A DNA stretch of 64,000 bases from Loigolactobacillus backii (GTDB lineage Bacteria > Bacillota > Bacilli > Lactobacillales > Lactobacillaceae), in contig NZ_RHNQ01000003.1 in the NCBI RefSeq assembly GCF_003946275.1, forward strand, positions 1 to 64,000, written 5' to 3'. Made by a program: the position numbers and the translations under genes. Of this stretch, positions 1 to 64,000 are shown piece by piece. The notes below the pieces were generated by a model. The model was given only the letters and a program-made list of their open reading frames with translations, was not told the DNA's origin and made no database searches. Position 1 is the first letter of the stretch. Each line of letters begins with the position of its first letter.

Positions 1-392
1 GGGGAAGTATACTCTCCTCACAATTAGAACTATCAATATTTTACGTATCACCTACTTGACTTCTGACCACAAGTCTTGTTATTATTCATATTCACTTCAA
101 TAATTTCGAACCAGAAAAACGTAAACGTTCCCCGAAGTTTCTAGTGCTTAGTATAACGTATTTTAAGATAATTTTACAGTTATGTTTACCATTTAATAAG
201 TTAATTATGATTGCATTTGACACAAACGGCTAAAATAATCTACGTCTACTAACCACTAACCCATGAGTTGATTACTCTTTAACTCACAAGATCTAGTGTA
301 CAATATTTTCAATTTTTTCTAAAGTTTTTACACCTATGTCATTAATTTACAATATTTGTTACAGTTTCGTCATCCAATTCAGTTTAGTGTCG
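1..392. other. AT-rich non-coding left edge
   Basis: No reading frame with a ribosome-binding site is visible on either strand in this AT-rich stretch. It precedes the promoter of the metal regulator. On the minus strand an AGGAGAG motif lies close to the window edge (about 7-14), so a leftward gene may start just outside. No RNA family is recognised. Confidence 0.5.
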
Positions 393-422
393 TTGCCTAA
401 TTCATTATAATTGCGGTATACT
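393..422 (+). promoter_or_regulatory. Probable promoter of the DtxR/MntR regulator
   Basis: A TTGCCT -35 box (393-398) and a TATACT -10 box (417-422) are separated by 18 bases and lie 55 bases upstream of the chosen start codon. Autoregulation would be usual for this family, but no clear operator palindrome was found. Confidence 0.5.
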
Positions 423-476
423 ATAAACAATAAATTTTTAATGTTAGAATTTTGCTATAGGAGCGTGATAACGTCA

Positions 477-1175
477 ATGACGCCTATTAAAGAAGATTAT
501 TTGAAGATAATATTCGAACTCGGCGGTGCTAAACGTGAAGTTTCAAATAAACAAATTGCTTTAGCATTAGGTATTGCGGCTGGTTCAGTGACAGAGATGA
601 TCTCTAAATTAAAAAAAGAACGCCTTGTTTCACATAAACCTTACGATGATATTTCATTAACAAAAAAGGGCCTCGATCAGGCCATCCTATTAATTCGTAA
701 ACACCGTTTATGGGAGACTTTTCTGGCTTCTACGCTTGATTTTGCGTTAGCAGATATTCACCCTGAGGCTGAGGTTCTGGAACACGCAACTAGTGCTGAG
801 CTACTAGCGCACCTTGATAAGTTTCTCAACTACCCAACCCACTGTCCTCATGGTGGTGTCATTCCTGATCGTGATGGTAACTTTCAAGAAGAAAGTTATA
901 CTGTCTTGGATGATATTCCCGATGGTAAAACGGTCACCATTGAACGTTTTATCGATGACCATGATCTTCTAATTTACTTACGCGATATTAATTTAAAATT
1001 AGAAACTCAAATTAAGGTCATCAAACACGAACCATTTGATGGTCCAATTGCGGTGCAGGAAGTTGCCAGTGGTAAGCAACTTAGTATCAGTTTTAAGGCT
1101 TCCCATAATATTTTTGTTACTGATGAACAAGGCAATCCCTTCAAAGTTGATAAAATGGCTAAGAAAAAAGAATAG
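477..1175 (+). CDS. DtxR/MntR-family metal-dependent transcriptional repressor
   Basis: Predicted 232-residue cytoplasmic repressor that senses Mn2+ or Fe2+ and typically silences metal uptake genes. Residues 1-60 form a winged helix-turn-helix (the segment after GIAAGSVTEMISKL is the recognition region). The dimerisation and metal-binding domain carries HRLWETFL (76-83), HPEAEVLEHA (95-104) and the hallmark THCPHGG (121-127) of SirR/MntR-type members. The C-terminal about 90 residues resemble the FeoA/SH3-like domain of long family members. The ATG at 477 is preferred over an upstream in-frame ATG at 411 because AGGAG (459-463) precedes it and the family normally begins with such a T-P-x-x-E-D-Y-L sequence. 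It is a single-gene unit with its own terminator. Mn specificity is inferred, not shown. Confidence 0.88.
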   Translation: MTPIKEDYLKIIFELGGAKREVSNKQIALALGIAAGSVTEMISKLKKERLVSHKPYDDISLTKKGLDQAILLIRKHRLWETFLASTLDFALADIHPEAEVLEHATSAELLAHLDKFLNYPTHCPHGGVIPDRDGNFQEESYTVLDDIPDGKTVTIERFIDDHDLLIYLRDINLKLETQIKVIKHEPFDGPIAVQEVASGKQLSISFKASHNIFVTDEQGNPFKVDKMAKKKE

Positions 1176-1187
1176 TAATTCAAAATT

Positions 1188-1238
1188 CCCCCAATTAGTA
1201 GACTTAGCCGTCCACTAATTGAGGGAAATTTTATTTTA
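1188..1238 (+). terminator. Intrinsic terminator of the metal regulator
   Basis: CCCCAATTAGTAGAC pairs with GTCCACTAATTGAGGG (one bulge) around a short loop, followed by a T-rich tail. It lies 12 bases after the stop codon and could also serve the converging luxS transcript. Confidence 0.75.
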
Positions 1239-1274
1239 CAATATTAAATTAAATTGTGCCGTTAATTCAAGAAG

Positions 1275-1760
1275 CTACAATGATTTAGTTACGACTTTAC
1301 GGTCAAAGGGATCTGAACTAATACCTTCTGCCAAAATCTTCTTTGCCCATTCCTTAGCGGAGAACAATGAATGGTCGCGGTAATTGCCACAACTTGTAAT
1401 ATCAGTTCCTTGAACGTCATCCCAAGTCGCTGGTCCAGCAATAAATTCAAGTGAGCCCTTCAAAGCTTCAGCAACTTCGGTTGTAGAGTGTTCACCCCAA
1501 GTTATTAAATGAAAACCAGTCCGGCAGCCAAATGGCGAACAATCAATCACACCAGACATTCGGTCACGCAATAATCCGGCTAACATATGTTCAATTGTAT
1601 GTAAACCTGCAGTTGGAATTGCGTTTTCATTTGGTTGAACCAAACGTAAATCAAAGTTAGAGATTTCATCACCCTTTTTGCCCGTTTCAACGGTAATTAA
1701 ACGAACATACGGTGCTTTAACCTTTGTATGATCCAACGTAAAACTTTCTACTTTTGCCAT
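1275..1760 (-). CDS. luxS: S-ribosylhomocysteine lyase LuxS
   Basis: LuxS cleaves S-ribosylhomocysteine to homocysteine and DPD, the precursor of autoinducer-2, in the activated methyl cycle. The 161-residue length is normal. The zinc-binding HTIEH motif (about 54-58) and the catalytic region [11 protein letters not shown] with its cysteine are present, as is the distal [12 protein letters not shown] segment that provides the third zinc ligand. A G-rich GGGGG tract about 12 bases upstream of the ATG is a weak ribosome-binding site. It stands alone, 84 bases after the folate cluster, with its own putative promoter. No methionine-pathway partner is adjacent. Confidence 0.97.
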
Positions 1761-1804
1761 TTTTTTAAAACCCCCATTTAATTTAAATCCTAGTTACCAA
1801 CTTC

Positions 1805-1833
1805 ATTGTACTGCTTTTTTGCCTATTTTTGAA
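1805..1833 (-). promoter_or_regulatory. Probable luxS promoter
   Basis: On the minus strand, TTCAAA (1828-1833) and TACAAT (1805-1810) are separated by 17 bases and lie 45 bases upstream of luxS. This suggests that luxS is transcribed independently of the folate genes. Confidence 0.5.
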
Positions 1834-1844
1834 CCATGTGGCAA

Positions 1845-2417
1845 TTACCATTTCAGTTGGCCCAACTGCTGCATTAAATTAACCACAGCACGGCCGCGGT
1901 GACTATACTGCCGGCGTCTTTCAGCCGGTAGTTCGGCCAATGTTTTACCTAGGCCTGGTAATTCCAATAGTTGATCAAAGCCACCACTATAATGACCGCG
2001 AGCCAGATTAACTAATTGACCGGTAACACATCCTTCAGCACTCAACCACAATGCATTCGGCAACCGTAAAACAAGCACACTTCGTAGGCTAACTTGCCGA
2101 TTCGTTTCACCGGCCAATCTTTTTAATAAATAATCATTCCACTGCGCCGGTGGAATTTGGGCCAGGTCCCGGCGTGTTCGAACACCAAAAGATTGCGGTA
2201 GAGCCTTAAACTCAATTCCGGAATCGTCTGCCAAAATTGGTAAATTAATATTTCTTAACGTCATTACTTTAGCCTTAGCATTAGCGTAATAACTAACGTT
2301 ACCTTCCGCCGGAAAATTAATTGTTTTCGGTAAAATCAAATTAACGTTAGCCGGCATTAATTGACTCAATTCCGCTAGCTTTTTCCGGTTATGACTCGCA
2401 AAAATAATTGTTTTCAT
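1845..2417 (-). CDS. Ham1/RdgB-like nucleotide pyrophosphatase of the folate cluster
   Basis: A 190-residue protein of the Ham1/ITPase fold. The N-terminal FASHNRKKLAEL (phosphate-binding loop), ADDSG (63-67) and SHRGRAV near the C-terminus match the family. The usual [12 protein letters not shown] and GFGYDP specificity motifs are replaced by QSFGVRTRRDLA and GGFDQLLELP, so the purine pocket is changed. It is the last gene of folP-folB-folK-folE. Lactobacillus plantarum has a comparable gene (xtp1) in its folate cluster, where a role in removing pyrophosphate from dihydroneopterin triphosphate has been suggested. A second, canonical RdgB domain is fused to RNase PH at 8082-9443. I infer a folate role; house-cleaning activity remains an alternative. 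AAAGGT precedes the ATG. Confidence 0.85.
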   Translation of the reverse strand: MKTIIFASHNRKKLAELSQLMPANVNLILPKTINFPAEGNVSYYANAKAKVMTLRNINLPILADDSGIEFKALPQSFGVRTRRDLAQIPPAQWNDYLLKRLAGETNRQVSLRSVLVLRLPNALWLSAEGCVTGQLVNLARGHYSGGFDQLLELPGLGKTLAELPAERRRQYSHRGRAVVNLMQQLGQLKW

Positions 2418-2506
2418 TTGAGTATCACTACCTTTTCAAATGTCGCAACATCAATTATTAAAGTGGCAGCAACCACTTAGTTCTTTGACTATTTACGGCC
2501 GCAAAA

Positions 2507-3070
2507 TCACAATGCCAATCGTTGCTGGAATTCACTTTTAGCTACCGCATTTTTTAGGCCTCCAGAAAAGGCGGCCGTGACCGTTTCACTTCCTGTTTTT
2601 TGGATACCGCGCATTTCCATGCACATATGGCGCGCCTTAACTTCCACCGCAATACCACCTGGCCGTAAAATTTTATCCAGTTCAGTCACAATCTGTGAAG
2701 TTAGCCGTTCCTGAACACTAGGCCGTTTGGCAACGTAATCCACCAAGCGAGCAATTTTACTCAGGCCAATAATTTGGCCTGCCTTAGGAACATAGCCCAC
2801 ACTAACCGTTCCCCAAAAAGGGAGTAAATGATGTTCACACATTGAGTAAAAAGGAATTTCCTTAACAATCACGAGATCATTTTCGCTATCCGTTTTAAAC
2901 ATTTTATAATCCGTAAATTCCGTCTGCTTCACGCTGGCAAAAATCTCCGCGTACATTCGTGCAACCCGCGCCGGTGTCTCTTTTAAACCTGGTCGCTTAA
3001 TATCTTCGCCAACTGTTTCCAAAATAGTTTGAACGGCTAATTCAATCTTTTTCAACTCTGTTTGCTTCAT
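2507..3070 (-). CDS. folE: GTP cyclohydrolase I FolE
   Basis: FolE converts GTP to 7,8-dihydroneopterin triphosphate, the entry step of folate synthesis. The 187-residue protein contains the zinc-site and active-site motifs SMCEHHLLPFWG and ARHMCMEMRG, plus the GTP-binding stretch RPSVQERLTSQI. The ATG at 3070 was chosen over the in-frame codon at 3094 because GGGAGTG lies 7-13 bases upstream and homologs start near this methionine. The start lies 29 bases inside the end of folK, so the two are translationally coupled. No catalytic residue appears to be missing. Confidence 0.96.
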   Translation of the reverse strand: MKQTELKKIELAVQTILETVGEDIKRPGLKETPARVARMYAEIFASVKQTEFTDYKMFKTDSENDLVIVKEIPFYSMCEHHLLPFWGTVSVGYVPKAGQIIGLSKIARLVDYVAKRPSVQERLTSQIVTELDKILRPGGIAVEVKARHMCMEMRGIQKTGSETVTAAFSGGLKNAVAKSEFQQRLAL

Positions 3071-3554
3071 CGAATACACTCCCAATCTTCTCAATTTGTT
3101 GTTGATCGCCTAAATTCTGTAATAAAATTAATGTCCGTTGGTGTAATTTTCCAGTTGTAATTTCCAATAAAGGAATTAATACAAACGCACGGCGGTGCAT
3201 TTGTGAATGTGGTATTGTCAGTGATTGTGTTTTAATTTTTAAATTGTCATACAATAAAATATCTAAATCAATTGTGCGCGGGCCCCAGTGAACTTTTCGT
3301 TGCCGCTTACCTGCTGCTTCAATTTGCTGCAGTTTTACTAATAAGGCCGTTGGTGTTAATGAGGTTCGCAAATATAGCGCACAGTTATAAAAATCATCCT
3401 GTTTAACGCCACCAACTGGGGCTGTCTGGTATAAATTTGAAATTTGCTGAACGCTGATTTCAGAATCCTTTTTTAACGCCATAATTGCCTTCCTCAGCGC
3501 CTGCTTACGGTCACCAAGATTAGCACCTAAACTCAAATACACATCATGCATCAT
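3042..3554 (-). CDS. folK: 6-hydroxymethyl-dihydropterin pyrophosphokinase FolK (HPPK)
   Basis: FolK transfers pyrophosphate from ATP to 6-hydroxymethyl-7,8-dihydropterin, giving the substrate of FolP. The N-terminal YLSLGANLGDR motif and the Mg/ATP-binding GPRTIDLDILLYD signature (about 92-104), followed by IPHSQMHRRAFVLIPL, are diagnostic. Length 170 residues is normal. The start overlaps the end of folB by 11 bases and its own 3' end overlaps folE, indicating a tight operon. Either of two consecutive methionine codons could initiate. Confidence 0.96.
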   Translation of the reverse strand: MMHDVYLSLGANLGDRKQALRKAIMALKKDSEISVQQISNLYQTAPVGGVKQDDFYNCALYLRTSLTPTALLVKLQQIEAAGKRQRKVHWGPRTIDLDILLYDNLKIKTQSLTIPHSQMHRRAFVLIPLLEITTGKLHQRTLILLQNLGDQQQIEKIGSVFDEANRVEKD

Positions 3555-3912
3555 CGCGCTTCACCTCACTGACAACTGCAACGTGATCAAAAATACCATC
3601 TATTGGCACACTATATTTGCGAAGCTCTAGCTTAATCCCCATCACTTTAGGGTATGCGGCCAATATTACCTGGGTTAAATAATTGGTCAAGCTTTCAATT
3701 AATTGATATTGGTGTGTTTTAACCGACTGAGCAATTGTTTGGTAAACGGCAGCGTAATTTACCGTCTGCCGTAAGTCATCCTTAGTTCCAATTTTTTCAA
3801 AAGGAACCTGTAAAGCAACGTCGACTTCCAAGCGTTGACCTAACTTGTTTTCTTCCTCTAAAACGCCATTATACGTATAAAATTGCATATTAGTTATTTT
3901 GATTTGGCCCAT
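3544..3912 (-). CDS. folB: Dihydroneopterin aldolase FolB
   Basis: FolB splits 7,8-dihydroneopterin to 6-hydroxymethyl-dihydropterin and glycolaldehyde. The sequence MGQIKITNMQFYTYNGVLEEE with following EVD and the terminal LRKYSVPIDGIFDHVAVV are typical of the octameric aldolase (about 120 residues). An in-frame start at 3939 exists, but AAGGGGGG sits directly before the ATGATG at 3915/3912, so the second methionine is preferred. It follows the disrupted folP and overlaps folK. Because folP is frameshifted, this gene may act in a pathway that stops at the pterin pyrophosphate. Confidence 0.94.
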   Translation of the reverse strand: MGQIKITNMQFYTYNGVLEEENKLGQRLEVDVALQVPFEKIGTKDDLRQTVNYAAVYQTIAQSVKTHQYQLIESLTNYLTQVILAAYPKVMGIKLELRKYSVPIDGIFDHVAVVSEVKRDDA

Positions 3913-3961
3913 CATTGCCCCCCTTTTCAACACAGTCATAAATTAATAGCCGACCAACAAC

Positions 3962-5075
3962 TTAATACGCAAAACTTCGCTTTACTTTATCAATAATTGT
4001 TAGTGTTTGGCGGGTTTCTTCAACGTCATGAGCACGCATAAAATTAACGTCTAAACTGGTTGAATTTGCAAATAAGGCCATTGTTGGTACCAATCGTTCA
4101 CTAACTGGTAAATTCAGTAGTTTCCCAATGAATCCTTTTCGTGAAGGTGCTATTAAAGTTGCAACGCCTAAATCATTAAAAGCATCTAAATTGTGTAGCA
4201 ATGTATATTCCTGTTCGTAAGTTTTACCGAAATCGCCACCTAGGCCAACGTCAATCATTAGTTGCTGGCGGGTCAGGCCGGCCTTAATTGCCGTTTGAAT
4301 CGTATTTGCAAAATACTGGTGAATATCCGTTATTAAATCTTGGTAATGCGTTGTGTTTTGCGTATGCATAATAATTAGCCCCGCATTGGCCTGAACAACG
4401 GCGTTTAAAATTTCGGCGGTCACTGGCCTGACATCATTAATAATTGCTGCGCCGGCGGGCCAGTACACCCGCAACCACTTGATACTTATAAGTATCAACA
4501 GCGATTGGCACATTGATGGTGTTTCTAATAGCCTTTAATACCGGTAAAATACGGCGTAATTCTTCATCTGCGCTGATCTCATTGTAACTTTGACGAGTTG
4601 ATTGACCGCCTAATTCGATCACAGCAGCACCCTGGGCAACCATTTCCTTTGCACGGGCAACTGCCTTCTCAGTTGTGAAATACTGCCCACCATCGGAAAA
4701 TGAATCATCCGTAATATTCAAAATACCGTAAACTGAGGTCTGGGCCTGAGTATCAATTGTAAACTGCCGTGCTTTAAACTGCTTGGCCTGTTTTAACTCA
4801 CGGCCAATCGCCAGCAAGGCAGTTTGGTAAGCAGATAGACTTTCACTTGTAACGTGAACTTGGTAAAGCCAATATTTATTGACCACTAAAAATTCACGCT
4901 GTTTATGCCTAAAAGCAGCCACACGTCCAAGCTGATTAAAGGTCTTAATTGCTGTTGTTTGCCATCCCTGCCCCGCTCCGACTTCCAAAAGAATCATGTC
5001 GGCCTTCAATTGGGCAAGAAAATTAGGCGCAAATAATTGTTGCCGTACTTTTGCTGGTACTAGCTTAATTTCCAC
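3962..5075 (-). pseudogene. folP: Dihydropteroate synthase FolP, broken by a +1 frameshift
   Basis: FolP joins the pterin pyrophosphate to p-aminobenzoate. The first part (5075 down to about 4457) has a long N-terminal extension of about 110 residues seen in some lactobacilli, then YGILNITDDSFSDGG and ELGGQSTR, and runs to IAVDTYKYQVVAGVLA. It then shifts frame and stops. The rest (GAAIINDV, MHTQN, APSRKGFIG) continues in another minus-strand frame to 3962. One extra base in the GGG at 4457-4459 (plus strand) explains the shift: removing it restores A-A-G-A-A-I-I-N-D-V. Translation starts at a GTG with a strong GAGGAGG site. The remaining sequence is otherwise well conserved, so the lesion is recent or a sequencing error. 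Confidence 0.9.
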
Positions 5076-5147
5076 GGCAGTTCCTCCTCACTTTACTTAT
5101 ACTTACAATTAGCTTAAACTATTTCAAACGTGAACGTCAATAAAATA

Positions 5148-5187
5148 GCAGGGGCCCTAAACTCAATTATGAGTTTAGGGCCCCCGC
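5148..5187 (-). terminator. Strong terminator between dapL and folP
   Basis: A perfect GGGGCCCTAAACTCA stem closes on an ATTA loop and is followed on the minus strand by a T-rich tract. It lies about 140 bases after dapL, insulating the folate cluster. The 5188-5325 stretch between them shows no gene. Confidence 0.8.
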
Positions 5188-5325
5188 TTAGGCATGGTCG
5201 TATTTAGAAAGACAGTTTACTGCGACAACTCGAACTTCGGTTTATCTTAGTCCGATTGGCCGCGTCAGCGAAGCTAATAACACTTCAATTGCGGAGTAAA
5301 ATCTAATTGCCTTTTCAAATATTCC

Positions 5326-6468
5326 CTACGCTAAAGTTTGATCTCGTTGTTTAAAGTAAGCTGTGATAGCAGCAACACCCTTTTCAATTGCCGCCTCATT
5401 TGGCGCTAATTTTTCTGAATGTAGTTGATATGGTTGATCAACTCCTAGCCAAAACATGGTTCCATTAATTTTAGAGATTAAGTACCCAAAATCCTCGCCG
5501 GTCATCGCCGGTTCAGTTTCAATAAAATTGACGCCTGGTTCTTGTTGCATGAAATCAATCAGCGCCTTGGTTGTAATCGGATTATTTTCAACCGGATAAT
5601 AACCACCTTGGTTGAGCTTTAATTCGACCTCACAATTAAAGGCCAATGCAACGCCTTCTGCAATTGTTTGGACACGCCGTTGAATGTGGCGATTCATTTT
5701 TTGCGTTAGTGCACGAATTGTTCCATCAATTTTGGCCTCACCACTGATGACGTTACCAATCGTTCCCGCGTGAAATTGACCAAGCGTGACCACACCGGCT
5801 TCAATCGGGTTAACATTACGACTCACAATTGTTTGTAATTGACTGACAAAGTAAGCGCCAGCAACCACCATATCGTTAGCTAAGTGCGGGTAGGCCGCGT
5901 GACCACTCTTACCGTGAAAGCGAGCGTGAATTTCACAAGTTCCCGCGAAAAGGGTCCCTTGCCGGCACCCAATTGCCCCGGCTGGTAGCTGTGGATTAAT
6001 ATGTAATCCATAAATCTCGTCAGGCAGCCAATCGTCTAGTGCACCGCTGTCGTATAGTCGCTTACCTCCACTGGCATTTTCTTCGGCTGGTTGGAACAAG
6101 AAAAATAAGTTATTTTTTGGCTGGTGCTCCGCAAAATACGCTAAGAGCCCGAGTGCAACCGTCATGTGTAAATCATGACCACAGGCGTGCATCATTCCGG
6201 GATGCTTAGAAGCAAAGGGTAAACCAGTTTTTTCAGTTACAGGCAAGGCATCAATGTCCGTCCGCCAACCGATTGTCTTCTTAGCCACACTACCTGCAAC
6301 CAATACCAGCGTTGCCGTTTCGACCGTTTTAATTTTTAAATTAGTTTGTGGCAAACGCTTAATAACGTTAAGTAAGTATGCTTGTGTTTCATGTTCCTGC
6401 AAACCAAGCTCGGGAATTTGATGTAAATCTTCGTATATCTTTGTTAGAGCCTTCGTCGTTAGTGTCAA
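5326..6468 (-). CDS. N-acetyldiaminopimelate deacetylase DapL-type (M20 peptidase family)
   Basis: Predicted to remove the acetyl group from N-acetyl-L,L-diaminopimelate in the lysine and peptidoglycan pathway. The 380-residue M20-fold protein has the metal-binding motifs GWRTDIDALP, MMHACGHDLHMTVALG and FLFQPAEENASGG, plus the dimerisation domain with HARFHGKSGHAAYPH, and ends with AMTGEDFGYL. It is the homolog of B. subtilis YkuR and follows dapH and cbpB in the same direction. The start is TTG at 6468 with AAAGGG 10 bases upstream. The ATG next to the ribosome-binding site runs into a stop at once. An unusual 296-base gap separates it from dapH. The wider family also includes aminoacylases, but context favours the DAP role. 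Confidence 0.9.
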   Translation of the reverse strand: MTLTTKALTKIYEDLHQIPELGLQEHETQAYLLNVIKRLPQTNLKIKTVETATLVLVAGSVAKKTIGWRTDIDALPVTEKTGLPFASKHPGMMHACGHDLHMTVALGLLAYFAEHQPKNNLFFLFQPAEENASGGKRLYDSGALDDWLPDEIYGLHINPQLPAGAIGCRQGTLFAGTCEIHARFHGKSGHAAYPHLANDMVVAGAYFVSQLQTIVSRNVNPIEAGVVTLGQFHAGTIGNVISGEAKIDGTIRALTQKMNRHIQRRVQTIAEGVALAFNCEVELKLNQGGYYPVENNPITTKALIDFMQQEPGVNFIETEPAMTGEDFGYLISKINGTMFWLGVDQPYQLHSEKLAPNEAAIEKGVAAITAYFKQRDQTLA

Positions 6469-6764
6469 ACTATTTCATCCCTTTAAAAGAGTGTCTCAAA
6501 AAATTGTTCAGTTCTACGCTGTAATTGCAAGTTATGACGGGTTACTAGCAGCCAACGATACCCAGATTGAGATCGATCGAGGCTCAAATGACGGTCAAGT
6601 CCATTAATAACCTTGTCGCTACGGTGATGGTGATTCAACCAAGACGATAAGCCAAGTTGAACCATCACTCCGCGCACTCATCCAAAGTGTATTTAAAAAG
6701 GCACCCGAAATTAACTTAATTGCCGCGTACTTATAAAAATAATTTCTAGCTATAAATTCGCTAA
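6469..6764. other. Unexplained 296-bp gap inside the dap operon
   Basis: This stretch separates dapH from dapL, which are normally almost contiguous. It contains a minus-strand inverted repeat, GATGGTTCAAC with GTTGAATCACCATC (about 6616-6665), without a T-tail. A short plus-strand open stretch begins VSQKIVQFYAVIASYDGLL (about 6490-6606). A minus-strand 64-codon frame has no ribosome-binding site. It may be a decayed insertion, but no family was recognised. Confidence 0.4.
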
Positions 6765-7469
6765 CTAATCTAATTTACGTAAGGCATCCAAAATTTCAGT
6801 CTTACTTCGGGTTTTATCATCAATATCTTTAATCTTCTTAGCCGGTACACCGGCAACAACCGTATTTGGCGCAACGTCTTTTGTGACAATAGCACCGGCA
6901 GCAACAACAGCACCCTTACCAACATGAACGCCTTCCAAAACAACTGCATTAGCACCAACTAAAACATCATCGTCAATCATAACGGGTTGGGCTGAAGGTG
7001 GCTCAACAACGCCGGCCAGTACAGCCCCAGCACCAATATGGGCTCGCTTACCAACAGTTGCCCTGCCGCCAAGTACAGCGCCCATATCAATCATTGAGCC
7101 CTCGCCAATCACGGCACCAATATTAATTACGGCACCCATCATAATCACAGCATTTTTATGAATTTCAACCTGATCGCGAATAAACGCTCCTGGCTCAATC
7201 CGAGCATCAAATTGTTTTAAATCAACCATTGGAACGGCCGAATTGCGGGCACTGTTTTCAACGTGGTAATCGCTAATTGCGGCCGCATTCTCCTTTAAAA
7301 AGGGTTCAACAATGGCCCAATCACCAAAGAGTACCCCCGTTTTCGTTTCAAAAAAAGTTTCTAATTCATCTGGCACCTTTAAAGCGGTCAGATTCCCCTT
7401 AAGATAGACCTTAACTGGTGTTTGCTTCTTTGCCTCACTGATAAAGCGAATAATTTCGTTGGCGTCCAA
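6765..7469 (-). CDS. dapH: Tetrahydrodipicolinate N-acetyltransferase DapH
   Basis: DapH acetylates 2,3,4,5-tetrahydrodipicolinate with acetyl-CoA in the acetylated branch of diaminopimelate synthesis. The protein shows an N-terminal helical domain followed by left-handed beta-helix hexapeptide repeats ([44 protein letters not shown]) and ends with [12 protein letters not shown]. Two starts are possible: GTG at 7481 overlaps the AGGAAAGG site, so the TTG at 7469 (11 bases from it, aligning with the conserved D-A-N-E-I-I start) is chosen, giving 234 residues. It lies 22 bases after cbpB. Confidence 0.95.
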
Positions 7470-7491
7470 AACGACACCCACCTTTCCTATT

Positions 7492-7989
7492 TCATTTTTT
7501 TAAGGTTAAATTTTCATTTACCTCTCCCTGTTTAATTAGTTGTGGTTCCCGCTCAAAATTATGAACAACGTAGTTAAAACTTTTCATCATTTCACGCCGC
7601 GTCACAATTCCCGTAAAGTCACCTTCGCGACTAACTACCGGTAAAAACGGATCATCTACTAATAAATGTAATATTAACTCAATGTCATAGGGATTTTCAA
7701 CTGTTGCAACATCGCGTTCACAAACTTCGCCGACATAATGTTGACTAAGTTGGCTCACATCAATATCGTCCAGCCCTAACATTGTGTCCGTAATCATTGG
7801 CATTGACAACAAACCAATGAATTTTGAATCAGCATCCAAAACAGGAATTTTGGAATAACGAACTTTTGTCAGGACTAAAAAAGCGTGGTTTAGTTTATTA
7901 TCAACTTGGACATTAGCAACCTTTTCAGCAGGAATTAAAAAATGATCCTGATTTTTTGCAAGCATTGTAAGCATTGGCTGACTAATCAC
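7492..7989 (-). CDS. cbpB: CBS-pair protein CbpB/DarB-type (c-di-AMP receptor family)
   Basis: A 165-residue protein made of two CBS domains (about 10-75 and 80-150), related to B. subtilis YkuL/DarB and Listeria CbpB, which bind cyclic di-AMP and control (p)ppGpp synthesis by Rel and pyruvate carboxylase. The motif [19 protein letters not shown] and the second-domain [24 protein letters not shown] match CBS signatures. GTG at 7989 is chosen because the GGAGG site lies within the codons of the longer frame (ATG 8004). It is the first gene of cbpB-dapH-dapL, an arrangement related to the ykuL-ykuQR region of Bacillus. Ligand binding is inferred from the family. Confidence 0.85.
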
Positions 7990-8081
7990 GAAAACCGCCT
8001 CCATTCATTACCTTTATTGTACTGAAAACTAAATGTAAAACCAGCTTTTCATAACGACTTCATTCAAATTTAAATAATACA

Positions 8082-9443
8082 CTAATCTTTGGCTAACCAG
8101 TCTTGCCACTGATCCTCTAATTTCCGTAAAGCATTACCCCGGTGCGAAATTTTATTTTTTTCAACTTCGGTTAACTCGGCCATACTCCTTTTCAAACTTG
8201 GCACGTAAAATAAAGGATCGTAACCAAACCCGTTATCCCCACGCGGAATCGATAAGATCTCACCGGCAACTTCGCCATCAACGACTAAATCATCTTTGGG
8301 ACGACCAGGCTTGGCAAAAACAAGCGTTGTGTGAAAAGTCGCAGTACGTTTTTCCTTGGGTAATTCACTTAATTCATACAGTAATTTAGCGTTATTTGCG
8401 GCATCATTATGGTCACCAGCAAAACGCGCCGAATAAACTCCGGGACGGCCGTGCAATGCATCAACCATCAACCCAGAATCATCCGCCAAAACGGGTAGAT
8501 TTAATTTCAAAGCAATTGAGTCGGCCTTCAAACGTGCATTTTCTTCGAATGTTTTGCCGGTTTCTTTAACCTCAGGGATTTCTGGAAAATCAAGCAAGGT
8601 TTTAACCGTTAAATCGGCCGCGGCAAACATTGCTTTGAATTCTTTGGCCTTACCAGGATTGCGCGTTGCAACCACAATTGTTTGCTCGTCTAAATTAGCC
8701 GTATCGTAAGGGTGCAGTAATTTTTCAAACTGGTGCCGTTGCGCCGTAATGAGCTGCTCGACCCCTTTGGTTCCCAAATAAAGTAGATCATTTAGTTCGC
8801 TACCAGAAAAAGTTGCCTCTTCACCAGTTCCTTGCAGTTCAACAAATTCACCACTGCCGGTCCGCACAATGTTCATGTCAACTTCGGCTTGTGAATCTTC
8901 ATCGTAATCAAGGTCAAGTACTGGTCCTAATTCAGGTACGATCCCAACACTAATGGCGGCCAAATCATCCTTCAGTGGATCTTCCGCCAGCACTTGGGTA
9001 TCCAGTAAGTGTTGAATCGCTAACTTTAAGGCAAAAAAAGCCCCGGTAATACTGGCCGTTCTTGTCCCACCATCCGCCTGCAAAACATCACAATCGACGA
9101 TAATTGAACGCTCACCAAGCCTTTCTAAATCAACTACTGCCCGTAAAGAGCGGCCAATTAAGCGCTGAATCTCAATCGTCCGCCCATTTTGGTGGCCCCG
9201 TGTTGCTTCACGTCGAGTCCGTTGTTGTGTTGCTCGGGGTAACATGCTATATTCCCCGCTAATCCAACCCTTACCCTGTCCCTGCAAGAATTTAGGCAAG
9301 TGTTCTTCAACACTGGCGTTACAAACAATTCGCGTATCACCAAGCACCATCAAGACTGAGCCTTCAGGATTTTTCAGATAATTGGGTACCATTTTAAATG
9401 GCCGTAACTCAGCCTTTCCCCGATCATTTTGTCGTTGTAACAT
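8082..9443 (-). CDS. rph-rdgB: Bifunctional RNase PH / RdgB non-canonical purine NTP pyrophosphatase
   Basis: A 453-residue fusion. Residues 1-240 are RNase PH, a phosphorolytic 3' exoribonuclease maturing tRNA ends: [38 protein letters not shown] and [21 protein letters not shown]. Residues from about 255 are an Ham1/RdgB domain that hydrolyses d[51 protein letters not shown] and SHRGNAL are all intact, unlike the folate-cluster paralog. This fusion is known in lactobacilli. ATG 9443 is chosen (GGAGG seven bases upstream) rather than an in-frame codon at 9470. It follows murI closely, as in related genomes. Confidence 0.95.
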
Positions 9444-9459
9444 AACTTTAACCTCCAAA

Positions 9460-10263
9460 TTAAAAGTCAACGTGCTGCGTATCTAAATCGCCTAATTGTA
9501 GCCAATCCCCTGCAATTTCGTTAAACATTTTGGGATTACCCGTGGTATAAAATGCGTGTTGCGGTGCTACCTGATTATTCTCGTTGGCAATCTCAAAATA
9601 ATCTAAAAGCATCGACACTTGGGTCACCGTTTCGGCACCAGAATCAATTAAAGTCACCTGATCACCAACAAAATTTTGAATTAAAGGCCGTAGTAACGGG
9701 TAGTGCGTACAGCCCATAACCAAAGTATCAATGTTTTTATCCGCAAAATAACTTAGATCATCCGCCACCACCTTTTTGGCAACGGCTGATCGATATTCAT
9801 TACTTTCAACTAATGACACAAATTCAGGGCACGCTAAACTACTAACGGTTACGTGGGCCGCTTTTTGGTGAATAGCCTTGGCGTAGGCCGCACTTTTAAT
9901 TGTTCCTTGAGTACCAATGACACCAATCCGTTGGTTTTTAGTTGCTTTGATTGCGGCCCGGCTACCTGGTAAAATAACGCCGATCACCGGAATCTTTAAC
10001 TTATCCTTTATCTCTTCTAAAGCGGCCGCTGTTGCTGTGTTACAAGCAATTACAATCATTTTAACGTTTTGGGCCAATAAGAAATTGGTCATGTCCCAAG
10101 TAAATTGCTTAACTTGTTCCTGCGGTCTGGGGCCGTATGGATTACGTGCCGTATCACCGATATAAACCACTCGTTCGTTCGGTAACTGCCGCATTGCTTC
10201 ACGAACAACGGTTAGTCCACCAACACCCGAGTCCATAAAGCCAATCGCTTGTTCATTGCTCAT
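9460..10263 (-). CDS. murI: Glutamate racemase MurI
   Basis: MurI interconverts L- and D-glutamate, supplying D-Glu for peptidoglycan. The 267-residue cytoplasmic enzyme carries the DSGVGGLTV motif, [14 protein letters not shown], and both catalytic cysteine motifs, IACNTATA (about 72-79) and [10 protein letters not shown] (about 183-192). It ends 16 bases before the rph-rdgB start, forming a murI-rph-rdgB operon. The upstream ribosome-binding site (AGAGGC) is weak. The divergent yslB gene lies next to it, as in Bacillus, where racE and yslB are neighbours. Confidence 0.96.
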
Positions 10264-10393
10264 TTATTTTGCCTCTTTTACACTTTAAAATTCTGTCCTT
10301 GATTGAACCTCGAACCTAAACTCTACCGCCATTTTAAAAATTGTGCAAGGTTTCCACTTTTATCATGAATTAAACGTGCGAACGATTCTTTTT

Positions 10394-10402
10394 TGGTATA
10401 AT
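10394..10402 (+). promoter_or_regulatory. Extended -10 promoter of yslB
   Basis: A consensus TATAAT (10397-10402) is preceded by TGG, an extended -10 element. No good -35 is visible. It lies 33 bases before the yslB start codon. Confidence 0.6.
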
Positions 10403-10435
10403 GAACCTAAGAGCTTTTAAGAGGGGACGTTACCC

Positions 10436-11074
10436 ATGACAGAAAACTTATATGACAGTTTAATAAAATCTTCCACACCGGCTAATTCCTTGAATTACGA
10501 ATTATTGCGTGACGTGTTATTGCCAAATTTACTTGGTCAAGAGTCAGCAGGTATTTTGTACTGGGCTGGTAAAAGCCTTGCGCGGCAATTACCACTAGCT
10601 GATATCAGCGATCTTTCTCACTTTTTTAGCCAATTCGGCTTGGGTGACTTGACGTTAACTGAACAAGGACACCGCCAATATCATTTTACCTTGGCCGGCC
10701 CCATTATCGAGAAAAGGCAAGCAGCTTTTGCAAAGGCTGACTTTCAACTTGAAACTGGTTTTATTGCCCAACAAATTCAACAGATCACTGCAGTGGTGGC
10801 TGAAGGTCAGCAAGAGAGCGGCCAAGGTTTGGTTACCATTACGATTGCCACGGATACAACTGATACTCCTTTGACGAACCAAACTACTGAGCCACTAACC
10901 TTTTCAAAAAGTGATTCTGAACCGATCGAAGCAGCACCGGAGATAACAGAGACTGAACCTAACATTGAAGCAGCCACAACTAAATCTGAAAATAATACTG
11001 AGCCTCGTGCAGGTTTTATTCCTTCACGCCGTGACGACCATAAAAGACGCCACTGGTTTGGTAGTCACCATTAA
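10436..11074 (+). CDS. yslB: YslB family protein (DUF2507)
   Basis: The first about 125 residues match the YslB/DUF2507 family of unknown function: LNYELLRDVLLPNLLGQESAGILYWAGKSLAR is typical and is followed by a segment ending in ETGFIAQQIQ. The remaining 85 residues are a low-complexity, acidic Thr/Glu-rich tail that ends in a short basic stretch (RRDDHKRRHWFGSHH). This makes the protein longer than Bacillus YslB (about 150 residues). No signal peptide or membrane segment is present. It is divergent from murI. GAGGGG lies 10 bases upstream of the ATG. The tail may be an interaction or linker region; its role is unknown. Confidence 0.88.
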   Translation: MTENLYDSLIKSSTPANSLNYELLRDVLLPNLLGQESAGILYWAGKSLARQLPLADISDLSHFFSQFGLGDLTLTEQGHRQYHFTLAGPIIEKRQAAFAKADFQLETGFIAQQIQQITAVVAEGQQESGQGLVTITIATDTTDTPLTNQTTEPLTFSKSDSEPIEAAPEITETEPNIEAATTKSENNTEPRAGFIPSRRDDHKRRHWFGSHH

Positions 11075-11090
11075 TCAATTATTCTTAAAG

Positions 11091-11136
11091 GAAGCAACTT
11101 AGGGTTAAACTTATAAACCCTAGGCCGCTCCTTTTT
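11091..11136. terminator. Bidirectional terminator between yslB and uvrC
   Basis: AGGAAGC...TAGGGTTT pairs with AAACCCTA...GCTCCT, with an imperfect lower stem and T/A tracts at both ends. It separates the convergent yslB and uvrC-like genes. Confidence 0.7.
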
Positions 11137-11142
11137 TCATAA

Positions 11143-12540
11143 TTAATCAAGATTTGCTTGACTTAATACCTTATTTAAATTTTCTGCGACTGCAGTTGGT
11201 ATTCCCAGTTTAACCAATTCGGCAACTGGCGCAGCTGCAATCTGCTCAATCGCACCAAACTGACGTAAAAGTACTTGTTTTCTTTTAGGCCCAATGCCAG
11301 GAACAGTATCTAACAATGAAGCAAAGCCGCTCTTTTCATGCCGTTGCCGAAAATAGGTAATGACAAAACGGTGAACTTCATTTTGAATTTGGGTAAGCAG
11401 GCGAAACGCCAGACTAGTTTTCTCTAAAGGAACTATTTGTCCGCTAAATAATAAATGATCCGTGCGGTGATGCTGGTCCTTGACCATTCCGGCCACAGGA
11501 ATTAATAAACCAAGTTGATCTTCTAGAACACCTTGCGCTGCAGTAACTTGGCCCGGCCCACCATCAATTAAAATAAGATCGGGCAAGCGGCTGCCGGTCT
11601 TTAATAACCGAGAATAACGCCGGTAAATCACTTCACGCATTGCCGCATAATCATCCTGGCCAATAACCGTCTTAATCTTGTATTTCCGATAATTGGATTT
11701 TAACGGCCGACCATGTTCAAACACAACCATCGCCGAAACCAGGTCCGCGCCCTGCAAATTAGAGTTATCAAAGGCCTCAATTCGGGTTGGCGCCGGTATT
11801 CCTAATGCAGTTCCTAAATCACGAACTGCCTGCTGACCATCTAACTTAGCCGTTACCACCTGCGACTGTGCAAATTTAATTGCCAATAAAACAGCGCCAC
11901 GCTGGAAGCCATGTTCAGGCTGTTGCCAATTATGTTCACGGTCAGTTGCCAAAGTAAGTTCTTTTGGCAGTAACACATTGGTTGGTGTTAAATGATTTTT
12001 TTGTTGATAAAATCTGGTTAAATAGGCCTTCATTGTTTGTTCAATCGATGTTTGTAATTTTACAGTAACGGCGGTTCGTTGCTGAATGCTCTCCTGGCGA
12101 ATGAACAAGGTTGTCAGACAAATTTGGTTCCCTTTTACGGCGTACCCAAATGCATCTTGGCTTACCTTGGTTGCCACCCAATGTTGTTGCTCAATTAAGG
12201 TGGCCAGTTTTTGCCAGTGATTGCGATAGGTTGCCGCTAATTCAAAATTTAATTTAGTTGCTTCCTGTTGCATTCTTTGGGTTAACAACATTTGTAACGG
12301 CTGATAATCACCGGCCAAAAAAACATGACAGTTTTGCAGCCATTGATCTGTTCCTAATAGCGGTTTGAGTCCCTCAAGTAAATCCGACAATGTTTGGGCC
12401 ACCTTAAAATCAGGATACGGTCCAGAGTAGGCTGCTTCATCAGCTGAAATCATTGTCGTCACGGATAACACTGCCGGTTTTATTGCCAGCTTTAAGTATG
12501 CGTAAACTTTTAAATCGCGTCCCTTTTGCTTTCGAATCAC
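11143..12540 (-). CDS. uvrC: UvrC-like excinuclease subunit lacking the N-terminal GIY-YIG domain
   Basis: This 465-residue protein aligns with UvrC (normally about 590-610) only from the region after the GIY-YIG nuclease domain. It starts with RDLKVYAYLKLAI and AYSGPYPDF. It then has the UVR helix pair that contacts UvrB (LTQRMQQEATKLNFELAATYRNHW), the RNase H-like 5' incision domain with EAFDNSNLQG, DYAAMREVI, LILIDGGPGQV and NEVHRFVITYFRQRH, and the terminal helix-hairpin-helix DTVPGIGPKRKQVLL. The 3' incision domain is absent, and no trace of it lies in the 200 bases upstream. An extended -10 (TGC-TATAAT) and GGAGG precede the GTG at 12540, so the short gene appears designed to be expressed. 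It sits in the usual trxA-uvrC place. Confidence 0.88.
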   Translation of the reverse strand: MIRKQKGRDLKVYAYLKLAIKPAVLSVTTMISADEAAYSGPYPDFKVAQTLSDLLEGLKPLLGTDQWLQNCHVFLAGDYQPLQMLLTQRMQQEATKLNFELAATYRNHWQKLATLIEQQHWVATKVSQDAFGYAVKGNQICLTTLFIRQESIQQRTAVTVKLQTSIEQTMKAYLTRFYQQKNHLTPTNVLLPKELTLATDREHNWQQPEHGFQRGAVLLAIKFAQSQVVTAKLDGQQAVRDLGTALGIPAPTRIEAFDNSNLQGADLVSAMVVFEHGRPLKSNYRKYKIKTVIGQDDYAAMREVIYRRYSRLLKTGSRLPDLILIDGGPGQVTAAQGVLEDQLGLLIPVAGMVKDQHHRTDHLLFSGQIVPLEKTSLAFRLLTQIQNEVHRFVITYFRQRHEKSGFASLLDTVPGIGPKRKQVLLRQFGAIEQIAAAPVAELVKLGIPTAVAENLNKVLSQANLD

Positions 12541-12690
12541 GGTCATTACCTCCAGAGTCAATCCACTTAATTATAGCATTGAAGTTCTGGCTGGCCACCA
12601 GTTGCAGTCAAGCTAGTCTAATACAAAAATATTCATTAGCGTGTCAATTTATTAATCACCACTTTCAAAACCAGCCCGATATTCTTCACC

Positions 12691-12730
12691 AAAAAGGACC
12701 AACCACAAAACCTAAGTTTGTGGTTGGTCC
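12691..12730 (-). terminator. Terminator of trxA
   Basis: GGACCAACCACAAAC and GTTTGTGGTTGGTCC-type arms form a nearly perfect hairpin followed on the minus strand by CTTTTTGG. It lies 35 bases after the trxA stop codon. Confidence 0.85.
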
Positions 12731-12764
12731 GATTATAGTCATGCTCAGCATTGAAGCTTATTTG

Positions 12765-13088
12765 TTAAGCCTCTGCTGCTGTATACTGTGCCAAAATTTT
12801 ATCTAATTGATCTTTAGTATGGTAACCAACTAAGGTTTCAACAACTTGGCCGTCTTTTTTAACTAGCAGCGTTGGGATACTCATAATACCGAAATTTTGA
12901 GCGGTATTTGGGTTTTCATCAACGTCCATTTTAGTGAACTTAACTTCACCATCATAATCCTCAGCTAGCTGTTCAACAACAGGTGATTGCATCCGACAAG
13001 GACCACACCAAGTTGCCCAAAAATCTGTTAGGACAACCCCTTTATCAGTTTCTTCACTAAAGTCTTTATCAGTGATTGCTTTTACCAT
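12765..13088 (-). CDS. trxA: Thioredoxin TrxA
   Basis: A 107-residue thioredoxin that reduces protein disulfides in the cytoplasm, itself reduced by thioredoxin reductase. The active site WCGPC lies at about 28-32 in DFWATWCGPCRM. The conserved cis-proline is in MSIPTLLV and the glycine in GYHTKDQL. Length and sequence are ordinary. It is flanked by mutS2 upstream and the short uvrC downstream, as in many Bacillales and Lactobacillales. It has its own terminator. Confidence 0.97.
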   Translation of the reverse strand: MVKAITDKDFSEETDKGVVLTDFWATWCGPCRMQSPVVEQLAEDYDGEVKFTKMDVDENPNTAQNFGIMSIPTLLVKKDGQVVETLVGYHTKDQLDKILAQYTAAEA

Positions 13089-13240
13089 TTTGCAGACCCC
13101 CTATTTAATTTACCTACTACAGAATTTGATTGCCATAGCCAGATTTCAAACTAAAGAAACCTGATCTACCCAATCGATATTTATAGTTTAGCAGAAAAAT
13201 TCACCGACAACAAACACTTTGCTTACAAAAAATAAGCCTA

Positions 13241-15598
13241 CTATTTAAAAGTAACAACGGTTGCACCATTACCACCTGCATTAGCCGGCGCAAAAGCAAA
13301 TTTCTTAACTTGCCGGTTACCCTGCAAATAGCTCGTAATCCCCTGGCGCAAGACACCAGTACCCTTACCGTGCACGATGGTTACTTGTGGGTAGCCAGCC
13401 AAAAGTGCCGAGTCAATGTAACGGTCAACTTTTGCCAGCGCATTTTCGTACCGTTCGCCCCGTAAATCAAGTGTTGGATTAACCCGATTAGTAGCGTGAA
13501 TCGTAGTTGTATGCTGTTTCTGCTTTTGGGGCGCTTCTGCCTTGGTCTTTTCTAAATCGCTAACCTTTACTTTTAGTTTAATGATACCAACCTGGACTTC
13601 CCAGTATTTTTTATCTAATTGCTGCAACAATACGCCGTGCTGCCCGTAGGTTGTTACCAGGACATCATCGCCAACCTTTAAGGCCTGTTTGTTTTTTTCG
13701 TGACGTAATACTTTGTTTTTAGCCAAGGCCTTATTTTGCTTCAAATTCTCCAAATCCGTTTTTGCGGCAATTAACTGGTGTTCTTTGACGCCGGCCTGGC
13801 CACTTAATTGTAACTGGCGTAATTCATGAATGATTTGGTTACTTTCTTTTTGTGCCTTATTCACAATTTCGTTGGCCTGATCTTTAGCCTTGTCCAGCTG
13901 CGTTTGCCGTGCGTTAAAGAACTCCCGACTGGCACTTTCTAAATCATCATACAGCTCAGTGGCCTTTTGCAGCGTCACCTGTGCCTCATGATATTCCTTC
14001 TGGGCGGCCTTACGCTGATTTTCTAAATCCGTGATCATATTGTTCAGATCCTGACTATCATCACTCATTAGACTCTTGGATTGGCTAATAACCAGTGGAT
14101 CAAGTCCCAGCCGTAACGCAATATCAAAGGCATTGGAACGACCAGGTACCCCCATTAATAAGCGATAGGTTGGCTGCAACGTTTCGACATCAAACTCCAT
14201 ACTCGCGTTAATTGTATTAGGCCGATTATAACCATACGCTTTTAATTCCGGATAATGGGTAGTTGCCATAACGTAACTGCCAATTGTACCAATGCGATCC
14301 AAAATTGAAATTGCTAGTGCCGCGCCTTCTTGGGGATCAGTTCCGGCACCCACTTCATCTAAAAGAACGAGACTTTTCCCATCGATTCGCTTTAAAATTG
14401 TCACGATATTTGACATGTGAGCAGAAAAAGTACTTAAATTCTGCTCGATGGATTGTTCATCACCGATATCAGCAAATATATCAGCAAAAATACCAACATG
14501 ACTTTCCTCATTGGCCGGAATAAATAACCCTGCCTGGGCCATCAATTGTAATAATCCAATTGTCTTCAAGGTAATTGTCTTACCACCTGTATTGGGCCCA
14601 GTAATGACAACAGCTTGAAAATTTTCACCAATTGAAATGTCGTTAGCAACCACTTTATCCGCCGCAATCAACGGGTGCCGCGCCTGACGCAGGTTAACGT
14701 GATTAGCGTCGTCTAATAGCGGTTCAGTAGCCTTAATTGCCTTGGCGTAACGTGCTTTGGCGTTGGCAAAATCCAAATGGCCGAGAATATCGGCATTCTG
14801 GATAATCTCCGTTTGATAAGGCGCTAATTCGTTAGATAATTCTGCTAAAAGTCGTTGTACCTCTTGGCGTTCTTCTACTTGGCGTTGTCTTAAACGATTA
14901 TTAAGGTCCAGCACACTTTGTGGTTCAATAAATAGTGTTAGCCCAGTTGCACTTTGATCATGAACAACGCCACCAAAATGACTACGGTATTCTTGTTTGA
15001 CGGGAATAACGTAGCGTTCATTTCGAATGGTGATGATTGGCTCACTTAAATACTTAGCCTGTTTTCCCCGGGTAAAACTTCCCATCCGTTCCCGGATCTG
15101 GCCTTCTAATTGTTGAATACCATTTCGAATCCCCTTTAATTTGGTCGAAGCATCATCAGTGACGTGACCATCATCCTCCAACGAAACCCGAAGTCGCCGC
15201 GTTAAACTAGTTAGCGTGGCCAATTCGTCTTGCCAGTGATAAAGCTGCCGCAAATCAATTTCAGCACCACGTAAATCGGTAAAAAAACGATCAACTTCTG
15301 CAGTTGCCCGTAAAACACGCCCAATTTGGGCAAGTTCTAACCCATTTAAGGTTGCGCCAATCACTAAACGTTTCATGTGCGGCCGAATATTTTCTAGCTG
15401 CGGGACTGGAATGGCTCCCTTTAAGCGTAAGATATCGGCTGCATCCTTAGTTTCGTCTAAGGCACGTTGAATCGTGGCCTGATCAGCCGTAGGCACTAAC
15501 TGACGACTCATTTGCTTGCCCAAGGCAGATACCGTATATTGTTCGATCGCTTGTTTAATTTTACTAAATTCTAAAGTCGCTAGAATCTTTGAATCCAC
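13241..15598 (-). CDS. mutS2: Endonuclease MutS2
   Basis: MutS2 is a MutS paralog without the mismatch-binding domain. It suppresses homologous recombination and has also been linked to ribosome rescue at collided ribosomes. The 785-residue protein has the ATPase core with Walker A VITGPNTGGKTITLKTIGL (about 325-343), the signature STFSAHMSNI and the Walker B LVLLDEVGAGTDPQEG, then a coiled-coil region and a C-terminal Smr nuclease domain (LDLRGERYENAL, VTIVHGKGTGVLR). The GTG at 15598 is preferred over one at 15607, because AAGGAG is 8 bases upstream and homologs start near D-S-K-I-L. It sits between cvpA and trxA in the usual order. Confidence 0.96.
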   Translation of the reverse strand: MDSKILATLEFSKIKQAIEQYTVSALGKQMSRQLVPTADQATIQRALDETKDAADILRLKGAIPVPQLENIRPHMKRLVIGATLNGLELAQIGRVLRATAEVDRFFTDLRGAEIDLRQLYHWQDELATLTSLTRRLRVSLEDDGHVTDDASTKLKGIRNGIQQLEGQIRERMGSFTRGKQAKYLSEPIITIRNERYVIPVKQEYRSHFGGVVHDQSATGLTLFIEPQSVLDLNNRLRQRQVEERQEVQRLLAELSNELAPYQTEIIQNADILGHLDFANAKARYAKAIKATEPLLDDANHVNLRQARHPLIAADKVVANDISIGENFQAVVITGPNTGGKTITLKTIGLLQLMAQAGLFIPANEESHVGIFADIFADIGDEQSIEQNLSTFSAHMSNIVTILKRIDGKSLVLLDEVGAGTDPQEGAALAISILDRIGTIGSYVMATTHYPELKAYGYNRPNTINASMEFDVETLQPTYRLLMGVPGRSNAFDIALRLGLDPLVISQSKSLMSDDSQDLNNMITDLENQRKAAQKEYHEAQVTLQKATELYDDLESASREFFNARQTQLDKAKDQANEIVNKAQKESNQIIHELRQLQLSGQAGVKEHQLIAAKTDLENLKQNKALAKNKVLRHEKNKQALKVGDDVLVTTYGQHGVLLQQLDKKYWEVQVGIIKLKVKVSDLEKTKAEAPQKQKQHTTTIHATNRVNPTLDLRGERYENALAKVDRYIDSALLAGYPQVTIVHGKGTGVLRQGITSYLQGNRQVKKFAFAPANAGGNGATVVTFK

Positions 15599-15662
15599 AA
15601 CTCCCACTCCTTTTCAGTAGTGACCATTTCTTCATTATAATTCACTTTAATGACATTAAGAT

Positions 15663-15731
15663 AGGACGAAAGGTAATTAACAGTTAACTAGCCGCGCTAG
15701 AAACCACCAAAATCAGACTACCTTTCGTCCT
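15663..15731. repeat. Long-loop inverted repeat between mutS2 and cvpA
   Basis: Thirteen-base arms (AGGACGAAAGGTA / TACCTTTCGTCCT) enclose a 43-base loop that itself contains a CTAGC/GCTAG hairpin. It is placed downstream of cvpA on the minus strand and may act as a terminator, though the tail is only weakly T-rich. Confidence 0.6.
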
Positions 15732-15747
15732 ACTTATAATAAACTAA

Positions 15748-16281
15748 TTAAATTGCCTGTAACCACCAGTGAATCGCTGGAATAGGGGTTAATTTAACCA
15801 TCCCCCGCGCCAAGATTGAATGAGCTAACGCCGTTTGTAGCCCTGCAATCGGTAATAAAGCAAGTAACGTCAAAATCAGGAAAATGCCAACGTAGACAGT
15901 TAACACATTTAAAATACCGCCACCAATCATACTTGTTTGCTGTTCTAATGGGTAAAAAGTTAATTGACTAACTAATACGCCCACAAAGCGCACGATGACC
16001 CAACCAATCACTAAAACTAACATAAAGGCACAGGCCGCATAAAACGCATTATCTAATTTTAAACCAGTTTTTTGGCTAAAGAAAGCAAATCGGCTTGATA
16101 AATCGGCCGATTGGTAAGGTACCCATAACGTTAACTTTGGCGCAATTGATCGATAAAGTAGGCGCGCAAAGATAAAACTGATTAGATAACCTGCCGTATA
16201 AACAAGCTGCAACATTAATCCACGCCGGCGACCAGCATAGTATGCGTAGAGCAGCACCAATAAAATAAGTATTGTTAACAT
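15748..16281 (-). CDS. CvpA family membrane protein
   Basis: A 177-residue integral membrane protein of the CvpA/colicin V production family (B. subtilis YshB). Four hydrophobic segments are visible: about 1-17, 25-45, 80-105 and 115-145. The GRRRGL stretch after the first segment and the conserved glycine-rich region (MIGGGILNVLTVYVG) fit the family. Its biochemical role is not established; homologs influence envelope integrity and biofilm. It lies between zapA and mutS2, as in many Firmicutes. Confidence 0.85.
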   Translation of the reverse strand: MLTILILLVLLYAYYAGRRRGLMLQLVYTAGYLISFIFARLLYRSIAPKLTLWVPYQSADLSSRFAFFSQKTGLKLDNAFYAACAFMLVLVIGWVIVRFVGVLVSQLTFYPLEQQTSMIGGGILNVLTVYVGIFLILTLLALLPIAGLQTALAHSILARGMVKLTPIPAIHWWLQAI

Positions 16282-16304
16282 TAGTTTCCTCTTAATTTCT
16301 AGCT

Positions 16305-16568
16305 TTAATCATTCTTCGACCGATTATTTAACTGGTCCCTTAAGGCATCAATTTGCGCTTGCAACTTAAGCTGACCTGAAACCGTATTAATTGCAAGCAA
16401 GACGGCCGCTTGTTCATCACTTAAATCGGCCGCAACATCCTTAATTTGCCCCAACTGGTTATTAACCAGTTTAGCAACAGTCTGCATGTGTGCGTCTGTT
16501 GCGTCACCGATGATAATATACGACTTACCACCGATAACAACTTTAAAACGCCGCTTATTTTCAGCCAC
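16305..16568 (-). CDS. zapA: Cell division protein ZapA
   Basis: ZapA bundles FtsZ protofilaments and stabilises the Z ring. The 87-residue protein begins VAENKRRFKVVIGGKSYIIIGDATDAHMQTVAKLVN and has the central coiled-coil (EQAAVLLAINTVSGQLKLQAQIDALRDQL). The GTG at 16568 is chosen because GGAGGAGGG precedes it by eight bases and homologs begin here; the longer in-frame extension to 16640 lacks support. It is followed by cvpA and mutS2, and the three probably form one operon. Confidence 0.92.
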   Translation of the reverse strand: MAENKRRFKVVIGGKSYIIIGDATDAHMQTVAKLVNNQLGQIKDVAADLSDEQAAVLLAINTVSGQLKLQAQIDALRDQLNNRSKND

Positions 16569-16695
16569 TGATTGGCCCTCCTCCGTGAACAAAAGCCGAT
16601 TAATTAACACAATTAATTCACAGTAGCGTATGGCGCACACTACCTGCTTTTGTAAAATTCAACGTGCTTAATTTTAGCATGAAATTAACGAAATA

Positions 16696-16767
16696 AACAG
16701 TCAGTTTTAAAGCTGACTAACCTTAAATAACTAGTTTTAAGGAAATTTAAGCTTTTAACTGACTGTT
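16696..16767 (-). terminator. Nested palindromic terminator after yrzB
   Basis: AACAGTCAGTTTTAAAGC pairs with GCTTTTAACTGACTGTT around an inner CCTTAAAT/TTTAAGG hairpin, and is followed on the minus strand by TTTATTT. It lies 117 bases after the yrzB stop, ending the ireB-ruvX-yrzB operon. Confidence 0.6.
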
Positions 16768-16883
16768 AGTTAAATTAGCACACATAAAGTTAACGATTGA
16801 ACTATCCGTTCTTAATTTAAGCTGTTTCCCAAAAGATATTCAACGTGTTTTCAAAATCCTTTGATAGTCTTTGTAAACACTCA

Positions 16884-17198
16884 CTAATCTTCATCGTTAT
16901 CATCATCGGCTAAGAAAGTATTGAGTACTTCCTCGACCATGTCCCATTCCTTATCGGACTCAATCGGGTATAGATCTCCTTCAGCGGGATCGCCCTTATC
17001 ATTTGATTTAAAAGAAAACGCCTGAATGTCAACATCGTCGCCTTCTGCAGTTCCTGCCGGATAAAGTAAAACGTACGATTTTTCAAAATCGTCTGAATCA
17101 AATGTAAACAGGATTTCATAAAGCTCCTCGTTACCATTTTCATCAACTAACGTAATCTGACGTTCATCTTCATTTTTCGGAGTTTGTTCGTTTGCCAT
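16884..17198 (-). CDS. yrzB: DUF1292 family protein (YrzB)
   Basis: A 104-residue, strongly acidic protein of the DUF1292/YrzB family. The core [33 protein letters not shown] is characteristic, and the protein ends in a poly-acidic ADDDNDED tail. Function is unknown. It follows ruvX after 14 bases in the conserved ireB-ruvX-yrzB order, which suggests co-regulation with cell-wall kinase signalling and Holliday-junction or rRNA processing factors. No metal or nucleotide motif is visible. Confidence 0.9.
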
Positions 17199-17212
17199 CC
17201 GGGCACCTCTTT

Positions 17213-17650
17213 CTATAATTGGTTTTTTTTGATTGCTTCTCGGTCTAAAAAGTTCTGTAAGATCATGACAGCAGCCAGCTTATCAATTACTTTTTTGCGC
17301 TTCTTACGTGATGTATTCGCCTGATCGATTAGCATGCGCTCGGCCTCGACGGTTGTTAACCGCTCATCAATAAAAGAAACCGGCAACGCAAAGGTTGTTT
17401 TTAAGAGTTCTCCGTACGCTTGTGAAGCCTCGGCCCGTGGTCCAATTGAATTATTCATATTTTTAGGTAAACCGACTACAAAATCAGTCACATCGTACTG
17501 CTTAACTAATTCTTTAAGCCGCTCCATCCCAAATTCACCCTCATCTTCGTTAATGCGAATGATTTCAACACCCTGAGCAGTCCAGCCTAATAAATCGCTG
17601 ACGGCCACACCCACAGTCCGCGAGCCAACATCTAACCCCATATAGCGCAT
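17213..17650 (-). CDS. ruvX: Putative Holliday junction resolvase / pre-16S rRNA nuclease RuvX (YqgF)
   Basis: A 145-residue RNase H-fold nuclease of the YqgF family, implicated in 16S rRNA 5' maturation and proposed as a Holliday-junction resolvase. The motifs [16 protein letters not shown] (first catalytic Asp), [17 protein letters not shown] and [15 protein letters not shown] (catalytic Glu) are intact. [17 protein letters not shown] supplies the last acidic residue. Its ATG shares an A with the TAA stop of ireB (TAATG), indicating translational coupling. AGAGG lies 8 bases upstream. Confidence 0.95.
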
Positions 17651-17910
17651 TAATTAGCCTCTTTCTTTAGGTAACTACGAACCAACTCTTCGATAATTTC
17701 ATCGCGTTCGTGTTTACGAATTAAATTCCGGGCGTCGTTATACCGCGGAATATAGGCCGGATCACCTGACAGTAAATAACCAACAATCTGGTTAATCGGG
17801 TTATATCCCTTTTCGTCCAATGCTTTGTAAACCGTCTCTAATGTCTGTTTAACATTCTTTGGTTGTTCGTGGCCAAAATCAAAACTAACCGTTTTATCCA
17901 ATGAACTCAT
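17650..17910 (-). CDS. ireB: IreB family regulatory phosphoprotein
   Basis: An 86-residue protein of the IreB/YrzL (DUF965) family. In Enterococcus IreB is a substrate of the Ser/Thr kinase IreK and a negative regulator of cephalosporin resistance. The sequence [62 protein letters not shown] is near-diagnostic, including the N-terminal threonine region that is phosphorylated in homologs. ATG 17910 is chosen over GTG 17919 since the GGTGGGG motif lies 7-13 bases before it. First gene of ireB-ruvX-yrzB. Confidence 0.95.
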
Positions 17911-18254
17911 AACTAACACCCCACCCTTTTCACTATCATCTATTCCATGCTACATTCTACTAGAAACTCAGCAAGGAAACAATTTAATTTGCTTTTGTTA
18001 CAGCATTCGTAATCGAAATGACATTAAATTGGCATAAAAGCGACCAAATGAAGAACATCATCATTAGTACAGCGTCGTCTGCATAATTAATTTCATTCGC
18101 TAATCTTAAGCGAAGACATACCAGCATTTAATTTAAACGGCATTGCCCGATGATGATTATGTTGCACTAGCGTGTGCTGGAACTTTTTTTCAAATACACT
18201 TTAACTTTACACTATGATAAACTTTTTAGTCCCCTAATTTAATTCAAAAATAGG
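17911..18254. promoter_or_regulatory. Intergenic region with the ireB promoter
   Basis: A minus-strand promoter is visible: TTGTTT (17977-17982) and TAGAAT (17954-17959) with a 17-base spacer. The rest, up to the alaS stop codon, has no convincing gene or hairpin. Confidence 0.5.
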
Positions 18255-20894
18255 TTAACCTTGTAAGAATTCTGTACTTGCCTTTAAGGCATCCTGCAGG
18301 CCGGCTGGATTTTTACCCCCAGCCTGGGCCATATCAGGACGACCACCACCACCGCCACCAACTTTTGGTGCGATGGCCTTAATTAAATCACCAGCCTTTA
18401 ATCCAGCTTTGATACCAGCCGGACTAACTGCCGCAATTAAATTCACTTTGGCCCCAATAACCGTGCCCAACACAAGAACATCTGAGGCCGCCTTTTGTTT
18501 CCAATCATCGGCCAACTGACGTAGTTGTTTCATATCAGACACCTTGACCTGTTCAGCAATGATGCTGGTTCCGTTAATTTCTTGAACGTTTTTGAAAACG
18601 TCAGAGGCCTGTTGTTGTGCTGACTTAGCCTGTAAACTTTCAATCTGTTTATTAGCATCCCTTAACTGTTCTTGCAGTTGAACAACCTTTGTGGGGACCG
18701 TCTTTAATTGGGTTGTCTTTAGTTCAGTTGCCGCTTGCTGCAGCCATTGTTCACGCTCATTTAAAAAGCTGTAGGCTGCCTTAGACGTTACGGCCTCAAT
18801 TCGTCGAATACCAGCACCAGTTCCCGTTTCGCCCGTAATCTTAAACAAGCCCAATTCTGCCGTATTCTTGGCGTGAGTTCCACCATCAAATTCTTTTGAG
18901 TAATCGCCAATTGAAACAACCCGGACTTCCTTACCGTACTTTTCAGTAAAGAGCGCAATGGCCCCTAATTTTTTAGCCGATTCAATATCCGTAACTACCC
19001 AAGAAATTGGTAGCGCCGCCCAAATTTTTTCGTTGATAATTTGTTCAATTTGGGCCAATTCTGCAGCCGTTGTTTGACCAGAATGAGTGAAATCAAAGCG
19101 CAAATAATCTGGCTCAACTAGTGAACCCGCTTGTCGTACGTGTTCGCCTAGAACATCCCGCAATGCCTGATCTAATAAATGAGTTGCCGTATGGTTTAGC
19201 GAAACTTTACGCCGGAAATCCTGATCAACTTTCAATTGATAGTGCTCACCCTTTTTCAAAGGTGCTTTAACATCAACAGTATGCAAATTTTGGCCATTTG
19301 GTGCGTGCTGCACATCCGTGACCACAGCAACTACTTGCCCAGCCTCATTCTGAATCACACCTTGGTCAGCAACTTGACCGCCCATTTCAGCGTAAAATGG
19401 TGTCTCATCAAAAATAAGCTCGGCCGTACCAGTTGTTACCTGATCAACAATCTGATCATTGGCCACAATGACCGCCAAAGTTGCCTGATCCTTACTTAAA
19501 TGATCCCAACCAATAAACTTACTTGTGGTTTTAACGTCTAACAACAGACCACTTTGTACGCCCATACCGTTATCCTGACTGCGAGCAGCCCGGGCACGCT
19601 CTTTTTGCTTCTTCATTTCGGCGTTAAAGCCGGCCTCATCAACGGCCAAACCTTCATCACCAGCATATTCTTTTGTTAAATCAAAAGGAAAGCCATAAGT
19701 ATCAAATAATTTAAAGGCCGCCGCACCAGATAAAATGGCTGGTTGTTGTTTTTTGGCCGTCGTAATTTCTTTATCCAACAGTTTTAGACCGTCAGTCAGC
19801 GTATTATTAAACCGATCTTCCTCCGACTTAATAATCTTAGCGATGTAATCACTTTGCTGCAAAATTTCAGGATAATAGCTTTCCATTATTTTGCCAACAA
19901 CAGGAACCAATTTATACAAGAATGGTTCGTTAATCCCCAATTTTTTGCCGTGAACCGTTGCCCGGCGAATTAAGCGCCGCAACACGTAACCTCGGCCCTC
20001 ATTTGAAGGTAAGGCACCATCACCAATGGCAAAGGTTACCGCCCGGGAATGATCAGCAATAACTTTAAAGGAAACATCATCCTGTTCATCTTTACCGTAA
20101 ACCTTGGCGTCGCTCATTTTTTCAGTTGCGTGGATAATTGGTAAAAATAAATCCGTTTCAAAGTTAGTTTTAGCACCCTGAACAACAGAAACCAAGCGTT
20201 CTAGGCCCATCCCGGTATCAATATTTTTATGTGGTAGTGGCTCATAACTGCCGTCAGGTTTATGATTAAATTCAGAAAATACAATATTCCAAACTTCAAG
20301 GTAGCGTTCATTTTCGCCACCAGGATAGTTTTCTGGATCATCAGTAGCAACGTTATTAAATTCTTGGCCACGATCATAGAAAATCTCCGAATCAGGACCG
20401 CTTGGGCCTTCACCAATATCCCAGAAGTTATCTTCATCTTCAATAATATGAGCTGGTTTAACGCCAGTTTCTTTCCAGATTTGCTTGGCCAATTTATCTT
20501 CCGGATAAACGGTAATGTATAATTTATCCGCGGCAAACGCCATCCATTTAGGACTGGTTAGAAATTCCCAGGCCCACGGAATTGCTTCTTTCTTAAAGTA
20601 ATCACCGACGGAAAAGTTCCCTAGCATCTCAAACAGCGTTTGGTGGCGTGCTGTTTTACCAACATTTTCAATATCGTTAGTTCGAATACTTTTTTGTGAT
20701 GAAGTCAACCGGGGATTTTCTGGCACTACTCGGCCATCAAAATACTTTTTCATTGTTGCAACGCCTGAATTAATCCACAGTAACGTTGGATCATCCACTG
20801 GTACTAGTGACGCTGACGGTTCAACTGTGTGGCCCTTTTCTTTAAAAAAGTCGAGGTACATTTGCCGAATCTGACTACTACTTAACTTCTTCAA
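18255..20894 (-). CDS. alaS: Alanyl-tRNA synthetase AlaS
   Basis: AlaS charges tRNA-Ala. The 879-residue protein shows the catalytic domain (NSGVATMKKYFDGR, RLTSSQKSIRTNDIENVG, HQTLFEMLGNFSVGDYFK, EVWNIVFSEFN, NIDTGMGLERL), the tRNA-recognition region, the editing domain with LNHTATHLLDQAL and EFDGGTHAKNT (both zinc motifs), and the C-Ala domain with GGGGGGRPDMAQAGG. Translation starts at a TTG with AGAGAGG about 9 bases upstream. Expression is controlled by an upstream T-box. It is the last gene transcribed before the ireB operon but is well separated from it. Confidence 0.98.
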   Translation of the reverse strand: MKKLSSSQIRQMYLDFFKEKGHTVEPSASLVPVDDPTLLWINSGVATMKKYFDGRVVPENPRLTSSQKSIRTNDIENVGKTARHQTLFEMLGNFSVGDYFKKEAIPWAWEFLTSPKWMAFAADKLYITVYPEDKLAKQIWKETGVKPAHIIEDEDNFWDIGEGPSGPDSEIFYDRGQEFNNVATDDPENYPGGENERYLEVWNIVFSEFNHKPDGSYEPLPHKNIDTGMGLERLVSVVQGAKTNFETDLFLPIIHATEKMSDAKVYGKDEQDDVSFKVIADHSRAVTFAIGDGALPSNEGRGYVLRRLIRRATVHGKKLGINEPFLYKLVPVVGKIMESYYPEILQQSDYIAKIIKSEEDRFNNTLTDGLKLLDKEITTAKKQQPAILSGAAAFKLFDTYGFPFDLTKEYAGDEGLAVDEAGFNAEMKKQKERARAARSQDNGMGVQSGLLLDVKTTSKFIGWDHLSKDQATLAVIVANDQIVDQVTTGTAELIFDETPFYAEMGGQVADQGVIQNEAGQVVAVVTDVQHAPNGQNLHTVDVKAPLKKGEHYQLKVDQDFRRKVSLNHTATHLLDQALRDVLGEHVRQAGSLVEPDYLRFDFTHSGQTTAAELAQIEQIINEKIWAALPISWVVTDIESAKKLGAIALFTEKYGKEVRVVSIGDYSKEFDGGTHAKNTAELGLFKITGETGTGAGIRRIEAVTSKAAYSFLNEREQWLQQAATELKTTQLKTVPTKVVQLQEQLRDANKQIESLQAKSAQQQASDVFKNVQEINGTSIIAEQVKVSDMKQLRQLADDWKQKAASDVLVLGTVIGAKVNLIAAVSPAGIKAGLKAGDLIKAIAPKVGGGGGGRPDMAQAGGKNPAGLQDALKASTEFLQG

Positions 20895-20923
20895 CTCAAT
20901 TCATCCTCTCTTATCTTAGAGCA

Positions 20924-21125
20924 AATAAAAAACACCCCTGCAACTTCAAGGACGCTTTTGCGCGGTACCACCTTGATTGCAACGATGTTAATCGTTCCCT
21001 CTTGAACTCATAACGCCGAGTCGCGAAATCTCACCAGGGAGCCAATTAAAAAACGTTAGTGGTAAATTCTCAGTTAATTTTACCTTCCTGAAGAAACGTT
21101 TATTTAAAAGATATCCTGTCATTTA
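20924..21125 (-). promoter_or_regulatory. T-box leader of alaS
   Basis: The conserved T-box antiterminator sequence AAGGTGGTACCGCG is present on the minus strand (20961-20974), followed at once by the terminator hairpin GCGTCCTTG...CAGGGGTG and TTTTTT (20924-20955). Upstream, AAACGTT/AACGTTT arms enclose a GGTAAA/TTTACC hairpin that probably belongs to Stem I. Uncharged tRNA-Ala should stabilise the antiterminator and raise alaS transcription. I could not place the alanine specifier codon with certainty. Confidence 0.88.
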
Positions 21126-21137
21126 TTTTCTGGAATT

Positions 21138-21166
21138 ATTATAGAATTTAACTAGGCAGCTGTCAA
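21138..21166 (-). promoter_or_regulatory. Near-consensus promoter of alaS
   Basis: On the minus strand, consensus TTGACA (21161-21166) and TATAAT (21138-21143) are separated by exactly 17 bases, just upstream of the T-box leader. It is one of the strongest promoters in the window. Confidence 0.85.
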
Positions 21167-21243
21167 CTACTGCCGGCAAATGCCACGAAACGCCTCTAAA
21201 AAAGCATTGTCGTTTAATTCACTAACCCAATTTCAAAGACGGA

Positions 21244-22593
21244 CTAATGTTCATTTCGGCGCTTAGTGCGTTCATCCCGTGCCTCTTTTTGATGCCGTAC
21301 CCGGCGCTTAAACCATTCATCCTTTTGAATGGCCTTACGAATTCGTTTCTTGTAACCTGGCTTATGCTTTTTCTTTTCTTTCTTTGCTAAACCAACGAGG
21401 CGTGTATCTAATGCCGGCTTAGTTTTTTCACGTTTTGCCCGCCGATTTCGGTCATAGGTATCAACAATTTCGCCATTTTTAACCTGTTTAGGTTCAAACT
21501 CAATTCCCAATTTTTCAATTTCGGTTACCAAATTTTCTTGTCCTGGCTCATACAAGGTCATTGCAATTCCTGATAACCCGTTTCGGCCAGTTCTTCCAAC
21601 ACGGTGAATAAAGAAATCCAAATCATCCGGAATTTCAGCATTAATAACGTGAGAAATACCAGGAATATCAATTCCCCGTGAGGCCAAATCAGTTGCCACA
21701 ACGTATTGAAAATCAAGGTTTTGGATTTGCCGCATGGTTTTTTTACGATCACGGGGACTTAGATCACCAGAAATTTTAGCAACTTTTAAACCACGTTTGG
21801 TTAAATAGGCTGCAATATCATCAACATTGCGCTTAGTGTTAGCAAAAACTAAGGCCAGGTAAGGGTTGATTGCCGTTAATAAATGATAAATTAGCTCGTT
21901 TTTACTCTTACCTTGCGTGGACACAAGCCAGTTATCGATGGTTGGACTAATCACAGTCGTCGCTGGAATTTCTTCAATAACTGGTGCGTTCAAATATTTC
22001 TTCAAAAATGGTTGCAATTTTTGAGGAATAGTTGCCGAGAAAACTAGCATTTGCAAGTTATCCGGGAATGTTGCCGCAATTTTATCAACATCATTTAAAA
22101 AGCCCATATCTAACGTCATATCTGCTTCATCGACGACAAAAGTTGTTGCAGTGTAACTCTTCAAAGCTTCATTATCAATTAAATCGCGAATTCGTCCAGG
22201 GGTACCAATCACAATTTGCGGTTGCTGGTGGTGTAATTTCTCAATTTGGCGCTTCTTATCGGTTCCACCAACGTAGTTATGAATTCGAATTGGCCGGGGA
22301 CTAAATTTTGCAATCTGCTCAGCGGCCTGAAAAATTTGCTCAGCCAGTTCTCGACTAGGTGTCGTAATAACTACTTGAACATCTTGATTAGTTGGATCTA
22401 GTACATTAAAAATTGGTACCAAAAAGGCGTGCGTTTTACCGCTCCCGGTTTGTGATTGGCCAACAACACTCTTGCCAGACGCAATCACTGGAATTAAACG
22501 CTCTTGAATTGGTGTTGCTTCTTTAAAATGAATTGCTTGTAGTGCCGCTATAATATAGGGCTGCAATTTAAAATCTGTAAATTGTTTACTCAT
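21244..22593 (-). CDS. DEAD-box ATP-dependent RNA helicase (CshB-like)
   Basis: A 449-residue RNA helicase. The Q motif (FTDFKLQPYIIAAL...ATPIQ), motif I SQTGSGKTHAF, motif Ia PSRELAEQ, GG, TPGR, the DEAD-type motif II VVDEADMTLDMGF, SAT, and the second-domain motifs RGIDIPGISHVINAEIPDDLDFFIHRVGRTGR are complete. The C-terminal about 60 residues are very basic and lysine/arginine-rich, typical of cold-shock helicases that act in ribosome assembly and RNA decay. ATG 22593 has GAGG six bases upstream; the in-frame codon at 22608 is less likely. It follows nrnA directly (14 bases). Confidence 0.92.
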   Translation of the reverse strand: MSKQFTDFKLQPYIIAALQAIHFKEATPIQERLIPVIASGKSVVGQSQTGSGKTHAFLVPIFNVLDPTNQDVQVVITTPSRELAEQIFQAAEQIAKFSPRPIRIHNYVGGTDKKRQIEKLHHQQPQIVIGTPGRIRDLIDNEALKSYTATTFVVDEADMTLDMGFLNDVDKIAATFPDNLQMLVFSATIPQKLQPFLKKYLNAPVIEEIPATTVISPTIDNWLVSTQGKSKNELIYHLLTAINPYLALVFANTKRNVDDIAAYLTKRGLKVAKISGDLSPRDRKKTMRQIQNLDFQYVVATDLASRGIDIPGISHVINAEIPDDLDFFIHRVGRTGRNGLSGIAMTLYEPGQENLVTEIEKLGIEFEPKQVKNGEIVDTYDRNRRAKREKTKPALDTRLVGLAKKEKKKHKPGYKKRIRKAIQKDEWFKRRVRHQKEARDERTKRRNEH

Positions 22594-22607
22594 AAAAACC
22601 TCTTTCA

Positions 22608-23549
22608 TTATTGGTGACTGACAATTTGGTCTAAGGCCGTCACAATCTCCTTTGTTTCAGCTTCTCCCTGAGCACGCGCACCACTTGCAAGTGGATGGCC
22701 GCCGCCATGATGGGCTTTAGCTAATTCATTGATGATCGGACCTTTAGAACGAAAATGAACCCGGTAATTCTCCGGAACCTGTTCAACAAAAATAACCCAG
22801 GCGGAAACTGCCGCAATTTTACCAGGTAATGACACAATTGATGACGTTTGGGCAACACTTAATCCTAAACGTTTCAATAATTCCTGACTCAAGGTAATGT
22901 GGGCCGCCCCACTTGGCAAAATAATTAAGTTTTCTAAGACGTAGGCCGATAAGTGCGCCTGTTCGGCCGACATTGTATCTAAGTTTTGGTTAACTAACGT
23001 AAAATCAAAATCATGTTTAATTAACGCAGCGGCCACTTCAAAAGTATGCGGTGTTGTCGCTGAATACATAAACCGACCAGTATCACCCACAATTCCAGTA
23101 TAAAGAAGTCGCGCTGCAGCAGCTGGAACCGTCATTTTTCCAGCAACGGCTAAATCATAAATTAATTCTGAACTGCTGGAAGCTGCTGGCTCAACCCACA
23201 TTGGATCACCGTAAGGTTCATCATTAGGATGATGATCAATCTTAATTAGGTCAGCACCCTTGGTATAACGATCGTCGCTAACCCGTGGTGTATTTGCAGT
23301 ATCGGTTACAATCACTAAAGCGCCAGTATACTGCTCCGTGGCAACCGTGTCCATTTGTGCCATCCAGGTCAATCCTTCGCTGGCCTCGCCCACAACGTAA
23401 ACTTTTTTCTGCGGATAGGTTGCTTGAATAATTTTGGCTAATCCAACTTGGGAACCAAGTGCGTCTGGATCAGGACTTTGGTGGCGGTGAATAATAATCG
23501 TACCATACGCCTGAATTTTTTCAATAATTGCTTTTTGTTCTTGCTTCAT
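22608..23549 (-). CDS. nrnA: DHH-family bifunctional oligoribonuclease / pAp phosphatase NrnA
   Basis: NrnA degrades 2-5-mer nanoRNAs and dephosphorylates 3'-phosphoadenosine 5'-phosphate. The 313-residue protein contains the DHH motifs IIIHRHQSPDPDALGSQ, VTDTANTPRVSD, IKIDHHPNDEPYG and the DHHA1 domain with VHFRSKGPIINELAKAHHGGGHPLASGA. ATG 23549 is chosen with GAGG seven bases upstream; the upstream in-frame GTG at 23561 overlaps the ribosome-binding site. It overlaps neither neighbour but lies 8 bases from ytoI, the same partner as in B. subtilis (ytqI-ytoI). Confidence 0.93.
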   Translation of the reverse strand: MKQEQKAIIEKIQAYGTIIIHRHQSPDPDALGSQVGLAKIIQATYPQKKVYVVGEASEGLTWMAQMDTVATEQYTGALVIVTDTANTPRVSDDRYTKGADLIKIDHHPNDEPYGDPMWVEPAASSSSELIYDLAVAGKMTVPAAAARLLYTGIVGDTGRFMYSATTPHTFEVAAALIKHDFDFTLVNQNLDTMSAEQAHLSAYVLENLIILPSGAAHITLSQELLKRLGLSVAQTSSIVSLPGKIAAVSAWVIFVEQVPENYRVHFRSKGPIINELAKAHHGGGHPLASGARAQGEAETKEIVTALDQIVSHQ

Positions 23550-23557
23550 TTTATACC

Positions 23558-24862
23558 TCACTTTGGATTCTCTAATAGCTGACAGGTAACGATTGCTTTT
23601 GCTACCAGCTGATTATTTTGTTGGACATTAACGTCAATTTTGGCAGAGTGTCGTCCTGCCTCCATAATCAAAGGAATAATTGTTAAACGTGCGTCTAACT
23701 GAATGAGTCGTAAATAATGTAGGCTCACTTGATCGATTGTTGAAGCACGATTTATTTTATAATGTAAATGACGCTGACACGCAGAAGCGACTAGTTCGCT
23801 GAGAACGCCAAAGGAAATTGTCCCAATCTGATTGGTCATCTGCGGTAAAACCGTTGTGTGGTAAGCTGCACCACCTTGTTGTGCCGTTAATGAGCTCGTA
23901 ACTTGGTCAAAATAAGTACCCGCGGCCTTTTCTTTTCGCTCGTCCATTTTGGCCATAACATCCTGCCGACTAATAATCCCTAACAAGTGCAGCTGGGCGT
24001 CCACAACGGGCAGTAACTCATAGCCATCATAAACCATCATGTGCCGAACACTGGCCAAGCTAGTCGTTAAACTCACAGTTACCGGTGCCTTCGTCATTAC
24101 TTTATCCAGCGTTAAACTACCGGCCTTATCAAAAATATCCTTAACGGCAATAATGCCTACCAACTGATTTGTTTGGGTAATCACTGGAAAACGTGCATGG
24201 GTTGAAACGCGATTTAAGCGCTTATAATCAACAACGGTTTGCCGGCTGTATAAATAACGTGTGTGTTCCAGTGCAGTATAAACGTCCGCCACGGTAGCAA
24301 TTTTGTGTTTAATTCTTTGATCCGCCAAGGCACGGTTGATCATTGTCGCAACAGTATAAGTGTCAAATTTAGTTGAAAGAATTGGTAACTCCTTGCGATT
24401 AGCCAAATCAACAATTGCCGGTGATACTGCTAAACCACCAGTAATCAGCACGGCGGCCCCATTATGCAACGCGGTCTGCTGAACATCCTCACGGTTACCC
24501 ACAATAACTAATGCATTCGCCGTTAAATAAGGTAACATTCGGTCGGCCGTCATTGCACCAATCAAAAAATGATGCAACACTTTAGTTAAACCTTGCTCAC
24601 CGGCCAAAACTTGGCCATTAATGATTTGTAACAGCGCTTGGTAAGTTAGTGTGTCTTGCATTGTTTGGATTGTATGATTAATTCGAATCGTGCCAACTCG
24701 CGGAATTGTCGCGACTAATCCACGCTCTTCGGCTTCTTTGATTCCCTGATAAACAGTTCCTTCGCTTAACCCAAGCTGATGAGATAAACCACGAACGGAA
24801 ACTTTTTTGCCAACGACCAACTTTTCAATAAAACGAATCACTTGTTCACGTTTATGTGCCAT
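23558..24862 (-). CDS. ytoI: YtoI-like CBS/DRTGG-domain regulatory protein
   Basis: A 434-residue multidomain protein. A helix-turn-helix (SVRGLSHQLGLSEGTVYQGIKEA, about 20-45) is followed by a DRTGG domain (about 70-185, ending before DVYTALE), two CBS repeats (VSTHARFPVITQTNQLVGIIAVKD and MMVYDGYELLPVVDAQLHLLGIISRQDVM) and a C-terminal hotdog-fold domain. The architecture is that of B. subtilis YtoI, whose function is unknown; CBS domains suggest adenine-nucleotide sensing. The ATG at 24862 has no good ribosome-binding site but lies four bases after the stop of the small ORF upstream, so translation is probably coupled. Confidence 0.85.
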   Translation of the reverse strand: MAHKREQVIRFIEKLVVGKKVSVRGLSHQLGLSEGTVYQGIKEAEERGLVATIPRVGTIRINHTIQTMQDTLTYQALLQIINGQVLAGEQGLTKVLHHFLIGAMTADRMLPYLTANALVIVGNREDVQQTALHNGAAVLITGGLAVSPAIVDLANRKELPILSTKFDTYTVATMINRALADQRIKHKIATVADVYTALEHTRYLYSRQTVVDYKRLNRVSTHARFPVITQTNQLVGIIAVKDIFDKAGSLTLDKVMTKAPVTVSLTTSLASVRHMMVYDGYELLPVVDAQLHLLGIISRQDVMAKMDERKEKAAGTYFDQVTSSLTAQQGGAAYHTTVLPQMTNQIGTISFGVLSELVASACQRHLHYKINRASTIDQVSLHYLRLIQLDARLTIIPLIMEAGRHSAKIDVNVQQNNQLVAKAIVTCQLLENPK

Positions 24863-24866
24863 CGCG

Positions 24867-25100
24867 CTACACCGTAACTGACCGAGCAACACCGATTAAA
24901 GCAGTATTACTGGCCGTTCGTTGCGTAAACAGTTGTGAAGCGTACCTCACCTTTAAAAAAAAGTGGGTAAAAATTGTCGGCCCAGTTAGTCCTGTTTGCG
25001 TAGCCACTGGCCGAGGGGCAACTACAATTGTGATCAATGAGATCGGTTTCGCCGCTATTTTAAATTTTAAAGATAACTGCCCGTACCAATTAAATTTCAT
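24867..25100 (-). CDS. Small hypothetical protein coupled to ytoI
   Basis: A 77-residue frame beginning MKFNWYGQLSLKFKIAAKP, moderately hydrophobic and Thr/Val-rich, with no recognised domain. GGGAG lies 11 bases upstream of the ATG (25100); an in-frame GTG at 25121 is an alternative. Support for its reality is positional: it fills the only gap between dinB and ytoI and stops four bases before a ytoI start codon that lacks its own ribosome-binding site. A plus-strand frame also spans this stretch but has no such context. It could still be a chance frame or a remnant. Confidence 0.45.
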   Translation of the reverse strand: MKFNWYGQLSLKFKIAAKPISLITIVVAPRPVATQTGLTGPTIFTHFFLKVRYASQLFTQRTASNTALIGVARSVTV

Positions 25101-25181
25101 TGATGTGACTTCTCCCTTCACTAATTTTCCGATAGTTAACTGCCTAAAGTATACTGGTTTTACACTAAAAACACAAAATCA

Positions 25182-26297
25182 CTAAAAGAGTGGCAAGCGT
25201 AATTCTTCAAAACCAATGGGATCTAAATTGGTCACGGTAATTCCAAGTAAACGAACCCCTTCACTTAAATCGCCAATTTCATCCCACAGCTGCTGCGCAT
25301 CAGCATAAATCGTTGTTTCATCTAAAACATACTCGCTACTTGTTAATCGTTTGGTCGTTGTTTCAAAGTTGCGGTTACGCACCTTCAACACGACTGTCTT
25401 ACCGTGTTTTTGTAATTTCACTAAATTGGCGGCCACTTTTCGCGCCAAAAAATGTAATTCTGTAGTCACTTGATCTTCCGCGCCAAGGGGATTACCAAAT
25501 GTTTCTTCTTTGCCAATTGACTTGCGCTCCCGCTGGTACTCTACTGGCCGTGTATCTACTCCGTGAGCGTGCCGGTAAAGTTGAAAACCCATTTTACCAA
25601 AACGCTGAATTAACTGCATTTCCGGTATTTGTTGTAAATCACGCCCGGTATAAATTGCCATATCGTTTAATTTAGGCACCGTCTTTTTACCGACACCATG
25701 AAATTTTTCGATTGGTAGGTCACCTAAAAAAGTTAAGGCCTGTTCCGGCATAATCACCGTACAACCAGCGGGCTTGCGGTAATCAGATGCCATTTTGGCC
25801 AGAAATTTATTGTACGAAATTCCGGTTGAACTGGTTAAATGTGTGACTTCAAAAATTGCTTGTTGAATCATTTTGGCCAGCTGGGCCGCCGAATTTTGTT
25901 TCATTTTATTCACCGTCACATCAAGGTACGCTTCGTCCAAAGAAACGTATTCGATAATATCTGTAAAACGGTGAAAAATTTCGTGAACTTGCTCGGAAAC
26001 ACTTCGGTATAAAGTGAAATCAGGCCGCTTGAAAATTGCCTTAGGACAAAGCGCCAGCGCCTTGGCAGCCGGCATAGCAGAGTGGACGCCAAACTTGCGG
26101 GCAACATAATTTGCGGTTGTCACAACCCCTTTTCCACCAGTATCACTAGGATTACGGGCAATAATTAAAGGCTGATTTCTAAATTCAGGGTGTTCTCGCT
26201 CTTCAATTGACGCGTAAAACGCATCCATATCCACGTGAATAATTTTGCGTGATGTATCGTTTTCCAAAGGAATTTGTAACAATCCACCAGTTGCCAT
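25182..26297 (-). CDS. dinB: DNA polymerase IV DinB
   Basis: A 371-residue Y-family translesion polymerase. Catalytic motifs are present: IIHVDMDAFYASIE (first Asp pair), SLDEAYLDVT (Asp-Glu), GISYNKFLAKMASDYRKPAGCTVI, and the helix-hairpin-helix FHGVGKKTVPKLNDM. The C-terminal little-finger domain includes KVRNRNFETTTKR, and the end FEELRLPLF is a clamp-binding type motif. The ATG at 26297 is chosen because AAGGTGAG lies 6 bases upstream; the frame to 26351 is not supported. No LexA box was recognised, but this was only a visual check. Confidence 0.95.
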   Translation of the reverse strand: MATGGLLQIPLENDTSRKIIHVDMDAFYASIEEREHPEFRNQPLIIARNPSDTGGKGVVTTANYVARKFGVHSAMPAAKALALCPKAIFKRPDFTLYRSVSEQVHEIFHRFTDIIEYVSLDEAYLDVTVNKMKQNSAAQLAKMIQQAIFEVTHLTSSTGISYNKFLAKMASDYRKPAGCTVIMPEQALTFLGDLPIEKFHGVGKKTVPKLNDMAIYTGRDLQQIPEMQLIQRFGKMGFQLYRHAHGVDTRPVEYQRERKSIGKEETFGNPLGAEDQVTTELHFLARKVAANLVKLQKHGKTVVLKVRNRNFETTTKRLTSSEYVLDETTIYADAQQLWDEIGDLSEGVRLLGITVTNLDPIGFEELRLPLF

Positions 26298-26342
26298 CCA
26301 CTCACCTTCTTTGAACTCAAAACGTTCCTTAAAACAATAAAC

Positions 26343-26425
26343 GTGGGCCAAAAGACGAACACAGCATGCCTAAATAATGGTTCTTACCTAGTTATGACTA
26401 CTGACTTCATTGTCTTTTGGTCCAC
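26343..26425. repeat. Long-loop palindrome, family copy 1
   Basis: GTGGGCCAAAAGAC (26343-26356) and GTCTTTTGGTCCAC (26412-26425) form 14-base arms (one G-T pair) around about 55 bases. It lies just downstream of zwf on the minus strand and probably helps terminate it. The right arm and flank resemble the palindrome at 55489-55602. Confidence 0.65.
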
Positions 26426-26444
26426 TTCAAGTACCTAATTATAT

Positions 26445-27947
26445 TTAATTTTCGATTTCAGGCCTAGCTGGATCAAACACCCATTTGGCGCCATCGCGAG
26501 CTAAAAGCTCATCAGCAGCCTTAGGTCCCATTGAACCACTGACGTAATTAGGAAAATCAGCCGCTGGTTCCTGGGCCCAAGCCTGTTCAATCACATCAGC
26601 AAACCGCCAAGTCTGTGCGAGTTCATCCCAATGTGTAAAGTTAGTCGAATCACCGTTGAGGGCGTCCAATAACAAACGCTCGTACGCCTCAGGACTATTA
26701 GCCGTCGCGCGGGCACTATGCCGAAAATCCAGATCAACTGGCCGTGTTGCATAACCTTGACCGATTTGTTTGGCGTTAGCCCGTAAGCCAAAGCCTTCCG
26801 TTGGTTCAATGTAGATAGTTAGAACATTGGGCGCCAACTCATCATTATCACTGGCCGCCTTAAAAATATTCTGTGGCACTTGTTTGAAAACAATATCCAC
26901 CCGCGTTGCTTTTTGCGCCAGACGCTTGCCCGTTCGAACAAAGAAAGGAACACCACTCCAACGAAAATTTTCAAACTCCATCTTACCCGCCACAAAGGTT
27001 TCAGTATTGGAATCAGTTGCAACTTGGTCAGCATCCCGATAATTATCAAGTTGTTGACCATCAATGGTTGCTGCACCATACTGACCACGGACAAAATTAC
27101 GTTTAGCTTCTTCAATCGTATCAATGTGCAAAGAACGTAACACTTTAATTTTCTCGTTGCGAATGTCCTCGGCGCTAAAAGATACTGGTGGTTCCATTGC
27201 GAGTAACGTGGCAATCTGTGAAATGTGATTTTGAACCATATCCCGCATGGCACCAGCAGTTTCGTAATAGCCGGCCCGCTCCTCAACACCTAATGATTCA
27301 CTTAACGTGATTTGAATGTTATCAATATAACGATTATTCCATAATGATTCGATAATGTTATTACCAAAACGAATCGCCGAAATATTTTGAACCATTTCTT
27401 TACCTAAATAATGATCAATTCGGTAAATTTGGTCCTCAGAAAATGAAGTCCGAATCTCGCTATTCAATTCTTTGGCAGATTGGAAATCATGCCCAAATGG
27501 TTTTTCAATAATCAACCGGTTAAACCCAGCATCCGTCAGAATTTGCTCTGACTTTAAATGGCCCACAATAACACCAAAGAAACGTGGTGACATTGCCATA
27601 TAATAAATTCGATTACCGTTTAACTGATATTTTTGATCTAATTTTGCCGCCAAATCGCGTAAAACAACGTAATGTTCAGTATTAGTCACATCATGTGATT
27701 GATAGTAGAAATGATCAGCAAATGCGGTTGCCTGAGCATCATCAGGTTTTAAATCGGCAAGTGATTCTTTAATGATATTATGATAATATTCATTCGTCCA
27801 CGGCCGCCGAGCAGTACCAACCACCGCGAAATGATCCTTTAAATACCCCTTTTGGTACAGGCGGAATAAAGAGGGGTAGAGCTTTCGGCGCGCAAGGTCA
27901 CCGGAACCGCCAAAAATAATAAATAAGGCAACTTTTTCGTTTTGCAT
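26445..27947 (-). CDS. zwf: Glucose-6-phosphate 1-dehydrogenase Zwf
   Basis: Zwf oxidises glucose 6-phosphate to 6-phosphogluconolactone with NAD(P)+, the first committed step of the phosphoketolase pathway in heterofermenters. The 500-residue protein has the coenzyme-binding IIFGGSGDLARRKLYPSLF and the substrate-binding, catalytic RIDHYLGKEMVQNI (about 175-188), plus VEERAGYYETAGAMRDMVQNH. The ATG at 27947 matches the usual family start; the frame extends upstream to 28019 without support. The gene is monocistronic, with a palindromic terminator and its own promoter. Confidence 0.96.
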   Translation of the reverse strand: MQNEKVALFIIFGGSGDLARRKLYPSLFRLYQKGYLKDHFAVVGTARRPWTNEYYHNIIKESLADLKPDDAQATAFADHFYYQSHDVTNTEHYVVLRDLAAKLDQKYQLNGNRIYYMAMSPRFFGVIVGHLKSEQILTDAGFNRLIIEKPFGHDFQSAKELNSEIRTSFSEDQIYRIDHYLGKEMVQNISAIRFGNNIIESLWNNRYIDNIQITLSESLGVEERAGYYETAGAMRDMVQNHISQIATLLAMEPPVSFSAEDIRNEKIKVLRSLHIDTIEEAKRNFVRGQYGAATIDGQQLDNYRDADQVATDSNTETFVAGKMEFENFRWSGVPFFVRTGKRLAQKATRVDIVFKQVPQNIFKAASDNDELAPNVLTIYIEPTEGFGLRANAKQIGQGYATRPVDLDFRHSARATANSPEAYERLLLDALNGDSTNFTHWDELAQTWRFADVIEQAWAQEPAADFPNYVSGSMGPKAADELLARDGAKWVFDPARPEIEN

Positions 27948-27986
27948 TCCTGACACCACTTCCATATTAAGTCTCAAACTACTCCT

Positions 27987-28015
27987 ATTGTAACCATTAA
28001 CTAAGTTCCCGGCAA
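27987..28015 (-). promoter_or_regulatory. Probable zwf promoter
   Basis: TTGCCG (28010-28015) and TACAAT (27987-27992) on the minus strand with a 17-base spacer. A half Rex-like TTGTGAA (plus strand about 28033-28039) lies just upstream, too weak to call an operator. Confidence 0.5.
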
Positions 28016-28157
28016 TCAAATAAATTCAACTTTTGTGAATTTTTTCGATGCCAATAAAAGTAGTGTAATCGGCCTACCTACTAAAGCTAGGCTAAAATTG
28101 AATTATTGACCCTTCCAGACAAAAATCGTTTATGTTACTACTTTAGCCAAAATAAAA

Positions 28158-28222
28158 AACGTTCACGTCTAATTGCTTTAACCACCCACCTCCGGGCAGC
28201 CTAAGCGCAAAACGTAAACGTT
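28158..28222 (-). terminator. Terminator of adhE (long-loop palindrome)
   Basis: AACGTTCACGT (28158-28168) and ACGTAAACGTT (28212-28222) pair with one mismatch around a 43-base loop that has its own GC-rich hairpin; the minus-strand product ends in TTTTTTATTTT. It starts 17 bases after the adhE stop. Confidence 0.7.
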
Positions 28223-28238
28223 CTTTTTCAATCCCTAA

Positions 28239-30863
28239 TTATTTAACTTCAACACCCTTACCGTCCCACTCACGGATAAGCAGCTCTTTCAATTCTTTAA
28301 TAAGTGGTTCCCGTGGATTGGCCGTTGTACATTGATCCTCATAGGACAATTCAGCTAATTCATCAACAGTTTTATCAAAGTGATCCTTTTCAACTCGATT
28401 ATGTTTCAAATCCAGAGTCACATCGACTGAATGTGCTAAGTCAATAAAGTGTTTAACTAAGCTCTCTTTTAATTCTTCATCATTGTTACCCTCAAAGCCC
28501 AAGAAGCGAGCAATGTCGGCGTAATCCTTCAAGGCACTAAAGTGATCATATTTTGGCCACATTGCTATCTTAGTTGGTGTCTCAGCATTGTACCGTACCA
28601 CCTGTGGGTACGTAATCGCAATGGCTAGGCCATGGGGTAAGTTAAATTCACCACCAAGTTTATGCGCAATTGAATGGGTAATTCCCAGAAAGGCGTTGGC
28701 AAATGCCATCCCAGCTAGCGTGGAAGCGTCATGCATCTTTTGTCGCGCCACTGGATCACCATCATAGGAAGCCTTCAAGTATTTAAAGGCTAGCTGTAAA
28801 GCCTGTAATGACCAGCCACGGGTATAGTCGGAAGCCATGTTAGAAACGTAAGACTCAGTGGCGTGGGTGATAACATCCAGGCCAGTCCACGCAGTCGTAC
28901 GTTTTGGTACTGTTTCAACAAATTGTGAATCAATAATGGCAACATCTGGCTGCATTGCGTAGTCCGTAATTGGGTACTTAACGTGCGTCTTAGAATCCGT
29001 AATAACGGCGTACGGCGTTACTTCCGAACCAGTACCAGAAGTTGTTGGAATCCCAATGTACTTAGCCTTGTTTGGCGTTGGTACGCGGTAAGTTCGTTTA
29101 CGAATATCCAAGAACTTTTGCTTAGCACCAAAGAAGGAAGATTCTGGATGCTCATACATTAACCACATAAACTTGCCTGCATCCATCGCCGAGCCACCGC
29201 CTAAAGAAATGACCGTGTCCGGCTTAAAAGCATCCATCCGGGCAACGCCTTTATTAACCGTGTCCGTAGATGGATTAGGTTCAACGTCTGAAAAGACTTC
29301 AACTTCAACGTTATTGCGGCGCTTGCGCAGAACATCTAATACCCGATCCGAGTAACCAAATTTCACCATGCCAGGATCACAAACTAGAAATACTCGGTTG
29401 ATTCCTTCCATTTGTTCAAGGTAGCGAACCGAATTACGCTCAAAGTAGACCTTCGGTGGTAACTTGATCCACTGCATGTTGTTACGCCGCTTTGCCACTG
29501 TTTTGATGTTTAGTAAATCAAAGTCAGTCACGTTATGCGAGATTGAATTCTTACCGTAAGAACCAGTTCCAAGCGTTAGTGAAGGCACCATATTGTTATA
29601 GATGTTACCAATCCCACCAACTGCTGATGGTTGGTTGATAAGAATCCGACAAGCTTTCATTTTAAGTGCAAATTTTGTAATTAGATCATCATCAGTCGTG
29701 TGTAACCCAGCAGTATGTCCTAACCCACCAAAATCAAGTAATTCCTCGCATAACTTGAAGGCTTCTTCGTGACCGGAGGCTTTGTACATTGACAAAACTG
29801 GTGATAACTTTTCCCGTGATAATGGGTACTTTGGCCCAACACCATCAATTTCGGCAATTAAAACTTTAGTGTCTTCTGGAACTTTAATACCCGCCAACTC
29901 GGCAATTTGGTAAGCTGACTTTCCAGCAATTGGTCCTTTAACACCGCCACGTTTTTCATCAAACATTGCGTCAGAAAGTGCCTTCTGATCACTCTTTTTA
30001 ACAAAGTAGCAGTTCCAATACTTGAATTCAGCCTTAACCTCTTCATAAACGTCACTGTCAACAACGGCACTATTTTCAGAAGCACAAACCATCCCGTTAT
30101 CAAACGTCTTTGAAAGAACAATATCATTTACTGATTGCTTAATGTTGGCCGTCTTTTCAATGTAAGTTGGCCCATTACCAGGACCAACACCCAAAGCAGG
30201 CTTACCAGTCGAATAAGCCGCCTTAACCATACTTGGGCCACCAGTTGCTAAAACAGTTGCAACACCATCATGATTCATTAAAGCTCCAGTTGCCTGAATA
30301 CTTGGTTGGTCAATCCATTGAATACAGTCTTCTGGTGCACCAGCCTCAACGGCCGCGGCACGAATAATTTTTGCCGTTTCAACACAAGATTTTTGGGCCT
30401 GTGGATGAAAGCCAAAAATAATTGTGTTCCGCGTTTTAAGCGAAATTAATGATTTAAAAACAACGGTTGACGTTGGGTTTGTTACCGGTGTAACACCAGC
30501 AACAACCCCAACTGGTTCTGCAATTTTCATCAATTGTTCTTCATCATTGTCTTCAATAATACCCACTGTTTTATCGTGGCGAATACTATTCCAAATATAC
30601 TCACTTGCGTACATATTCTTAATTGCTTTATCTTCAACCACGCCACGGTGTGTTTCAGCAACTGCCATTTTGGCTAGTTTCATATGGTTATCCAGTGCCG
30701 CAATTGCCATTGCTTCACAAACTTTATCAACTTGCTCTTGCGTAAAGTTTGCCATTTTATCTAAAGCAACGTGGGATTTTTTAACTAGGTTATCGATCAT
30801 CTTATCAACATCAACAGTTTCTTTCTTTTCTGTTACTCTTGGTGCATTTGTCGGTTTAAGCAT
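28239..30863 (-). CDS. adhE: Bifunctional acetaldehyde-CoA / alcohol dehydrogenase AdhE
   Basis: AdhE reduces acetyl-CoA to acetaldehyde and then ethanol, regenerating NAD+; in heterofermenters it is the main NADH sink. The N-terminal ALDH domain (about 20-440) includes VTPVTNPTS and the catalytic cysteine in DNGMVCASENS. The C-terminal iron-dependent ADH domain (about 450-870) includes GGGSAMDAGKFMW, the iron-binding HATESYVS and FLGITHSIAHKLGGEFNLPHG. The length (874) is normal. ATG 30863 is chosen with GGAG 9 bases upstream; ATG 30878 overlaps that site. Upstream lie Rex-like and cre-like sites, indicating redox and carbon control. Confidence 0.97.
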   Translation of the reverse strand: MLKPTNAPRVTEKKETVDVDKMIDNLVKKSHVALDKMANFTQEQVDKVCEAMAIAALDNHMKLAKMAVAETHRGVVEDKAIKNMYASEYIWNSIRHDKTVGIIEDNDEEQLMKIAEPVGVVAGVTPVTNPTSTVVFKSLISLKTRNTIIFGFHPQAQKSCVETAKIIRAAAVEAGAPEDCIQWIDQPSIQATGALMNHDGVATVLATGGPSMVKAAYSTGKPALGVGPGNGPTYIEKTANIKQSVNDIVLSKTFDNGMVCASENSAVVDSDVYEEVKAEFKYWNCYFVKKSDQKALSDAMFDEKRGGVKGPIAGKSAYQIAELAGIKVPEDTKVLIAEIDGVGPKYPLSREKLSPVLSMYKASGHEEAFKLCEELLDFGGLGHTAGLHTTDDDLITKFALKMKACRILINQPSAVGGIGNIYNNMVPSLTLGTGSYGKNSISHNVTDFDLLNIKTVAKRRNNMQWIKLPPKVYFERNSVRYLEQMEGINRVFLVCDPGMVKFGYSDRVLDVLRKRRNNVEVEVFSDVEPNPSTDTVNKGVARMDAFKPDTVISLGGGSAMDAGKFMWLMYEHPESSFFGAKQKFLDIRKRTYRVPTPNKAKYIGIPTTSGTGSEVTPYAVITDSKTHVKYPITDYAMQPDVAIIDSQFVETVPKRTTAWTGLDVITHATESYVSNMASDYTRGWSLQALQLAFKYLKASYDGDPVARQKMHDASTLAGMAFANAFLGITHSIAHKLGGEFNLPHGLAIAITYPQVVRYNAETPTKIAMWPKYDHFSALKDYADIARFLGFEGNNDEELKESLVKHFIDLAHSVDVTLDLKHNRVEKDHFDKTVDELAELSYEDQCTTANPREPLIKELKELLIREWDGKGVEVK

Positions 30864-30897
30864 ATCTCGAATCTCCATTCCAAATTATCATTTTTGT

Positions 30898-30915
30898 TTG
30901 TTATTTATTTCACAA
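30898..30915 (-). promoter_or_regulatory. Candidate Rex operator at the adhE transcription start
   Basis: TTGTTAT-TTAT-TTCACAA matches the Rex consensus TTGTGAA-N4-TTCACAA at 12 of 14 arm positions. It lies just downstream of the -10 box, where bound Rex would block transcription. The rex gene is in this window. Confidence 0.65.
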
Positions 30916-30919
30916 GTAA

Positions 30920-30948
30920 ATAGTACCTCTCTCAATTCTTTTTGTAAA
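30920..30948 (-). promoter_or_regulatory. Probable adhE promoter
   Basis: TTTACA (30943-30948) and TACTAT (30920-30925) on the minus strand are spaced by 17 bases, immediately upstream of the proximal Rex-like site. Confidence 0.6.
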
Positions 30949-30978
30949 GCTTTTTAATATAGAATTTTTTTGGCTATA

Positions 30979-30992
30979 TTAAGCGCTTTCAA
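30979..30992. promoter_or_regulatory. Candidate CcpA (cre) site upstream of adhE
   Basis: The minus strand reads TTGAAAGCGCTTAA, close to the catabolite-responsive element core TGAAAGCG(N)TT. It lies 31 bases upstream of the -35 box, a position compatible with activation or repression by CcpA. The same 14 bases recur at 33391-33404. Confidence 0.55.
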
Positions 30993-31046
30993 CATAACAA
31001 AAACAAGTTTTTCATTATGTTTTCCAAAAAAGATGGTTAAAAATAT

Positions 31047-31064
31047 TTGTGAATACTTTCGCAA
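31047..31064 (+). promoter_or_regulatory. Distal candidate Rex operator of adhE
   Basis: TTGTGAA-TACT-TTCGCAA matches the Rex consensus with one mismatch in 14 arm positions. It lies about 100 bases upstream of the -35 box and may cooperate with the proximal site. Confidence 0.65.
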
Positions 31065-31638
31065 TGAAACATAAAAATTACAAATTAATTGGTGGAAAAA
31101 GTTGAAATTTTTAGTGATAATTTCAAAATAGAAGATCTCCTAATTGATATTTTAACACACTACACACATACTTGTCAAGTGAAAAATATAACAATATCAT
31201 ACCTTTGTTGCACCTAAAATGGTCACTTTCCAGTATTCATCTAAGGCACGGCCATTTTAGTGTATTAAACAATTATTGTAATTAAATAATAAGTTCCGGC
31301 TATGTTTTCACTCACGGAGACGTATCATCCAACACAGTCTAAATTCATTCCAGCTACGTTTCATTGGAAATTGACCTGAAGATCTTTTAAGCAAATGACC
31401 TCCAATCGATTCCAAATTGTCTGGAAAAAGTCTATTTGCCACTTGATTGCCTGAGTGTCTTCACTTTAATCAAATTTTTGAAAGCTAAATTTTCTTGAGG
31501 CTGATGCTTGCTTTAGAGATACAAATATCCCGCCATAATTACTAGATAAATTAGGTTAACTCATCTATCAATTATGGCGGGATTTTAGTAGCTCAAAATG
31601 CTACCGGAAGGCTTCTTTTTATTTATTACCAGGTCGGC
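31065..31638. other. Non-coding region between adhE and yajC
   Basis: About 570 bases without a credible gene. It holds an inverted repeat (CACCTAAAATGG/CCATTTTAGTG, about 31208-31262) and the perfect palindrome listed at 31527-31583. The 31265-31520 part has no recognised RNA motif. Confidence 0.5.
31527..31583 (-). terminator. Palindrome downstream of yajC
   Basis: Perfect 14-base arms, ATCCCGCCATAATT and AATTATGGCGGGAT, enclose 29 bases. It lies 56 bases after yajC on the minus strand and is a likely terminator, although the T-tail is short. Confidence 0.6.
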
Positions 31639-32034
31639 TTACTTAGTTTGGTCGTCCTTTTTAGCTTCGTCTTCGTTATAAGGTACTTCGCTTTTGGCCT
31701 CGGCCTCTTCACTAGACGGCTTTGCTTCATCACTAGTTGGTGTAGCTTCTTCAACATTAGTCGGTGTAGACTGATTAACAACACGCCCAATTGCGCGTAG
31801 ATCAAAGGTCAAATAAACACCTTCAATATCTAATTCGGCCGTTTGTTTTGTATTATCTATTTTGCTGATAACACCATGAAGCCCACCAATCGTAACAACC
31901 TCATCGCCTGGCTTCATTGCCGACATCATTTGTTTCTTTTTATCTTGTGACTTCTTTTGGGGCCGAATCATCATAAAGTACATTAAAGCAAACAAAATGA
32001 CGATCATAATAATTGAACTCATACCGCTATTCAT
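31639..32034 (-). CDS. yajC: Preprotein translocase accessory subunit YajC
   Basis: YajC associates with SecDF and the Sec channel. The 131-residue protein has one N-terminal membrane helix (MSSIIMIVILFALMYFMMIRPQKKSQDKKKQMM, the hallmark MIRPQKK motif at about 21-27), a small soluble domain with PGDEVVTIGGLHGVI, and a Ser/Glu/Lys-rich acidic tail of about 40 residues. GAGGTG precedes the ATG. It follows tgt, as in many bacteria, but here an 80-base gap separates them. Confidence 0.95.
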   Translation of the reverse strand: MNSGMSSIIMIVILFALMYFMMIRPQKKSQDKKKQMMSAMKPGDEVVTIGGLHGVISKIDNTKQTAELDIEGVYLTFDLRAIGRVVNQSTPTNVEEATPTSDEAKPSSEEAEAKSEVPYNEDEAKKDDQTK

Positions 32035-32113
32035 AAATTTAACACCTCATTATATTTTTTCTGAAACTCTATTAATAAGCCTAACAGACTTACTTTCGGA
32101 CTTCCAGTTAAAA

Positions 32114-33280
<1,167 letters not shown>

Positions 33281-33347
33281 TCAATTTAGCAATAAACCTA
33301 TAACCTAAACGGCCAAAAGGATGCCATTAAATCTTCTTAACTGTCAC

Positions 33348-33375
33348 ATTCTATCATTTTAAAACAATTTGGCAA
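33348..33375 (-). promoter_or_regulatory. Probable tgt promoter
   Basis: TTGCCA (33370-33375) and TAGAAT (33348-33353) on the minus strand with a 16-base spacer, 92 bases upstream of the start codon. Confidence 0.55.
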
Positions 33376-33390
33376 GTAATCAAAAAGTAT

Positions 33391-33404
33391 TTGAAAGCGC
33401 TTAA
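33391..33404 (+). promoter_or_regulatory. Candidate cre site in the queA-tgt gap
   Basis: TTGAAAGCGCTTAA, identical to the site at adhE. On the plus strand its TTGAAA is 16 bases from TAAAAT, so it may overlap a rightward promoter. On the minus strand it sits 15 bases upstream of the tgt -35 box. Confidence 0.45.
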
Positions 33405-33681
33405 AGATGTGTTAAAATACGATTGACGGGAAGTATTGCTAAAGCCAAGTCCGAACTTTCTCGCTAATTGAACCTAATCAATTGTTGTCAAAATAAATTG
33501 TTGTCTTGAACAGTCTCCATTAGCTTGTTACGTTCGTACAGCCGTTTTGATTACTAATGCGTTAGAGTGACATTTTTGTAACACCCCGCATGGTCCTTGA
33601 TCATGTCTCAAACAAAAAATCTTGGCTGGCGTATTTCCTGTTTTTTTTGTCATTAAATGGCTCAAACCAATTTCATTTACT
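33405..33681. other. Non-coding gap between queA and tgt
   Basis: About 275 bases with no gene supported by a ribosome-binding site. A direct repeat AATTGTTGTC occurs twice near 33480-33507. A rightward RNA from the promoter near 33391-33418 to the terminator at 33682-33723 is possible. No known RNA family was recognised. Confidence 0.4.
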
Positions 33682-33723
33682 AAAGAGACCACGGTAAACC
33701 CTAAAGTTTACTGTGGTCTCTTT
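33682..33723. terminator. Strong bidirectional terminator after queA
   Basis: AAAGAGACCACGGTAAAC and GTTTACTGTGGTCTCTTT form an 18-base stem with one mismatch and a six-base loop, flanked by A and T tracts. It ends the ruvA-ruvB-queA transcript. Confidence 0.88.
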
Positions 33724-33768
33724 ATCATCCGTTAATTAATATTGAAATTTTGCTGTTTTATCTGCTAG

Positions 33769-34806
33769 CTATTTAATAAACATAGCATCACCGAAACTAA
33801 AGAAGCGGTAACGCTCTTCAATTGCGTGAGCATAGGCGTTAAGAATGGTATCCCGTCCCGTAAAAGCAGCCACCAACATCACTAGCGTTGATTTTGGCAA
33901 ATGGAAGTTGGTAATGAAGGCATCGACAACCTGCCACTTGTAACCAGGTTTAATAAAAATATCGGTCCAACCAGAATCGGCCTTAATTGCACCATTAAAC
34001 TTTGTTCCAATCGTTTCTAGCGTCCGAATTGACGTTGTCCCCGTAGCAACAATCCGACCACCATTTTGTCGAACCTCATTTAATTCAGCAGCCGCTTTCG
34101 GTGTCAGGCGGTAAAATTCGCTGTGCATTTTATGGTCGTCAATATTCTCCTCATCAACTGGCCGAAACGTACCAAGACCAACGTGCAAAGTCAAATAAAT
34201 TAACTTAACACCCTTATCCTGAACCTGTTTAAGCAGATCCTTAGTCCAGTGTAATCCGGCAGTTGGTGCAGCAGCCGAGCCGTTTTCCTTGGCGTAAACG
34301 GTTTGATACATCTCAGGATCATCTAATTTTTCTTTGATGTACGGTGGCAATGGTGTTTCACCTAATTGCTCGAGAATTTCCATAAAGATGCCAGCATAGT
34401 GAAATTCAATCATCCGGCCACCGTGTTCCAATTCCTTCGTGACTGTTGCTTTTAATTGGCCATCGCCAAAGACAATCTCCGTCCCAACTTTGGCCCGTTT
34501 AGCTGGCTTCATCAGCGTTTCCCAGTTATCACCGTCTGTATTGTTTAACAATAACACTTCCATGTGCCCACCAGTATCCGGTTTGACCCCGTATAACCGA
34601 GCGGGCATTACGCGGGTATCATTCATTACAACAGCATCCCCGGCGTGTAATTCATCAAGAATGTCATAGAAATGTTTATCAGCCATTTCACCAGTTTTAT
34701 GATCTAAAACTAGTAAGCGTGAAGCATCCCGCTCTTTTAATGGTGTCTGGGCAATAAGTTCGTGGGGCAAATTATAATCAAAATCTTCAAGTGTTAATCC
34801 CATCAT
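33769..34806 (-). CDS. queA: S-adenosylmethionine:tRNA ribosyltransferase-isomerase QueA
   Basis: QueA converts preQ1-modified tRNA to epoxyqueuosine tRNA using the ribosyl group of SAM. The 345-residue protein begins with [30 protein letters not shown], has [13 protein letters not shown], the central [12 protein letters not shown] and [12 protein letters not shown] motifs, and the terminal [22 protein letters not shown] lies upstream; the second of two consecutive ATG codons (34803) may be the true start. It follows ruvB by 24 bases in a ruvA-ruvB-queA operon. Confidence 0.97.
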
Positions 34807-34830
34807 TCTACTTCCTTTACATCAGTCAGC

Positions 34831-35841
34831 TTATTTTTTTGGTTCAAATTTAATTCCTAAATGTGCGTATGCTTGCGGCGTCACAACCCGGCCACGTTGC
34901 GTTCGTTTCAGGAAACCTATCTGCAATAAGTACGGTTCGTACATCTCTTCGATCGTTTCCGTCTCTTCACCAACGTTGGCGGCAATTGTACCTAACCCAA
35001 CTGGCCCGCCATCGTAATAATTGATCATCGTCAGTAATAATTTTTGATCAACGTAGTCTAACCCGCGATCATCAACTTGCAGCAACTTGAGTGCCTTAGC
35101 AACAATTAACTGATCAATTGATTTTTGATCGGCCACCTGCGCAAAGTCACGAATCCGCTTTAACAATCGGTTGGCCACCCGAGGCGTCCCCCGCGAACGA
35201 CGGGCAATCTCATGGGCGCCTTCTAACGCAATCTTGGTATCAAAAATATCGGCCGATCGTTCCACAATATCAGTCAAATCAGCCTCTTTATAATACGCCA
35301 TATGTTCAACAATGCCAAATCGATCCCGTAACGGTGCTGATAGCAAGCCTGCCCGCGTAGTTGCACCAATCAAAGTAAATGGCGGCAACGGAAAATGAAC
35401 CGGATGGGCCGTTGGACCTTGGCCGATAACAATATCAACAAAAAAGTCTTCCATTGCTGAATAGAGCATTTCTTCAACAATTTTTGGTAAACGGTGGATT
35501 TCATCAATAAATAAAATATCTCCAGGTTGTAACTCATTTAGAATTGCTACTAAATCCCCTGGTTTCTCAATTGCTGGGCCACTAGTTGTTCGAATATTAA
35601 CCTGCATTTCATGAGCAATTACCATTGCCAAAGTGGTTTTGCCTAAACCCGGCGGTCCGTACAGCAAAACGTGGTCTAACGCCTCTTCACGCTTTTTGGC
35701 CGCTGCAATATACACTTGTAACTCACTTTTAACCTTATCTTGGCCGATGTACTGACTTAGATACTGAGGGCGTAATGATTTTTCAAGACTTTCTTCGCCA
35801 TTATCTTCTGTTTCCGGTGAAATCACGCGTTTATCTGCCAT
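34831..35841 (-). CDS. ruvB: Holliday junction branch-migration helicase RuvB
   Basis: RuvB is the hexameric AAA+ motor that drives branch migration with RuvA. The 336-residue protein has [15 protein letters not shown], Walker [13 protein letters not shown] (about 60-71), Walker [10 protein letters not shown], sensor 1 [19 protein letters not shown], the arginine residues in [15 protein letters not shown], and the C-terminal winged helix. AAGGAGGG precedes the ATG by 6 bases. It lies 17 bases after ruvA. No ruvC gene is nearby, as usual for Firmicutes. Confidence 0.98.
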
Positions 35842-35858
35842 CGAAACCCTCCTTTACC

Positions 35859-36470
35859 TTAACCTTTCATCAATAACCGTAAGGCCTCACTTAAATAAGC
35901 GTCAGTACTGTCCGCACTAAACGTTTTTAGCGGCTTAGTGATTGCCTTAACTTCACGTTCTTTATAACCTAATGCCAATAAAGCCGCCAATGTTTCCTTT
36001 AAATACGGACTAAGCGTTTCATCCATGACCGGCATACTTTGCTGGCCTGGGATAGTTTCTGGACTAGTTAAATCCGTCAGCTTACCCTTTAAATCTAAAA
36101 CAATTTGCTGGGCCGTTTTTTTACCGACACCAGGAAACTTAGTTAAATAACCCACGTCATCAGTTTTAATTGCGTTGATCAAACCTGCGTGATCGTTATT
36201 TGCTAAAATAGCCAGCGCTGATTTTGGTCCAATACCAGAGACTTTAATCAACTTTTCAAATAGTAATTTTTCGTCTTGATTACTGAAACCAAATAAAGTG
36301 ATATCTGTATCACGAATGGCCTGGTAAACGTAAATTTTTTGTTGTTTTTCCTTTGAAACTTCAAAACGAAATGGATTGGCTAATTGAAGCTTATAGCCCA
36401 CTCCGTTAACTTCAAGCACAATATAAAAAGGGCTTACGTACGTGACGTAGCCAACGAAATAATCATACAT
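35859..36470 (-). CDS. ruvA: Holliday junction DNA helicase subunit RuvA
   Basis: RuvA binds four-way junctions and recruits RuvB. The 203-residue protein has an N-terminal OB fold ([28 protein letters not shown]), two helix-hairpin-helix motifs ([16 protein letters not shown] and [23 protein letters not shown]) and the C-terminal domain III that contacts RuvB ([19 protein letters not shown]). ATG 36470 is chosen because AAGGA is about 10 bases upstream; the in-frame GTG at 36476 is closer to the site. First gene of ruvA-ruvB-queA. Confidence 0.97.
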
Positions 36471-36569
36471 AACCACAATTCCTTACTTTTTAAAATGAGT
36501 ACATATGTTTGCCTGATAGCATTGTACCACACCTGACTCAATTTTTACCGGCTTATCCGTGATTTCATT

Positions 36570-36884
36570 TTAGCCAACCATCTTTAGACCAATAACACCA
36601 ACTAAAATGCAGCTAACAAAGAAAAATTTGGCGGGTGAACTTTTTTCGTGCAGTCTAAAAATTCCGTAAAGTACACTACTTATCGCGCCAATCCCAGTCC
36701 ACACTGCGTAGGCCACACTTAAAGGAATTGTTTTCGTTGCTTGACTCAATAAAAGCATGCTAAGGGCAACACTGAGTACCGAGAGTAACCGATAATACCA
36801 GCCGCCGGTAACCATGGCTTGCTGCAACCAGGCAATAAAACCTAATTCACAAAAACCGGCAATAATTAACATCAACCAACTCAT
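36570..36884 (-). CDS. Small multidrug resistance (SMR) family transporter, second subunit
   Basis: A 104-residue protein with four membrane helices (about 1-20, 28-48, 55-75, 84-103) of the SMR family. The membrane-embedded glutamate lies in AGFCELGFIAWL (about 13), and the signature AYAVWTGIGAISSVLYG is present. Its ATG overlaps the stop of the adjacent SMR gene (ATGA), typical of paired, heterodimeric exporters such as YkkCD or EbrAB. The likely function is proton-coupled export of cationic compounds; the substrate (drug, guanidinium derivative or amine) is unknown. Confidence 0.9.
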   Translation of the reverse strand: MSWLMLIIAGFCELGFIAWLQQAMVTGGWYYRLLSVLSVALSMLLLSQATKTIPLSVAYAVWTGIGAISSVLYGIFRLHEKSSPAKFFFVSCILVGVIGLKMVG

Positions 36885-37213
36885 GGACGTTCTCCCTTCC
36901 CGTTACTAAGTTCCAAACCAATAATTCCAAGCAGTAAAATACCCAGCGCCAACAACTTACCAACCGATACTGGTTCACCAAGAATTGCCATCCCAACTAG
37001 CGAGGTTCCAGCCGTACCGATTCCCGTAAAAACGGCGTAGGTGACACCAACACCAAATGCTCGTAACGCAAAATTAAGAAAATAAAAACTACAAACCAGC
37101 AGAAATACAGTTAACAAAGTAGGACCTAATTGCGTAAAACCATGGCTGGCTTCCAAACTAGTCGCCCAACCAACCTCTAACAAACCAGCAATTAATAAAG
37201 AAATATAGGCCAT
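36881..37213 (-). CDS. Small multidrug resistance (SMR) family transporter, first subunit
   Basis: A 110-residue SMR protein with four helices and the conserved glutamate in AGLLEVGWATSLEASHGF (about 13). The third-helix signature GVTYAVFTGIGTAGTSLVGM is present. It overlaps the second subunit by four bases, so the two are translationally coupled and probably form an antiparallel heterodimer. ATG 37213 has GGAGGG six bases upstream; the frame extending to 37279 runs through a terminator hairpin and is rejected. That hairpin (37259-37291) could attenuate the pair or simply terminate mutL. Confidence 0.9.
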   Translation of the reverse strand: MAYISLLIAGLLEVGWATSLEASHGFTQLGPTLLTVFLLVCSFYFLNFALRAFGVGVTYAVFTGIGTAGTSLVGMAILGEPVSVGKLLALGILLLGIIGLELSNGKGERP

Positions 37214-37258
37214 TTTTATCCCTCCAAATTCAGCGTCGTCTTTTAACAAAATAAAAAA

Positions 37259-37291
37259 CGACCGAAGAATGCATGGCACATTCTTCGGCCG
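37259..37291 (-). terminator. Terminator between mutL and the SMR pair
   Basis: CGGCCGAAGAATG and CATTCTTCGGTCG arms form a 13-base stem followed on the minus strand by TTTTTTATTTTG. It is 186 bases after mutL and 46 bases before the SMR start, so it may be the mutL terminator or an attenuator in the SMR leader. Confidence 0.85.
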
Positions 37292-37476
37292 AAATTCTTG
37301 TCTGTACTTGATTAATTTAGACTCAGTTTAACAAACTAAAGCGCCATTTGGGCAATTGTTAAAACTATTTTACAATCTGCTCAGCAAACTCTTACAACTG
37401 AGAGTGGTGTCAAAAAAGCACCTAAATTCCACTTTGTAAACGAAAAACGCGAAATACCTAATTTGATTGCTGTTAA

Positions 37477-39426
37477 CTAAGCTTCACCACGCGCGCTTTC
37501 ATGACTATCTTGAATTCGCTTAAACATTTTTTCTAAATCATTTCCCGAGAAGTGAACTAGCACTGGCCGGCCATGTGGACAATTAAAGGGATTTTCACAC
37601 TGTGGTAAGCGGTGCAAAAGCGCCCGTGCCTGCTTGTCATCCAAATGATGATTGGCCTTAATTGCACGCTTACAACTCATCATAATCGCTGTTTTTTCGC
37701 GAAATGCTGCAACATCGATTTTATTATCTTCTAGAACATAATCAATCATTTCTTTAGCGGTATCCTCTTCTTGCCCAGCCTTAAACCAGGTTGGGTGGCT
37801 CCGCAAAATGAAACTATTTTGTCCAAAAGACTCTAAATTGATACCAACTTGCTTTAATATCGGTGCCCGATCTCGAATTCGAATAGCATCACTGGTCGGA
37901 TAATCCAAAACGAGCGGTACAAGTAAACTTTGTAGGTCTTGCGTGACTCTTCCAATTTCTTTACGGTAAAATTCGTAATTTACTCGTTCTTGGGCCGCAT
38001 GTTGATCTAAAATATAGAAACCATCTTCACCTTGGGCAAATAAGTAGGTGCCGTGCATTTGGCCAATATAGTCCAAATGGGGAAAACGCGGTTGCTGCCC
38101 TTGTTTTGGCTGTTCTACAGCTATTGTGGCCGCTTTAGGTTCAGTCCCAAAGGCAGCACCAACCTGCTCACTTTGATAGCGTGCATCAAAATCGGCCAGT
38201 CGCTGGGGATCTTCAAAAATGGGTTGATTGGCATTGGCCGCCGGTTTTGCGCCGGCGCTTTTTTTAGCGGCCACGGTTGGTGCTGACTCAGCAATTTGAT
38301 CAGCCACTGCCGAACTTTGAGCAGCAAGTTCTGTTGGTGCTTGCTGCCACTGCGTACTGGCCGCATTTAAATCAATTTGTAGTTGATCAGTATTTACTGG
38401 ATCCTTCCGGCGTAAGTTGCGATTTGCGTCTGGAATTAAGTTTTCCTGACTCAACCGAGCATAGATTGTTTTTTGAATCAGCTGTGAAAGCTCATCCTCT
38501 TTGCTCAAACGTACTTCCTGCTTGGCTGGATGAACGTTAACATCGACTAATATCGGGTCCATTTTAATCGCCAGCACAACAATTGGATACCGACCTACCA
38601 TTAATTTCGACCCGTAACCAGCGATGATCGCCTTGTTCAACTGATAATTTTTGATGTACCGACCATTAATTAAAACGGTCAAATAACGCCGTGAAGATCG
38701 GGTTAATTCAGGCAGTGATACAAAACCAGTCAATTGAAAATCGAGATCCTTTGCGGAAATTTCTAGCATCTTACGTGCATTCCCGACACCATAAATTCCG
38801 GCAATCGTTCGTTGTAATCCACCACTTCCACTTGTTTTTAAAATGACGTTGCCTTCATGAATTAACGAAAAAGCAACTTGGGGGTGGCTTAATGCTAAGC
38901 GGTTAACAATATCACCAATATTAGCAAGTTCGGTTTGTGGTGACTTAACGTATTTTAACCGGGCCGGTGTATTAAAGAAGAGGTCCTTAACACTAACTGT
39001 TGTCCCTTGCCGCACGGCACTATGTTTTTGCTCAATTAACTTACCCCCACGATAATGAACGTACTCCCCAATCTCCGCGCCAGTCGAGCTTTCCAGTGTC
39101 ATGTCAGAAACCGAGGCAATACTTGGTAAGGCCTCACCACGAAAACCTAATGAGCGAACCTTAAACAAATCTTCCCGCGACGTAATTTTACTGGTGGCAT
39201 GGCGCTTAAACGCCGTGGTAACCTCAGCGGCCGGAATGCCGGCCCCATTATCAATGACCTGAATTCGCCGTAGCCCAGCCTCTTCAACGATAATATCAAT
39301 TTGATTACCACCGGCATCTAAAGCGTTTTCCACTAATTCCTTAACAACAGATGCTGGCCGTTCAATTACTTCACCAGCCGCAATTTGGTTGGTTAAGACT
39401 TCCGCCAATTCCTGAATTTTGGCCAT
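37477..39426 (-). CDS. mutL: DNA mismatch repair endonuclease MutL
   Basis: MutL is the ATPase and nicking endonuclease linking MutS to downstream repair. The 649-residue protein has the GHKL ATPase motifs [24 protein letters not shown] and [13 protein letters not shown], a poorly conserved Ala/Gln-rich linker (about 345-425), and the C-terminal domain with the endonuclease motif [14 protein letters not shown] and the accessory motifs SCKRAIKAN and CPHGRPVLV. It follows mutS after 65 bases, in the ymdB-ymcA-mutS-mutL order known from Bacillus. Confidence 0.97.
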
Positions 39427-39491
39427 GATCCTACCTCCTCAGTTACTTAATGACCATTTTGCATTACCACGCAAAACCTTAATTTATGCAC

Positions 39492-42197
39492 CTAATCTTT
39501 TAATTTCTGCTGCCACTTGTAAAGCGTGTTCATGACGTCCATTGGTGTCATGCCCATTAAATTGAGTTCCTTTAAATCAGTTAGAACTTTGCCTTCTGCT
39601 TTGGACACGTTGTTCTCTTGGTAATTAAACAAAGCCAATTGTTCATCAACTTCGGCTGACTGCTTTTCGGTCTCCTTAGAAGTTACGGCACTACCCGGCT
39701 TTTGTTCAGCGTTAACTTCCTTAACCGCTGAAGGAACGGCCGCCGCAGAACTAACAGGCTGATCAGTTCCTGCAGCCGCAGTATCAGTTTGTTCACCGCT
39801 GGGTAACACCGTTGGCTGCTTTTCCAGCTTAGTTAAAATAGTTGTCGCCCGTTTTAGTAGGCTATCAGGTAACCCCGCTAGCTTGGCGACGTGAATCCCG
39901 TAAGACTTATCCGCCGCGCCAGGCAACATTTTATGCAAGAAAACGAGCGTTCCATTTTCTTCAACGGCACCAACGTGAACATTCTTTAAACCAGGTAAAC
40001 GTGATTCTAAGGCAGTCAATTCATGATAATGCGTCGAAAATAATGTTTTAGCATGAACGTGATCGTGCAGATATTCGATAATTGCCTGGGCTAAAGCCAT
40101 CCCATCATAAGTTGCCGTTCCCCGGCCAATTTCGTCAAATAAAACCAGGCTATTTTGCGTTGCGTGGGCCAAAGCCTCATTTGATTCCATCATTTCCACC
40201 ATAAAAGTACTTTGCCCTGAAATTAAATCATCAGCCGCCCCAATTCGCGTAAAAATCTGGTCAAAAATCGGCAACGTTGCCTTGGTTGCTGGAACAAAAC
40301 ACCCCATTTGCGCCATGATAACGATCAAGGCCAATTGTCGCATATAAGTACTTTTACCTGACATATTTGGCCCGGTAATTAATAAAATAGCGTTATCCGG
40401 CGTCATTGTCACGTCATTAGGAATATATTTTTGTTCGCCCAATACCTTTTCAACAACTGGGTGCCGCCCAGCGACAATTTTCAAGTCATGTTGTTGTTTA
40501 GTTAATGTCGGCCGCACATAATGGTAGTTTTCGCTGGTCACGGCAAAGCTTTGTAAAACGTCTAATTCGGCAACACCCTTTGCTAACTGCTGTAGCCGGT
40601 GGATTTGTGCCTTAACCTTCTCGCGAACTTCAGTAAATAAATCATATTCCAACGCCGTTGATTTTTCTTGCGCCTCCAAAATCAGTGTTTCCTTTTCCTT
40701 TAACTCCGGTGTGCTAAATCGTTCGGCATTAGTCAACGTCTGCTTACGTTCGTAACGACCTTCTGGTAAGGTGGCCAAATTGGCCTTGGTAACTTCAATG
40801 TAATAACCAAAAATGCGGTTAAAGCCAATTTTAAGGTTATGGATGCCGGTCGTTTTTCGCTCTTTGGCCTGCAATTCGGCAATCCACTGTTTACCATTTT
40901 TCATTGCGTCACGATAATCATCTAATTGCTGATTATAGCCGGACTTAATTAAGTTACCATCCTTCGTTGAAACCGGCGGATCATCGTTAATGGCCAGGTC
41001 GATTAAATCCGTTACGTCACTAACTGGATCCAAGTGATCAATCACATCATCAAACGTGCCATCATTGATAGTCGCCAAAATATCCTTCACTTTTGGAATT
41101 TGCAGTAATGATGTTTTTAACTGGATTAAATCACGCCCGTTAACATTCCCAAAGGCCACTCGCCCAGCTAAACGTTCTAAATCATAAACCTTAGTTAATT
41201 CTTCTTGTAAACTAGAACGTTCAAAAAAATGATCCAGCAAACTAGCTACTTTGTTTTGGCGGCGGGTAATCGCAGCGTAATTAATTAACGGCCGATCAAG
41301 CCACTGCTTTAATAAACGACCACCCATCGCCGTTTTAGTACTATCCAATAACCACAATAACGTCCCGTTGCGGTTCTCGTTACGCATTGAAGTTACTAAT
41401 TCTAAATTGCGCTTGGCGTAGTGATCCATCTTGAGAAAATGTGACGGCTCATATTCTTCCGCCGCCTGTAAATGGGCCAACGTTCGCTTTTGCGTCACCG
41501 TCAAATACATCAATAATTGTTCTACAACTTTAACTTCCGTCATATCCGTTAAATTTTGCGTCACAAATGCTAATTCAGCGTGCGGCGTAATTTTATCCTG
41601 ATAGGAAATTAGAATTCCTAGTTTAGTTAGATCAGCCAAAAGTTTGGGACTAACTTCATGGTTGGCCACAATTTCTTTCGTGCGCAAACTCATTGTTTCG
41701 TTGACAACATCTTCTTCGCCAACTAAGAGGCTAACTTTGAGTTCACCAGTGGACAGATCAGTGTAGGCAAAACCATAGTGATCCTTTTTGGCCTCAATTA
41801 AGGCCGTTAAATAATTATTTGACTTGGCCGTGGCTGCCTTTTGATCCATATTAGTTCCTGGCGTAACCAACTGAATAACTTCACGTTTGACCATGCCGAC
41901 TGCTTTTCTAGGATCTTCCGTCTGTTCACAAATTGCGACTTTATAACCTTTATCCACCAAAATATCAACGTAATTTTGGGCAGCATGGTGGGGCACACCA
42001 CACATTGGAATCGGATCAGCGGCACTTTTATTTCGCGCCGTTAAAGTTAGTTCTAAAAGTTGTGCCCCTTTAATCGCATCGTCATTGAACAATTCGTAGA
42101 AATCACCAATTCGATAAAATAAAAAGGCATCTGGATAATCCTTTTTAATGGCATTATATTGTTCCATCATTGGTGTCTCTTTTGTTTTCTGTGGCAC
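39492..42197 (-). CDS. mutS: DNA mismatch repair protein MutS
   Basis: MutS recognises mismatches. The 901-residue protein starts with [34 protein letters not shown], including the F-Y-E mismatch-stacking motif. It contains the connector and lever domains and the ATPase with [19 protein letters not shown] (Walker A), [10 protein letters not shown] and [20 protein letters not shown]. About 60 residues of Ala/Ser/Thr/Glu-rich sequence (about 805-865) are inserted before the terminal EQLALFNYQ, a likely sliding-clamp-binding motif, making the protein longer than usual. It is 2 bases from ymcA. Confidence 0.97.
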
Positions 42198-42199
42198 GA

Positions 42200-42580
42200 T
42201 TAATGCCCTTCTTTCTCTGTTAAATCTGAAACTGCTTTCTGCAGATGATCCGTAATAAAACGTAACGTCTCATCTGCTTCAAATAAAGCATCCCGATAGG
42301 CCTTGGTTAAGGGATGTTGGTCCAACTCCTGCTTTAATTGATCCGCCTCTTGCTTTGCTTTTGCAGCAGCCTGGGGCTTATCATAATGGGCATCGTTAAC
42401 AATGTTCTTCTGCGCTATTTCTAATTGCTGCTGCAGCTTTCGCAATTTTTCATTTTGGTTGACCTGTTTAGCAACAAATTGATAATTTTTAATTGTTTCT
42501 TCTTGCTGAATTAAGTGTGTTAAACGCACTAAAGCTTGACGGGTTTTATCATCCATCAAGCTTTTGTCGGTTAAGTTCAT
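42200..42580 (-). CDS. ymcA: YlbF/YmcA family regulator
   Basis: A 126-residue, mostly alpha-helical protein of the YlbF/YmcA (DUF964) family. In B. subtilis YmcA (RicA) with YlbF and YaaT promotes RNase Y-dependent mRNA processing and competence/sporulation. The segment [48 protein letters not shown] fits the family. ATG 42580 is chosen with GAGGTG 6 bases upstream. It lies between ymdB and mutS, the same neighbourhood as ymcA in Bacillus, which supports the YmcA assignment over YlbF. Confidence 0.85.
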
Positions 42581-42593
42581 AACGTTCACCTCA

Positions 42594-43403
42594 TTATTGT
42601 TCAAAACCAAACGGGTGATCTGCATTAATCAAAACTGGTTCAATATGTTTTGCCCTACCAGTTGTATCATCAATTTCAATAAAGCATCCCGATAAAATAC
42701 CGCGACCATCTTCCTTAACCTCATACCGGGTTGGCATCTGGGTTAAAAAGCGTTCGATACTCTTTGCGGGTTTAACGCCTAAAATAGCATCGTAGGCCCC
42801 GGTCATCCCAGCATCAGTCAAATAGGCCGTCCCATTTGGCAAGATCCGTGCATCATTGGTTTGAACGTGAGTATGCGTTCCAACTAACGCGGATATTTGA
42901 CCATCTAGATACCACGCCAAGGCCTCTTTTTCAGCCGTTGTCTCCGCGTGAAAATCAATAAACACTAGATCTGTTTGCTGGTGAATCTCTTTTAATAATC
43001 GATCAGCCTTATGAAATGGATTAGCCAACGATTGCCCCATTAACGCGTTACCCTGCAAATTAATCACAGCTAGTTTAAGCTGATTAACTTGTACGTAGAC
43101 GAAGCCTAACCCTGGCGTCGTTTCTTCAGGGAAATTAGCCGGTCGCACCATTTTTTTGGCACTGTCAATAAAGTCAAAAATATCGCGGTTATCCCAAACA
43201 TGATTACCCATGGTGACAACGTCCGCACCGGCCTGTAAAAAGCCTTTGTAGATTTTCTCCGTAATCCCGCGACCGCCAGCAGCATTTTCACCATTGACAA
43301 TCGTCACTTGTGGCCGAAATTTCGTTTTTAGTTGTGGTAAGTAATCTTTGATCATGTCCCGACCGCGCGATCCCATAACATCCCCAACAAATAATATCCG
43401 CAT
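42594..43403 (-). CDS. ymdB: YmdB-family metallophosphoesterase
   Basis: A 269-residue calcineurin-like phosphodiesterase of the YmdB family, active on 2',3'- or 3',5'-cyclic nucleotides in homologs and affecting biofilm and motility decisions. Metal-binding motifs are clear: FVGDVMGSRGR, IVNGENAAGGRGIT, VVTMGNHVWDNRDI, FIDFHAETTAEKEAL and VGTHTHVQTNDARILPNGTAYLTDAGMTG. ATG 43403 has GAGGAG 6 bases upstream. It is followed by ymcA (13 bases) and mutS, so the four genes ymdB-ymcA-mutS-mutL are probably co-transcribed. Confidence 0.94.
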   Translation of the reverse strand: MRILFVGDVMGSRGRDMIKDYLPQLKTKFRPQVTIVNGENAAGGRGITEKIYKGFLQAGADVVTMGNHVWDNRDIFDFIDSAKKMVRPANFPEETTPGLGFVYVQVNQLKLAVINLQGNALMGQSLANPFHKADRLLKEIHQQTDLVFIDFHAETTAEKEALAWYLDGQISALVGTHTHVQTNDARILPNGTAYLTDAGMTGAYDAILGVKPAKSIERFLTQMPTRYEVKEDGRGILSGCFIEIDDTTGRAKHIEPVLINADHPFGFEQ

Positions 43404-43498
43404 CTTACTCCTCTTTTCCAATCAACATACAATCATTGTACCATTTTTAATTTACCAGAAAGCTAAAGCACCCTTTTTAGTCGATTCTAAGCAAAACA

Positions 43499-45328
43499 TT
43501 AGCGTTTTAGATGATAACTATAGGTTGCGACGACAATGTCTTCCCGGGAGGCCAGTGCGGCCCGCAAACGGAAGCTTGTCTGGTTATGCAAAATATTCTG
43601 CCAGGGTTTCTTCGGCATGAATTGTGGTACTAAAATTGTAATTGTGTAATTACGGTTCCGGGCGTTCTTACTAATAATTTCCGCAAAACGCAGTACTGGC
43701 CGTGAAACCGAACGGTAAGACGAATGAATATCAACGAAACGAATGTCCGGAAAATCTTTTTTGAATTCAGATTCTGTCTCGTGTTCCTTAGCCGGATTTT
43801 CGTCCATTGAGACGTGCATGGCAATGACATAATCACCAATTGAACGCGCATAATTAAGCGCCCCCACCGTTACTTGAGTCACATTGCTTACCAATACAAT
43901 CACTGTGCTACCAGCGTAGTCATGAAATTTAACCTGTTCCACCAACCGGAGTTGCGCGGCAACTTTATGATAATGATCATGAATTTTATAAAAAACCAAC
44001 AACACAATTGGCATAATAATAAAGTATGGCCAAACATCGCCTAGGTGATACATCAATAGAAAAATAAAGATTGAAAATGAAATTAAGGCACCAACAAAAT
44101 TGGCCAGTGAGCGCCCAATCCAACCCTTTGAACGTTCGTGCCACCATTTACGAATCATCCCTGTTTGACTCAACGTAAATGGTACGAAAACGCCGGTTGC
44201 GTAGAGTGGAATCAAACGTTCCGTACTCCCATTGAAAATAAAGATTAAAACAATTGAACCTAACGCCAACGTTAAAATACCATTTGAATAGCCTAAACGA
44301 TCCCCCCGATCCATATACATGTGGGGCATAAATTTATCCTTAGCTAAATTATAGGCCAAAATTGGAAAGGCGGAAAAGCCTGTATTGGCCGCCAACGCCA
44401 AAATTAAGGCCGTCGAGAACTGTAAAATGTAGAACATGACACTGCCATGACCAAAGATTGCGGCCCCAACCTGCGATAAAATCGTCACTTTTAATTTGGG
44501 GGTAATCCCTAAATACCAGTTTAAATAGGTTACTCCGGCAAAGAAGAAACCTAAAATAATACCCATAATTGCCAGCGTTGCAGCAGCGTTTTTGGCCTTA
44601 GGCTTTTTGAAAAACGGAACCGCATTTGAAATAGCCTCAACCCCAGTCAAGGATGACGAACCTGAAGAAAAGGCCCGCAAAATCAGGCCAACAGTGATCC
44701 CAGGTACTGCGGCACCAACTAATGATGTTGCGTGAAAGGCCAAACTACCAGTGGAAATCTTGGCCAAGCCAGTAAGAATCATAATGGTAATGACGACCAC
44801 AAATAAATATACTGGGATCATTAACAGTGACGCTGAATCACGCAGTCCCCGTAAATTCATCGCTGTAATTAACACCACAATAATAATTGCAATTCCCACT
44901 TGATTACCATAGAGCGCCGGCACCGCCGAGATAATGGCCTCTGTCCCAGCAGAAACGGAAACAGCCACGGTTAACATATAATCAACTAACAGTGAGCCTC
45001 CGGCAATCAGGCCGGGATAAGTTCCTAAATTTTCACTAGAAACAATGTAGGCGCCCCCGCCTTGTGGATAAGCATGAATAATTTGCCGATAAGATAAAAT
45101 GAGTGACGTTAATAAGATCAGTACAAAGGCCGCAATCGGTAAAGAATACCAAATTGCTGCTGCCGAAAGTGTGATTAAAACTGTCACAATCTGTTCGGTT
45201 CCGTAAGCAACTGATGATAACGCGTCAGAAGACAATAGTGCCAACGCCTTAACCTTACTCAGCTGTTGTCCCCCTTCATCGGACGACTTTAATGGTTTAC
45301 CGATGAAGAATCGTTTGATATGTTGCAT
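43499..45328 (-). CDS. kimA: KimA-type high-affinity potassium transporter (APC superfamily)
   Basis: A 609-residue integral membrane protein. The N-terminal half has about 12 helices of the APC fold, beginning LSSDALSSVAYGTEQI and QIIHAYPQGGGAYIVSSENLG, which match B. subtilis KimA (YdaO), a K+/H+ symporter. The C-terminal about 150 residues form a soluble cytosolic domain (VKFHDYAGSTVIVLVSNVTQVTVGALNYARSIG). KimA proteins are inhibited by c-di-AMP and are often under a c-di-AMP riboswitch. I searched the leader and did not find that motif. Length and topology agree with KimA, but generic APC amino-acid permeases are related. Confidence 0.88.
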   Translation of the reverse strand: MQHIKRFFIGKPLKSSDEGGQQLSKVKALALLSSDALSSVAYGTEQIVTVLITLSAAAIWYSLPIAAFVLILLTSLILSYRQIIHAYPQGGGAYIVSSENLGTYPGLIAGGSLLVDYMLTVAVSVSAGTEAIISAVPALYGNQVGIAIIIVVLITAMNLRGLRDSASLLMIPVYLFVVVITIMILTGLAKISTGSLAFHATSLVGAAVPGITVGLILRAFSSGSSSLTGVEAISNAVPFFKKPKAKNAAATLAIMGIILGFFFAGVTYLNWYLGITPKLKVTILSQVGAAIFGHGSVMFYILQFSTALILALAANTGFSAFPILAYNLAKDKFMPHMYMDRGDRLGYSNGILTLALGSIVLIFIFNGSTERLIPLYATGVFVPFTLSQTGMIRKWWHERSKGWIGRSLANFVGALISFSIFIFLLMYHLGDVWPYFIIMPIVLLVFYKIHDHYHKVAAQLRLVEQVKFHDYAGSTVIVLVSNVTQVTVGALNYARSIGDYVIAMHVSMDENPAKEHETESEFKKDFPDIRFVDIHSSYRSVSRPVLRFAEIISKNARNRNYTITILVPQFMPKKPWQNILHNQTSFRLRAALASREDIVVATYSYHLKR

Positions 45329-45465
45329 GACTTTTAGCTCTCCCTTTTATAAATCAAATGCTTATTCTCCGAGCGGCACAGACGCATCCCAACTCGTAAA
45401 ACAACTTGCTACACTGTCGTTATTCCCTAAACAAAAAAACAAGGCATAGCGTTCAGCCTAGGAAA

Positions 45466-45504
45466 GTGTTTGAAAAAGCGCAGGAACCTAGTCTTTTCAA
45501 ACAC
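45466..45504 (-). repeat. Perfect 11-bp stem-loop in the kimA leader
   Basis: GTGTTTGAAAA and TTTTCAAACAC enclose 17 bases, about 140-180 bases upstream of the kimA start codon. It lacks a T-tail and may be a regulatory structure. Confidence 0.6.
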
Positions 45505-45973
45505 ATTTACACTGAATTAGTCGGGGAAACACTACTTAAAGTAATTTCCAAACATGACTCAGACCAGCTCTGCCTGTCCTACCAGTTTCCAATAGCCGTA
45601 TAAGCAGCATAAACGGCATTTATAGTTACATTTAGGTTAATTTACTAATGATAAACAAGAATTATTGTACGCTTATCAATCTCCGTATTCTAGCCCGAAT
45701 TTTGTTTAAATTTACAAATTGAATCAACACGCACAACGTAGCTAAATTAATGGTAAAAATTGCGCGTCGTAACCTAATAATTTCTAGGTTCTAATTCATA
45801 ATACCAGTTAATTCATTAAAGTATATCCCCCAGCGAATTTTGTTTAATTTTTCCTAGTGATTTAGACATTTTACGCTAGGCAGTAGCACCCAAAACAGCG
45901 CAAAAGTCAATTCTGTCATTATTACCTTTAATCAGCTCAGAACGTAATCAACGTTTAGAATATTCCAAAACAA

Positions 45974-46006
45974 AGAGGCCACTGACTTTTTAGTCAGCGG
46001 CCTCTT
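45974..46006 (-). terminator. Palindromic terminator downstream of groEL
   Basis: AGAGGCCACTGAC and GTCAGCGGCCTCT form a stem with a TTTTTA-type loop. The minus-strand tail is TTTGTTTT. It lies about 200 bases after groEL. The sequence following the right arm (CTTACTATTTCCGATCATTAC) resembles one end of the GACAAAAGTC repeat family. Confidence 0.7.
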
Positions 46007-46202
46007 ACTATTTCCGATCATTACCTAATGCGTAATGGTAGAACCAAGGTTTTCATCAGTTTATTCAGATTGGCGTTTAACCATTAATTGAATAATTTAG
46101 CTGCGATTACTTGTAGTTCGTGGTCTATTCTATAAAACTAGACCCATATTAGTTATGAACCAAGTCGTGCTTAAAAATGGCTTCCTAAGTTGGCAGATCA
46201 GG

Positions 46203-47879
<1,677 letters not shown>

Positions 47880-48005
47880 TTACAATCTGTTTTTGTTATG
47901 TTCACTACTATATTTTTTGCAGTTTTTTGGAAGTTACAAATTTTAATATTTGTGTTTAATTCTAAAGGAACCGTATTAACTAAGTTACTAATACGCTAAG
48001 CAAAG

Positions 48006-48290
48006 TTATTCAACAATTGCTAATAAATCCTTTTCATGTAAAACTAAATAGTCGGCGCCGTCGTAAGAAACATTGGTACCGGAATACTTATCAAACATAA
48101 CGTTATCGTCAACCTTGACTGTCAAGGGAACAACGTCACCATGATGATTTGTGGCACCTGGGCCTGCTGCTACTACTTTACCCGTTGTTGGTTTTTCTTT
48201 TGCGTTAGAAGCTAACACAATACCACCAACTGTTTTTTCTTCTTCATCTTCTACTGAAACAATGACGCGATCGCCTAATGGTTTTAACAC
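48006..48290 (-). CDS. groES: Co-chaperonin GroES (Hsp10)
   Basis: GroES forms the heptameric lid of GroEL. The 94-residue protein contains [36 protein letters not shown] (with the mobile loop) and ends [27 protein letters not shown]. The GTG at 48290 is chosen because GGAGGG lies 7 bases upstream and the family starts at this point; the ATG at 48305 overlaps that site. It is preceded by a CIRCE operator, so HrcA repression is likely. Confidence 0.97.
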
Positions 48291-48322
48291 GTTTAATCCC
48301 TCCATTTATCATTTGATGAGTT

Positions 48323-48349
48323 TTAGCACTCCTAGCAGTTAAGTGCTAA
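48323..48349. promoter_or_regulatory. CIRCE operator of groESL
   Basis: TTAGCACTC-N9-AAGTGCTAA differs from the CIRCE consensus (TTAGCACTC-N9-GAGTGCTAA) at one position. It lies 33 bases upstream of groES on the minus strand; upstream of it, TTGCAT and a TATTAT/TATAAA region form the promoter. HrcA is the expected repressor, but hrcA is outside this window. Confidence 0.93.
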
Positions 48350-48486
48350 TCACAATATTTATAATAACATGTTCTAGTTTGAATGCAAGTCTTAAGCACA
48401 AAAAAGCTTTAAAAATTTAATTAAAACCGCTAAGCTAGAAAGAGATATTTTAACGTACAAAAATCAACGCTCTAAAGGAGGATTAT

Positions 48487-49125
48487 ATGCTCGCACGAAA
48501 AAATGCTGTCAGTACCCTTAGCGTTTATTTGATTATTTTCTTATTACCTGCTTTAGTTAATTCAATTATTCGTTTAAAAACGGCTTTATACCTTTTTCAA
48601 ACAATTGATTACGTGGTGGGTGCGGCTATTCTAATCATCATCTACCAGAAATTTTTTGCACCAACGCAAATGGAAAAGGGAGCGCAAACAAAAACTAGCC
48701 AGATTATTCTCTGGGGTATTCTTGGTGCTTTTCTGGCTCTGATTGGTCAACTTGCCGCCAGCTACTTAGATCAGCTTATCTTTCACACCACGACTAGCTC
48801 GGCCAACACCAGCGCTATCTTGACCGTTATTCGAAGCTACCCTTACTACCTAATCATGGCCGTCGTTGCCGCACCAATTATGGAAGAACTAGTTTTTCGG
48901 CGGACCATTTTTGGCTACCTTACTCCCTTCACTGGTAAATTTGGCGCCGCTCTAATCTCCAGTGTCTTTTTTGCCATCGCTCACAATGATAACCATTTAC
49001 TAACTTACACAGCCATTGGCCTAGTCTTTTGTTACCTCTATCAGCGAACGGGCAAGATTGCGACTTCAATGATTAGCCACATGGTGATGAATGGCATTGT
49101 AATCTTAATGTTACTCTATCGTTAA
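48487..49125 (+). CDS. CPBP family intramembrane metalloprotease
   Basis: A 212-residue integral membrane protein of the CPBP (Abi/CAAX-like) protease family. Seven or so hydrophobic segments are visible. The catalytic motifs are present: MEELVFRRTIFGYL (EExxxR), FFAIAHNDNH and HMVMNG. AAAGGAGG precedes the ATG by 6 bases. The same type of gene (ydiL) is next to groESL in Bacillus. Substrates are unknown; related proteins in lactic acid bacteria contribute to bacteriocin immunity, but no bacteriocin gene lies nearby. Confidence 0.88.
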   Translation: MLARKNAVSTLSVYLIIFLLPALVNSIIRLKTALYLFQTIDYVVGAAILIIIYQKFFAPTQMEKGAQTKTSQIILWGILGAFLALIGQLAASYLDQLIFHTTTSSANTSAILTVIRSYPYYLIMAVVAAPIMEELVFRRTIFGYLTPFTGKFGAALISSVFFAIAHNDNHLLTYTAIGLVFCYLYQRTGKIATSMISHMVMNGIVILMLLYR

Positions 49126-49160
49126 TATCCGCAGATTAAGGCTACTTTAATTAAATTAAT

Positions 49161-49334
49161 GGGAGTGTGACAAAAGTCGGTTTTGGGTTTACTGCGTAAC
49201 GTAAGCTAATCCAATAACAGTACTATGGTTATTGGATTAGCTGTAGTTAGGCACGTAAATCCAGACTTTTGGCGCACGTTCTAGAGCAATATTCGGAAAC
49301 AGTAAGAGGCTAAGACTTTTTGTCCCAGCCTCAT
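49161..49334 (+). repeat. Palindromic GACAAAAGTC repeat, long copy 1
   Basis: About 174 bases, nearly identical to the reverse complement of 56629-56801. Both ends carry GACAAAAGTC-type inverted sequences, and the centre is a strong hairpin (GCTAATCCAATAAC / GTTATTGGATTAGC). It lies between the CPBP gene and rex. The flanks may carry a decayed 13-bp duplication (8 of 13 positions match). Confidence 0.85.
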
Positions 49335-49347
49335 TAAATTTTGCGCA

Positions 49348-49383
49348 AAAAAACAACCAAGTCCTAATCTTGGTTGTTTTTTT
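49348..49383. terminator. Bidirectional terminator of rex
   Basis: AAAAAACAACCAAG and CTTGGTTGTTTTTT form a 14-base perfect stem with a 7-base loop and A/T tails at both ends, 9 bases after the rex stop codon. Confidence 0.92.
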
Positions 49384-49391
49384 GAACTATT

Positions 49392-50051
49392 TTATTTAGC
49401 AGTGTCGCTAGTGCCACCTTCATTACCGTAATGATCTAAAAAGTAGATCAACGTTTGTAACTCGTTGGCCAAATCAACATTTTGGATCCGAACAGTTGCC
49501 GGAACGGAAAGCCGAATTGGCGTAAAGTTCATGATTCCCTTTACGCCAGCCGCAACCAACTCATCAGCAACATCCTGCGCGTGATTAATTGGCACGGTTA
49601 AGATTGCGACATCGATTTGCTGAATCTGCAATTGTTCCTTCATATCTACCATTGGATAAACTGGCACACCACTTTGAATTGTGTTAGCAATCTCTTCATT
49701 AATATCGAAGGCTGCACTGATTCGAACACTATTCGTTTGTTGAAAATTATAGTTCAGTAATGCGTGCCCTAAATTACCAACCCCAACTAACGCAACATTG
49801 GTAAGTCGATCTTGATTTAAGGTCTTCTTGAAAAAATTGAGTAGATCTTCGACATCATAGCCGTAACCACGTTTTCCTAACGCCCCAAAGTAAGAAAAGT
49901 CGCGACGAATTGTTGCACTATCTACTTGTACTGCTTCTGAAAGTTCAGTTGATGAAACTCGGTTTGTGCCTGCGTTGAACAAAATGTTCAAATAGCGATA
50001 GTAAATCGGTAAACGTTTGGCAGTTGCCTTTGGTATTTTTGCCTCAGCCAT
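49392..50051 (-). CDS. rex: Redox-sensing transcriptional repressor Rex
   Basis: Rex senses the NADH/NAD+ ratio and represses fermentative genes when NAD+ is high. The 219-residue protein has an N-terminal winged helix ([18 protein letters not shown]...[29 protein letters not shown]) and a Rossmann domain with [16 protein letters not shown] (about 88-103), followed by the swapped C-terminal helix. A TTGCAT/TATTAT promoter contains a half Rex site. Rex-like operators at adhE in this window supply a likely target. Confidence 0.97.
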
Positions 50052-50112
50052 TGCTTATCCTCCATTAGTCATCTTAAATTAGCTTGTGAATTTATCTTAA
50101 TAGACAATGGTT

Positions 50113-50141
50113 ATAATACCGTATTTACTTGTGAAATGCAA
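50113..50141 (-). promoter_or_regulatory. Probable rex promoter with a half Rex site
   Basis: TTGCAT (50136-50141) and TATTAT (50113-50118) on the minus strand are spaced by 17 bases. The spacer contains TTCACAA, one arm of a Rex site, so autoregulation is possible but not established. Confidence 0.5.
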
Positions 50142-50393
50142 TTAGACTGTTTAAAATAACCACCAATTTATTTGGGAAAGGGATCACTTATCAACCTAAA
50201 CAGATCTCGAAAATACATGAAAACGCTTTAATAACCACCATAAACTTGTTCTTTTGTCTGTGAAAGCCGCAACTTTAATTTTCTTATGACTAGTACTGCT
50301 TTTCCTTTGTAAAAGTCGGCCACCTTTTGTCCCGCCCACTTATATGGTAAACTAGATTGAATAAATTGCTGAAATGAAAGGAAGGATTCCACT

Positions 50394-52352
50394 TTGATCT
50401 TACTGCAAGCACAAAACGTTGCCCGCCACTTTGGGGCCGATGTTTTGTTTGAACACGTTCAACTGGAAATTCAATCACAGGCGCGCGTCGCCTTGGTTGG
50501 CCGTAATGGGATCGGCAAATCAACATTGCTCAAGATCTTAGTTGGGCAAAATCCCCCTGATGTTGGCCAAGTGATCACAAGTAAAGGCGTCACAATTGGT
50601 TATCTACCTCAGGATACCGGCCTTGACTCAACCAAAACGATTTTTGCTGAAATGTTAACCGTTTTTGCTAAACTTCAAGCAATGGAAAAACGGATGCACA
50701 CTTTAGAACAACAATTAGGTGATCCCAAACTACTAGCCGACGAGGAAGCTTACCAAGCTACCTTAAAATCTTATGAACAGTTGCAACACGACTTTAGCGA
50801 CCAAAATGGCTACGGTTATCAGGCCGAAATTCGTACCGTTTTACACGGCTTTGCCTTTGGTGAAGACTATTATGATCACCCCATTAATGAGTTATCTGGT
50901 GGTCAGAAATCACGTTTGGCCATGGCTAAGCTACTTTTAGAAAAACACGATTTATTGATTTTAGATGAGCCAACTAACCATCTGGACATTGATACATTAA
51001 CTTGGCTAGAAGGTTATTTACAAGGCTACTCAGGTGCCCTGTTAATTGTTTCCCATGATCAGTACTTTCTTGATAAAGTGGCCAACGAGGTCTACGACAT
51101 GAGTCAGCATACCACCCGCCACTATAAAGGAAATTACACAAAGTACCGTGCTGAAAAAGCTGCCTACCAAGAACAAGAGTGGAAAGCTTACGAAAAACAA
51201 CAAGCAGAAATTAACAAGCTCGAAGATTTCGTTAACAAAAACATTGTGCGGGCTTCAACAACTAAACGGGCTCAAAGTCGGCGGAAACAGTTAGACAAAA
51301 TTGTCCGGTTGGAAAAACCGCAAAATGACAATAAGACCGTCCGCTTTAGTTTTAGTGAGGACAAGCCCTCTGGTAACCAAGTATTAGACGTCATTAACGC
51401 GGCTATCGGTTACAGTGCCACCCATGTTTTGGCGGACCCCATTGACCTGCACCTAAAACGTCATGAAGCAATTGCCATTACCGGCCCGAATGGTGTTGGC
51501 AAATCAACACTGCTAAAAAGTATCTTAAAACAAATTCCGTTTTTGCGCGGTGAGGCAAAACTAGGTGCAGGCGTTGACATTGGCTATTACGATCAGGAAC
51601 AGGAAAACCTCCACCGTAATAAAACCGTTCTAAACGAAATTTGGGATGAGCATTCAACCATGCCTGAAGTCAATATTCGCAGCATTCTGGGCAGTTTTCT
51701 TTTTACCGGTAAGGATGTTGAAAAATCAGTTGCTGCCCTTTCTGGTGGCGAAAAAGCTCAGTTAATGTTAGTCAAACTAGCAATGAACCATAATAACTTT
51801 TTGATTCTCGATGAACCCACTAACCATTTGGACATTGATAGTAAGGAAGTTCTAGAAAAGGCATTACTTCATTACGATGGGACTATTTTATTTGTTTCAC
51901 ATGATCGCTACTTTATGAACCGCATCGCTAGTAACGTGGTGGAATTGTCCCGCCAAGGTACGAAGCGTTATCTTGGTAACTATGATTATTACGTGGATAA
52001 AAAGGCCGAGGAAGCGGCAATTACGGCCGAAAAAATGGCCAATGCGGGCCCAACTGAAGTTGTGAGCCACGCAGCAGCACCAGCTCAACAGGACTATCAG
52101 CTCAATAAGGAACAACAAAAAAAGGAACGCAAACTCAGTCGCGAAGTTGCGGCACTGGAGCAACAAATGACAACGTTAGACCAGCAAAGTCATGACCTTC
52201 AAGTTGCAATGACGCAACCTGATGTTTTGGCCGCCCCAACTAAGTTAACTGAATTGCAGCAACAATTGGAAACAATCACTGCACAACAAAATCAAGTTGA
52301 AACGGATTGGGAAGAAAAAAGTTTGGCCTTGGAAGAATTAACGGGTGATTAG
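50394..52352 (+). CDS. ABC-F family ATPase (YdiF-like)
   Basis: A 652-residue soluble protein with two ABC domains and no membrane segments. Walker A motifs are VGRNGIGKSTLLKIL and TGPNGVGKSTLLKSI; signatures are LSGGQKSRLAMAKLLL and LSGGEKAQLMLVKLAM; Walker B sequences are LLILDEPTNHLDI (first) and FLILDEPTNHLDI (second). A P-site-type linker lies between the domains and a coiled-coil tail follows (about 575-650). ABC-F proteins act on the ribosome in translation or resistance; this one matches B. subtilis YdiF by sequence and by position next to rex. It starts with TTG, 8 bases after AAGGAAGG. Confidence 0.93.
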   Translation: MILLQAQNVARHFGADVLFEHVQLEIQSQARVALVGRNGIGKSTLLKILVGQNPPDVGQVITSKGVTIGYLPQDTGLDSTKTIFAEMLTVFAKLQAMEKRMHTLEQQLGDPKLLADEEAYQATLKSYEQLQHDFSDQNGYGYQAEIRTVLHGFAFGEDYYDHPINELSGGQKSRLAMAKLLLEKHDLLILDEPTNHLDIDTLTWLEGYLQGYSGALLIVSHDQYFLDKVANEVYDMSQHTTRHYKGNYTKYRAEKAAYQEQEWKAYEKQQAEINKLEDFVNKNIVRASTTKRAQSRRKQLDKIVRLEKPQNDNKTVRFSFSEDKPSGNQVLDVINAAIGYSATHVLADPIDLHLKRHEAIAITGPNGVGKSTLLKSILKQIPFLRGEAKLGAGVDIGYYDQEQENLHRNKTVLNEIWDEHSTMPEVNIRSILGSFLFTGKDVEKSVAALSGGEKAQLMLVKLAMNHNNFLILDEPTNHLDIDSKEVLEKALLHYDGTILFVSHDRYFMNRIASNVVELSRQGTKRYLGNYDYYVDKKAEEAAITAEKMANAGPTEVVSHAAAPAQQDYQLNKEQQKKERKLSREVAALEQQMTTLDQQSHDLQVAMTQPDVLAAPTKLTELQQQLETITAQQNQVETDWEEKSLALEELTGD

Positions 52353-52413
52353 CGTTTTTTAGTCTAAATCGTATTTTCCCAGTATTCCCTAGAAAATCTT
52401 TAAAAAAGCAGCA

Positions 52414-52500
52414 ACAAAAATAACGACCACTATTGGTGGCTTATTCACAAGCTAGCAAAATGCTAGTAGGATAAGCTTCACAATCGCGGTCGTTATTTTT
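52414..52500. terminator. Long bidirectional terminator of the ABC-F gene and tsaD
   Basis: AAAAATAACGACC and GGTCGTTATTTTT arms (13 bases) enclose a long loop that itself contains GCTAGC/GCTAG-like hairpins. The right arm runs into the tsaD stop codon. The structure is similar in style to other long-loop palindromes in the window. Confidence 0.75.
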
Positions 52501-53542
52501 AATTTAGCACTTCTTCAGCGTAGGCAAAGGACAAACTGGGATCGGCATTTAAATCTAAATCAGCACGAGCACCTCGCGCCATCATAACGTGAGCCGCAGC
52601 CCCAATCATTGCCCCGTTATCGCTACACAAACGAATCGGTGGCACCACAAAATCCAAGTTAGGATCTTCCTGGTCGATTGCGCTGGTTAAGGCACTACGT
52701 AAAGCCGAATTAGCGGCAACACCACCGGCCAAAACCAGTTGGCCAACGCCATAGGCTTGACAAGCTCGCATTGTTTTCGTGATCAAAACATCAATCACAC
52801 TAGCCTGAAAGCTAGCCGCCAAATCAGGTTTCGATAGTTTTTCACCTCGTTGCTCAGCATTGTGCACTTTATTGATAAAAGCACTCTTCAAGCCACTAAA
52901 ACTAAAATCATAGTTAGCGTCTTTAATCATTGCCCGAGGAAAGTTAAACGTATCCTGCCCTAATTTACTTAAATCGTCAATCTTCTTGCCGGCAGGATAA
53001 GCCAAATTGAGTACCCGCCCGACTTTGTCAAAGGCCTCACCAGCAGCATCATCTCTGGTGTCACCAATGATTTCAAACTCACCAGCCCCACGCATGTAAA
53101 CTAACTCCGTATGGCCGCCTGACACTAATAACGCCATCAGCGGATAAACCAGTGGCTTAACTAAACGAGCCGCATAGATATGACCTGCCATGTGGTTAAC
53201 GGGAATCAACGGTAATTGATGGGCAAAGGCAACTGCCTTGGCCGCAGAAACGCCAATCAACAGTGCGCCAACTAGTCCTGGACCGTAAGTGACCGCAACC
53301 GCTGTTAAATCCCCGTAGGTTACGCCAGCCTGCGTCATTGCCTCTTCGGCACACAAGGTCACCTGTTCAACGTGATGGCGACTGGCAACTTCCGGAACCA
53401 CACCGCCAAAACGCTTTTGGCTGTTAATCTGTGAAGCGATCACATTACTACGAATTTTGACGCCATCTTCAACCACCGCCACACTGGTTTCGTCACAACT
53501 TGATTCAAACGCTAAAATTAATTCTGGTTTCTTTTCAGTCAC
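52499..53542 (-). CDS. tsaD: tRNA N6-adenosine threonylcarbamoyltransferase TsaD
   Basis: TsaD transfers threonylcarbamoyl to A37 of ANN-decoding tRNAs (t6A) with TsaB and TsaE. The 347-residue ASKHA-fold protein shows [15 protein letters not shown], the metal-binding [14 protein letters not shown] (H-x3-H), [25 protein letters not shown] and the C-terminal [12 protein letters not shown] and [14 protein letters not shown]. It is the last gene of the tsaB-rimI-rimI-tsaD cluster. The tsaE partner is not in this window. Confidence 0.97.
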
Positions 53543-53553
53543 CGTCTTGTCTC

Positions 53554-54021
53554 CTACCTTCCTTGCCAGTACTTCTCCATAACCAACGCATCTTCAGTTG
53601 GATTAGCGTAATACGCCTTTCGCTGCGTCAAAAGTTGAAACCCCAACTTTTGATATAACTGCTGCGCCGCCAAATTTGTTCCGCGAACCTCCAACAAAAA
53701 ACGGCACGCTTCAGTCTGCCGCGCTAATAGCCGCTGCCATAATGCCCAGGCCAAACCTTGTCGCTGAAAATCACGGTGAATAGCAAGGTTCGTGATCTCA
53801 AGTTCCGCAAATAATTTTGTGTAACTAACAAACCCCACTAGCCGCCCATTCAACTTTAAAAAACCGTAAAATTGATAATCGGTTTGCATATTTTCTTGAA
53901 AACTAGTTTGACTCCACGGTGAACCAAATTGATAACTTGCTTCACACAATTGAAAACAGGCCTTACTCAATTTCGCGGCGTGTGCCACAAGGTCCGTCTT
54001 TGTCGGAAAATAAAACACCAC
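53554..54021 (-). CDS. rimI: GNAT-family acetyltransferase (RimI-like), gene 1
   Basis: A 155-residue GNAT-fold enzyme. The acetyl-CoA-binding motif A is present as [22 protein letters not shown] and is followed by [22 protein letters not shown]. RimI acetylates the N-terminus of ribosomal protein S18 in Escherichia coli, and homologs are usually found beside tsaB and tsaD, as here. An adjacent gene encodes another GNAT, so either may be the true RimI. It lies 11 bases from tsaD. Confidence 0.88.
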
Positions 54022-54025
54022 AGTC

Positions 54026-54574
54026 TTAATTCTCCTCGCCTAAAGGCAACATCATATTCAACGCATCTTCATGATTAACAACGTAGTAAGAACGTTTGAT
54101 ATTCTGATCCAAAAAACCCAGCTGATGGTATAAATGCTTAGCGGGCTCGTTTGAAACTCGTACTTCTAGTGTTAACCTAGCAGACGGAAGATCCGCCGCC
54201 CGTTGGATCATACTTAACATCAAAAAACGACCAATCCCAAAATTTTGAAATTTAGGTACGACAGCAATATTGGTCACGTGTGATTCAGTTTTAGTAAACC
54301 AGCAACCAATAAAGGCCACAATTTCGCCCTCAAAAATAAGGACAACGTAAAGTGACTGGGTTGTCTTTTTCAACTCACTTAAAAAAGCCGCCCGGTCCCA
54401 AGGCGTTGTGCCAGCATAACATTGCCGTTCAACTTCCAACAAGTCGTCGACATCATCTTGTTGAGCTCGGCGCATGCTAAAATTTTGCCCACCAAGGTTC
54501 ACTGCCTGATCGAGAAAATTCAATGTTGGCTTTGTATTCGAATGTTGGTACCAATCCTTAAATCTCTTCCACAT
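54026..54574 (-). CDS. rimI: GNAT-family acetyltransferase (RimI-like), gene 2, with N-terminal extension
   Basis: A 182-residue GNAT protein. Motif A is NIAVVPKFQNFGIGRFLMLSM, followed by LTLEVRVSNEPAKHLYHQLGFLDQNIKRSYYVVNHEDALNMML, close to canonical RimI. The N-terminal about 30 residues (MWKRFKDWYQHSNTKPTLNF) precede the domain and are not typical. ATG 54574 lies in an overlap with tsaB (stop at 54558). The two GNAT genes are tandem and clearly diverged; they probably have different targets. Confidence 0.88.
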   Translation of the reverse strand: MWKRFKDWYQHSNTKPTLNFLDQAVNLGGQNFSMRRAQQDDVDDLLEVERQCYAGTTPWDRAAFLSELKKTTQSLYVVLIFEGEIVAFIGCWFTKTESHVTNIAVVPKFQNFGIGRFLMLSMIQRAADLPSARLTLEVRVSNEPAKHLYHQLGFLDQNIKRSYYVVNHEDALNMMLPLGEEN

Positions 54575-55286
54575 ACGGTTCGTGCCCCTCATTTGTGGGA
54601 TGCTGCTTCAACCAATTCGCCTCTGCCTCGGTAATCCGTAAATAATTTGGTGCAAACCGATGAATATTCGCCACTGGTTGGGCAGTTTGGCCAAGTAACG
54701 CCAATTTACTAGCGTGTGGTAAATTATCAATCCCACTAACAAACTGTGCTTGTTGCCCTAACTTAGCCGTAATTTGTGGCCGAAACGACTCAACGTCATC
54801 GCCAATAAACTGCAACGGTGCCGTTTGCGTAGCCAATTCGGCAAGCCAACTAGCCATCGGTGTGTGACGGTCGGCCAAAACTGAAACTAATTCACCATTC
54901 TGCCACCGATAAGCCCCAGTAAAGGCCGCATCCCGGCGAGCATTAAAGACCGGAATAATTAAACCGGCCGAAGTTGTCACGTTGGCTGCCAAAGCCGCTA
55001 AACTAGAAATTCCGACTAATTCTTTATGCAATGTCCAAGCAAACGTTTTGGCCGTAGTCACGGCAATTCGAATTCCAGTATAGGAACCAGGACCCTGAGC
55101 AACAACAAAGCGATCAACGGCCGCTGGTAATAGACTTGTACTCTTAAATAGTTGGGCAACTGCCGGCATTAAACTTTCACTGTGCGTCTTACGAACGTTA
55201 ATGGTTGTTTCACCTAAAACAGTTTGGTCGCGGACAAGTGCAACACTCATTGCGCGGTTAGATGTATCAATTGCTAAAACTAACAT
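54558..55286 (-). CDS. tsaB: tRNA threonylcarbamoyladenosine biosynthesis protein TsaB
   Basis: TsaB (YeaZ) is the inactive partner that activates TsaD. The 242-residue ASKHA-fold protein begins MLVLAIDTSNRAMSVALV and includes VVAQGPGSYTGIRIAVTTAKTFAW and PVFNARRDAAFTGAY. ATG 55286 has AAGGAAG 6 bases upstream; the frame up to 55325 is not used. It starts the cluster tsaB-rimI-rimI-tsaD, and overlaps the next gene. Confidence 0.95.
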   Translation of the reverse strand: MLVLAIDTSNRAMSVALVRDQTVLGETTINVRKTHSESLMPAVAQLFKSTSLLPAAVDRFVVAQGPGSYTGIRIAVTTAKTFAWTLHKELVGISSLAALAANVTTSAGLIIPVFNARRDAAFTGAYRWQNGELVSVLADRHTPMASWLAELATQTAPLQFIGDDVESFRPQITAKLGQQAQFVSGIDNLPHASKLALLGQTAQPVANIHRFAPNYLRITEAEANWLKQHPTNEGHEPYVEEI

Positions 55287-55488
55287 CTCGAACTTCCTTT
55301 TTAGTATTTGTTGGTATCGTAGCACAAATTAGCCTTTTTTTCATTAGTTGTTACCTAAAGGCTCTTAAAAAAATATGTCTATTTTGCATTTTTAAATATA
55401 GCCTAGTGCAGATTTGAAAGGCGGCCAGACTCAATTTCATAATTGAGAAGTGTCTTTTTTGATACTCACTAGTCCTTTTTGATCACAA

Positions 55489-55602
55489 AAGTGGACCAAA
55501 AGCCAATTACTGCTGGTGACCACCAAAAGTGTTTCGGCCGTTTCACGACCAAGCCACTCTCTTAGGCCAATCCTCAGAATTTCATTGCCTTTTGGTCCAC
55601 TT
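55489..55602. repeat. Long-loop palindrome, family copy 2, downstream of folT
   Basis: AAGTGGACCAAAAG (55489-55502) and CTTTTGGTCCACTT (55589-55602) form perfect 14-base arms around 86 bases, which themselves show smaller hairpins. It lies immediately after folT on the minus strand. The right arm with TTCATTGCC before it resembles that of 26343-26425. Confidence 0.7.
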
Positions 55603-55607
55603 ATTTT

Positions 55608-56138
55608 TTACAATCTATCCCGCAAACTTAACATATTGCGGTTTGTTCCCAGCCAATACACCAACAGAACTTGAATTGGCGTTAATATTAAGTCCTTTAA
55701 AATTCGGATGGGTAAAATCCCCCAAAATGGCGTTTTATAAAGAATTGTTAGCCACAATGTATTTAAAAAGACGTTAACGACAAGCATAATAATTAAGGTA
55801 GCCATAATAACCCGCCACCAACTCATGTTTTGCCGGTAAAAGAACACCCCATAAATGACGCCGCCTAAGAATGCCGAAATAGTAAAACCGACAAAATAGG
55901 TCCCCGAACCGCCAAGTATTAAGGTATTAACTAAATCACAAATCACCGCTGCTAGTCCTGCCCACCAGGGTCCAAACCACCAACCCATAATAAACGTGGC
56001 CAGAAAAACAAAATCCACCCGGACTGACCAAATTCCAAACACGGGAAACTTACCAAGCACTAATTGCAGTGCCATTAGTAGACCCAGAATCGCAATACTG
56101 CGCGCACTGAGCCGTTTACCTGTTAAAGCTACTTTCAA
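55608..56138 (-). CDS. folT: ECF transporter S component, FolT folate-specific family
   Basis: A 176-residue membrane protein with about six helices: ILGLLMALQLVLGKF, LATFIMGWWFGPWWAGLAAVICDLV, YFVGFTISAFLGGVIYGVFF and others. The pattern NTLWL and ILKDLILTPIQVLLVYWL matches FolT substrate-binding subunits, which work with shared EcfAA'T ATPase modules to import folates. GAGGAG is 8 bases before a TTG at 56138, so that start is chosen; ATG 56147 abuts the site. The upstream tetrahydrofolate riboswitch supports the substrate assignment independently. Confidence 0.9.
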   Translation of the reverse strand: MKVALTGKRLSARSIAILGLLMALQLVLGKFPVFGIWSVRVDFVFLATFIMGWWFGPWWAGLAAVICDLVNTLILGGSGTYFVGFTISAFLGGVIYGVFFYRQNMSWWRVIMATLIIMLVVNVFLNTLWLTILYKTPFWGILPIRILKDLILTPIQVLLVYWLGTNRNMLSLRDRL

Positions 56139-56203
56139 ACTGGACATCTCCTCTTGGAGTGCCACAAATATGAGATCGTGCATTTAGCTTTGTAGCCAAG
56201 TGT

Positions 56204-56245
56204 CTAGTTCAGCAAACCGTCACGTGAGGCGTCCCTCACGCACAC
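56204..56245 (-). CDS. Possible 13-codon leader ORF after the THF riboswitch
   Basis: GGGGGAGG (56255-56262) lies directly after the aptamer and is 9 bases upstream of a GTG that opens a 13-codon frame, ending at TAG (56204). It covers a CGTGAGG/CCTCACG hairpin. It may be a regulated leader peptide or chance. Confidence 0.35.
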   Translation of the reverse strand: MCVRDASRDGLLN

Positions 56246-56265
56246 CTTGAGAAACCTCCCCCAAA

Positions 56266-56366
56266 ATATGCGGCGAATGCGGCAAAGAAATCGCAACCAA
56301 TATCGGTTTTCGGGTGACGTTCACATTCCGTTCCGTCAGCACTTAACGCTCCTAGCCTACTCCGTT
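56266..56366 (-). promoter_or_regulatory. Tetrahydrofolate (THF) riboswitch upstream of folT
   Basis: On the minus strand the leader has CGGAGTAG, GCGTTAAGTG (exact match to the conserved THF core), a TGACG/CGTCA hairpin whose loop GGAATG can pair with CATTC in GCCGCATTCGCC (the family pseudoknot), and a conserved CCGAA preceding an AACC/GGTT hairpin. These are the hallmarks of the folT-associated THF aptamer. Ligand binding should lower FolT production when folate is plentiful. Confidence 0.85.
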
Positions 56367-56385
56367 ATTTTTTTGTACATTTTTC

Positions 56386-56414
56386 ATTATACTGCTTCAA
56401 ATTCACCAGGCCAA
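56386..56414 (-). promoter_or_regulatory. Probable folT promoter
   Basis: TTGGCC (56409-56414) and a consensus TATAAT (56386-56391) on the minus strand are spaced 17 bases apart, 20 bases before the riboswitch. Confidence 0.65.
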
Positions 56415-56592
56415 CTAGTTAGGCGAAGTTTTTTAATTATTGTTAAAAAAAAATGAGAAAAAGCTTGGCGAACTCTGATTAAAATCACGGTTTAATTTCA
56501 TTTTCGTTCCTTATTATCAAGAATGTAACCAAAACAAACCAAACCTTTTTCATTTTTCGACTCTTTTTCGTAACTGAAAAGAGACTCTCCCC

Positions 56593-56627
56593 AGACCATC
56601 TTCTTCCCCGAAGATGGTCTTTTTTTA
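56593..56627 (+). terminator. Orphan intrinsic terminator
   Basis: AGACCATCTTC and GAAGATGGTCT form an 11-base perfect stem with a 6-base loop and TTTTTTT tail on the plus strand. No plus-strand gene precedes it within this region, so it may end a short untranslated RNA or be read-through control for ansA. Confidence 0.85.
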
Positions 56628-56813
56628 AATGAGGCTGGGACAAAAGTCCTAGCCTCTTACTGTTTCTGAACATTGCTCTAGAATGTGCGCCAAAAGTCTG
56701 GATTTACGTGCCTAACTACAGCTAATCCAATAACCATAGTACGGTTATTGGATTAGCTTACGTTACGCAGTAAACCCAAAACCGACTTTTGTCACACTCC
56801 CTTTTTTTAAATG
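56619..56813 (-). mobile_element. Palindromic GACAAAAGTC repeat, long copy 2, with 13-bp target duplication
   Basis: The repeat body (56629-56801) is the reverse complement of 49161-49334 with about six differences. CTTTTTTTAAATG occurs at 56619-56631 and again at 56801-56813, directly flanking the element. That is the mark of a target-site duplication; the target was the T-tail of the 56593 terminator. It encodes no protein and is MITE-like. Confidence 0.75.
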
Positions 56814-56861
56814 CAAAATAAAGTTATCATTTAGATTAAATAAACGCTCTAGGAGGTTACA

Positions 56862-57836
56862 ATGAAAAAAATTCTAATTTTACACACCGGCGGCACCATT
56901 GCCATGTCCGAAAATGAAAGTGGCACCATCATTCCAGGGGCTTCCAACCCACTAATGGCCTACAATCAATTATTTGCTGGTCAATATGATGTTAGTTCTG
57001 AAGAGCTATTCAACCTTCCTTCGCCCCACATTACACCTAAAGAAATGTTACTGCTGAGTCAACGCATTAATCAGGCCGAACAGGCCGGGGTTGATGGTGT
57101 TGTCGTCACTCATGGCACAGATACTTTAGAAGAAACGGCCTATTTTTTGGATCTGACCTTGCCCAGTACCATTCCCGTGGTGATCACCGGTGCCATGCGT
57201 TCCTCCAACGAAATCGGTTCCGATGGTCTTTATAATTTGGAAAGCGCGGTAAAAACGGCCGCCGATGACGATGCCCGGGGTAAAGGCGTTCTCGTCGTAA
57301 TGAACGATGAAGTTCACACCGCCCGTTTTGTGACGAAAACGCACACTACTAACGTTGCGACCTTCCGTACCCCTACTTTTGGCCCAATTGGTATTATGGA
57401 GAAAAATGGCGTTAAATTTTTTCAAGAACTAACGGAACAACAGGCTTGCCCAATTACCCACGTCATTGATCACGTTTACCTATTAAAGGCATACGCCGGT
57501 ATGGATGATCACTTACTAACAATGTTAGATCTGCCTAGTACCAATGGTTTAGTGATCGAAGCAACTGGTGCTGGCAACCTGCCACCACAAACCTTGCCTG
57601 CCCTTGCTAAACTCATTGCCCATAAGATTCCCATTATTTTAGTGTCCCGCTGTTTCAACGGCGTTGCGGAACCTGTCTACGGCTATGAGGGTGGTGGCCA
57701 GCAACTACAAAAAATGGGGGTTATTTTTTGCCAAGGCCTCAATGGTCAAAAAGCACGTATTAAATTACTAGTTGGCCTATCAGCCGGTAAAAACGGCCAA
57801 CAATTAGCCACTTATATGCAAGACGCCATTTCTTAA
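56862..57836 (+). CDS. L-asparaginase, type I (AnsA-like)
   Basis: Hydrolyses L-asparagine to aspartate and ammonia. The 324-residue protein has the first catalytic motif ILHTGGTIAMSE (about 5-16) with the nucleophilic threonine and the second motif VVVTHGTDTLEETAYFL, plus the PVVITGAMRSSNEIGSDG segment. There is no signal peptide, so it is cytoplasmic. AGGAGG precedes the ATG by 6 bases. It is next to the mobile repeat, which lies just upstream of its presumed promoter, so the insertion could alter its expression. Confidence 0.94.
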   Translation: MKKILILHTGGTIAMSENESGTIIPGASNPLMAYNQLFAGQYDVSSEELFNLPSPHITPKEMLLLSQRINQAEQAGVDGVVVTHGTDTLEETAYFLDLTLPSTIPVVITGAMRSSNEIGSDGLYNLESAVKTAADDDARGKGVLVVMNDEVHTARFVTKTHTTNVATFRTPTFGPIGIMEKNGVKFFQELTEQQACPITHVIDHVYLLKAYAGMDDHLLTMLDLPSTNGLVIEATGAGNLPPQTLPALAKLIAHKIPIILVSRCFNGVAEPVYGYEGGGQQLQKMGVIFCQGLNGQKARIKLLVGLSAGKNGQQLATYMQDAIS

Positions 57837-57901
57837 TTTATAGGTCCCTTTAATTTAAATTTCGCCTTCAACGGCGTAAACTGTTTTTTGAGGTGAAGAT
57901 T

Positions 57902-58045
57902 ATGAACGGAAAACAGCATTTAAAAACTGTTTATGCAGCTAAGGTTAAAAATATGACGCCAAAACAGCGACAAAAATTTGATGGCTTCCTTCTGGCCGTC
58001 ACTGCGGCTGCCGAAAAACAACCTAAACGTAAAATTAAGTCATAA
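57902..58045 (+). CDS. Small basic protein, 47 residues
   Basis: A 47-residue frame starting MNGKQHLKTVYAAKVKNMTP with a helical FDGFLLAVTAAAEKQ segment and a lysine-rich end. GAGGTG lies 6 bases upstream of the ATG, and the stop codon is inside the start of a strong terminator, so it appears to be a real gene. It lies 65 bases after the asparaginase gene and could be co-transcribed with it. No family is recognised. Confidence 0.7.
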   Translation: MNGKQHLKTVYAAKVKNMTPKQRQKFDGFLLAVTAAAEKQPKRKIKS

Positions 58046-58097
58046 AATACCGCACCCCTAATTTCACTTAAAAATGAAATTGGTGGTGCGGTATTTT
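58044..58097. terminator. Bidirectional terminator between the small gene and galU
   Basis: AAAATACCGCACC and GGTGCGGTATTTT form perfect 13-base arms with an inner AATTTCA/TGAAATT hairpin, flanked by A and T tracts. It ends transcripts from both sides. Confidence 0.88.
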
Positions 58098-58101
58098 TAG
58101 T

Positions 58102-59001
58102 TTATTTCTTTGCTTGCTTTTCAGCTTCTAACTTCTTAGAAAGCGCGATAATATACTTTTTCAATTCATCTTTGACCTCAGGATGTTGCAAACCATACTC
58201 AATATTGGTTTCAACGTAACCAAGCTTGTTTCCAACATCATAACGCTCACCCTTGAATTCGCGAGCAAACACGCGCTGAGTTGTATTCAAGGTGTCAATC
58301 GCATCGGTTAACTGGATTTCACCACCGGCACCAGGTTTTTGCTGATCCAAGATGTCAAAAATCTCTGGAGTTAACAAATAGCGGCCAATAATGGCCAAAT
58401 CGCTGGGAGCTTTATCAACAGCCGGCTTTTCAACAAAGCGTTTAACGTTGTACAGACCAGGAAATTCTTCAATTTGCGGATCAATCACACCGTAAGCCGA
58501 AACGTCCTCATGGGGCACACGTTTAACGGCCAAAGTTGAAGCGTGTGTTTTTTCGTAATCGTCAATCAGCTGTTTTGTCAAGGGCACTTTATCGTGCATT
58601 AAATCGTCGCCTAACATAACAACAAAGGGTTCATTAGCAATAAATGATTTAGCCAAACGCACGGCGTCGCCTAAGCCATTTGGGTGCGACTGGCGAATGA
58701 AGAATAAATTAACCTTCATGTTGGTCGTTTCTTGAACGGCCTTTAACATCGCTGTTTTTTGCTTTTTAATTAAATTCTGTTCCAATTCTGGTGCTGAATC
58801 AAAGTGGTCTTCAATTGGCCGCTTGCCCTTACCAGTAATAATTAGGATATCGTCAATTCCGGACGCCTGGGCCTCTTCAACAATAAACTGAATGGTTGGT
58901 TTATCAACGATTGGTAACATTTCCTTTGCCATCGCTTTAGTGGCCGGTAAAAATCGTGTTCCAAGTCCCGCTGCCGGGATAACTGCTTTATGTACTCGCA
59001 T
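58102..59001 (-). CDS. galU: UTP-glucose-1-phosphate uridylyltransferase GalU
   Basis: GalU makes UDP-glucose for cell-wall glycans and the Leloir pathway. The 299-residue protein has the nucleotidyl-transferase signature [36 protein letters not shown] (about 9-44), [11 protein letters not shown] and [13 protein letters not shown]...[14 protein letters not shown] lies 7 bases upstream of the ATG at 59001; the frame to 59070 is not supported. It is a single-gene unit. Confidence 0.97.
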
Positions 59002-59250
59002 GTAAATTCCTCCAATAAAAGATTTGCTCCCATTATACCGTATTTTGCCAGGGATGAACCGACAAATCAAGTCGCTAGCGAAACCGATTTCAAATTAAGT
59101 CACTAAAACCACGCCATCGTTGCCATTTTTGGTATAGACCAAAGTATAAAAATATTTGCACCTAGCCTACTAATTGATCAACTTGGCTGGACTAAATCAA
59201 AAACGTCTTTCTATTTTCCACTTAATTTCTTCAAACCAACCCTAAACAAA

Positions 59251-59325
59251 AAACGAACTAAAGAATGGCCATGATCTAAGTTATTTAATAAACTAGATCA
59301 AAATTACCGTTCTTTTGGTTCGTTT
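59251..59325 (-). terminator. Palindrome downstream of the 80-residue protein gene
   Basis: AAACGAACTAAAGAATGG and CCGTTCTTTTGGTTCGTTT pair with two mismatches around a 38-base loop holding a second hairpin. It lies 11 bases after the gene on the minus strand and ends in TTTTTTG. The AACCAAAAGA core resembles the other long-loop palindromes. Confidence 0.7.
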
Positions 59326-59336
59326 CCATCACCTAA

Positions 59337-59579
59337 CTAGAGACTTAATCTTTTTGCAAGTTGCTTATAATCGTCACTAGTTAGTTGCTTTAACACGTGA
59401 TTGTAATGAGCTGGAATCTTTTCAGTTCCAATCGGAGTAAACAAAAAACTGCTACGAGCATTTTCAACGTATGTTTGTAAATCAGGATAAGCAGTGATTT
59501 GTTGCTTATGATCCACCAAAAAACTCTTGAACTGCTGTAATAACTCGTAATCATTAACGACTTTAGTTGCTGTAAACAT
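59337..59579 (-). CDS. Unknown 80-residue protein, paralog A
   Basis: An 80-residue soluble protein beginning MFTATKVVNDYELLQQFKSFL and ending LTSDDYKQLAKRLSL. It shares about half of its residues with the neighbour at 59979-60218 (shared ATK-x-V-x-DY, QQFKSFL, QI, YP-x-L-x-TYV, IP, YN, QLTS). ATG 59579 is chosen because AAGGAAG lies about 8 bases upstream; the frame GTG at 59588 is nearer the site. No domain was recognised. It is probably helical, with no signal peptide. Function unknown. Confidence 0.8.
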   Translation of the reverse strand: MFTATKVVNDYELLQQFKSFLVDHKQQITAYPDLQTYVENARSSFLFTPIGTEKIPAHYNHVLKQLTSDDYKQLAKRLSL

Positions 59580-59978
59580 CCTGCGCACTTCCTTATTAAA
59601 ATTAAATAACTTCTCTTACCAAGAGTTACAATAACGCCGTTACGGTCTTTTGACAACCATTTTGCTATCATTCATAGGGAATCCTCATTTTGACTTATGC
59701 AAACATCATCATTTTCAAATAAGGCCACTGTGCTGGGCACTACAATCGCTTAGTTAACAGCAGTTTGTTGCTTCCTGATCTTAATCTAATTAACATTTAA
59801 TGTTAGCTGGAAGTTGCCCTACTAAGTAACGAAAAAAGATCAGCCTCAGGAAGTAAACTGCCTCCCAAGACTAATCTTAAGTTGATTTAATAATTTAGCT
59901 TAACGAAATGTCAGCCTAGCAAAGTGTCAAAAGTTATTTTGCTTAATAACTCAGCAGGTGCTTAAAGACACTTCCTAA
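59580..59978. other. Non-coding spacer between the two 80-residue paralogs
   Basis: About 400 bases without a supported gene on either strand. A few AT-rich promoter-like sequences are present, but no convincing hairpin or known RNA. Confidence 0.45.
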
Positions 59979-60218
59979 TTAAAGACGTAACTGTTGCTCA
60001 ATTTGGTGAATATCTTCGGAAGTCAATTGGCGAATAACCCGATTATAGCGACTAGGAATCATGTGACTACGACGCAGTGGGAATGAAAAAGCAGTTCTTT
60101 CCTTTTTTACGTAAGTCGTCAGATTGGGGTAGTGGCTAATTTGTGATTGACGTTCCCCTAAAAAACTCTTAAATTGTTGAAACAGGTCATAATCTGAAAC
60201 CGTCTTCGTTGCTAACAT
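59979..60218 (-). CDS. Unknown 79-residue protein, paralog B
   Basis: A 79-residue protein beginning MLATKTVSDYDLFQQFKSFLGERQ, paralogous to 59337-59579. It is more basic (KKERTAF, RRSH, RYNRVIRQ). AAGGAGAG lies 7 bases upstream of the ATG. The most conserved patches are the N-terminal ATK-x-V-x-DY-x-L-x-QQFKSFL helix and the C-terminal IP-xx-YN-x-V-xx-QLTS-x-D segment. There is no recognised domain. The tandem pair suggests an ancient local duplication; the role is unknown. Confidence 0.82.
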   Translation of the reverse strand: MLATKTVSDYDLFQQFKSFLGERQSQISHYPNLTTYVKKERTAFSFPLRRSHMIPSRYNRVIRQLTSEDIHQIEQQLRL

Positions 60219-60399
60219 AACGTTCTCTCCTTTAAAATGTCCGTAAGTAATTCGGCTATGGCATCACCATAACATAGCCATAGTTAAAGGCAACTGATTT
60301 AGGTTGCTATGAGGGCATTCTTAGGAGACTCTTACTTTGATTTAATTTAATTCTGTTGTGCCACTTACCTAACATGAAAATGTTAGAAGCCTAACATGC

Positions 60400-61218
60400 T
60401 TATTTACTACTTTTTTCTAAAGCCGTTAAATAGGCGTGACTCGCCACTTGTTCCTTAGCATCGTTGGGATCGGCCAAATTGATTTCATAAATATTAGTTG
60501 CCCGTGGATTAAGGCGGGGCAAAACCTGCGCCCAGTCAATTGCGCCTTTACCAACTTGTAAACTATCGTGAGTTAGGCCCATGGAATCCACAATATGATA
60601 ATGGACAATATGATCGCGTAACCGTTCTAAGGCAGCCAGTAAAACGGCATTATTGCCGTGGGCTTTGATAAAACAATGACTGGTATCAAAAGCTAAGCGG
60701 TAATTTTTCGCGTAAATCCGGGCATCTATGGCTGGATCACCATAAAAATATAATGGGGAAATCGAATTTTCAAACATGATTCGTTCACCACCAATTTTGG
60801 CAAAGTAGTCTAGTCGACCAAACATTGCCTTCTCGGCCGCTGCAAAATCATCGTACATTGCAATAAATTGCGGTGTTTGGCGAAAATAAGAACCGTGTAG
60901 TAGTACCTGAACGCGCTTTTGTGTTGCAATAGCTAACATGGCCTCTGTACTGGTTTGAATGAAGCGGTAAAGTTCGGGCATTTGTTCTTCCGGTGCAATC
61001 AATTCAGTATAGTTTCCTTGGTAACGCATTGGTTGATGTAAAACAATCCTGCCCGTCACTGCTTTCACCTGGTCAATGGCCGCCTCTAACCGTTTTAAAC
61101 CTTCTACTGTAAAATCACTTTCTTGTAAAAAAAATTCAAAAACTTCTGGCCGATACTGTAGCCGATCATTGATTTGGCTTGCTGCAGTGCTGGCCTTCAA
61201 ACCAAGCTGAACTGTCAA
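60400..61218 (-). CDS. Sugar phosphate isomerase/epimerase-like TIM-barrel protein (AP endonuclease 2 family)
   Basis: A 272-residue TIM-barrel protein of the xylose-isomerase-like fold. Metal-ligand candidates are seen in VLHQPMRYQGN, VLLHGSY, IMFENSISP, LAFDTSHCFI and HYHIVDSMGLTHDSLQVGKGAIDW. The H-x-H-x-x-D pattern and final E-I-N are typical of divalent-metal-dependent sugar isomerases and endonuclease IV relatives. No partner genes indicate the substrate, so no specific reaction is assigned. The ATG at 61218 is preceded by AAAAAGGGAGC, a weak ribosome-binding site. Confidence 0.75.
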   Translation of the reverse strand: MTVQLGLKASTAASQINDRLQYRPEVFEFFLQESDFTVEGLKRLEAAIDQVKAVTGRIVLHQPMRYQGNYTELIAPEEQMPELYRFIQTSTEAMLAIATQKRVQVLLHGSYFRQTPQFIAMYDDFAAAEKAMFGRLDYFAKIGGERIMFENSISPLYFYGDPAIDARIYAKNYRLAFDTSHCFIKAHGNNAVLLAALERLRDHIVHYHIVDSMGLTHDSLQVGKGAIDWAQVLPRLNPRATNIYEINLADPNDAKEQVASHAYLTALEKSSK

Positions 61219-61378
61219 TTGCGCCGCTCCCTTTTTTTAATTTAGTATAACACGCATTTTTTTAAACAAATGACTGCCATTTTCGGTATACTAGAAAGTG
61301 TTAAAGTTCGTTTGGCTACTTGATCACAATTTTCAAACCTAGCCTGAACGTGAAACTCACTTGAAAGAAGGATGCTAA

Positions 61379-61549
61379 ATGGCTGATTCAAACGAAAAAC
61401 AAATTGCGGCGGACCTCACAAAGGCCTGGCTTGCCCAATTCAATAATCAAGACGACCAACACAAGATTGCACCAGAAACGGTTGCTAGTACTTATAAGTT
61501 TTTGGAAGACGTGGTTACAGGAACAATTCAACCACAACCGAAACCCTAA
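61379..61549 (+). CDS. Small acidic hypothetical protein, 56 residues
   Basis: A 56-residue frame beginning MADSNEKQIAADLTKAWLAQF and ending PQPKP. It is mostly helical and acidic in the first half. AAGAAGGA lies 7 bases upstream of the ATG and a terminator follows at about 61668. A TATACT -10 box is visible near 61288. No domain was recognised. It resembles short conserved proteins of lactobacilli in style, but I cannot name a family. Confidence 0.7.
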   Translation: MADSNEKQIAADLTKAWLAQFNNQDDQHKIAPETVASTYKFLEDVVTGTIQPQPKP

Positions 61550-61667
61550 TGAACGTTTAAAAAACGGACGCTGGACAGCTTAGCAAATCCTCACTTAGTT
61601 ATGCTGAATTTGGCCTAAAACAAACCGTTTTTCACGTCATTAATTAGGCTTAAATTGACCAAAAATG

Positions 61668-61692
61668 TCCGCCGAAAAGCGGGCTTTTTTTG
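61668..61692 (+). terminator. Terminator after the 56-residue protein gene
   Basis: GTCCGCC and GCGGGC arms around an AAAA-type loop are followed by TTTTTTT on the plus strand, 119 bases after the stop codon. Confidence 0.65.
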
Positions 61693-61805
61693 GGCCCAAA
61701 AAACAGGTTAAATTTAGGTTAATTTGCTTTACTTTTTGCGTGGTACAAGCTATGGTGAAGCTGTAAAGAGCCGTTAAATAGTACCATTGAAAGAAGGCGT
61801 TGATC

Positions 61806-62531
61806 ATGCGAAAAATGATCCAATTAAGTGCCCTGATTTTAATGAGTTTATCCCTTGCAGCTTGCAGTGATTCTACTGCATCGTCAACTAAACAAGCAGC
61901 ACCGGCTACAAAAATTAGTCGAATGGCTAGCCGGCAGTCAACTAGCTCAACAACTCAATCAGCAACTAAACAGTCACAAAAGACCAAAGTCGCTGATCAT
62001 TCAGCCGTTAGTTCTTCAGTAAGTAGCGATCAGGTTGCAACTAAGGCCACCAAACAGGCAGCATCATCTGAAACCCGTCAGGCTAGTCAAAGCAGCAACG
62101 ACGCACAAACAGTGCAGCCAGCAGCAACCCAAACCGAAAGTAACAGTGGCAGCACTGCTACCCGGCCAACTAACACGATGCAAAATAATGCTAGTGATAG
62201 CTACAATAACAAGGTTAACAACAATTCAAATGCTGGCCAGTCGGCAACTAAACAACCGACTAATATGATGCAGAATAATGCTAGTGATAGCTACAATAAT
62301 AAGGTTAATAATAACCCAAGTGCTAGTCAGGCAGCGACTAAGCAATCTAGCAACATGATGCAAAATAGTGCCAGTGATAGCTACGACAATAAGGTTAATA
62401 ACAATTCAAATGCTGGCCAGTCAGCAACTAAACAACCGACTAATATGATGCAGAATAATGCTAACGACAGCACAAACAACAAAGTCAATAATAACCCGAC
62501 TGCCGGACAATCCAGCAGTGTAGTCAACTAA
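61806..62531 (+). CDS. Low-complexity surface lipoprotein with four 30-residue repeats
   Basis: A 241-residue secreted protein. The signal peptide (MRKMIQLSALILMSLSLAAC) ends in a lipobox LAAC, so it should be lipidated by Lgt and anchored to the membrane. Residues 22-115 are rich in Ser, Thr, Gln and Ala, a probable wall-spanning linker. Residues 116-235 are four tandem 30-residue repeats with the core NNASDSYNNKVNNN. The start is ATG 61806, with AAGAAGG about 9 bases upstream; TTG 61800 is less likely. No known domain. It is one of three consecutive lipoprotein genes with similar composition. Confidence 0.88.
   Translation: MRKMIQLSALILMSLSLAACSDSTASSTKQAAPATKISRMASRQSTSSTTQSATKQSQKTKVADHSAVSSSVSSDQVATKATKQAASSETRQASQSSNDAQTVQPAATQTESNSGSTATRPTNTMQNNASDSYNNKVNNNSNAGQSATKQPTNMMQNNASDSYNNKVNNNPSASQAATKQSSNMMQNSASDSYDNKVNNNSNAGQSATKQPTNMMQNNANDSTNNKVNNNPTAGQSSSVVN
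62151..62510 (+). repeat. Four tandem 90-bp repeats in the lipoprotein gene
   Basis: In-frame units at 62151-62240, 62241-62330, 62331-62420 and 62421-62510. Each encodes a 30-residue Asn/Ser-rich unit; units 2 and 4 are closest at their start (SATKQPTNMMQNNA). Copy number may vary between strains. These are coding repeats, not a CRISPR array. Confidence 0.92.
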
Positions 62532-62564
62532 CGAACTCAAGCGACTATTTATAAAATAGTTCGG

Positions 62565-62653
62565 GGGAGTGGGACAAAAGTCAATTTTGGCGCACGTTCT
62601 AGAATAATGATCGAAAACAATAAGGCGACCAGGACAAAAGTCTTGGCCGCTTT
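62565..62653 (+). repeat. Short copy of the GACAAAAGTC repeat
   Basis: The sequence has the start GGGAGTGGGACAAAAGTC, then jumps to the TTTTGGCGCACGTTCTAGA part of the long copies and the terminal palindrome GACCAGGACAAAAGTCTTGG. The central hairpin of about 100 bases is missing. It lies between two lipoprotein genes and can form a terminator-like stem. Confidence 0.75.
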
Positions 62654-62752
62654 ATTTATATTTTTATTCTAATTATTGTGGTTACCGCCCGTTTTAGCTG
62701 GGAAATAAGCAATTTCTTACGGGCGTTTGCCGGCTTGGTTAACTTTTCCCCT

Positions 62753-62780
62753 TTTACAATTCCCTAAAAGCTAATATAAT
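62753..62780 (+). promoter_or_regulatory. Promoter upstream of the second lipoprotein gene
   Basis: TTTACA (62753-62758) and consensus TATAAT (62775-62780) with a 16-base spacer. It would give a 5' untranslated leader of about 240 bases before 63024. The ATG overlapping the -10 box starts an 82-codon frame without a ribosome-binding site, which is rejected. Confidence 0.6.
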
Positions 62781-63023
62781 GAAGAAAAGGAAATTAAACA
62801 AAATGATAATGCCGCGCAATCTATTTTGGCTAAAGCGAATTGTTTCAAGCTTTTCATTGAAAGCGATGATTGAAACCCATTCTTGCTCGATCAGTTGTTC
62901 GCTTACGCATCAACTTTGGGAAACCTTCCTAGCAAAGTTCGCAAAAATAGCGTATATTTTGTGTGACGCCATTTTGTTTAATCATGTTGGCGTATCATTA
63001 CAATTCATTTTAGGAGTTTACTT

Positions 63024-63662
63024 ATGAAAAAAATAATTAGTTTAGGGCTTGTTTTAACGACGACGTTAACGTTGAGTGCTTGCGGCAATCAGGCTAGCAG
63101 CAAACAATCATCCTCTGAACCAGCAAGCAGTCAATCTTCCAGTACTAGTAAAAACAAAGTGAAAAAGTCTGGTTCACAAAGCAATCAAGCTAAAAACAAC
63201 GAAAAAAACACTAGTACACAAAGTAGTCAAGCAACGAGCACTGATACTACTGATGGCAGCACCGTTGTGGCTTCCAATTCGTCTGCACAGAGTTCAACAC
63301 CAAGCCAAGCAGCTAGTAAGCAAGCGGTTAATAGTAACAGCACTAGTGACCAAACTAGCAGTAACAGCCAGGCAGTTGCTCAATCTACAACTACAAGCGA
63401 TCAATCAGAACCACAAGCAAACAACCTTTCGGCTAGTCAAATTCGGCAAATGTTAGTGACTCAAATGCACGCTAATGGTAGTGCTTTGGCAACTATTCCT
63501 GACAGCACAATCACTAGTACCTATAACCAGGCCGTTAAAGCTGGCTCTGATGTCGGTGGTGTTTATTACCCATTACTGAAACAATACCCAGCAATCGGTG
63601 GCGACGATGCTAACTATTACGGCCAGCAATCAAGCCAACCGACTAGCGGCCAAGCTAACTAA
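63024..63662 (+). CDS. Ser/Gln-rich lipoprotein with a conserved-looking C-terminal domain
   Basis: A 212-residue secreted protein. The signal peptide MKKIISLGLVLTTTLTLSAC ends in a lipobox (LSAC). Residues 21-135 are a Ser/Thr/Gln/Asn-rich linker. Residues 136-205 (NLSASQIRQMLVTQMHANGSAL...GGVYYPLLKQYPAIGGDDANYYG) look like a small folded domain. AGGAG lies 8 bases upstream of the ATG. The domain was not recognised. It is the second of three adjacent lipoproteins. Confidence 0.87.
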   Translation: MKKIISLGLVLTTTLTLSACGNQASSKQSSSEPASSQSSSTSKNKVKKSGSQSNQAKNNEKNTSTQSSQATSTDTTDGSTVVASNSSAQSSTPSQAASKQAVNSNSTSDQTSSNSQAVAQSTTTSDQSEPQANNLSASQIRQMLVTQMHANGSALATIPDSTITSTYNQAVKAGSDVGGVYYPLLKQYPAIGGDDANYYGQQSSQPTSGQAN

Positions 63663-63797
63663 ATTATCACGGACTGCAGTTTCGACCTGTTTTCCTTACC
63701 CAGTATTAAATTTTTAAATAATGCTTATACTTGTGTTTTAAAGAATAGTAATTAAATATTCTTCAAAACACATTCTATTTAATTTGGAGGTAAATTA

Positions 63798-64000
63798 ATG
63801 AAAAAAATACTTAAGTTCATGGTTCTTTTGTTAACCGTCTCGGGCCTAGCAGCCTGCAGTACCAATGGTTCAACAAACGACTCATCAACCTCTTCAAAAA
63901 AGAGTTCGTCGGCACAAGTTTCTAAATCTTCAGAAAGTTCAACTAGCGCGGCCAGTGAACAGCAATCCAGCCAGGCAACTTCCGCTAGTCAGGCCAGTGA
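63798..64000 (+). CDS. Third lipoprotein, cut by the window end
   Basis: The first 67 codons are visible. The signal peptide MKKILKFMVLLLTVSGLAAC ends in a lipobox (LAAC) and is followed by a Ser/Gln/Thr-rich linker like those of the two previous genes. GGAGG lies 7 bases upstream of the ATG. The frame stays open to the last base of the window, so the gene continues to the right. Confidence 0.85.
   Translation, partial: MKKILKFMVLLLTVSGLAACSTNGSTNDSSTSSKKSSSAQVSKSSESSTSAASEQQSSQATSASQAS

Follow-up and report, generated by a model that had tools for sequence, protein, structure and literature searches.

A repeated non-coding element in the Loigolactobacillus window

The window, by which the whole 64,000-nucleotide stretch of DNA analysed here is meant, belongs to a Loigolactobacillus genome of 2.57 Mb in 143 contigs, and its closest named relative over this region, at about 94% DNA identity, is L. 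iwatensis JCM 18838. A sequence-only reading had described two near-identical, oppositely oriented copies of a non-coding repeat at 49161-49334 (copy 1) and 56629-56801 (copy 2), and both were found at these positions, sharing 96.6% identity. The following features were delimited.

49150..49157, + strand: ATTAAATT, left member of the 8-bp direct-repeat pair flanking copy 1
49161..49332, - strand: element copy 1, in the opposite orientation to copy 2
49333..49340, + strand: ATTAAATT, right member of the 8-bp direct-repeat pair flanking copy 1
56593..56627, + strand: pre-existing intrinsic terminator whose T-tail is the target of copy 2
56619..56631, + strand: left copy of the 13-bp target duplication CTTTTTTTAAATG, the terminator T-tail; single at the L. 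iwatensis empty site
56632..56800, + strand: element copy 2, borders +/-1-2 bases
56631..56656, + strand: left terminal hairpin of copy 2, GAGGCTGGGACAAAAGTCCTAGCCTC, from the fold, two-sided changes among 42 copies and identity to IS1182-family terminal repeats
56657..56684, + strand: linker of copy 2, consensus ..TTCCGAACATTACTCTAGAACGTGC, kept across Lactobacillales
56685..56797, + strand: long imperfect palindrome of copy 2, from the fold and a 75.6% self-match on the opposite strand (element positions 57-169)
56720-56758, + strand: central hairpin inside the long palindrome, from the fold
56801..56813, + strand: right copy of the 13-bp target duplication CTTTTTTTAAATG, from the window sequence and the L. 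iwatensis empty site
about 62565..62652, - strand: third family member, a short form with both ends present, GGGGGAGTGGGACAAAAGTC...GACCAGGACAAAAGTCTTGGCCGC

The borders of copy 2 were set from the empty site in L. iwatensis (L060) together with the register common to the other copies with direct repeats, which reduced the 173 bases originally quoted to 169-170 without target bases. The perfect 13-bp repeat reported on both sides of this copy was verified, as was its location in the T-tail of the terminator, the stem of which has 11 pairs; because one base per side is ambiguous between element and target, the duplication amounts to 11-13 bp. Around copy 1, the eight in-register matches counted among 13 flanking positions proved to be a single run of eight, ATTAAATT. 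As had been stated, the repeat has no ORF (none of 80 aa or more was found). The element terminates in GAGGCTGGGACAAAAGTC and GGGAGTGKGACAAAAGTC, and the terminal inverted repeats of the consensus (GAGGCTGGGACAAAAGTC / GGGAGTGGGACAAAAGTC) agree at 13 of their first 16 bases; in copy 2, the left repeat is formed by the first 18 bases of the left hairpin and the right one by the end of the palindrome, GACTTTTGTCACACTCC, which reads GGAGTGTGACAAAAGTC inwards. The third copy carries an internal deletion, through which the central palindrome is gone.

The surroundings of copy 2 contain further non-coding features. An asparaginase gene (56862-57836) follows the non-coding stretch 56474-56627, which shows 81-94% conservation in four further Loigolactobacillus species and ends in the terminator; copy 2 now lies between this stretch and the gene. 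Part of it (56533-56625) weakly resembles the Enterococcus sRNA Ref84 (33.4 bits, E 0.017; gathering score 52), and the conserved region may be a leader, a small RNA or an attenuator. A THF riboswitch (56269-56366, - strand, 58 bits) lies ahead of a folate-transporter-like gene (55608-56183), and it was the only match when the window was searched against Rfam 15, none being found over the element above gathering score. Weak matches on the element (mir-3923, EF0408_EF0409) scored far below their gathering scores and were ignored, and seven loci with relatives in other genera returned only a tRNA from Rfam 15.

Copy number and distribution in Lactobacillales

At least 40 copies of the element are present in the window's own genome (40 places were scored in detail from 169 first-look candidates), where exact GGGACAAAAGTC sites number 68, against none for the reversed control pattern. 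A similar copy number was found in the sister genome G007, which is probably L. iwatensis, and the copies occupy differing places in the two sister species. Traces of the element were seen in one congener (G003), and a search of five further Loigolactobacillus genomes gave no matches. With another element copy as the query, matches were obtained in 73 of 295 Lactobacillales genomes, representing 19 of 75 genera. The order-wide match usually covered the first 30-70 bases, namely the hairpin GAGGCTGGGACAAAAGTCCCAGCCTC and part of the linker, and the loci fetched from other genera were mostly complete elements, about 170-220 bp long and built alike from a left hairpin, a linker and a long stem ending in GACTTTTGTCCCACTCTC or GATTTCTGTCCCACTCTC, the middle differing by group. 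One genome, streptococcal by inference from its plasmid matches, has about 70 end-pattern matches per strand, and most of these pair, among the matches listed, as near-uniform 175-bp copies in both orientations. Similarity to the right part of this streptococcal version, at 79-81%, was also seen in two staphylococcal phage records. No match was found in plasmids searched directly with the window element.

Empty sites and direct repeats

Copy 2 is a real insertion. At the orthologous site, L. iwatensis carries GAAGATGGTCTTTTTTTAAATGTAAAATAAAG, the terminator there being followed by exactly one CTTTTTTTAAATG and no element, and the terminator is likewise kept in four other Loigolactobacillus species from which the element is absent. 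A second clean insertion was found in the sister genome, where copy L185 has CTAATTAA on both sides, an 8-bp repeat, and the empty site in the window's own genome, TCTAATTAAGCG, has one CTAATTAA. The proposal that the repeat is mobile and MITE-like, with inverted ends and moving without a gene of its own, is borne out by these two empty sites. The copy-1 site in L. iwatensis also lacks the element and contains about 30 bp of other DNA instead, and at copy L002 two CAGACAAA enclose the element together with a neighbouring element of the IS110 family, for which the sister has a single CAGGCAAA.

Target duplication is not the rule for this element. Direct repeats of 8 bp or longer were present at 4 of 55 independent sites (L001, L004, L020 and L185), against 0.08 expected when left and right flanks were paired at random, in a test that is blind to very short duplications; three of the four sites, with repeats of 8-13 bp, share an exactly identical register. 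The expectation that a 12-13 bp duplication is typical of the copies was therefore not upheld, most copies lacking one, an outcome that the sequence-only reading had itself named as contrary to its view. This scarcity argues against a canonical MITE but not against an IS1272-like one, as IS1272-type elements also lack duplications.

Element ends and the search for a transposase

The termini of IS1272 were read from an annotated Staphylococcus epidermidis plasmid as GAGTCTGGGACATAAA and GAGTCCGGGACATAAA, and the left end of the element agrees with the IS1272 terminal repeat at 13 of 16 bases (GAGTCTGGGACATAAA versus GAGGCTGGGACAAAAG). Searching Lactobacillales with the IS1272 transposase yielded two relatives with closer ends. 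In genome G095, an IS1182-type transposase gene whose product is 39% identical to that of IS1272 lies between perfect GAGGCTGGGACAAAACCT repeats, in an insertion sequence of about 1.76 kb with three stops in the transposase frame, and the left end of the repeat matches at 15/16; genome G185 holds a multicopy insertion sequence of IS1182 type with GAGGCTGGGACAAAAG at both ends, each matching at 16/16. In the shuffled-flank control the best agreement was 12/16, reached in 2 of 300 shuffles and never exceeded. The right end of the element agrees at 14/16 with GGGAGTGGGACAGAAAT, the likely alternative end of TnSha1. With a transposase query protein (L281) that scores above the NCBIfam IS1182 cut-off, IS1182-type transposases were found in 129 of 395 genomes in a wider search, and, of 32 loci inspected, the majority are bounded by comparable ends, for example GAGGCTGGGAAAAAAC or GAGAGTGGGACAATAG. 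It is the ends of the element, and not its interior, that suggest descent from the IS1182 family. Judged by their sequences, the recurrent order-wide repeats are a Lactobacillales-wide family with IS1182-type ends, and the mention of similar repeats in lactobacilli, offered with the first description, was a sound lead that extends to this family. A likely identity is offered for very common intergenic repeats of streptococci and other Lactobacillales that found no Rfam match here.

No IS1182-type transposase was detected in the window's own genome using PF13751, NF033551, the IS1272 transposase or a Lactobacillales transposase, or in the sister genome using NF033551 or the IS1272 transposase. 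The six copies most similar to the window copy share at least 96-97% identity with it, and the enzyme was therefore presumably present when they moved; as it is absent from the present assemblies, it has probably been lost or is carried by strains or replicons outside the sample. Several candidates were set aside. The only inward-facing exact GGGACAAAAGTC pair noticed at a few kb distance in the own genome (C89:4320-7604) encloses ordinary genes and no transposase, and a weak IS1182 match in another Loigolactobacillus (L254) turned out to be IS5-like and was dropped. The IS110-family element beside copy L002 was rejected as a mobiliser, since its end simply abuts the repeat and the IS110 family is not known to make ends like those of the repeat.

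As a separate observation, CTTGACTAANCGTAGGAA was found within a few bases of the left or right end of the repeat at four loci in two genera (L002/L241 on G000:C111, L031 and L036 in the sister genome, and L260 in another genus). Because the ORFs neighbouring L002 contain the IS110-family transposase domains PF01548 and PF02371, CTTGACTAANCGTAGGAA is probably an IS110 end, and the ends of the repeat may serve as a target for an IS110 element.

The element shares with MITEs a short length (about 170 bp), the lack of a transposase gene, many dispersed copies, terminal inverted repeats and presence/absence polymorphism; target duplication at most copies and an autonomous partner sharing its ends within the genome were not found. 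With IS1272-like elements it has in common the terminal repeats of the family and insertion at hairpins that lose their tip or disappear altogether.

Hairpin replacement at orthologous sites

The commoner insertion signature is hairpin replacement, not duplication. When the flanks of copies were joined in silico and the orthologous place was looked up in the other of the two sister species, the sister genome often had an unrelated terminator hairpin exactly at the position of the element, the outer arms of the stem sometimes being left on both sides. The clearest example is the young copy L006 (96.5%), at which both flanks align to the edge of the element. In the sister, the 45-bp gap holds the upper portion of a single hairpin whose stem has about 27 pairs (TGGTACAACTAAAGTGGCCCGTA...TACGGGCCACTTTAGTTGTACCA); in the own genome the outer arms stay, with ATGGTACAACTAAA and its complement to either side of the element, which takes the position of the tip. 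Unrelated terminator-like hairpins also occupy the gaps of 44-53 bp at L051, L040 and L021, and the outer stem at L040 shows a paired change between species (GACGCAA/TTGCGTC versus GACACAA/TTGTGTC). At L003 and L053, a new element apparently occupies the position at which an older copy had its terminal hairpin. The flanks align close to the element at all of these sites. Similar hairpins were found at L019, L022, L173 and L184, which are less clean and have longer unaligned flanks; L019, L173 and L184, where these are large, were kept as weaker examples only. Hairpin replacement was not seen at L001, L185, L170, L005, L023 or L029.

Stem scores of 12-17 were obtained for 8 of 12 gaps, against a maximum of 9 in 100 shuffles per gap. 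As the control of random genomic DNA for these scores was mostly coding, the stronger argument lies in the exact position and the surviving arms. Inverted flank matches of at least 7 bp were found at 9 of 55 sites, with 2.6 expected. The suggestion that the repeat lands in terminator tails holds for copy 2, and two other young copies sit shortly past a T-tract, but more commonly the hairpin itself is replaced. That the element replaced the hairpin, and not the reverse, is indicated by the high identity of the L006 and L003 copies, short of proof for older sites, and some of the less clean examples could instead result from turnover of terminators at gene ends.

Proposed mechanism and alternative explanations

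The repeat is very probably a non-autonomous, MITE-like element with IS1182/IS1272-type ends, and is proposed to move as follows. An IS1182-family DDE transposase, acting in trans, would recognise the terminal inverted repeats and would often target extruded stem-loops such as intrinsic terminators. Joining within the stem or at its feet would remove the tip, whereas joining across ordinary duplex beside the hairpin, as at copy 2, would give an 8-13 bp duplication. The left hairpin and A/T-rich borders of the element could substitute for the lost terminator, so that insertions would be tolerated and would accumulate downstream of genes; that the element still terminates transcription is a plausible prediction. 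The published IS1272 model permits both deletion and duplication (PMC5678879). Against this explanation stand the negative transposase searches in the own and sister genomes and the fact that IS1272 lacks duplications, yet a few copies here have them.

A classical MITE of another insertion sequence family that makes 8-13 bp duplications (IS4-like, for example), with a preference for intergenic DNA and with later decay giving the appearance of replacement, would account for the four sites with direct repeats, three of them in the same register, and for the one terminator left unchanged beside copy 2. It is nevertheless unlikely, given that the ends match two IS1182-type elements at 15-16 of 16 bases, that 8-bp direct repeats are absent at 51 of the 55 sites, and that at L006 the matching flanks reach right to the ends of the element and are otherwise intact, a state hardly to be expected from later decay.

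The fold and the gene context bear on a second alternative, in which a structured non-coding RNA or terminator cassette is selected for RNA function and has spread by recombination or replication slippage between hairpins, without a transposase. Folded as single-stranded DNA, the element has a z-score of -8.7 relative to 200 dinucleotide shuffles; two-sided changes among 42 copies keep 12 of 38 stem pairs; hairpin-only and loop-inverted forms exist; and, of the 52 copies that could be classified by simple ORF calling (17 in convergent, 29 in tandem and 6 in divergent contexts), 46 have the 3' end of one or more genes as a neighbour, all of which would suit such a cassette. The two-sided changes, however, are expected if the ends have to remain inverted repeats or if the hairpin is functional, and no Rfam family scored above threshold. 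Copies occur in both orientations at unrelated sites, and two insertions, exact and with a duplicated target, bear the mark of a cut-and-join enzyme, which makes transposase-free spread very unlikely. With regard to the loop of the left hairpin, it is AAAA in most copies and TTTT in several (L019, L021, L022, L026, G000), as if the hairpin had been inverted in place, and L018 and its ortholog have opposite loop orientations at the same site.

The sister-genome orthologs of L009, L014, L018, L020 and L026 are shortened forms at the same insertion site, with either the central palindrome lost or only the left hairpin left. These forms point to slippage inside the palindrome, and terminators of ordinary appearance may originate from them. 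They show that decay happens, but the least probable alternative, that sister terminators replaced the element and that the pattern reflects element loss only, conflicts with the 96-97% identity of the L006 and L003 copies to the window copy, which indicates recent insertion, and with the copy-2 terminator being common to four other species without the element.

Comparison with known systems

Literature searches with the literal sequence GGGACAAAAGTC returned unrelated papers only, and those with other literal end sequences returned the STAR paper, one primer and unrelated papers. No report of a hairpin-replacing MITE, or of this family in Lactobacillales, was found in the open-access literature, most subscription journals being outside the scope of the search. 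The pneumococcal repeat RUP duplicates TA and is tied to IS630-Spn1. The pneumococcal repeats BOX and RUP resemble the present element as short, high-copy intergenic repeats of Lactobacillales, and RUP is likewise thought to be mobile in trans (PMC2828477, PMC3049150). The STAR loci of Staphylococcus aureus (PMC3532100) differ in that STAR itself is a direct repeat. On S. epidermidis plasmid pAMT2 (L279, positions 1-60), the probable alternative TnSha1 end GGGAGTGGGACAGAAAT is close to the STAR 'start signature' GTGGGACAGAAATGAT. By such end likeness, the STAR border would be an IS1272-type end, and staphylococcal intergenic repeats may be IS1272-type MITE ends.

MITEPye1, an IS1182-type MITE of the alphaproteobacterium Paracoccus yeei, is by its description also non-coding and intergenic, with IS1182-family terminal repeats and a strong fold, and is thought to be mobilised in trans (PMC11578231). 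It differs in having 1-3 copies per chromosome and 4-bp direct repeats (PMC11578231), and is not known to replace hairpins.

IS1272 and TnSha1 (Furi et al. 2016, PMC4923244; Wan et al. 2017, PMC5678879) enter hairpins, many of them terminators and several confirmed as such, with partial deletion or replacement and no duplication. 'Stem-loop-replacing' is the published signature of IS1272, a member of the IS1182 family in Staphylococcus (PMC4923244; PMC5678879), and the present element shares with it similar terminal repeats, hairpin targets that are often terminators, and partial deletion or replacement of the target hairpin. IS1272, however, is about 1.9 kb long and carries a transposase, whereas the element described here is about 170 bp, has no gene and is present in at least 40 copies, a few of them with the 8-13 bp direct repeats that IS1272 lacks. 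IS1182-type MITEs and hairpin replacement are thus each known, while their combination, the copy number and the breadth look new.

A wider reading, tentative and somewhat short of probable, is that of a Lactobacillales-wide, perhaps also staphylococcal, superfamily of IS1182-type MITEs that swaps out intrinsic terminators, reaches tens of copies per genome in many species, and includes the STAR borders and similar unnamed intergenic repeats. If true, such a superfamily would act as a mobile terminator cassette, continually rewriting transcription units at their 3' ends. A quarter of the sampled Lactobacillales genomes share the end design of the element, which provides many natural experiments on how a transposase recognises a hairpin and on when deletion or flanking duplication results, and a concrete reason is offered for terminator differences at the same gene between close relatives. 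Stem-loop-replacing transposition has so far been described for one staphylococcal insertion sequence and its derivative (PMC4923244; PMC5678879); here, a small non-coding element repeats the IS1272 signature between two sister species in which the old and the new states can both be read.
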